This document shows positions 1 to 27,910 of a stretch of DNA of 27,910 nt, in pieces. The DNA is taken from positions 1-27,910 of the IMG/VR virus record IMGVR_UViG_3300037049_000012; one strand, 5' to 3'. Source of the DNA: a virus. The number at the start of each line of letters is the position of its first letter. The stretch's first letter is position 1. The position numbers and the translations under genes are program-made. Below the pieces are notes generated by a model. The model was given only the letters and a program-made list of their open reading frames with translations, was not told the DNA's origin and did no database searches.

Positions 1-2
1 TA

Positions 3-323
3 AAAGAAGAAATCTGGTCTGGAAAAGTCTGGCCGCTTATCGGTGACCGCCTTTGTATGTTAGCGCTATTAAAACGACAGCGGATAAAAGTAGACCTGAT
101 CTTTATAGACGCCGCGCACGACTACGAGAGCGTGAAGGCGGATATAAAAGCCGCGCTTCCTTTACTTAAACCTGGCGGACTACTTTGTGGGCACGATTAC
201 TCGCTATATGACGAAGGCGTCGTACGGGCGGTAGACGAAATGTTTCCTGAGCATATGGTTTGGAAAACTATTTGGAGTATTAGAAATGGGGACAAAGAGC
301 CGCTTAAACTTCAGGCTAAATAA
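3..323 (+). CDS. SAM-dependent methyltransferase, C-terminal part (cut by window edge)
   Basis: The reading frame is open to the left edge, so this is the last ~106 residues of a longer protein and the first ATG (57) is probably internal. The visible part contains [14 protein letters not shown] followed by [13 protein letters not shown]. This is the late half of a class I Rossmann methyltransferase of the Methyltransf_24 type, in which the Asp-x-x-His-x-Tyr segment follows the SAM-binding strands. The SAM-binding glycine loop would lie outside the window. Such phage enzymes are often linked to glycan or small-molecule methylation, but the substrate cannot be told here. It is on the plus strand, 44 bases upstream of a membrane micropeptide gene, and converges on the late operon. 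Family assignment is fairly secure; the role is unknown. Confidence 0.75.
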
Positions 324-367
324 ATGTCTGCCTACGTGTAAATGTCCGTATCATAGGAAAAAGAAAA

Positions 368-445
368 ATGTCAGACTTCACGATTGTCATGTTCGTCGTA
401 ATGATAGCTCTTCTGATCGCGGTACTAGAAGAGTCTAATCGTTAG
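368..445 (+). CDS. 25-residue membrane micropeptide
   Basis: A 25-codon ORF begins MSDFTIVMFVV, continues as a single hydrophobic helix and ends LEESNR. An AGGAAAAAGAAAA purine stretch lies just upstream and could serve as a ribosome site. It lies directly after the methyltransferase gene and overlaps the 3' end of the convergent late gene by 11 bases. A very similar tiny gene (MS, hydrophobic helix, LE, Arg-rich end) stands at 27723-27788, also last in a rightward gene group. That recurrence is the main reason for calling it real. Function is unknown; a single-pass inner membrane peptide is the only inference possible. Confidence 0.4.
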   Translation: MSDFTIVMFVVMIALLIAVLEESNR

Positions 446-2309
446 ACGACGAGAAGTTCTTCCCGCGACGTTTCAAGAGCATATCGATAATCGCCCGACG
501 TCGTTTCTCCATGATTAAGCCTTCTTGCTCCGGAGTAGCGCCTACGTCTTTGGGAATCTCACCTTCTGGCGTCATGGAACGGGGTCCGTCACCGTATTCT
601 GGGACGCCCATAGATTTCTTTAGCTCTGCTACTTTTGCGTCCATTACGGTCTGTGGAGTCTCAGGAAGATTTACGACGCTCCCCTGTGGTTCTGGAGCGG
701 GAAGTGCGAGTTGTTTCGGCGGCGAAGATAGTTGAGCAAGTTCGGGTGCTGTAGCTGCTTCTGCTTTAGATCCGCCTAGTTCATACAAGTCTTGTAATTT
801 AGCCATCAGTGCGTCTTTTACGCCCGTCATCCCCTCCCCAGTATTATAAAGAGCCTTGGCAGCGCCTGTTTTTACTGCCGGCGATCCTGCTAGGGCCGCC
901 GCGGCCTCTTCTGCCGCACCTGTCCCGGCAAGGCCCATAGCCGCCCCTGGGTGCCCCATTACCGCCGCAGGAACAGCGCTTAATGCCGTCCAAAGGCCCC
1001 CGCGTTTTAAGATGTTCAGCGCCTGCCCTTCTTTTCCGGAGAACATGTCTTTATTCTGTACTGCATGGATAACGGATAACACATCGGCTTCATTTGCGTT
1101 GGCGTCTTTTACTTCCGGAAGAACTGTGTGGATTTTATCGGCTAAACTCCCATAAGTCTTTTTTAAAGCCATATTATATGCTTGGTCATCGGATGGCATA
1201 CCCGTGAATTTAGTGAGTTTTCCGGTTTCACGTTTAATTGTATCAGCCGCTTCCGGGGAAAGATTCGCAAGATCTTGCCCGCCGATAATTCCTTGTAGAT
1301 CCCCCTTAGCGTCTGTGAGACGTTTCACGAGCGCCGCGTTTACCTTGGGTGCTTTCTTTGCCTCTGCTAGAGCAGCGTCTAAATGCGAAAAGTAATCCGA
1401 GCCATCTACCGTTTTGTCCGCATTCTCTGGTGCATTAAAAATCGCCTTCTTCTGCTGACCGAGTTCTTCCATGCGATTCTGAGCTTTAAAGGCGCTTTCT
1501 TCAGGTGTAGATCCGGTCAGATCATGCTCTATGACTGCTCGTGCAGGATCTGCACCATATTTGGCGTATTTAGGTAAACGTTTAATGCTGTCGTTTATGA
1601 GGCTCTTTCCTGCGGCTTTTAGGCTCTCCGGGATAACATTTCCAAGTACTTCACCACTACCCTTTACTACACCGGATGTCAGAGCACCCATGGTAGCTCG
1701 TTTTAGCACCTCCATAGGGTCTATAGTCTTCTGCAAGTCTTCCCCTGCCGTCATAGCCCCTGTAGCGGCTCCTGCGGCTAGTGTAGGCGCCCATTTGCCC
1801 GATAAGAAGCCTCCTAGAGCGACTTTATTGATGGGTGAGGTCGCCATACCAGTCATGCCGGCGGCCTTGCTCAGGACGCCCGCCGTGGGACTTACGTCGG
1901 TACTTCCAGGTTGCCCTTCAGATTCTCCTAACGTCGGAGCAGGGTATTTGTAGCCGGCAGACCTAAAAGCGGCTTTTGGAAAGCCTGCGGCGTATTGGTT
2001 GAAGAAAGCGGCAGGAATGGAAACAAGATCTCTCCCGGTTCCACGAACAGCGGACATGGCTATATCTTCTGGTTCAGTGCCGCCTTCTTCAGTCTCTGTC
2101 TTTGGGAATATAGATTTAAGTTTGTTGACGAGCACACCGCGTCGATCACCAGCAGGAACGAGGTGCTCAATCGGAACAATGTTCCTTTTCGGAATCGCCG
2201 TTTTAGCAATATCTCCGGTTTCCGGACCGTTATCAATCGGAGTGTTATCGTCAAGTGCCGTTGTGACAGATGCGCCCCCCGTCATTTTGCCGATAGGTAC
2301 GATAGCCAT
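435..2309 (-). CDS. Large Ala/Gly-rich virion protein, candidate ejection protein
   Basis: This 624-residue protein is the last gene of the leftward late operon and starts with a TAATG overlap with the preceding gene. I recognise no catalytic motif and see no lytic transglycosylase signature. Residues ~145-230 are rich in Ala, Gly and Met with helix-forming segments. A second strongly hydrophobic Ala/Gly stretch lies at about 435-485 (SAVPAAVMGHPGAAMGLAG). The C-terminus is Pro-rich, then basic (MEKRRRAIIDMLLKRRGK). Large proteins with amphipathic or hydrophobic Ala/Gly blocks at the end of podophage late operons are commonly internal virion proteins ejected with the DNA. Position and composition fit that role, but it is an inference. 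Alternatives are a tail-associated structural protein or a host-interaction protein. Confidence 0.55.
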   Translation of the reverse strand: MAIVPIGKMTGGASVTTALDDNTPIDNGPETGDIAKTAIPKRNIVPIEHLVPAGDRRGVLVNKLKSIFPKTETEEGGTEPEDIAMSAVRGTGRDLVSIPAAFFNQYAAGFPKAAFRSAGYKYPAPTLGESEGQPGSTDVSPTAGVLSKAAGMTGMATSPINKVALGGFLSGKWAPTLAAGAATGAMTAGEDLQKTIDPMEVLKRATMGALTSGVVKGSGEVLGNVIPESLKAAGKSLINDSIKRLPKYAKYGADPARAVIEHDLTGSTPEESAFKAQNRMEELGQQKKAIFNAPENADKTVDGSDYFSHLDAALAEAKKAPKVNAALVKRLTDAKGDLQGIIGGQDLANLSPEAADTIKRETGKLTKFTGMPSDDQAYNMALKKTYGSLADKIHTVLPEVKDANANEADVLSVIHAVQNKDMFSGKEGQALNILKRGGLWTALSAVPAAVMGHPGAAMGLAGTGAAEEAAAALAGSPAVKTGAAKALYNTGEGMTGVKDALMAKLQDLYELGGSKAEAATAPELAQLSSPPKQLALPAPEPQGSVVNLPETPQTVMDAKVAELKKSMGVPEYGDGPRSMTPEGEIPKDVGATPEQEGLIMEKRRRAIIDMLLKRRGKNFSSSND

Positions 2310-3391
2310 TAGAACACCGTATTTCCATTTTGGTCTACGTACACGCTTTTATCCGTGTCATAACCATGTGCTCCTGCTTTGGCATAGTAAGACGCAACCT
2401 CGGGTGACTGCGGGTCATACCCAGACGCGGTTAATAACTTGTGGAAAAACTGCACTTTTTGTTCAGGCGATGATATAACGCCGTGGTTTCCTGATAAACG
2501 ATTAAACATAAGATCCGTCGCATTGTGGAATCTCCCGACGGCTTCTTCCGGAGTCTGGACACCGTGTCCCAGCGCGTTTTTAAAATCGTCGATGGTCTGC
2601 ACAGCCGGTCGACCGGAAGAGGTTTCCATAGACGCCATAGCCGGCGCCATCTGGTTAACCATCCCGTCCCATTTCTGTTGGATTGGGGCCATTCCAACGA
2701 GACTCTGTACCTTAGCCACAGCACCGCCGATACGGCCTCCCTTTTGCTGTTGGACGTATTGTTTCCACGTTGACATCGCGCTTTCCATATTACCGATCGA
2801 CGTCATGACCTGCGGATCCTTCTGCGCGGCTTCTTTATTCAGCGCCATATCATAGTCGGCGCCCGGAAAAGCTAAAGTCGGCTTTCCTCCTTGTATTCCT
2901 GTCAGTACCGCTTTGGGGTTTTGAGTAGCTTGTTTAGGTGTAGAGTTCTTTAGATTTTGGACAAAGTCCATAAGGTCGGTTGAAGCCGACTTGGGTTGCG
3001 TTGGCGGATTCGTTGGGGCAATAGCGGCGCCAGGAACAGGCGTTGTGGGGGTTTGGCCAACTCCCGCGCCTTTTAATGCGTCGACCATCGTCTTATTTAG
3101 ATCCGTAGTAGATTTGGCTAATCCCGCACCGGCTTTGTTCTTCTCAATTTCTGCCGCAACTTTAGGCGATACTGTTCCAGGGGCTGCTGGCGTTACCACG
3201 CCGCCCTCGCCAATTTGACCGCCAAGTTCAGCACCTTTTCTCTTTTCCGCCGAACGGAGTTTTGCTGACAAAGCGTTCATCAGATACGCGTTCTTTAGCC
3301 CTTCCAGTCTCGTCTGCGCTTCTAGTTTGTCTTGTTCGGACATCCCAAACTTGGGTGTACCGCGATACTTCTCGTAATAATCAGCCCACAT
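2309..3391 (-). CDS. Hypothetical virion protein, candidate ejection protein
   Basis: This 360-residue protein has a charged helical N-terminus (residues 1-60, with many Lys, Glu, Arg and Leu) and a flexible Pro/Ala/Thr-rich middle (about 65-150). A globular C-terminal half contains repeated Gln/Met-rich helices (VQQQKGGRIGG, MAPAMASMETSSGRP) and ends SVYVDQNGNTVF. It starts five bases after the end of the upstream 271-residue gene, and its TAA overlaps the next ATG by one base. This shows tight translational coupling among the three genes 4211-435. I recognise no family. Position between two Ala/Gly-rich proteins at the end of the structural operon suggests a minor virion or ejection component. 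Confidence 0.5.
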   Translation of the reverse strand: MWADYYEKYRGTPKFGMSEQDKLEAQTRLEGLKNAYLMNALSAKLRSAEKRKGAELGGQIGEGGVVTPAAPGTVSPKVAAEIEKNKAGAGLAKSTTDLNKTMVDALKGAGVGQTPTTPVPGAAIAPTNPPTQPKSASTDLMDFVQNLKNSTPKQATQNPKAVLTGIQGGKPTLAFPGADYDMALNKEAAQKDPQVMTSIGNMESAMSTWKQYVQQQKGGRIGGAVAKVQSLVGMAPIQQKWDGMVNQMAPAMASMETSSGRPAVQTIDDFKNALGHGVQTPEEAVGRFHNATDLMFNRLSGNHGVISSPEQKVQFFHKLLTASGYDPQSPEVASYYAKAGAHGYDTDKSVYVDQNGNTVF

Positions 3392-3395
3392 AGGA

Positions 3396-4211
3396 TTAGC
3401 CCATTACCCCTTCTGTACCGGAAGAAGCGGTACCACCTTTACCAAACATTTTAGCAATCCATTGACCAAGTGCTTGTGTGCTTGCTCCAGTGCCAGTTGT
3501 TTTACCACCGCTAAGAAGGCTAAGGAGCGCGTTATTACTATCTCCGCTAGAACTTCCTCCACCAAAATACTGCGCTGGGTTAACGTTTCCTGACATACCG
3601 GAGCCAAGGCCGCCAATGAGCCCAGAAATATCCTGTGCTGAAGAATCGTTCCGCGCGGTGTTGTACGCCTGCACTTTATCTGCTTCTTCCTTCTGTAGGA
3701 GAGCCTGCTGCATCTGGTTGTTATAGAGAGTCTCGGCCTGCGCTCTCTCACCACCAAGGAACTGTTGCTCTTCGGGTATTGCGGCATTGATCTCTTGTCT
3801 TTTTTGGACAGCGTTATTGATGGCAACATCCCGGAGGGCGTTAGATTTTAGCCCCCCGCCGTACATGTACGCCTGTTCCCGTGCGACATTGGTGCCGCCT
3901 TTAGTGATGCCGCCTGTTTGCTGACGACCCGCCATAGACCGGTTTAACATGTCATTAGCGGCTTTAGTGGACTGATCAACAGCTTGGTCGTTCATCGTAG
4001 CGAGATCTTCCGCTGAATAACCAACGTCCCTACCCGCTACACGATTCTGCAACGTGCTGAAGAGTTGCGCCGCTGACGGCGCGTCGTATTGTGATGCTTG
4101 ATAAGAGGGTAGATTTAAGTTATAACTCGCCTTATTTCCTTTTTTCTGCATCGCCCCATAAACACCTGCACCTGTAGAAAGTGCCGAAGCACCCAGCGCT
4201 ATCCAAGACAT
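3396..4211 (-). CDS. Internal virion or ejection-type protein
   Basis: This 271-residue protein opens with a hydrophobic Ala/Gly helix (MSWIALGASALSTGAGVYGAM) and a Lys patch. A Gln/Ala/Asn-rich helical region follows (about 50-185, for example QQTGGITKGG and NNQMQQALLQKEEA), then a Gly/Ser-rich, low-complexity C-terminus. The start at 4211 has a strong GGAGG seven bases upstream. Short-tailed phages often encode proteins of this shape (N-terminal glycine-zipper-like hydrophobic segment followed by long helices) that are packaged in the head and injected. No sequence motif proves this. It overlaps the upstream cupin gene by 13 bases and is separated by four bases from the next gene. Confidence 0.5.
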   Translation of the reverse strand: MSWIALGASALSTGAGVYGAMQKKGNKASYNLNLPSYQASQYDAPSAAQLFSTLQNRVAGRDVGYSAEDLATMNDQAVDQSTKAANDMLNRSMAGRQQTGGITKGGTNVAREQAYMYGGGLKSNALRDVAINNAVQKRQEINAAIPEEQQFLGGERAQAETLYNNQMQQALLQKEEADKVQAYNTARNDSSAQDISGLIGGLGSGMSGNVNPAQYFGGGSSSGDSNNALLSLLSGGKTTGTGASTQALGQWIAKMFGKGGTASSGTEGVMG

Positions 4212-4663
4212 GATTGAACCTCCAATAATTTAGTTATGCCGGTTACTTCTTGCGGCGTTAGGTCGTCAAAAGTTTTGGCGATCACCTCTTCTTCTATTTT
4301 CTCCAAATCCGTTTCTTTAGTAGCGTGGACTGTTGTCCAGACGCAGTCTTCATGGACGTAACAGATTCTTTTCGTCCCCGCTGGGGTGATAAAGGAATAC
4401 GGAGCTTTTATCCTTTTTACACCTGTCTCTTCCAGAACCGATACGTCACCTTTTAAAAGGAATACCGGATGCGAAAATTTATGGATCTTCGTTATGACAA
4501 GTTCTCCCGCCGGGACGGAGATCTCGCGGATGTAAAGGCCGTCCGCGAAGGTGTGCTTAAGAGGGTAGCAATCCCCGAACTTTGTCCCGGGCATAAGAGA
4601 CATTTCTTTTTCCAGATCCATTATGCCCGCGCGATATTCTTGCGTTGTGAGAGCCTTGTCCAT
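4199..4663 (-). CDS. Cupin-fold protein
   Basis: This 154-residue protein is predicted to be a single-domain cupin. After a short N-terminal helix, residues ~45-115 show beta-strand alternation with ITKIHKFSHPVFLLKGDVSV, similar to cupin motif 1 (two His, then Gly at the turn). A second segment, PYSFITPAGTKRICYVHEDC, with a later WTTVHA, matches motif 2. The His residues could bind a metal. It has a good AAAGGA ribosome site and sits between a fibre-like gene and the candidate ejection genes, overlapping the next gene by 13 bases. Small cupin proteins occur among structural genes of several environmental phages and their role is unknown. The fold call is moderate and the function is open. Confidence 0.6.
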   Translation of the reverse strand: MDKALTTQEYRAGIMDLEKEMSLMPGTKFGDCYPLKHTFADGLYIREISVPAGELVITKIHKFSHPVFLLKGDVSVLEETGVKRIKAPYSFITPAGTKRICYVHEDCVWTTVHATKETDLEKIEEEVIAKTFDDLTPQEVTGITKLLEVQSCLG

Positions 4664-4671
4664 AAAATCCT

Positions 4672-5667
4672 TTAAGGTAGAACAGTTAACTCAAAACCAG
4701 CTATATAAAATGTATTGGTCACCCCCGCACTGCGCCAGTAAAGTGTATTGGCTGTTAAGATGTCAAAAATCCATAGATAAGTGGAACACGCCGCACCACT
4801 GCCGGAATGCGTTATATAAAACTGATTTGGCGCGTTATTTGCTATAGCAAGAGAACCGTTATTCGTGACAAAGGTATACGAGCCTAAATCGTCGTATGCC
4901 GATCCAAAAGCCACCGACGAAAGCGCCGACGGTACATATTTAGTGATGTCGATACTTGTCCAAGAGGCAGACGTGGAGTTATTGGTAGCCGCAGCTATCC
5001 ATGCTTGATAAAAGTATTTTTTTCCATATTGATGAAACGCTAAAACGTGACTTGATCCGTCTGTAAGTCCATAGGAAACGAGGATTTTTTGGTCGTACCC
5101 GCTTGGCATCGTCGGTGTCGTCGCAGAAAGCGACCAAAGGGCGCCTTTGGTGCCGTCAGAGGATTTACGAATGGCGTATAGATAATAAGGTGTAGTACCC
5201 GCCACAGATCCGGTATCGAGTCCATTAACACCGGAAGCGGTAATGTCAGCGCTGACGCTTACCGCTGTGTCTTCTACAGTCGTTCCGCCGCCAGCGTCAT
5301 AAACCAATGCGTCAGCGGTTATGACACCCGTTTTTGCGTCCGTTGAATAGACTTTGAGTTTCTTCGCCTGGCCCGCGATTTGTCCGGTTGTCTGAGCCGC
5401 CCAAGTACCGTCACCTCTCCAAAATGTGGCGGCACTAGCGTTCGTGCCGTTGTTTAAACGCGCAACTGGTAAATTGCCAGTTACTTTTGTGGTAGAAACA
5501 TCCACCGCAGAAGTAGCCAGTTTCGCCGCTGTTACCGCAAGATCAGCTAAGTTTGAAGCGTCAATATTTCCGTTTAGCTGATTCAAAATCGCATTTAAAT
5601 TGTTATTGTAAAACGCGGCGGTACAAACTTGTCCCGCAAGAGCCGCTGTAACCGTAGCAATTCCCAT
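4672..5667 (-). CDS. Fibre-like virion protein
   Basis: The 331-residue product has an N-terminal region rich in Asn, Ala and Leu. This is followed by the tail-fibre type pattern LADLAVTAAKLATSAVD and then NLPVARLNNGTNASAATFWR leading to GDGTWAAQ. The KLATSAV and RGDGTWA segments recur in phage tail-fibre and head-fibre proteins. The remaining ~230 residues are Ser/Thr/Ala-rich and beta-strand-like, fitting a distal binding or carbohydrate-contact domain. It is encoded downstream of the nozzle-like protein and two small genes, with GGGGG before its ATG. It could be a second receptor-binding fibre, a tail appendage or a head fibre. The large SGNH fibre at 10348-13959 is the other candidate. 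Confidence 0.6.
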   Translation of the reverse strand: MGIATVTAALAGQVCTAAFYNNNLNAILNQLNGNIDASNLADLAVTAAKLATSAVDVSTTKVTGNLPVARLNNGTNASAATFWRGDGTWAAQTTGQIAGQAKKLKVYSTDAKTGVITADALVYDAGGGTTVEDTAVSVSADITASGVNGLDTGSVAGTTPYYLYAIRKSSDGTKGALWSLSATTPTMPSGYDQKILVSYGLTDGSSHVLAFHQYGKKYFYQAWIAAATNNSTSASWTSIDITKYVPSALSSVAFGSAYDDLGSYTFVTNNGSLAIANNAPNQFYITHSGSGAACSTYLWIFDILTANTLYWRSAGVTNTFYIAGFELTVLP

Positions 5668-5676
5668 AAAGCCCCC

Positions 5677-6021
5677 TTACTTAAATTTTTGTGCCTGTGC
5701 GCTCTGTAGCAGCATCTTTCTATGAGCGATACTTGCTTTGTCCATTAACTGTGGGGTAAACCCAGGGAATCCCTTTGTATTTATACAAATATTTGTCGGA
5801 TTCACTTTATTAGTCTTGTTGAGGCCGGTTATCCAACCGTTCGATTCTCCGCAAAAATGCCATTCCTCGCGTTGCTTAGAATTTTTTACGATAAAACCTT
5901 CTGGGGTGAACTCGCAGAGTTCCCAGTTACCCACGAATAAACTTTTCCCGTCTAATGAAACAGAAACGTCACTTTGTTTCCTGCGACGGAAGATCGAAGC
6001 GATACGCGTCTTGATGTCCAT
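5677..6021 (-). CDS. Hypothetical protein, 70-base overlap with upstream gene
   Basis: This 114-residue protein has a basic start (MDIKTRIASIFRRRKQ), then a compact beta-rich section (SLDGKSLFVGNWELCEFTPE) with two Cys and several Trp, and ends in a Gln/Lys helix. I recognise no family. The start at 6021 is supported by AGGAGA nine bases upstream. The gene therefore truly begins inside the previous gene and overlaps it by 70 bases in another frame. No later ATG would give a sensible protein. It is probably a small virion or tail-assembly protein given its place between nozzle and fibre genes, but nothing more can be said. Confidence 0.55.
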   Translation of the reverse strand: MDIKTRIASIFRRRKQSDVSVSLDGKSLFVGNWELCEFTPEGFIVKNSKQREEWHFCGESNGWITGLNKTNKVNPTNICINTKGFPGFTPQLMDKASIAHRKMLLQSAQAQKFK

Positions 6022-6281
6022 TTTGCTGTGTCTCCTGATATTATCCCTGCTTTTGACTGGATTGATATTACGTGCCCCACTGGCACACGGCCCAACTTGT
6101 GGTCGAATGTCTCGACACCTGTTCCTTTAAATGTATACGTCACCGTATTTCGTACATCGATTTTTTGGTTCAGATCCTCTTTCGTCTTACGAATATCGAT
6201 AGCGTGCTGATTGATAAGGCTCGTGTCAACCGGAGATCGCGGGTTCGGCGTTGAATCATTTCTATTTTTTGTGTCGGCCAT
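5952..6281 (-). CDS. Small beta-rich tail-associated protein
   Basis: This 109-residue protein has a polar N-terminus with a short helix (QHAIDIRKTKEDLNQKID). A C-terminal beta domain follows: TFDHKLGRVPVGHVISIQSK, then W and alternating Arg-Val-Ser-Leu strands ending NKVTFLFH. The pattern His-x-Leu-Gly-Arg-x-Pro-x-Gly followed by a final strand of Val/Phe occurs in many small phage structural proteins next to tail genes. Those proteins have no defined activity. AGGAGA overlaps the stop of the nozzle-like gene and precedes this ATG, so the two are translationally coupled. It probably contributes to the tail or fibre base. Confidence 0.55.
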   Translation of the reverse strand: MADTKNRNDSTPNPRSPVDTSLINQHAIDIRKTKEDLNQKIDVRNTVTYTFKGTGVETFDHKLGRVPVGHVISIQSKAGIISGDTAKWTSRRVSLRSSVAGNKVTFLFH

Positions 6282-6282
6282 G

Positions 6283-8181
6283 TTATCTCCTAAAGCCTTC
6301 TACAGGCCGCGATAAGAGCGTGTTATTGTGCATTTCAAACACCTGCCCCAACACGTTTCCGAACCATGTGATCTCCGCGTATTTATAATCACCGCCAAGA
6401 TCGGTACATACGCGTCCTAGATCCTGCTCCCCTGCAAATTTAGAAACGTCAAAGATAAAGTCGATGTCAAACCGATCGCCTGTAGGAGCGGATTTTATCG
6501 AATAAACCTGTCCCCCACTGTTTCCGAAATCAAAGTCCGTACGCATTGAGAAGAACCAATTTCCGAGAGGTTTATAATTGGTAAGAAGGAATCTTGGGAA
6601 TACTGTCACGTCATTTGTCGCGGCACCGCGCAGCCAGCCGATATTCATAGACCAATCGATAGCAACACCGTCGTCGTCTGTACCGATGTCCTGCTTTACG
6701 ATGCGCCCGTCAGATGTACCGGTGTACAAAATATCTTCTTCGTTAGAGTCTTTCACAATCCCTATGGCCGTAGACGCTATGTTGTGGTATTCCCAAACGG
6801 GGGTGTGTACACCTGCGTCAGAGTTTAGATAATCCGTGGCAGGCGTTTGTTGAAGATAGTTTGCGGCGATCATTTTAGAGAATGTAGTATTAGCCCCGTC
6901 TGCGTACACCGCACGAAACTGGTTTTTGGAGTTCGAGCGGTAATGGACGGCCTGAATAAACGGACGCTTCGTTTTATTGAGCAGTTCGATTGTGGGTTCT
7001 ATGTTATACGATTTATAAGAAAGATACCCTGATGAATCAATAGCCATCCACTTATTGTTGGCCGTAATAAACCACTGATCGTTGTAGATGTTAACTATCG
7101 ACAGATGCGCTTCCGTAAACCAAGTAGAATTTCTAATCTCCGGTGTGTATGGGTCAGAGGCGATACCGGTGCGTGTAATAGCGTAAATACCGCCTGAAGT
7201 GTGCACCCAGAGTTCGTTAAAATTGGGGGATTTTTTTATGCCGTAAACTTTTAGGTTAAAATCTATAAAGTTATCCGCCCCAAAACTCTCCCAGGGGATG
7301 CCTTGACCGGCTGGCGTAAGAAATTCGTCGTTTGAAAACATTACCTTGGTGCTGTTCTTTTCGTATCCCCAGATCCTACCGTCCCATTCTTCGAGTCCTA
7401 CAAACAGACCTGGAACGTCGTTGTAAATAGGAAGCTCTTCTGTTCCAAGATCCACGTCGGTCGTGTTATCAGCATACGTAGTAACGCCATTATTTATAGT
7501 GGCTACGAGAAGAAAGAGCGCGCCGCCGTTGGTGGTGCGGTAGATTCGAATTTTATCGACTTGTGGATCTGTTGACGCGATAAGTCCGGTAAGGTTAATC
7601 GTCGCCGTAGAAACGGTATGGACAGCAGAAAATGGACTCGCTGAAGATTCGCCGTTGTTTACCGAATCAAAATATGTATATGCGTATTGATAATCTCCGG
7701 TAAGACCGCCAGCGGAATCTGCGGCAAAGGTGTTGGCCGAAGTCGGAGCGACGATTCCCCAAAGACGTTCTGTGGTTCCGTCCCACACACGCCCGGGATC
7801 TACACCGTTAGAGTAGTACACGGAGTCTTTATAGTTTAAGAAATCCATTACCTCACCGTCAGTAAACCCAGATCCTATATCAGTAGGAACACCAAGAAGC
7901 GTCATGGTGTAGACTTTAGTTCCGCCGTTTCCGATGATCGTATGCGTATTAGTAGAGGGTTTATAATAATCAAAAATACGGACAGGGGCATACGCAAGAA
8001 GATGGTCTTTGTTTATTGTAACCGATCCACCGCGCGTTTTCGCCACTCCGGGTTGAGATAGATCTACGTCATGGAATCCTGTAGTATCTGGGCTGAATCC
8101 GGGAGGAAGTTTCGCCCTAGAAAGTTTTGTATTAAGTCCGTAGTAGCTGTCGATTTCAAACGGCGCGATAGTTTCTAGCAT
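6283..8181 (-). CDS. Tail nozzle or stabilisation-like protein
   Basis: This 632-residue protein lacks a catalytic motif and looks like a repeated beta structure. Many short strands are separated by turns containing Trp, Tyr, Asn and Gly (VWDGTTERLWGIVAPTSA, RIYRTTNGGALFLLVATI, LEEWDGRIWGYEKNSTKVMF, ELWVHTSGGIYAITRTG). This fits a beta-propeller. Podophage tail nozzle and DNA-stabilisation proteins (T7 gp12 and P22 gp10 types) have this build, similar length and a comparable place in the gene order. The N-terminus (IDSYYGLNTKLSRAKLPPGF) also resembles virion proteins that anchor to the adaptor ring. It has AGAGGA before its ATG and is followed by a coupled 109-residue gene. The nozzle role is an inference from fold type and context. 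Confidence 0.65.
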   Translation of the reverse strand: MLETIAPFEIDSYYGLNTKLSRAKLPPGFSPDTTGFHDVDLSQPGVAKTRGGSVTINKDHLLAYAPVRIFDYYKPSTNTHTIIGNGGTKVYTMTLLGVPTDIGSGFTDGEVMDFLNYKDSVYYSNGVDPGRVWDGTTERLWGIVAPTSANTFAADSAGGLTGDYQYAYTYFDSVNNGESSASPFSAVHTVSTATINLTGLIASTDPQVDKIRIYRTTNGGALFLLVATINNGVTTYADNTTDVDLGTEELPIYNDVPGLFVGLEEWDGRIWGYEKNSTKVMFSNDEFLTPAGQGIPWESFGADNFIDFNLKVYGIKKSPNFNELWVHTSGGIYAITRTGIASDPYTPEIRNSTWFTEAHLSIVNIYNDQWFITANNKWMAIDSSGYLSYKSYNIEPTIELLNKTKRPFIQAVHYRSNSKNQFRAVYADGANTTFSKMIAANYLQQTPATDYLNSDAGVHTPVWEYHNIASTAIGIVKDSNEEDILYTGTSDGRIVKQDIGTDDDGVAIDWSMNIGWLRGAATNDVTVFPRFLLTNYKPLGNWFFSMRTDFDFGNSGGQVYSIKSAPTGDRFDIDFIFDVSKFAGEQDLGRVCTDLGGDYKYAEITWFGNVLGQVFEMHNNTLLSRPVEGFRR

Positions 8182-8188
8182 AAATCCT

Positions 8189-8602
8189 CTATTTCAAAAA
8201 GATCCTAAACGACACGAAAAGTAACGCGTAAATGGTGCCTCTTGTGAAGACATTTGCCCAGAGAGCACTGTTTCTGCACACTTTCATCCAGAATCTCCCC
8301 AACGCTGAGCCCTTGTCTGTGCTGTCGGGTATCCCGTAGCCAATGCTCTGAACGGCAAAGCTCAAAGGGATTCCCAGGAGAACAAATCCTCTCATAACAA
8401 CAAAAAGCGCAAATCCTACAATGGAAGGACATACAAGCCTCCTCCAAATTTTATCAGATCCCTCCATCCCTGACGCGGCCCAAAGGAGTGAACAGAGAGG
8501 GCAGCAGAGAAGGCACAGCCATTTTAGCCATGCTACAAACATCAACGGGTAGAGGAATCCGATAAGTAGTTCACTTCGGTTGAGTTTCTTGAGCCAAGTC
8601 AT
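8189..8602 (-). CDS. Multi-pass membrane protein, Cys-rich
   Basis: This 137-residue protein has at least three strongly hydrophobic stretches: residues ~11-43 (long enough for one or two helices and holding C30, C33, C34 and C37), ~60-84 and ~121-135. Basic loops lie between them. No family is recognised. Its ATG overlaps the stop of the lipoprotein gene (TGATG), so it is the last member of the small membrane-gene cluster and lies just before the tail nozzle gene. A holin, antiholin or superinfection-exclusion protein are all possible; composition alone does not decide. Confidence 0.5.
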   Translation of the reverse strand: MTWLKKLNRSELLIGFLYPLMFVAWLKWLCLLCCPLCSLLWAASGMEGSDKIWRRLVCPSIVGFALFVVMRGFVLLGIPLSFAVQSIGYGIPDSTDKGSALGRFWMKVCRNSALWANVFTRGTIYALLFVSFRIFLK

Positions 8603-8844
8603 CAGGACACCTTTTTCTTCTCAACAACCTGAGCATTCATAACCTCTCCCACATAGAACTTGGAGAGGAAGTACCCGTCCTGCGCAGCGGTATAGGCCGT
8701 CCCCTTAGGCATATTGACGATATCAGTACCCTGAATTGGATAGACCGTAGTTTTAGCAACGGCGCATCCGCTAAGCAAGAAGCACCCACTAAACAGAACG
8801 TAAGCGAGCGAAACCAGCAGTAATCTTTGAAATGTCGTTCTCAT
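8602..8844 (-). CDS. Small lipoprotein, candidate outer-membrane spanin
   Basis: This 80-residue protein has Arg residues at the N-terminus, a hydrophobic stretch and a canonical lipobox LSGC with the acceptor at C27; an earlier C21 lacks a good -3 residue. The mature part (~53 residues) is polar and contains a Pro and a Lys-rich end. Phage lipoproteins of this size next to a holin gene are usually o-spanins (Rz1-like), which join the outer to the inner membrane protein during lysis of Gram-negative hosts. GGAGGG before the ATG lies inside the preceding gene, with a 56-base overlap. This matches the nested Rz/Rz1 layout. The mature region is not notably proline-rich, so the assignment is tentative. 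Confidence 0.6.
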   Translation of the reverse strand: MRTTFQRLLLVSLAYVLFSGCFLLSGCAVAKTTVYPIQGTDIVNMPKGTAYTAAQDGYFLSKFYVGEVMNAQVVEKKKVS

Positions 8845-8980
8845 TAAGTCCCTCCTGAACCATCGATTGAGCAGAGGTTACATTCGCGCGAGTCTCGGAA
8901 GCCTTACGGCCAAAATATTTCCAAAGTCCGATTACGCATGAAAGTATCGTCCCGATCAGCGTTAAGATCGTCGCAATCAT
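8789..8980 (-). CDS. Single-pass membrane protein, candidate inner spanin partner
   Basis: This 63-residue protein has one N-terminal transmembrane segment (MIATILTLIGTILSCVIGLW), then a Lys/Arg hinge and a ~38-residue polar tail that may form a helix. Its stop lies 56 bases inside the lipoprotein gene. Its own ATG overlaps the stop of the holin-like gene (ATGA). An inner spanin should have an N-terminal anchor and a periplasmic helix overlapping the lipoprotein frame. That geometry is present, but the tail is far shorter than a normal Rz protein and may not span the periplasm alone. Alternatives are a second holin component or a regulator. Confidence 0.5.
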   Translation of the reverse strand: MIATILTLIGTILSCVIGLWKYFGRKASETRANVTSAQSMVQEGLNENDISKITAGFARLRSV

Positions 8981-9240
8981 TTTCCTGCCGCCGATGATGT
9001 CGTCGCCGTCACAGCCGCTGTGGTATTCGCTGTCGTCTTAACGTTTGTCCGCGAGATAAGATACGACACCGTTGACGCGATAATCACCAGAAACGACGCT
9101 ACCTGTGTTATTACAGAGCCAACCGTCGAAGCGGTCTGCCCTGCAATTGCTGTCGGATGGAACAAAAACACAATCGACGCAAGATTCGTTAAAAGCGTTA
9201 CCCAAAACTCCGTTGTCAAAATCCCGGCTTTAACGTCCAT
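8977..9240 (-). CDS. Holin-like protein, two membrane segments
   Basis: The 87-residue product has two predicted helices (about residues 12-28 and 44-63), a short turn between them and a polar Thr/Ala/Ser-rich C-terminus ending AAGK. That size and topology, together with a strong AAAAGGAGGAG ribosome site, are typical of class II-like phage holins, which permeabilise the inner membrane at a set time. The ribosome site lies inside the preceding 56-residue gene. Family membership cannot be proven by sequence, since holins share topology more than sequence, but the gene sits centrally in a cluster of membrane genes beside a lipoprotein gene. Confidence 0.6.
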   Translation of the reverse strand: MDVKAGILTTEFWVTLLTNLASIVFLFHPTAIAGQTASTVGSVITQVASFLVIIASTVSYLISRTNVKTTANTTAAVTATTSSAAGK

Positions 9241-9400
9241 TTGTACTCCTCCTTTTGGGGTTACACCCCGTTGTTTTACGACGTATACGTCTTGCTAATT
9301 TCAAAAGTTCGTTGTCAAGCGCCCGGTTTCTGAATCCGTAAATGAACTGTTCCTGCCACCGCAAAATTGTTTTCTCAAGAATCTTTTTCGAGGGCTTCAT
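9230..9400 (-). CDS. 56-residue basic protein
   Basis: The ATG follows the TAA of the previous gene directly (TAAATG), and the frame runs 56 codons to overlap the holin-like gene start by 11 bases. The product starts MKPSKKILEKTILRWQEQFI and contains a basic stretch (LARRIRRKTTG), with no membrane segment. It would be translated only by coupling, as there is no separate ribosome site. It is the only clearly cytoplasmic, highly basic member of this small-gene run. No function is recognised. Codon-packed position without gaps argues that it is real. Confidence 0.45.
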   Translation of the reverse strand: MKPSKKILEKTILRWQEQFIYGFRNRALDNELLKLARRIRRKTTGCNPKRRSTNGR

Positions 9401-9544
9401 TTATAGCCAAATCCCAAATAGAATTAACACGAAAAAGACACAGTATACAACCACAGTCCGACCTGTGAGATCTGCTTCTGTAAAAAGCCCAAAAACAGAC
9501 CCAAGTTCTGCAAGTGTGGCTAAAATTTTCACTGTGTGTATCAT
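9401..9544 (-). CDS. 47-residue membrane protein
   Basis: The frame opens one base after the stop of the XhlA-like gene (TAA C ATG) and ends at a TAA that abuts the next ATG. It starts MIHTVKILATLAELGSVFG and has a C-terminal hydrophobic helix (VVVYCVFFVLILFGIW). The N-terminal part could be a second amphipathic or hydrophobic helix. Continuous coupling on both sides is the main support. The role is probably in the lysis or membrane cluster but is not identifiable. Confidence 0.45.
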   Translation of the reverse strand: MIHTVKILATLAELGSVFGLFTEADLTGRTVVVYCVFFVLILFGIWL

Positions 9545-9545
9545 G

Positions 9546-9728
9546 TTATCTAATCCATTTAACTATCAGCGTAGTTATTGATACCGCCATGCCCATATAA
9601 ACTAAAAGATTCTGGTGGGCAAGTTTTAGCGCTTTTTCATGCTCGACGATTATTATATGAAGTCTTTCTACGTCTATCCGTAATTTGGTTATCACCTCAT
9701 TGTCGGAATCCATAAGCGCACCGCTCAT
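9546..9728 (-). CDS. XhlA-like tail-anchored membrane protein
   Basis: A 60-residue protein starting MSGALMDSDNEV. Residues ~8-40 form a polar, charged helix with Leu/Ile heptad spacing, and the C-terminus is one transmembrane helix followed by KWIR. This resembles haemolysin XhlA-type proteins, which work with holins in some phages. I chose the start at 9728 because GGGAGG lies six bases before it and it overlaps the previous stop as ATGA. A longer frame from 9758 has no such site. The membrane topology is clear and the XhlA likeness is only by shape. Confidence 0.5.
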   Translation of the reverse strand: MSGALMDSDNEVITKLRIDVERLHIIIVEHEKALKLAHQNLLVYMGMAVSITTLIVKWIR

Positions 9729-10015
9729 TTTATCCTCCCAGAAATGCCTTTCATCCAATTCTTAAGATCGTCTATCCCGGCATTCGTGTATTTTTGCGCC
9801 GTCTCGAAATTATCCAACCGTGACGCAAGTTTAAGATCGGCCTCATGGAGCGTCTGAATCTGACACTGTACTTGAGAAATTTGAGCAGCTTGTGCGCCAA
9901 CTACTTCGGGTAGACTATAAAATTTAATCCCGCACGCGAAGATTGCCCCGACAGCTCCCAAAATCAAAAGAATGTCTTTTCCTCTTATAAGCCATGCGTC
10001 AAGATGCTGTTTCAC
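9725..10015 (-). CDS. N-terminally anchored coiled-coil membrane protein
   Basis: This 96-residue protein uses a GTG start with AGGAG six bases upstream. One transmembrane segment covers about residues 15-33 (ILLILGAVGAIFACGIKF). A ~55-residue Gln/Leu/Ala-rich helix follows, likely a coiled coil (AAQISQVQCQIQTLHEADLK), ending GISGRIK. An N-terminal anchor plus periplasmic coiled coil is the normal design of an inner spanin (Rz). It is therefore an alternative to the 63-residue protein as partner of the lipoprotein, although it does not overlap that gene. It begins the small-gene cluster directly after the tail fibre region. Confidence 0.5.
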   Translation of the reverse strand: MKQHLDAWLIRGKDILLILGAVGAIFACGIKFYSLPEVVGAQAAQISQVQCQIQTLHEADLKLASRLDNFETAQKYTNAGIDDLKNWMKGISGRIK

Positions 10016-10024
10016 AAAAATCTC

Positions 10025-10141
10025 CTAGTGTACGATGGACGGTGAAGGTGTCGTTACCGTGTTATTTGCCACAAAAGTCGTCGAGTCGTTAGTCGTAACC
10101 CCGTACCCACCCCACACCGTTCTTAAAGCTGATAACGTAGC
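10025..10141 (-). pseudogene. Orphan C-terminal coding remnant, possibly from a displaced fibre gene
   Basis: Immediately after the stop of the 64-residue gene, a frame without a start codon reads ATLSALRTVWGGYG, continues VTTNDSTTFVANN and ends PSPSIVH at a TAG. That stop provides part of the next gene's ribosome site. Its Thr/Asn/Val composition and normal codons look like the end of a phage fibre or structural protein rather than random sequence. It is in a different frame from the upstream small gene and has no start codon with a ribosome site. I read it as the leftover 3' end of an earlier fibre or accessory gene. It could instead be chance open sequence. Confidence 0.4.
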
Positions 10142-10335
10142 TATATTGCTTGAATAGAAGCTATAGAAGATGTAATAACATCTAAGCGCAATTGCTCGTC
10201 TGATAATCTATCTGTATTTAGCTGTAATTCATCCAATAACTCTTGTTTGGAAATTGAAACAACACCATCAATAGATAAACCATCATTTGATAGTTTTGTG
10301 TCTTTAATATTTGATCTTGAAAAATCTATTGGCAT
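10141..10335 (-). CDS. Small AT-rich fibre-associated protein
   Basis: A 64-residue protein, polar and helical in its second half (SKQELLDELQLNTDRLSDEQ), with no Cys, Trp or hydrophobic segment. AAGGAG lies before its ATG, 12 bases after the tail-fibre stop. The gene is visibly richer in A and T than the genes around it, like the last kilobase of the fibre gene. It is probably part of the same acquired module. A short helical protein following a fibre gene may be a fibre chaperone or a fibre tip subunit; no motif confirms it. Confidence 0.5.
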   Translation of the reverse strand: MPIDFSRSNIKDTKLSNDGLSIDGVVSISKQELLDELQLNTDRLSDEQLRLDVITSSIASIQAI

Positions 10336-10347
10336 ATTTTCTCCTTA

Positions 10348-13300
10348 TTAAACTGCATCAGCCATTGTTACTAATTTCCGATAATAAACAATCGCTCGAA
10401 CAACTCCACCAGAAAATGTATTGCTGTTTGGTGTAATTGCTATGTTGGTAGTGTTTGTAGTTAATGCTGAAGCTGCATTTTCATTGAAAAGGGTATACAC
10501 TTTTACGTTCTTTGTAAACGCCTGAGCTGTGGTAATTGCTGTTGTGTTCCCACCAGAGTAAGCAGCGGACCAACTAGTTGCCCCGTCTCCAGAAGTAATA
10601 AGTGTATCCACTCTTAACTCTGCCCCAATAATCTTAGCTCCTGTTGGGATACTCAAAGTAATAGTTGTAGATGCTCCAGAAAGAGTAGCTGTAGCTTCTG
10701 CTGCTATTGTAGCTAACCCGCCAACTGTTCCCCCTCCCTGAGTGATAGTTCCAGCATTTACAGTTAGTTGCTGTCCATTGGCCGTTGCCGCAAATGTTCC
10801 GTATATTAAAGCGTTGGTTAATTCTGCTCCTGGATTAGCCTGAACTTTATTATCTATAATTAGCTGATTAGCTCCAGTAGTTTGTTTAGAACCGGCTCCA
10901 TATCCAATATAAACATTAGAAGCCCCAGTTGTGAGATTACCGGAACTATTTCCGATAAAAGTGTTATAAGAGGCATTTACTAGAGAAAAACCAGCTTCTC
11001 CTCCTATAGCTGTATTGTAAATCCCTCCTTGCAAATATCGCATAGCGTTTGCACCTATAGCTACGCTATCGAAGGTTGTGCAATCTCCGCCAGAAGACGC
11101 GCCTAAAGAGTATCTTCCTATTCCTACGTTTGTACTCCCGTATCCGTTTAAAGCTCCAGCTAAGTGGTTTCCAGAACTGTTTCCTATACAAACGTTGTCC
11201 GCTACTTCAGTTGCTGAAAGCATAGCGGATTGTCCGATTGCGACGTTATTTGTTCCGGCAATTATAGTATAAAGGGAATTTGAGCCTATCCCCATATTCC
11301 CTGATCCAGTGGTTAATGAAGGAAGAACATACGCTCCTATTCCAACGTTAGAATATCCAGAAGTAAGGGACGTAAGGCACTGGTCGCCAAAAGCCGAATT
11401 ATTACCTCCAGTGGATGGGGTACTCGCCACAGGAAGCGCTCTACCATAATGCGTGTCTCCATTATTAGATTGAGGGATTGTTAATCCAAGAAAAGCGATC
11501 ATATTGTCTGCCATAACTTTGTGGACTTGAGCAGAGACATGGGAACCATTTGCCCACTTCTCACCCACGGTATATGGACCGACCAAAGAATAGTTGTCGA
11601 TCAAACCAAGGCTGTAGGTACGAGCAAGTATTTTTAACTGAGCGATATACGCGCTCATTCCCGCCGTAGACACATCGGTCGGAGACATTATCAGTATGGA
11701 CATTAACGGATTGACCGTTTGTAGTCTGGATACAACAGTAGCCATATCCGCGTAGTATTGCGCGGGAGTTCTGGAAGCTATATCATTTACTCCCATTGAG
11801 ATAACGGCCAAGTCCGGTGGACCAAGCTGTGTTATTTCTGCTTTCCACTTTGTGGCATCTACAGAGGCGAGAGACTGGACGCTCAACCCGCCCGTGGCTA
11901 CGTTATTCCAATGAATACCGGGTTGTGTGCCATTGTCGTAACAGAGTCTGATACATTCAACACCTCCCAGTATTGTGCCGCTTCCACCTGGCAAAGTCAG
12001 GACTATCGTATGCGAGACATTGGAAAGGCCGCTTATAGTGGTTAATTGAACTCCTGCTGTTCCTGCCGTGTGAATCGTAACAGGGGCGCCTCCATCGATG
12101 GTATATGTCATATCTCCACCACCTGCTTGTAGAATGGAGTGGACAATAAAGCTCGTCGCTACAGTAGTAATCGAAAAACTTCCAGAACCGGATGGGTAAC
12201 TTCCGGAAGAATCCGGTGTTGGCTGAGTACCTTGATACTGCGACCACGCTCCCGTTGGCTCACTTACTGTCGCGTTATACGGAACAGCCCCGAAAGGGGC
12301 AATATATCCAGCACCGGAGTTACCGTAAGATTGAGTAAGATATTTATGCAACCATCCAGACCATTCAGGGCCGTTTCCTGTTTCGTTGTAAGACCACGAA
12401 TCCCCTATAACCAAGACATTTAAACCTGTCCCTTGCTTAATGGAAATATCTCCGAGCTTCGTCAGAGCGTTGGCAAGGTTCTCTTTTCCGAAGTTTATCT
12501 GATGCGTGCCGTTATTAAGAACGTCTCCCGCATCAACTGTCCCGGGCGTTGTAACACTCGCTTGAGCGTACAAGGCACCTCCAGTGATTTTCTTTAAAGA
12601 CACGCTGTTGATATGAAGCGTCCCAGAATCCGCAGTGAACACTAAAGAATCCGTCGTGGTTGCCTTAAAAATCTTAGACGGTAATGTCGTCCCATAACCA
12701 GCGGAGGTAATAACGTCAAACGTATTTCCTCCGCATGAAACGGTTAGGTTTCCTGAAAAACTGTCCGACGTGATATAAAGATAATAGTATTCCCCCGCCA
12801 CAATGGGCGTGACCATCGCCGCCGAAGTTTGCGTAAGAGAGCCAGAAGAACTTGTATGCACAGCCTTATGCCCAGACGTGTCGATAGTCCAACCAGTACC
12901 CGCAGTCCAACCTGTCGCAGAACTAAAAGTTGGGTTCGTTATTTTCTCAGCCCCAAGAGAACTTGGGTTAAGAATGGCTGTATCTTCATTTATAGACACA
13001 CCCGTTGATTTGATAAGCAATAACGGGTCAAGGCCCGACGTGTCTGACGTACCGATCCCCACGCTTCCATTGTAAGAGTTACCTGCGTCTATAGCGTAAG
13101 ACGTGCTTCCATGAAAGGTTCCGCTTAGGGCGTTCGCTGGAATAGATGAATTGGCGTCTAATCCCGCGTACCCGGATGCGGCATTCTTAGCGGACACGGC
13201 CTGATAGGTTCCAGACAAGTCCGGTAAGTTCGTTAAAAGGGCACCGCTGACCGCAGGCAACTGTGAACTTCCGTTTAACTGAACAAGATTATTTGCCGCT

Positions 13301-13959
13301 GTTCCTACGGTATAGGACGTTCCCCACGTAGAGCTTCCAGAGTAATTGGCAACACCTGCTGCATCAGGCCAGGTCATGCTTCCACCGCCACCTGTGGCCC
13401 ACTTGACCCCTAAAGACTGCGTTGAATCGGCGGTTAATATCTGCCCGTTTGTCCCGACTGGCAAACGGTCATTAGTCGTCGAAAAACCGTAAAGATCGCC
13501 TTTTGTGGTAAGCGGAGACGAACCACTGGCCGCCGCCCAAGATAAATTTCCCGCACCGTCATCTGTCAGTACACCTACCGCATCTGTTGGATAGAGTTTA
13601 GAGTTCCAGGCTCCTAGCGAATTCCATTTCAGCCCAGGTATCTGCGCTGAATCGGCGGTCAACACCTGCCCATTTGTTCCGATAGGGATCCTAACATCTG
13701 CCGTAGAATAACCCCATACATCGCCTTTAGTCGTTAACGGTGAAGAAATTCCTGTGCCTCCTGCTGCGGTAACAACCCCGTGTCCGGCGCCGGTAGTCGT
13801 AAGCGTCGTACCGGTGCTAAGAATCAGATCCGTACAATTAGGTATCACCACAGTATCTGTGGAGTTATGCACCTTTGTGTACGTCTGCATTCCGCCCGCC
13901 AGAACAAACTGACTAGAAAACAAAAGCCCAACAAAAAGCGCGAGAAATTTTTTCTTCAC
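10348..13959 (-). CDS. Large tail fibre or spike with SGNH-hydrolase domain
   Basis: This 1203-residue protein uses a GTG start one base after the previous stop. Residues 1-21 form a Sec-type signal peptide (MKKKFLALFVGLLFSSQFVLA). Two tandem repeats beginning SPLTTKGD (residues 73 and 148) are a phage-fibre motif. Residues ~512-826 carry SGNH-hydrolase blocks: GDSW at 519-522 with the nucleophile S521, a Gly near 690, GVND at 723-726 and NGSH at 804-807. The usual DxxH Asp is Asn. About 855-1035 is a series of NVGIG/TTG repeats like YadA-type head beta-rolls. The C-terminus is a beta-rich trimer-type domain. The likely role is host-glycan binding, with deacetylation of a surface polysaccharide if the enzyme is active. 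Confidence 0.8.
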   Translation of the reverse strand: MKKKFLALFVGLLFSSQFVLAGGMQTYTKVHNSTDTVVIPNCTDLILSTGTTLTTTGAGHGVVTAAGGTGISSPLTTKGDVWGYSTADVRIPIGTNGQVLTADSAQIPGLKWNSLGAWNSKLYPTDAVGVLTDDGAGNLSWAAASGSSPLTTKGDLYGFSTTNDRLPVGTNGQILTADSTQSLGVKWATGGGGSMTWPDAAGVANYSGSSTWGTSYTVGTAANNLVQLNGSSQLPAVSGALLTNLPDLSGTYQAVSAKNAASGYAGLDANSSIPANALSGTFHGSTSYAIDAGNSYNGSVGIGTSDTSGLDPLLLIKSTGVSINEDTAILNPSSLGAEKITNPTFSSATGWTAGTGWTIDTSGHKAVHTSSSGSLTQTSAAMVTPIVAGEYYYLYITSDSFSGNLTVSCGGNTFDVITSAGYGTTLPSKIFKATTTDSLVFTADSGTLHINSVSLKKITGGALYAQASVTTPGTVDAGDVLNNGTHQINFGKENLANALTKLGDISIKQGTGLNVLVIGDSWSYNETGNGPEWSGWLHKYLTQSYGNSGAGYIAPFGAVPYNATVSEPTGAWSQYQGTQPTPDSSGSYPSGSGSFSITTVATSFIVHSILQAGGGDMTYTIDGGAPVTIHTAGTAGVQLTTISGLSNVSHTIVLTLPGGSGTILGGVECIRLCYDNGTQPGIHWNNVATGGLSVQSLASVDATKWKAEITQLGPPDLAVISMGVNDIASRTPAQYYADMATVVSRLQTVNPLMSILIMSPTDVSTAGMSAYIAQLKILARTYSLGLIDNYSLVGPYTVGEKWANGSHVSAQVHKVMADNMIAFLGLTIPQSNNGDTHYGRALPVASTPSTGGNNSAFGDQCLTSLTSGYSNVGIGAYVLPSLTTGSGNMGIGSNSLYTIIAGTNNVAIGQSAMLSATEVADNVCIGNSSGNHLAGALNGYGSTNVGIGRYSLGASSGGDCTTFDSVAIGANAMRYLQGGIYNTAIGGEAGFSLVNASYNTFIGNSSGNLTTGASNVYIGYGAGSKQTTGANQLIIDNKVQANPGAELTNALIYGTFAATANGQQLTVNAGTITQGGGTVGGLATIAAEATATLSGASTTITLSIPTGAKIIGAELRVDTLITSGDGATSWSAAYSGGNTTAITTAQAFTKNVKVYTLFNENAASALTTNTTNIAITPNSNTFSGGVVRAIVYYRKLVTMADAV

Positions 13960-13960
13960 G

Positions 13961-14377
13961 TTACACCCCCGTTACGTCAATATTCGCCGTAGTACCAGAC
14001 GCGTTTGTGACATAGATCGCTACGATATCCGCGATGTAATCAAACACACGTAGAGTATTGGCATAAATCTTAATGTGCATAAGGTTCGCTGTCGCGATAC
14101 CGTCTGCGACTGTCTTTTTAGTGGCGAACGCAACTGTAATCTGTTGATCACTGTAAATTTCGAGATAATTGATGACCGCGCCTTCAGGCGTCGTAAAAAG
14201 AGTAGTTAATCCAGTAACGGTGGAAAGATCTTTATCCGTTTGACCGGTCGCTACTGTGCCTGCGCCACCAGTCACTATCGCGCTAAATTTTGAGCGAATC
14301 GCTTTAAACGCCTCTTCCTGCGCGTTACCGTTGCTTGCCCTTCCGTGAATTTCAGCTGTATTCTTAATGTCTGCCAT
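13961..14377 (-). CDS. Small beta-rich structural protein
   Basis: A 138-residue protein with a helical N-terminus (about 1-35), a Gly/Thr linker and beta strands (VINYLEIYSDQQITVAFATK, ANLMHIKIYANTLRVF). AAAGGAGACATAAA precedes the ATG, the same leader as the gene at 19214-19477. It sits between the head-tail adaptor and the fibre. Proteins of this length and position are often fibre-attachment, decoration or tail-completion proteins. No family motif is evident. The stop is followed after one base by the fibre GTG. Confidence 0.55.
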   Translation of the reverse strand: MADIKNTAEIHGRASNGNAQEEAFKAIRSKFSAIVTGGAGTVATGQTDKDLSTVTGLTTLFTTPEGAVINYLEIYSDQQITVAFATKKTVADGIATANLMHIKIYANTLRVFDYIADIVAIYVTNASGTTANIDVTGV

Positions 14378-14389
14378 TTTATGTCTCCT

Positions 14390-15289
14390 TTAAAATAACT
14401 CGATGTGCCAAGGCTGCATGAACTTCCGCGCATCTGTGCGATCTTCGCAGAAATCCTTAAGTTGATTTTCCAATTCCTTCAGTGTCGTTAGAATAAACGA
14501 CTGCTCGGTGTTATTTGACCGTTCCTTACCAAAAGCGCGTTTTAGTGCGTAAAGCGGAAGCAGTTCGTGAAAATCCTCTGGAAAATCCTCGTGAATTACC
14601 GTAGAGAAAATCGACGTAGAATCCGGGTTAACCGTCCATGTCGCGCTCACCGTAGCTACTTTGGTGAGTCCTACGTACGCCGAAACGGTTCGCAGTTGTC
14701 CTGCACCGGTCCCTGAAACTATATAGACCTGCGCTCCGACGTAGTAGGAATTGCGTGGATCTGCTGCAGTGTCAAACGTAATAGATGAAGCGTCTCCTGC
14801 TTGCGCGGTGCCAAGATGAAGCCGTGCCGGCATCACTTGAGCAGTAAGCATCAGTCCAGACGTCGCCGTCCCAGCTTCCGTGAAGGTAGGCGTCGGTTCA
14901 AGAATCAGGTTATTACCGCGAAATTTCCAAGTAGGCAAGTAACTCCAACCGGCAAGACCACCGTTTGTGGAGTTCGCTTCGTTATACCTTTTATGGAACC
15001 TGAGAGGAATACGCTCTGTAGCAAGTACGCGCTCTAGCAGGATCGTCTTTAAGTGCTTCCCTCGACCGTCAAAAATAGTGGGAAGCGGAATCTCTTCTTT
15101 CCCCGAAGTGATATCTAGCGAGAATGTTTGCTCAAAATAACCTTCATCAGTGAGCATCAGGCTATGCGCGTACTTCATATAGCCTTCGTTCGCCCAACGA
15201 TCGATGTCCGCTTCCTGTATAAAACTACCGATGTCAGATTGGTTAAAATCGGCCCTTACGTAATCACGGATTTCCTGAAGATGAAACAT
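14390..15289 (-). CDS. Head-tail adaptor-like protein
   Basis: With the start at 15289 the protein has 299 residues; an upstream in-frame ATG at 15379 would add a basic tail without hallmark and overlaps the previous gene by over 100 bases. The N-terminus (QEIRDYVRADFNQSDIG, then DIDRWANEGYMKYAHSL) and the C-terminus (LLPLYALKRAFGKERSN, later FMQPWHIELF) are helical and typical of podophage adaptor proteins that ring the portal. A beta-rich middle (about 100-240) may be an inserted domain. Position shortly after capsid genes supports a connector role. I can see no catalytic motif. Confidence 0.6.
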   Translation of the reverse strand: MFHLQEIRDYVRADFNQSDIGSFIQEADIDRWANEGYMKYAHSLMLTDEGYFEQTFSLDITSGKEEIPLPTIFDGRGKHLKTILLERVLATERIPLRFHKRYNEANSTNGGLAGWSYLPTWKFRGNNLILEPTPTFTEAGTATSGLMLTAQVMPARLHLGTAQAGDASSITFDTAADPRNSYYVGAQVYIVSGTGAGQLRTVSAYVGLTKVATVSATWTVNPDSTSIFSTVIHEDFPEDFHELLPLYALKRAFGKERSNNTEQSFILTTLKELENQLKDFCEDRTDARKFMQPWHIELF

Positions 15290-15791
15290 GGACTTTTGGC
15301 CCACCCTTCTTGATCGAGACTTTTGACCCTGACATTTCAACACTTTGGGTCTGCGCGTCCATCTTTTCTGTAGTGTCAACGCCTTCCTGCGTCTTCATAT
15401 AGGCGTCCACTTTTGCAAAATCCTTTGCCAGCAATTCTTTCATCTTAAGATCGATCGCCTCGATCTCGTTGACTGTATCGATAATAAGATCCGACGGCGG
15501 TTCTGCCGAAAGTTTTGCCGACTCGCGTTCTTTATTCATCGTACGAAAATTGCGAACTCTAAAATCCAGAAAGTGTCGTCGTTTACGAAGCCCCGCTATG
15601 ACAAACGGTTTCTCTTCTTCCGGTTTCGTTCCTTCAGCCATAGAAACCAAGCCCTGATCTTCGAGTTTATATATCAGGTGGTTTATTTCGTTTGGATCGT
15701 AAATACTCTTTTTTTCACCCGATATAAAAAGGTAAACTTTTCCATCGTACCGAGTTTCAATGGAGGACATCGTTGGATTATACATAATCAT
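15264..15791 (-). CDS. Hypothetical structural-operon protein
   Basis: This 175-residue protein is charged throughout. Its start (MSSIETRYDGKVYLFISGEK) suggests a short beta unit; the middle is Arg-rich (GLRKRRHFLDFRVRNFR) and the C-terminal half is a Glu/Lys helix, then a Ser/Gly/Lys tail. It overlaps the previous gene as ATGA and the adaptor by 26 bases. No family is recognised. The combination of compact N-terminus and flexible basic tail could suit a virion-associated or assembly protein. Confidence 0.5.
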   Translation of the reverse strand: MIMYNPTMSSIETRYDGKVYLFISGEKKSIYDPNEINHLIYKLEDQGLVSMAEGTKPEEEKPFVIAGLRKRRHFLDFRVRNFRTMNKERESAKLSAEPPSDLIIDTVNEIEAIDLKMKELLAKDFAKVDAYMKTQEGVDTTEKMDAQTQSVEMSGSKVSIKKGGPKVHVSSSGNP

Positions 15792-16315
15792 GCCGCTGCT
15801 CCTTGGTCTTTAAGACCAGTTAGTGGTTCTGTTGTTCTTACGCGCTTATCAATCACTTCAAACTTTCCGTCGTTTTCTTTCTTTGTGGCCGTCATGCTAA
15901 AAGAACCTGTCTGGTACGGAAGAGCCGTTTTACTATTCGTACGTCCATGCTGTGCGTTCCAAATAGCCGCCTTTACCATTTCACGATTTTCCTTAAACCA
16001 AGCAAGACGTTTATCGCGGGTTTCTTTTTTCTTAACCGCGCGCATTTTTCTTTCTTCTTCGTCCAGAAAATCATCATACGCTTTGCCTGTACCAAATCGT
16101 TTCCAGACATCACACGCTTGCAGTTTTAAGATCGTGCGGTTCTCAAGCTCTTCGTAATTTTCTGCGAAGGCTCTCTTTACCGTGAGTTCATGCACTTTCG
16201 ATCCTTGCCTTGTGGCGTTTACGTAGATGGCATCATCCACCGGATCGTATATCGCCCCAAGGCAAGTATCGACAGATTTTAAATTCTCTAAGAATTTCTT
16301 AGAGAGGTCGTGCAT
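15788..16315 (-). CDS. Hypothetical structural-operon protein, Lys/Glu-rich
   Basis: This 175-residue protein is helical and rich in Lys, Glu and Arg, with a coiled-coil-like stretch in the middle (FLDEEERKMRAVKKKETRDK). The N-terminus has MHDLSKKFLENLKSVDTC and a Val/Asp-rich strand pair (DPVDDAIYVNATRQG). No domain is recognised. Its ATG overlaps the stop of the 110-residue gene by one base (TAATG) and its stop overlaps the next start. It may be a minor capsid or assembly factor; position downstream of the capsid gene is the only clue. Confidence 0.5.
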   Translation of the reverse strand: MHDLSKKFLENLKSVDTCLGAIYDPVDDAIYVNATRQGSKVHELTVKRAFAENYEELENRTILKLQACDVWKRFGTGKAYDDFLDEEERKMRAVKKKETRDKRLAWFKENREMVKAAIWNAQHGRTNSKTALPYQTGSFSMTATKKENDGKFEVIDKRVRTTEPLTGLKDQGAAA

Positions 16316-16647
16316 TACGAACCGAACGCCTCAAACGGAACGGCGGTAAGAGCCGACATATCCGTGTTAAGAGCAACTTCACCAAGCACCGCAGCCGCAG
16401 CGTTAGTCCCGGTAGGAACCCAATACGCTTTGATCTTCTTGGTAGAGCTGATGTACTCGAACACATAACCCGCGCTCGGATACACGAACAACATATCGAC
16501 CGTCGTCAAACCAATCTGGCTATTGATAATAGACATACCGTTGGTCTGGTATTTATTATCAAAAGCCACAGTCCCAAGAGCCCGTTTCTTGGTCCCCGCT
16601 TGATCTGAAATGGTCGTCACTCCAGTAACTGTTGCGACAAGAGCCAT
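16315..16647 (-). CDS. Small capsid-associated protein, candidate decoration protein
   Basis: This 110-residue protein is beta-rich with the pattern GYVFEYISSTKKIKAYWVPTG. Similar Gly-Tyr-x-Phe-Glu-Tyr and Lys-Ile-Lys-Ala-Tyr strings appear in small proteins encoded next to phage major capsid genes. It comes after the capsid gene, with a hairpin terminator candidate between, and has a good AAAGGAGAATTAAA leader. Decoration or cementing protein, or a head fibre, is a reasonable inference. It has no Cys and no catalytic residues. Confidence 0.55.
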   Translation of the reverse strand: MALVATVTGVTTISDQAGTKKRALGTVAFDNKYQTNGMSIINSQIGLTTVDMLFVYPSAGYVFEYISSTKKIKAYWVPTGTNAAAAVLGEVALNTDMSALTAVPFEAFGS

Positions 16648-16661
16648 TTTAATTCTCCTTT

Positions 16662-16699
16662 AAAAAAGCTGAGGAACGGCGGCGACTAACCGCCGCTCC
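16662..16699 (-). terminator. Hairpin terminator or attenuator after the capsid gene
   Basis: Read on the minus strand, 12 bases after the capsid stop, GGAGCGGCGG and the matching CCGCCGTTCC form a 10-bp stem (one G-T pair) with a loop of about seven bases. Six T residues follow five bases later. It is the only clear GC-rich stem with a T-run in the late operon. It probably reduces transcription beyond the capsid gene, so capsid mRNA is in excess. Read-through must occur because the following genes have no obvious promoter. Confidence 0.6.
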
Positions 16700-16710
16700 T
16701 ACAGGTTAAC

Positions 16711-17913
16711 TTAGTCAGTCAGAGTTGCGAGTGTCTGAAGACGAACGATTGACGCGGGATATTTTGTCCCGATGTTGCAATAATGCTTGTAATACGATTC
16801 GTACGTATCCGTCCTGGGGATGTGGTAAACCGTCGTCCCGCCGGTGTCGTCGAGTTTAATCCCGAACGCTTCATACTTCTGGATTTCTTTGCGCGGGAAA
16901 CCGTACACAGTGTCTCTCTGACAATCATGAGAAACCAACCACCGCATGCCGTTCCATTCAAGCGCCTTGAAGCCTGAATCCAGATCGTCGTCCTGAAACC
17001 GTTTTAGCGGTGTGACAACGTTTAAGTACTGTCTGCGTTGATTGCGATGCGAGATTATCGTATCGATCACGCGACCCGATCTGCGTTCGCCTTTATCCAC
17101 CATTCTTTGCAGAAGATCATTGGTAATCTGCACAGAACCTGCGTCCGTCACCGAACCCTGCCACACGCTATACGTAGCGCGAGAAAGACCTTGGAACGTA
17201 GTGAAGTCTTCGTTGTCGTCTGACAGACCGCGAAGACCCATCATTTCCTTACCGTCGCCAGGCATGTTTAGATAAACCCCTGCGCGGTACACTGAAGAAC
17301 CCGTCGTGCAAGTAATCGTCTGCGCGAGTGTCAGCGTCTTTGTGCTTTCCACAAACGAGGAAATGAGCACGTTCGATGCTTCCACAACACCACCCGCCGT
17401 CACGATATCAATCCGTTCGCCTGGGAACAGATACTGCACGTTTCCAACGACAACCGTAAGCGATGCCGTAACTCCGGTCGTGATCGTGGTAAGCGTCCCC
17501 AAACCGTTCGAGAAAATCTGACGGTTTTCGTCTTTCTTCATCATCGCGAGCGCGTCTTCGAACTCGTCTTCCAAACCGGCCACAAATGCGTCAACCTGTG
17601 ATTTGGAAAGCGTAATGGCGAAGCCTGTTAACTCAATCGCCCAAATATTGATCTTGGCCGCGATCGTTGCCTGCTTTCTCGTACCGGTTTCATTGGCGCG
17701 GAATTGCTCATTCTGGTTCTGCGCTCCACCATTCTGCCGACGCTGCATTCTAACACCGAACCGTACTGCCCCGTCTTCTCCACCCGGCTTCTCAGGTGCG
17801 GTAGAAAAGAGCGAAAGAACGTCCGGATCCGTCTGTTGCTGAGTGGCGATAAAATCACCGGAATAATGACGTTTCAGCAAACCGTCAAGATCCGATAGAA
17901 TTGTTGCTGACAT
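16711..17913 (-). CDS. Major capsid protein
   Basis: This 400-residue protein follows the scaffold gene and has AAGGAG before the ATG. Length, acidic overall character and a beta-rich middle with Gly/Thr strands (GTLTTITTGVTASLTVVVGN) fit an HK97-fold capsid protein. The likely long helix is around residues 100-135 (KSQVDAFVAGLEDEFEDALA). A segment with many Asp/Arg and IDTIISHRNQRRQYLNVVTP occurs at about 285-305, and a C-terminal P-domain-like region runs from 320 to 390. I do not match it to one named phage family. Portal, scaffold and small capsid genes on both sides make this the clear capsid candidate. Confidence 0.85.
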   Translation of the reverse strand: MSATILSDLDGLLKRHYSGDFIATQQQTDPDVLSLFSTAPEKPGGEDGAVRFGVRMQRRQNGGAQNQNEQFRANETGTRKQATIAAKINIWAIELTGFAITLSKSQVDAFVAGLEDEFEDALAMMKKDENRQIFSNGLGTLTTITTGVTASLTVVVGNVQYLFPGERIDIVTAGGVVEASNVLISSFVESTKTLTLAQTITCTTGSSVYRAGVYLNMPGDGKEMMGLRGLSDDNEDFTTFQGLSRATYSVWQGSVTDAGSVQITNDLLQRMVDKGERRSGRVIDTIISHRNQRRQYLNVVTPLKRFQDDDLDSGFKALEWNGMRWLVSHDCQRDTVYGFPRKEIQKYEAFGIKLDDTGGTTVYHIPRTDTYESYYKHYCNIGTKYPASIVRLQTLATLTD

Positions 17914-17930
17914 TGTAAAGCTCCTTATGA

Positions 17931-18824
17931 TTAAACGGGAGCCACCATCGAGTCTTTTAACTCATTGGCGATCCGTTGAACTCGTTGAGCCTTTGTTTCA
18001 TTTGCTGGAGGCTTTTTCATAAACTGTGACGATCCGCCGCCGTGCATAGCATCGGGGCTGCCGTCTTTCCTGACAGAGCCTTTTAAGGCTTCTCTTCGTG
18101 CTGAATCTACCGTCGCTAAGTGCTTTTGAACAATCTTAGGCAGTTCGTTCCAACCTATCTTCGGTTGAGTCTTCGTTGCTTGAGACTGTTCCCAATCCTG
18201 CCGATACTCGTCATCCACCGTGTTTCTGAGCCACTGTTTTTCAATGGCCGTAAGGCTTGCAAGACCTTTTACCTTCATCGCAGAATCAAGTTCCTTATTG
18301 TAGCGACTTTCGTATTCTGTTCGGACCTGCTCACCAATAAGTTCTTGACGCTCCTGCTCTGTAGCAGTCTTCCAACCTTCGAGTACTGCAAGTTTCTTCC
18401 GAACTTCGGCAAGTTCGGGGCTGTCTTGGGTCTTGATAGTGGCAGGAGGAGCTTTTTTATACCCTTTGATCAAGTTCAGAACCTGTTCGTACAGTTCCTT
18501 TTCACCTAAAAGCAGATCCATCCACTCTTTCTCTGATTTATAGGTTGTCAGATCAATCCCTGAAAGTTCTTTCCACTTTTCAAGATCAACGCCCTTGAAT
18601 TTCTCTTCAAGTTCACGATAGCGATTGTAATACGGTACGCCTTTATCATCATGCGTAGCTATCTTTTCAGAGGTTACGTCAGCTTTTACGTCGGACGAGG
18701 ACGCCTCTGGTTTCGCTTCCGCATTTCCCGCAGGTTCGGATGAAGAACCGGTCGCAGGATCACCACCTTCTACTCCATCAGGAAGAAAATTGATCTTATT
18801 CGTAATAAAATCGCGCATGAACAT
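17931..18824 (-). CDS. Scaffolding protein
   Basis: This 297-residue acidic protein has a Pro/Ser/Asp-rich disordered N-terminus (about 14-60). A Glu/Lys-rich helical middle follows (LEEKFKGVDLEKWKELSGID, RKKLAVLEGWKTATEQERQE). A basic C-terminal tail (KAQRVQRIANELKDSM) would contact capsid subunits. This is the normal build of scaffolds encoded directly before a major capsid gene. The ATG at 18824 has AGGAG six bases upstream. No protease motif is seen in or near it, so a scaffold protein that leaves whole rather than by cleavage is possible. Confidence 0.8.
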   Translation of the reverse strand: MFMRDFITNKINFLPDGVEGGDPATGSSSEPAGNAEAKPEASSSDVKADVTSEKIATHDDKGVPYYNRYRELEEKFKGVDLEKWKELSGIDLTTYKSEKEWMDLLLGEKELYEQVLNLIKGYKKAPPATIKTQDSPELAEVRKKLAVLEGWKTATEQERQELIGEQVRTEYESRYNKELDSAMKVKGLASLTAIEKQWLRNTVDDEYRQDWEQSQATKTQPKIGWNELPKIVQKHLATVDSARREALKGSVRKDGSPDAMHGGGSSQFMKKPPANETKAQRVQRIANELKDSMVAPV

Positions 18825-18848
18825 TTGTTACTCCTTTGCCGTTAACGG

Positions 18849-19058
18849 CTATTTTAAATGTTTACCTGGGTGCTCTTTAGATGCATTTTTCTTGTGACTC
18901 ATGCCTCTTAATGTTATCGCCAGTCTCGCCCGCGATCCGGTCTTTCCACTGTCGTGCTTGTGCTCTTCAGCAAATGCACCGACTGACTTCCCGGCCTTCT
19001 TTGCAGACTTCGTAAAAGAACCCGGATGTTTGATCGCTGACTGTATCCATTTGCTCAT
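18849..19058 (-). CDS. Small basic phage protein, KEHPGKH tail
   Basis: A 69-residue Lys/His/Ser-rich protein beginning MSKWIQSAIKHPGSFTKSAK, with a conserved-looking GSRARLAITLRGM section and ending SKEHPGKHLK. Small proteins with WIQxAI-x-x-PG and RARLAxTL segments are common next to portal and scaffold genes in phages, without assigned function. It starts by ATGA overlap with a second small basic gene. The last residues nearly repeat those of that neighbour. Confidence 0.6.
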   Translation of the reverse strand: MSKWIQSAIKHPGSFTKSAKKAGKSVGAFAEEHKHDSGKTGSRARLAITLRGMSHKKNASKEHPGKHLK

Positions 19059-19210
19059 ATGTGCTTCCCTGGGTGCTCTTTGTTCACCTTTTTAGGCAAA
19101 TTCTTAATGTTAGGCGTTTCGTCCGCCCAACCTTTTGCCTTGGATTTCATTTCGGGTCCTAAATACCCGCCAAATGCAGCCCGCATTTGAGCTTTGCTTT
19201 TGAAAGGCAT
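19055..19210 (-). CDS. Small basic phage protein, MPFKSKAQ type
   Basis: A 51-residue protein that starts MPFKSKAQMRAAFGGYLGPE and continues with WADETPNIKNLP, ending NKEHPGKHI. The motif Lys-Ser-Lys-Ala-Gln-x-Arg-Ala-Ala-Phe followed by WADETP is a familiar small phage protein encoded near portal genes; its role is unknown. It is too short for many gene finders but is framed on both sides: the stop overlaps the next ATG (ATGA), and the preceding gene ends three bases upstream. The basic charge fits a nucleic-acid or head-interior role, which is inference. Confidence 0.65.
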   Translation of the reverse strand: MPFKSKAQMRAAFGGYLGPEMKSKAKGWADETPNIKNLPKKVNKEHPGKHI

Positions 19211-19213
19211 AAA

Positions 19214-19477
19214 TTACTTTCCAAAAGCTGCCCAGTACAGCGTCTGGTCGTTGGCCGAAACTTTTACCACGGCGGACCCAGAAGCTATCGGGTAGTCATC
19301 TGTAGGGCTTATATACGCAGGGGTAGCACTTTTAACGTTCACCTGTATATTATCGATCTGCGATAGCCCGGTCACAATGGTTTCCGATGAGGACGACCCA
19401 GATAACACTGACTTACCAAATATCACCCGGTTATCCCCGTAAACAGTTTCCCTTAAAATCGTAGTCGTAATTGCCAT
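19214..19477 (-). CDS. Small beta-rich head-region protein
   Basis: An 87-residue protein of short beta strands rich in Ser, Thr and Val (SGSSSSETIVTGLSQIDNIQ, then SAVVKVSANDQTLYWAAFGK). GAGGAGACATAAA precedes the ATG. No family is recognised. Its position between portal and scaffold suggests a head-completion or decoration protein. The identical leader GGAGACATAAAATG at 14377 suggests shared translation level or ancient duplication of the leader. Confidence 0.55.
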   Translation of the reverse strand: MAITTTILRETVYGDNRVIFGKSVLSGSSSSETIVTGLSQIDNIQVNVKSATPAYISPTDDYPIASGSAVVKVSANDQTLYWAAFGK

Positions 19478-19478
19478 T

Positions 19479-19862
19479 TTATGTCTCCTCCTTCATGTAA
19501 TCTTTTTTGATTTTTTCTAACCGTTCGTGCTTATCATCGACCTTTTCGGTCATTTCATCGCCCGAATTATCGTCCGTTTCTGGATGGACTTGCATGCTCT
19601 TCATCGCAAGATGAACGCGCTTATTTTGACCGCCTTTTCCGTCATCGGTATGTTCAATCCCCTTAACATGGAACTGAACTGTAGCGCGGACATGCTTATT
19701 CAGATGCTCCTGCGAAATCGGAATCTGGTCGTTCTCAATATGGACTTCCGGATAGTTTAGATGTTGCGCTGACTCTCCCTCTTGGGAAGCTATCACCGCA
19801 GGTCCTTCGAGTGCCTTACCTAAATCTACCATACCACTTGACTTTCCTTCTTTTTCACTCAT
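19479..19862 (-). CDS. Acidic small protein downstream of portal
   Basis: This 127-residue protein is acidic at both ends (the C-terminus is a Glu/Lys/Asp helix, HERLEKIKKDYMKEET), with a central beta part (HVRATVQFHVKGIEH, VHLAMKSMQVHPE). It has GGGGG eight bases before its ATG. Proteins of this kind between portal and scaffold are common in environmental phages. I recognise no function; capsid assembly is possible from context. Confidence 0.5.
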   Translation of the reverse strand: MSEKEGKSSGMVDLGKALEGPAVIASQEGESAQHLNYPEVHIENDQIPISQEHLNKHVRATVQFHVKGIEHTDDGKGGQNKRVHLAMKSMQVHPETDDNSGDEMTEKVDDKHERLEKIKKDYMKEET

Positions 19863-19876
19863 GTTAAAGCCCCCAT

Positions 19877-22135
19877 TTATGTTGGTGAATTTTCTGGTTT
19901 TGTTACGGGTTCTTTAGTAGCAGGCGCCGGTCCCTTACCGTCATGAGGAGGGGGGTTAGGCCCCGGTGCTCCCGGTCCCGGCGGTCCTGCATCCGGTGAG
20001 ACAGCATTTGCTTTAGCAAGTGCCATCGCATATTCGTGGAATCGCTTTATAAAAAGCTCCACAACTGTCTGAGGAAGTTCTAGGAACTTCGGATCTTTCA
20101 TGAAACGCGCTAGAACTGTAATCTGAATATCTGGATTATCTACTTCAAGAATTGGCGGATATTGACCATCCAGCATCATTTCGATCATTTTCTCAGCTTT
20201 TTTCACGTCAACGTCTGCGCTTGAAGAAAGATTAGAAAGCCCAAATTCTTCAAGAATCGCTTCATTGATGTACGGGTCCTGTGTATTTCCTAAAAGACCG
20301 GTCGGTAAGAGCTGCATTATGGTTTGCTCTCTTAGCAATTTTGATCTCTGAACTGTAGAGCCCTTTTCAACCCTTACCGAAGTGTTATCGCGAATATCGG
20401 ATCCGATAAATTTCTCCCAATCGTATCGCGTTAAACTCTTAGAATACTTTTTAAACTCCATCGACATGTCGTTCATGGGAGCTTTATAGCAATCTTGGAA
20501 ATTAAGAAGGTCCAGCTCTTCCGACTCCTCGATAAAGTCCTCCCAGGAATCCACTTGCTTAGACCGTGAGGAATTGGCCTGCTCCGTTAATATCTGTAAT
20601 TGTCCAACAGTTGTAACGCCAGAAGGATTAACACCAGAACGAATATCGGCTGCATTCGCGATAAGATTTCCGTCATTAACGATGATCTCCCTCTCTTTTA
20701 AGACCTGATCGGGAAGCGGTTGTCCTGGAACTTTTTCAGGTTTCGCGCCAGACACGTCCGGATCATAGGTTACGTTTTGCCCTGGGATACCGACTAGAGA
20801 CTCATCCGGAATACCACTTCCAGAAGGAATAAGCCACGTGCCAACAGCCATAGTTTTGCGATTATATGCAACTAGAGCATCGATAGAGTTAATTCTGCGC
20901 TGAAGTGGAACAAGTTGCTGAACGAGACTAATGCCCCACATGGAACCGGGCTGCTTCATGAAAGGCCAAGCAGTATACGGATGCCAAATTTTTCCGTTCC
21001 TATAATAAAACGGAGACCCGGTTTCAGGGGGCGATTGATAGAGAAGTTTCCCGTTTGCTACGACGAGCATGAGTCCACGCGGCCATTTTTCAGATGGCCT
21101 CACGTAGACCTCTTTGACTACAGCCGACTCTTTGATTTCGTATCCGGATGTAGTCGTCGTGGCATTAGAATAGATAGAACCTTCGACAAGATTTTTAAGA
21201 CCTTCTGACATAGCGAGAACATTCGTAATAACTTTTTCTTCAGTAACTTCAGCGGCTTTTCCCGTATACCCGGGTTCGTCCACCATGTACTGTTTTTTGA
21301 TCCACGATAATTTCCGTACCGATTGTTCCATGATGATATTAACATCACGCCACCTCTTAGGAAGTCCATCAAATGTAAGATTAAAAGGAGATATAATTTC
21401 GCAGTCTACCGACTTAAGTGGAATGATCTGTTCTTGCGGCTGACCCATTGCAACCATAAGTTCTGGCGGTAATGCTGACGGCGCTATTTCACCGACCGGA
21501 GGTTCTCCTGCGGTATTTGGAAGAGACCCAGCGGACGGAATAGCGGTAGGCGTAGACTGCGCCGGCGGAATCTGTCCACCTTGACCCATCTGCGGAGGGA
21601 CACCGGCCAGAGCGTCCCCTACCGGTGTCGCATCCCCGGGGAGAACCATCGTTCTCCCGTTATTTTTCTTGAATGATTTTCTGAAACAGGTTCCGCAGGT
21701 TAACGCCCAAAGTGCCGCTTCATAATAAGAATCGTCTTTTTCAAGTTCATCCCATAACCAATCTTGGATGACGCTCGCGACACAGGCAGCCGTCTTATCA
21801 GTCGGCTCATCTGAATTTGGTTCGATAATAAAATTTGGCTTGTTGGTAAAACCAGCGGCGTTGGCAGTAACCCACCGCAAAGTATGATTTGTGACCGGTC
21901 GATCAATGTTTTTATTGGCTTCTGTATACGGGATAACATCCCACCGATATTCGTGTGCATTGTATTGAAGCCACTGGTTCCCTATAAGAAAATGAATTGC
22001 TTGCGACCAGGATGCGGCGCGGAGATTTTTTCGGTTAATATCTGTTTGCGCCCAAGACTCAATCTTACCAACGATCGCTTCTTGGTTTGTTGGATCGAGG
22101 TCGCTTATCTCCAGGTCAAGATCGCTATAGGCCAT
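19877..22135 (-). CDS. Portal protein
   Basis: This 752-residue protein is in the size range of large podophage portals. The N-terminal region is helical (residues 10-70) with FLIGNQWLQYN. Segments TNHTLRWVTANAAGFTNKPN and PYTAWPFMKQPGSMWGISLV, followed by a helical section with LLPTGLLGNTQDPY, fit the portal wing and stem. A Pro/Gly-rich disordered loop (about 165-215) and Pro-rich C-terminus are present. ATG overlaps the previous TAA by one base (TAATG) and has GGGGAT upstream. It follows the terminase and precedes scaffold and capsid, as expected for the ring that docks the packaging motor. Confidence 0.85.
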   Translation of the reverse strand: MAYSDLDLEISDLDPTNQEAIVGKIESWAQTDINRKNLRAASWSQAIHFLIGNQWLQYNAHEYRWDVIPYTEANKNIDRPVTNHTLRWVTANAAGFTNKPNFIIEPNSDEPTDKTAACVASVIQDWLWDELEKDDSYYEAALWALTCGTCFRKSFKKNNGRTMVLPGDATPVGDALAGVPPQMGQGGQIPPAQSTPTAIPSAGSLPNTAGEPPVGEIAPSALPPELMVAMGQPQEQIIPLKSVDCEIISPFNLTFDGLPKRWRDVNIIMEQSVRKLSWIKKQYMVDEPGYTGKAAEVTEEKVITNVLAMSEGLKNLVEGSIYSNATTTTSGYEIKESAVVKEVYVRPSEKWPRGLMLVVANGKLLYQSPPETGSPFYYRNGKIWHPYTAWPFMKQPGSMWGISLVQQLVPLQRRINSIDALVAYNRKTMAVGTWLIPSGSGIPDESLVGIPGQNVTYDPDVSGAKPEKVPGQPLPDQVLKEREIIVNDGNLIANAADIRSGVNPSGVTTVGQLQILTEQANSSRSKQVDSWEDFIEESEELDLLNFQDCYKAPMNDMSMEFKKYSKSLTRYDWEKFIGSDIRDNTSVRVEKGSTVQRSKLLREQTIMQLLPTGLLGNTQDPYINEAILEEFGLSNLSSSADVDVKKAEKMIEMMLDGQYPPILEVDNPDIQITVLARFMKDPKFLELPQTVVELFIKRFHEYAMALAKANAVSPDAGPPGPGAPGPNPPPHDGKGPAPATKEPVTKPENSPT

Positions 22136-22371
22136 TAAATTATCCCCATTTCTTGCAGAGCTTTCACTTCTTCCGAAACTTCCTGCTCAGTTTTTTCACG
22201 AAGTTTACCGCTTTTAGAATCGACGACGAGAGGACGTTTAATTTCACCGGCGGGTTTATTTCTTTTTTCGCTTAACTGAGAAAATAAATTTTCGAGGAGT
22301 TTTGTGAGTCTTGAAATTTCTTCATCTTTTGCTTTTAGGAGAAGCGTTAGAGATTCTACGCTATGCGGCAT
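22135..22371 (-). CDS. Small coiled-coil protein before portal
   Basis: A 78-residue protein starting MPHSVESLTLLLKAKDEEIS. It has an initial leucine-rich helix (to about residue 35), then a Lys/Glu-rich tail with LREKTEQEVSEEVKALQEMG. It would form a short coiled coil. I prefer the ATG at 22371; an in-frame GTG at 22395 adds eight residues and cannot be excluded. It overlaps the zinc-finger gene and the portal. Role unknown; translation coupling with the portal suggests an assembly role. Confidence 0.5.
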   Translation of the reverse strand: MPHSVESLTLLLKAKDEEISRLTKLLENLFSQLSEKRNKPAGEIKRPLVVDSKSGKLREKTEQEVSEEVKALQEMGII

Positions 22372-22579
22372 ACTCAAGGCTTTCTGTAGTACCACACGGT
22401 TTTTCCAGACGTTTGCCGTTTGAGTAATGCGAATTGCAGATGAGATTTATTTTTCCGAAATAAAGGCAGGTGATAACTTCGAGAAGACCATCTTTACCAG
22501 TTTTTATATGGACAGTTCCGTCTGTATCTACTTTGCAAAGAATCCTGTGACATTTTTTGCAGCGGATTTCTTTCAACAT
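22361..22579 (-). CDS. Com-like zinc-finger protein
   Basis: A 72-residue protein starting MLKEIRCKKCHRILCKVDTD. Cys residues at 7, 10, 15, 38, 48 and 62 and the pattern IRCKxCxRxLxKxD resemble the Mu Com translational-regulator family, a small zinc-binding RNA-binding protein. In Mu, Com unmasks translation of the mom gene; no mom-like gene is visible here. It sits between terminase and portal, overlapping the displaced terminase reading frame by 7 bases. The zinc-finger likeness is good, the regulatory role is an extrapolation. Confidence 0.6.
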   Translation of the reverse strand: MLKEIRCKKCHRILCKVDTDGTVHIKTGKDGLLEVITCLYFGKINLICNSHYSNGKRLEKPCGTTESLEYAA

Positions 22580-22737
22580 AACGTTGTGTCCACAAATTCA
22601 CGAGGCGTTTCCTTTTTAGGCTTTAAAGCCTTATTCCATCTTTCCCAGAATGCTTGGTCTTTTAACGATAAACCTTCATAAGGGTCTTTGTCAAGTTTTT
22701 TCTTTGAGCGATATAAAATATTCTTAAGTCCCCATAC
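22573..22737 (-). pseudogene. Displaced C-terminal segment of the large terminase (-1 frame)
   Basis: In the -1 frame relative to the large-terminase gene, from about 22737 to the TGA at 22573, the reading is coding-like: VWGLKNILYRSKKK, then DPYEGLSLKDQAFWERWNKA, then KPKKETPREFVD. There is no start codon. It overlaps the last ~24 codons of the annotated terminase and continues about 90 bases past its stop, up to the next gene's start. I read it as the original end of the terminase, cut off by a small deletion or a frameshift. A sequencing or assembly error would give the same picture. A frame here has no other obvious purpose. Confidence 0.5.
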
Positions 22738-23906
22738 GCATAATAACGTACGGCACCGCTAGGAAGTATTTCGTACTCAAAAGAACTTAGCTCATTCATC
22801 AGCACCGGAATCTCCGGATACGTAATCATTTTCTGTTCAATAGCGATCGATAGAAATTCTATCATCTCTTTTTTTGACTCCGATGTAAACTTTATCCCCT
22901 GAACCTTAACTTCCGCGCGCCGAAGATCGTGCTCTATGGGATCCCCAAGACCGGTAGAGTCCATCCACACCTGCGCGTTGTTATAAAGTTTGGCTAGCCA
23001 CTTTATCCTCTCCTTCTGAAACGTCCACTCCAACTGGTTAAATCTGTCCCAGTACACCACATGCTGAGTCTCCAGATCCATGACCGTCAATACCGTAAAA
23101 TCGATCGTCCGCGCCAGATCCGCCCCGATAAGATATTTGTGGTCCTTCACCACCGCCTGAAACTCACCGCCGACACATCCGGAGATCTTCCGAAACACCG
23201 CCGCCGTGTCTTCCAGAAATTCTGCCATAAACTCTTGCTTGAACACAAGTTCTGGCAACGTCCTCCGGAGGGCTTCCCACTCCTCCGCTGGAAATGTCGG
23301 CCTGGAATTAGACGGTAACTGCCACGATTTGTAGTCCTTGTCCCCCGACAATCCTCTGATATAGAGATCGTAGAACCAGTTGCGTCCCTTGGGGGTAGAG
23401 CCGAACACCGCCCGCCCGAGTTTATCCGACAACGCCGGCCTGATACCCTGTTCCCAAGCCTCTCGCGGAATTCTAGCGGCTTCCGCCATAATAGCGTAAT
23501 CCAAACCCGCCCCTCTGAGGGTGGTGTCCTTAGAGTCAGCCGACTTAATCTCCAACTCATCCCCGGTGATGAAAAACATGACTTTCTTCTGCCTGCTAGT
23601 CTTGTCCCAGTCTATAACATGCCGTAGAAGCGCCTCCGCATGCCGCCACTCTTCCATGGCAAGATCGTACGTCGGCGCCACAATCCACCCCCGGGATGGT
23701 CTCCCGTATTTGGTACGTACATCCGCCGCCATCTCAAACGCCTCCATAACCTCCAGACAGCTTTTCCCCCATCGTCTGCCGCAGGCGAGAATCCTAAACC
23801 TCGCCGGATGACGATGAATCTCGTACGCCGTAGGGCTGTGCGGAAGATAAAGAAGTGGAAGAATGTCAGTATTTAGCGGTACTGGGTCAGTTATCGAGGT
23901 CGCCAA
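22662..23906 (-). CDS. terL: Terminase large subunit, C-terminus altered
   Basis: This 414-residue packaging motor has a Walker A at residues 43-49 (GRRWGKS). A Walker B-like strand YAIMAEAAR ends near 145 with the catalytic Glu, preceded by Ala instead of Asp, and FGSTPKGRNWFYD (about 168-180) is a coupling motif. Nuclease acidic residues lie at D263 (GADLARTIDFT) and D316 (WMDSTGLGDP). The expected third acidic motif (Gly-x-His-Asp-Asp type) after SGAVRY is missing, and the last residues run into a different frame. Start is TTG at 23906 with GAGGA upstream; the first ATG lies past Walker A. It overlaps the small subunit gene by 20 bases. Confidence 0.85.
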   Translation of the reverse strand: MATSITDPVPLNTDILPLLYLPHSPTAYEIHRHPARFRILACGRRWGKSCLEVMEAFEMAADVRTKYGRPSRGWIVAPTYDLAMEEWRHAEALLRHVIDWDKTSRQKKVMFFITGDELEIKSADSKDTTLRGAGLDYAIMAEAARIPREAWEQGIRPALSDKLGRAVFGSTPKGRNWFYDLYIRGLSGDKDYKSWQLPSNSRPTFPAEEWEALRRTLPELVFKQEFMAEFLEDTAAVFRKISGCVGGEFQAVVKDHKYLIGADLARTIDFTVLTVMDLETQHVVYWDRFNQLEWTFQKERIKWLAKLYNNAQVWMDSTGLGDPIEHDLRRAEVKVQGIKFTSESKKEMIEFLSIAIEQKMITYPEIPVLMNELSSFEYEILPSGAVRYYAYGDLRIFYIAQRKNLTKTLMKVYR

Positions 23907-24486
23907 GGATATCCTCGCTTTCTGCCGCTACCGGCATTACCGGAACGGCCCGCGACTTGACCGGGATTGCCGGTGCGGTCGCCGGCGCTGCTTCCACCTG
24001 CGCTATTTCCACCTGCGGCGGATTCCTAAGCGGAGAAGTGGACGTAACGCGCCCGGAGCCGTCTGAGGCCATATAAACTATTTGGATTACTTTTTGCTCT
24101 TTTATGAATGTGGAGTTTGCGGTAGCGGGAATATCCACGAACATTTTGTGGTATTTACCGAGGAGATCCAGGGCGCGATTGCGGTCCGCATGAAACGGCG
24201 CGGTGCGGGCGATGCGGGATAATTCAACCAACACCTCATCCTTTGACATGATGGACTTATCTGCCAGGCGATTCTGAATGTCGAGAATTCTAGAACGGAT
24301 GTCCTCGTTCGCCATGAGTTCCGCTGCGGATGCTTTGGCTTTTATTTCAGGAAATTTTTGGGCGGATACTTTGGAGAGGTGAGAATTCTTGAACGCGTCT
24401 ACGGCATTTCCGTGACGTGCAAATTCCAGACAGAACAATTCTTGTTCTGGCGAGAGATGGGGCCTTGCTGAATCTGTATTAACCAT
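23887..24486 (-). CDS. terS: Terminase small subunit
   Basis: A 199-residue protein beginning LSPEQELFCLEFARHGNAVD after a short leader. The pattern LSPEQELFCLEFARHGNAVDAF, followed by an Ala/Lys helix and EDIRSRILDIQNRLAD, matches DNA-recognition helices of phage small terminases (Terminase_2 style). The C-terminal third is Ala/Pro/Val-rich and likely disordered. It is the first gene of the leftward operon, and its ATG has GGAGAAC at a suitable distance from a promoter candidate. It overlaps the large subunit by 20 bases. It should select the packaging site, perhaps in the adjacent repeat region. Confidence 0.8.
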   Translation of the reverse strand: MVNTDSARPHLSPEQELFCLEFARHGNAVDAFKNSHLSKVSAQKFPEIKAKASAAELMANEDIRSRILDIQNRLADKSIMSKDEVLVELSRIARTAPFHADRNRALDLLGKYHKMFVDIPATANSTFIKEQKVIQIVYMASDGSGRVTSTSPLRNPPQVEIAQVEAAPATAPAIPVKSRAVPVMPVAAESEDILGDLDN

Positions 24487-24518
24487 GGCTGTTCTCCAGT
24501 GAGCGCCACGATAAAAAA

Positions 24519-24547
24519 TTTATAACAGAACGGATGATAAAAAGCAA
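24519..24547 (-). promoter_or_regulatory. Putative promoter of the leftward late operon
   Basis: On the minus strand TTGCTT and TATAAA are 17 bases apart, and TG one base before TATAAA makes an extended -10 element (TGTTATAAA). Transcription would start about 25 bases before the small-terminase ATG, and the operon reads away without another clear promoter. The -35 box is a weak match (three of six), so the extended -10 may compensate or a phage factor may be needed. Confidence 0.5.
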
Positions 24548-24570
24548 TGTTATTATGCATGGATTATTTT

Positions 24571-24683
24571 TGAGGAAAAAATTTTGTTAAGAAATGCTAC
24601 GCGTTGTCAGTCCTATCTGAGGAAAAATTTAAGAAAAGATCTTTTCTTATCGCTATGCGTTGTCAGTCCTATTTGGGGAAAAA
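24571..24683. repeat. Imperfect tandem repeats with central palindrome
   Basis: Two tandem units (24571-24617 and 24618-24673) and the start of a third (24674-24683) each begin TGAGGAAAAA (third: TGGGGAAAAA). The first two end GCGTTGTCAGTCCTAT plus one base. The second unit has about nine extra bases that create the perfect palindrome AAGAAAAGATCTTTTCTT at 24631-24648. No gene is found here. Location just upstream of the small terminase fits a packaging recognition site or an operator; no test is possible by eye. Confidence 0.6.
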
Positions 24684-24725
24684 TTGCTGCGGAAGGGGGA
24701 TCAAGAATCTCCGCCTCCGCTTTGG

Positions 24726-24743
24726 GGGGTAGATACGTACCCC
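24726..24743. repeat. GGGGTA/TACCCC inverted repeat
   Basis: GGGGTA at 24726-24731 and TACCCC at 24738-24743 pair across a six-base loop inside a G/C-rich run (GGGGGG and CCCTCCCCC). It is in the non-coding control region and has no gene. It may be a protein-binding site or simply part of the GC-rich block. Confidence 0.4.
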
Positions 24744-24818
24744 TCCCCCGCCTAGCCTCATCGCATACAGTCAAGCCAATACGCAAAAGCAATGCCCGCC
24801 GGGGCCGCCGTGGTTGGT

Positions 24819-24894
24819 CGGACGCGCCAGCGGGCGCGCGCCGCTGGCGCGGCTGGCCTTGGCATCGGACGGGCACGGCGGACGCGCCAGCGGG
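24819..24894. repeat. GC-rich island with direct repeat and strong hairpin
   Basis: The 16-base CGGACGCGCCAGCGGG occurs at 24819-24834 and 24879-24894. Within the first copy, GCGCCAGCGG (24824-24833) pairs with CCGCTGGCGC (24841-24850) across a seven-base loop to give a perfect 10-bp stem. The block stands out against the AT-rich surroundings. No plausible gene is present; open frames there are of odd composition (Arg/Ala/Gly repeats). A structural site or an inserted fragment are both possible. Confidence 0.55.
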
Positions 24895-24897
24895 CCT

Positions 24898-24971
24898 AAA
24901 AAGGGCCTAAAAAGAGCATAGAAAAGGCCACAAAAAAGACCCCAAAAAGGCCACAAAAACGGCCGAAAAAA
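24898..24971. promoter_or_regulatory. Phased A-tract array, probable curved DNA
   Basis: Seven A-tracts of 4-6 bases start at 24898, 24909, 24922, 24932, 24944, 24955 and 24966, with spacings of 11, 13, 10, 12, 11 and 11 bases, separated by GGCC-type blocks. This near-helical phasing is the known recipe for intrinsically bent DNA, common at replication origins and promoters. It lies between the GC-rich island and the TGTAACA motifs. Bending is inferred from sequence only. Confidence 0.55.
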
Positions 24972-25016
24972 CCAGTGCGGGACGGGTTAATCAGGATTAG
25001 CAAAAATTAATCGTTA

Positions 25017-25283
25017 CGTTACAATTACATGGTAACGTTAAAAACCCGTTTTTTGTAACAGATGTTTAACCCTTTTATTTCCATATACTTATATTAGTTG
25101 TAACAGTGTAACAATAGGAAGGGCTTATTCGCTGTGGGAGTTAGACTTATTAATTATAGCAAAACACGTGTTACACCTGTTACACGTGTTACAAAACGCG
25201 CGAAGTCGACACAATGCAAAGTTTAACGCCGTCCGGCATTCCTTTATATATCCGAGCACCTGAAATTTTTTCATTTTGTAACA
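25017..25283. promoter_or_regulatory. Cluster of TGTAACA/TGTTACA sites
   Basis: Exact TGTAACA occurs at 25054, 25099, 25107 and 25277. Its reverse complement TGTTACA occurs at 25169, 25178 and 25187, the last three on a nine-base pitch. CGTTACA at 25017 and GGTAACG at 25031 are near matches. This is an operator or iteron-like arrangement in the AT-rich part of the divergent control region, 60-320 bases upstream of the early promoter. A repressor, an initiator protein or a host regulator may bind. No gene lies in 24487-25427. Confidence 0.55.
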
Positions 25284-25341
25284 GCACCAAATAACTACCT
25301 TTTTATTAACATTTGCGAAAAAATTATTTTTCTTTTTCCTA

Positions 25342-25370
25342 TTGCACTACTCCGAGCGCGGGTGTATAAT
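25342..25370 (+). promoter_or_regulatory. Strong sigma70-type promoter for the rightward genes
   Basis: TTGCAC at 25342-25347 and a perfect TATAAT at 25365-25370 are spaced by 17 bases. Transcription would begin near 25377 and give a leader of ~50 bases before the first ATG at 25428. It is the best promoter match in the window and lies downstream of the TGTAACA cluster, so it is likely the regulated early promoter. Confidence 0.7.
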
Positions 25371-25427
25371 CCCTAATAACGGATAGTATTGCAAAGTAAA
25401 AAACGAAGTTAACCGGGAGAAAAAAAC

Positions 25428-25679
25428 ATGAAAAGCGAAAAAATGAACGAAAAAATACCGAATAAAAACGCGATTCTATGGACGAAAAAAAACGTACAAT
25501 TTCGAGTACGTGAATTTTGTAAAAACCCGAGCGCGGATAATTATTCGGGGCTTGAATTTTCAATGCTAGTTTATCAAGAATGCGTCAAAACTGGCGCGTC
25601 GATCGGAATGGCACAAATGTCCGCCGAAACTTTTATTCGCCGCCGAAACACGCACGCGGTTATCGGGCTTTTAGCATAG
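25428..25679 (+). CDS. Hypothetical early protein
   Basis: An 83-residue basic protein, Lys/Asn-rich at the N-terminus (MKSEKMNEKIPNKNAILWTK), then a mostly helical part (GLEFSMLVYQECVKTGASIG) and RRRN near the end. It is the first gene after the strong promoter, with GGGAG nine bases before the ATG. It has no recognised domain, membrane segment or Cys pair. Small first genes of this kind often encode host-takeover or regulatory proteins, but nothing here shows it. Confidence 0.5.
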   Translation: MKSEKMNEKIPNKNAILWTKKNVQFRVREFCKNPSADNYSGLEFSMLVYQECVKTGASIGMAQMSAETFIRRRNTHAVIGLLA

Positions 25680-25688
25680 CGTAAACAT

Positions 25689-25717
25689 TAACCGGCCGCC
25701 GCTGGCCATAGCGGTTA
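25689..25717. repeat. Intergenic hairpin
   Basis: TAACCG (25689) and CGGTTA (25712-25717) pair across a GC-rich loop; CCGCT and AGCGG inside offer a competing stem. The loop has CGCTGGCCA, also found in the hairpin at 26875-26902. No T-run follows, so it is more likely an RNA processing or stability element than a terminator. Confidence 0.4.
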
Positions 25718-25747
25718 GCGGAGGTCAATATAAAAGGAAAAAACATC

Positions 25748-26023
25748 ATGAACGCATACCAAAGAGAATTACAACGGCTTCGCCCGGACGACGAAATACA
25801 AAGCATGGAAGCGGATCCGCGGGACCTCGGTTATTCCTTTATTATGACGGCTGACCATGGGTATTTAGTCGTTCCGCGAACGGATAAAAACTATCCACTA
25901 GCGCGAAAAATAGTGTCTTATGGTTTTGTCGGCGCGCTGGCCGTGTACTTAGAGGAGGACGCCGAAGCGCCGCAGTTTATAGACGCGGTAAAACGGGAGT
26001 TATTAGGGGTACATGCAAGTTAA
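25748..26023 (+). CDS. Hypothetical early protein
   Basis: A 91-residue acidic protein with QRELQRLRPDDEIQSMEAD, then a compact section (YSFIMTADHGYLVVPRTDKN) and a helix ending FIDAVKRELLGVHAS. Ribosome site AAGGA lies nine bases before the ATG. No family is recognised. It ends 28 bases before the DUF932-type gene and is likely co-transcribed with it. Confidence 0.5.
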   Translation: MNAYQRELQRLRPDDEIQSMEADPRDLGYSFIMTADHGYLVVPRTDKNYPLARKIVSYGFVGALAVYLEEDAEAPQFIDAVKRELLGVHAS

Positions 26024-26051
26024 CCAGCAACACAAACCGGAGGAACAAAAA

Positions 26052-26870
26052 ATGTCACAATTCACAAATGCACTTGAAAGAATCAATATGCCCGTGTCGG
26101 ACGAACGGGACGCCGACGGCAAGCGGGTACTAGTGGATTATACCGGGCATACGGTGGCGCGCGTGTCCGATAGGTATGCGCTTGTCCAAAACCGGGATAT
26201 ATTCGGGCCTATCGTCGCGCACTTCGGCGAAGATAAAATAAAGCGCGTTATGGTGCAAGGCCGGGGCCGGTATGCCCACATGATGCTGGAAACGGGACGG
26301 GAGTTTTCTTTTTCCTATAATGGACAAACGGACGTTATAAAGGAAAGGCTGGTTATAGAAAACTCGTATAATCATACGCGTTCGTTCCGTTTCATGTTTG
26401 GCGCGTTCCGAATGGTGTGTAGCAATGGCCTATACACGGGGCAAGCGGTGCTGGCGATTCGCCGCATACATTCCGGACGGATAGATATCGGCGGCATTGT
26501 CCAAAACGTGCTGGATTCTTGGGAAACAAACTCGTTTGATCTCTGGCGGGACTTCCAGCGCCAGCCAATGACGTTACAAGAGGAAATAGCGCTTGCCGAA
26601 CGCTTCCAACCGTTTGATGGCGGAACGGATGAAAAGCCGAATTTATTGGCCCGCCGTTCTAATCGTTGGGTTAGCCAGTGCGCGGTAAGTGCCGTTAACA
26701 GGCCCGAGAGCGTAGATAACCAAAGAAACGCGTGGGGCCTTTTAAATGGCCTAAATCGGGGTATATCCACCGTATTGCGTACGCGCGGGGCATTGCAACG
26801 GGTAATATCGGCCAATCAGGCCGCCGAAGCGCACGTATTGCAAGCCGTCCGCGTCTCTCCGGTCGTGTGA
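26052..26870 (+). CDS. DUF932-type phage protein
   Basis: A 272-residue protein with YALVQNRDIFGPIVAHFGED, RYAHMMLETG, VIENSYNHTRSFRFMFGAFR and a section RMVCSNGLYTGQ. These segments match the DUF932 family of phage and plasmid proteins, in which a conserved Met-Val-Cys-x-Asn-Gly pattern is typical. Function is unknown in the family. I chose the start at 26052 because GGAGG lies nine bases before it; an upstream in-frame ATG at 26013 has no ribosome site. It is likely a cytoplasmic DNA-metabolism or host-interaction protein. Confidence 0.7.
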   Translation: MSQFTNALERINMPVSDERDADGKRVLVDYTGHTVARVSDRYALVQNRDIFGPIVAHFGEDKIKRVMVQGRGRYAHMMLETGREFSFSYNGQTDVIKERLVIENSYNHTRSFRFMFGAFRMVCSNGLYTGQAVLAIRRIHSGRIDIGGIVQNVLDSWETNSFDLWRDFQRQPMTLQEEIALAERFQPFDGGTDEKPNLLARRSNRWVSQCAVSAVNRPESVDNQRNAWGLLNGLNRGISTVLRTRGALQRVISANQAAEAHVLQAVRVSPVV

Positions 26871-26874
26871 CGGG

Positions 26875-26902
26875 TACCCGCTGGCCACTACGGCAGCGGG
26901 TA
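26875..26902. repeat. Intergenic hairpin
   Basis: TACCCGCTG at 26875-26883 pairs perfectly with CAGCGGGTA at 26894-26902 across a ten-base loop. It starts four bases after the DUF932-type stop and has no T-run. It shares CGCTGGCCA with the hairpin at 25689, so both may be copies of one operon-spacer element. Confidence 0.45.
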
Positions 26903-26956
26903 TTAAACACAAAGCGCGGTCCGAATGCCGCGCAGTAAACCGGAGGTAATGCAAAC

Positions 26957-27118
26957 ATGAAACAATTAGCAGAACGTGACATAAACGCGCTGCGGTATTT
27001 TGTCCGAGCGACTAATTTCGCGACGGTATTGGCGGCGCTGGCGGACGTGGCAGCGGAAGAACACGAGGACTATCTTGCCGAAGCGCTGGCGGATCTGGCG
27101 CGGAAAGGGACGGCGTAG
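26957..27118 (+). CDS. Small acidic Ala-rich protein
   Basis: A 53-residue protein beginning MKQLAERDINALRYFVRATN and ending ALADLARKGTA, mostly Ala/Glu/Leu helix. It has AAACCGGAGG 8-10 bases before its ATG. Its stop is one base before the ATG of the GP88-type gene (TAG T ATG), so the two are coupled. No function is recognised. Confidence 0.5.
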   Translation: MKQLAERDINALRYFVRATNFATVLAALADVAAEEHEDYLAEALADLARKGTA

Positions 27119-27119
27119 T

Positions 27120-27707
27120 ATGAAGTTCCTTTATTCTATAGGCAACCGCAAACTCGGAAAGGACACGTTAATATTCAATATGACAAGCGCGATGGATTGT
27201 CCAAGCAAAGCGCGCGGATTATGTAAACATCCGGGCCGATGTTATGCGCTCAAAGCGGAAAAGATGTACCCGGCATGCTTACCTTACCGGCGCCGACAAG
27301 CGTTTTACTGGCACCAAAACACGGCCGGCACCATTGCCGCGGATATTCTCGCCGCGCTAAAGCGCCATAAAGCGGTAAAATATATCAGTTTTAGCGAAAG
27401 CGGCGATTTTAAAGACCAAAAAGACGTCCGGAAACTTTACGCCGTGGCGCGAATCGTGCGCATGGCGCGTCCGGAAGGGGTAAAAGACACGCCGAAATTC
27501 TACGGGTACACGGCGCGTCGGGATTTACGCTTTACCAGTGCCCCGGATAATGTGATCGTAAACGGTTCCGGGTTCATGCTAGATAATAAATACACGGCCG
27601 TCGAGACCTACACGCCAGGCGCGTTTCGGTGTTCAGAACAAGAATGCCCGACGTGCACGGCGTGCAAGACCGGCGGCAAAAAGATAATAGAGAACCTTTA
27701 CCACTAA
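27120..27707 (+). CDS. GP88-type cysteine-rich phage protein
   Basis: A 195-residue protein beginning MKFLYSIGNRKLGKDTLIFN. Cys residues at 27, 35, 41 and 53 (with CPSKARGLC and GRCYALKAEK) and a second group at 171, 176, 179 and 182 (CX4CX2CX2C) are the visible hallmarks. Together with FSESGDFKDQ they match the actinophage Gp88-like family. Function is unknown; the eight Cys could bind zinc or an iron-sulphur cluster. The start at 27120 is chosen for coupling to the upstream gene; an earlier ATG in frame at 27000 is not credible. Confidence 0.65.
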   Translation: MKFLYSIGNRKLGKDTLIFNMTSAMDCPSKARGLCKHPGRCYALKAEKMYPACLPYRRRQAFYWHQNTAGTIAADILAALKRHKAVKYISFSESGDFKDQKDVRKLYAVARIVRMARPEGVKDTPKFYGYTARRDLRFTSAPDNVIVNGSGFMLDNKYTAVETYTPGAFRCSEQECPTCTACKTGGKKIIENLYH

Positions 27708-27722
27708 AGAAAGGCCCGAAAA

Positions 27723-27788
27723 ATGTCAACCGTTTTACTAGTCATTATCGCCGCGCATATTATCGCGGCGCTAGAGTTCAGACGCTAG
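27723..27788 (+). CDS. 21-residue membrane micropeptide
   Basis: A 21-codon ORF reading MSTVLLVIIAAHIIAALEFR followed by Arg and stop. AAAGAAAGG lies about ten bases upstream. It is a single hydrophobic helix with a short basic end and is the last gene before the terminal repeats. The twin at 368-445 has the same plan. Both are too small to prove by coding statistics. Confidence 0.4.
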   Translation: MSTVLLVIIAAHIIAALEFRR

Positions 27789-27811
27789 GCCAAGGTCAAT
27801 AAGTAAACCGA

Positions 27812-27910
27812 AGGTCGTGCGGGCGGATTTTACTGAAAACCGCAGGTCGTGCGGGCGGATTTTACTGAAAACCGCAGGTCGTGCGGGCGGATTTTACTGA
27901 AAACCGCAGG
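27812..27910. repeat. Perfect 32-bp tandem repeat at window end
   Basis: Three identical head-to-tail copies of a 32-base unit starting AGGTCGTGCGGGCGG lie at 27812, 27844 and 27876, and a fourth begins at 27908 and runs off the end. Each unit can fold as GCGGATTTT/AAAACCGC with one bulged A. There are no spacers, so it is not a CRISPR. It is likely the assembly break point or a genuine satellite-like site; copy number is unknown. Confidence 0.8.

Follow-up and report, generated by a model that had tools for sequence, protein, structure and literature searches.

Does the terminase large-subunit gene (terL) of this viral contig encode a protein that naturally lacks the last part of its nuclease active site, or has an ordinary terL been interrupted near its 3' end? 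The window, by which we mean the whole stretch of DNA analysed, is a linear IMG/VR virus record of 27.9 kb and an incomplete fragment. A preliminary description had proposed that the terminase stops at 414 residues without its last nuclease motif, that its true tail lies in the -1 frame from about position 22737 to the start of the next gene, and that a small non-triplet deletion accounts for both. Our analysis agrees: terL is here very probably broken by a recent, single out-of-frame deletion of ~46 bp, in a defective genome or through an amplification or assembly artefact, and does not represent a working new type of terminase. The open reading frame and its catalytic aspartates are located as follows:

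22662..23906, minus strand: TerL open reading frame, 414 residues (PF03237 Terminase_6N, 6e-10; phrog_2 terminase large subunit, 1e-34)
23118..23120, minus strand: codon of the first catalytic aspartate, D263 (G20c D294), intact
22959..22961, minus strand: codon of the second catalytic aspartate, D316 (G20c D347), intact

The reading frame starts with TTG, ends in ...SGAVRYYAYGDLRIFYIAQRKNLTKTLMKVYR before its stop codon, and comprises an ATPase domain, most of an RNase H/RuvC-like nuclease domain and 24 out-of-frame residues. The ATPase domain is intact, with the Walker A motif GRRWGKS and the catalytic glutamate E142 both present, and the invariant columns of the TerL alignment (G43, G47, K48, and E142) are all kept in the window protein. 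The RNase H/RuvC-like nuclease fold was likewise found by structural comparison (Foldseek against 5m1f: E 8.6e-14, TM 0.80 by target); in the AlphaFold model of the window TerL, it is truncated at its C-terminal end. The third acidic motif, GxHDD, is absent from the protein and from all six frames of the window; a search of those frames for a copy that had been relocated or duplicated yielded none.

The closest relative found, IMGVR_UViG_3300037264_003289 (hereafter L002), encodes a TerL of 456 residues that is 70% identical to that of the window and whose C-terminus reads ...LRYCAPQGMHDDCVISLALAVWGLKNEIYRK...DQAFWERFSKSMKPKKDTPKSLLDAVSL. Both records share the gene order TerS - TerL - Com-like - small protein - portal, but in L002 TerL is intact, with the HDD motif and the tail in one frame. 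Comparison with this relative defines three further features:

22737..22738, minus strand: deletion junction at which 46 nt of L002 are absent (nucleotide alignment; tblastn frame switch)
22662..22736, minus strand: chance peptide YGDLRIFYIAQRKNLTKTLMKVYR plus stop, in the wrong frame (AlphaFold pLDDT falls to 53, 42, 31)
22573..22737, minus strand: ancestral TerL C-terminal tail, V plus 53 codons plus TGA stop (53% identity to the L002 tail; homologous to the L056-L058 tails)

In the nucleotide alignment, the window shows a single clean gap of 46 nt relative to L002, lying between 22738 and 22737 with a placement that is ambiguous over GC/GCG, and no further gap occurs in the coding part until near the end of terL. 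The frame switches at the same place: residues 2-387 of the L002 protein match window positions 23900-22737 by tblastn, and residues 401-454 match 22743-22582 collinearly in the other frame (E=3e-14 to 4e-14). Coding potential and codon statistics also follow the terminase frame up to the junction and the tail frame beyond it. The lost content amounts to 15 codons and 1 nt, P-Q-G-M-H-D-D-C-V-I-S-L-A-L-A, which corresponds to the last nuclease motif and the beginning of the next helix; the earlier estimates, with ~13 residues lost and an expected length of about 458, were thus close to what L002 indicates. A hairpin, CCGTACG-loop-CGTATGG (22732-22753), was considered as a cause or signal and rejected, since it folds no better than shuffled sequences (z -0.35).

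The residues lost at this junction include a conserved acidic pair. An acidic residue is kept in all 157 relatives that can be aligned over the site; 151 of them carry DD, and the remaining six keep only the second D, preceded by a different residue or by a gap. Across an alignment of 56 sequences, D393, D394, and V396 never vary, and no homologue among the relatives found ends naturally as the window TerL does. Structure prediction points the same way and shows no rebuilt active site: the L002 model contains a confident helix at 394-404 that begins at the catalytic aspartate, whereas in the window model confidence collapses after residue 390 (low from 391) and the equivalent helix is absent. 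The peptide that follows the junction has no counterpart among TerL relatives. Its aspartate, in YGDLR, was considered as a substitute and rejected, as it pairs with the DD column only via an opened gap and lies where the model is of low confidence. Two other relatives carry stop-free, in-frame insertions of ~80 and ~65 residues inside the TerL nuclease domain (L166:1604-2992 and L098:3001-4359, respectively), which are possibly inserted domains or inteins.

The segment beyond the junction still reads as a terminase tail. From 22737, the -1 frame encodes V-WGLKNILYRSKKKLDKDPYEGLSLKDQAFWERWNKALKPKKETPREFVDTTLC followed by a stop, and from the Trp to that stop it counts 53 codons in the window and L002 alike, without an internal stop. 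The tail stop (22573-22575) overlaps the start codon of the next gene (ATG at 22579). As many as 28 of the 53 residues are identical to L002 (53%), compared with a mean of 32% expected if equally many changes were placed at random, and none of 20,000 simulations reached the observed value. Together with differences of 36/26/53% at codon positions 1/2/3, this identity indicates that the tail was under constraint during most of its divergence from L002. Since the tail is still conserved, the break must be either recent or unreal. In L002 the tail continues in frame from the rest of TerL, as it recognisably does in the more distant L056-L058; this was one of the checks that the preliminary description had named, and every one of them that could be run agrees with its proposal.

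Because no stop interrupts the tail frame between the junction and the start of the next gene, programmed frameshifting at the junction might be thought to restore it. A shift could not supply the 15 missing codons, however, and would at best restore the tail with the catalytic aspartate still absent; no relative needs one, as TerL and its tail share a single frame in L002 and L056-L058. With the catalytic residues absent from the DNA, frameshifting cannot rescue TerL, and we regard it as extremely unlikely.

A deletion is the reading that we prefer. It would have been a recent, single, out-of-frame event near the 3' end of terL in a tailed phage, which would have taken out ~46 bp with the third catalytic motif (GxHDD) and the start of the next helix, and thrown the C-terminal arm out of frame. 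The gap, the frame switch and the missing acidic pair are direct observations, as is the state of the genes around terL, which are intact:

22361..22579, minus strand: Com-like zinc-ribbon gene following terL, intact (76% identity with L002 across 70 residues)
23887..24486, minus strand: terminase small subunit (PF03592), frame intact relative to L002
19877..22135, minus strand: portal gene, intact (76% protein identity with L002)

An 86-residue gene between the Com-like gene and the portal gene is likewise intact compared with L002, and the stretch comparable with L002 holds no other decayed gene. A codon scan gave no clear second lesion, with only short gene-to-gene frame changes in the small-gene regions at 8.6-10.3 kb and 18.8-19.5 kb, which have no relative for comparison. 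Elsewhere in the window, positions 8600-10350 hold a cluster of short overlapping minus-strand reading frames, some with hydrophobic segments and mostly without a family match, and positions 10348-13959 encode a 1203-residue tail or tailspike protein in which residues 687-814 resemble a GDSL lipase/acylhydrolase just below the Pfam cut-off. Genes of the DUF932 and GP88 families lie at 26013-27707 on the plus strand, opposite to the structural module.

Whether the 46 bp are missing from a virus or only from its assembled sequence is a question to which we give equal weight on both sides, each answer falling a little short of an even chance. The virus may possess an intact terL, with the 46 bp lost from the contig consensus through a chimeric molecule or mis-resolved strain variants. 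This would fit a linear IMG/VR record whose comparable stretch showed no lesion other than the terL gap and in which the frame, length and stop/start overlap of the tail are all preserved, leaving a break that is very recent or not real. Apparent frame changes inside terL also occur in three other contigs among 183 relatives (roughly 2%; L184, L097, and L199, which are metagenomic contigs or MAGs). However, a clean loss of 46 nt would be an unusual product of short-read assembly at a junction that lacks a long repeat (going by L002, it has GC or GCG and no more), and no hairpin beyond chance strength is present there; a clean gap of this size is also atypical of base-calling error, which argues mildly against a pure sequencing error. 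The same gap, frame switch and tail also fit a deletion truly present in a defective virus, be it a provirus in decay or a mutant that intact siblings carry along. Loss of DNA at short microhomologies is a normal kind of mutation, and proviruses are among the sequences gathered in viral metagenome collections. Against this reading, the incomplete 27.9-kb fragment contains no integrase, tRNA, host flanks, or attachment sites that we could find, which leaves provirus status unsupported, and other decay is lacking in the part compared with L002. Searches for same-species records, in collections that may leave such records out, returned none, either with an exact 26-nt probe in IMG/VR or by distant blastn in phage records.

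The 414-residue product keeps its ATPase domain, which may fold and work, but it should no longer cleave DNA, and its docking on the portal is probably impaired. A copy with both defects would be unable to package concatemeric DNA alone, and for this reason we expect either a defective genome (a population mutant or a provirus in decay) or a gap that arose during amplification or assembly. The opposite reading, a functional nuclease-free terminase that packages DNA with pre-made ends or relies on cuts by another phage or host nuclease, finds some encouragement in the intact ATPase domain and in T4 nuclease mutants, which package only already-linear DNA in vitro (PMC9958956). The genome is also visible only in part, and a complementing nuclease may be encoded outside this linear 27.9 kb fragment. 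An adapted protein would nevertheless not be expected to leave a conserved tail in a dead frame, no relative shows this state, and the loss extends to the C-terminal arm, which in D6E TerL has been linked to ATP binding and portal assembly (PMC5727402). We consider such a terminase highly improbable, and a fixed, viable phage lineage whose terminase motor has no nuclease of its own, with cuts made by another enzyme or unneeded, scarcely credible.

A terL broken in this way is a textbook case of lost function in a viral contig and carries little biological weight in itself. It does call for caution, as an annotation may list terL, which often serves as a phage marker gene, as a complete reading frame even though its active site is missing. 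Should the virus be viable nevertheless, this would speak against the idea that a phage which packages by the headful mode or cuts concatemers depends on a nuclease within its own terminase.

Among terminases of known structure, the nearest relatives of the window TerL by sequence, matching also in fold, are those of the Thermus phages G20c/P74-26/P23-45 (PDB 5m1f, 5tge, 4zni), the same two-domain protein; sequence searches matched the ATPase domain to 4zni (E 3e-23) and the nuclease domain to 5tge/5m1f (E about 2e-17). The window TerL shares with the G20c type the first two catalytic aspartates, but is without the third motif (H427-D428-D429 in G20c) and the helix after it. In the G20c enzyme, D294 is essential, D428 and D429 are needed for nuclease activity, and D429 is indispensable (PMC5389553). 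Further fold matches include the T4, D6E, Sf6, and HK97 terminases. In D6E TerL, a C-terminal segment comes after the last nuclease helix, and this arm has been linked to ATP binding and is proposed to act in portal docking and assembly (PMC5727402); the matching segment, equivalent by position only, is out of frame in the window. Nuclease mutants of T4 gp17 keep their ATPase and fail on DNA that needs cutting (PMC9958956). The window gene is a broken copy of terL, not a working member of the TerL family.
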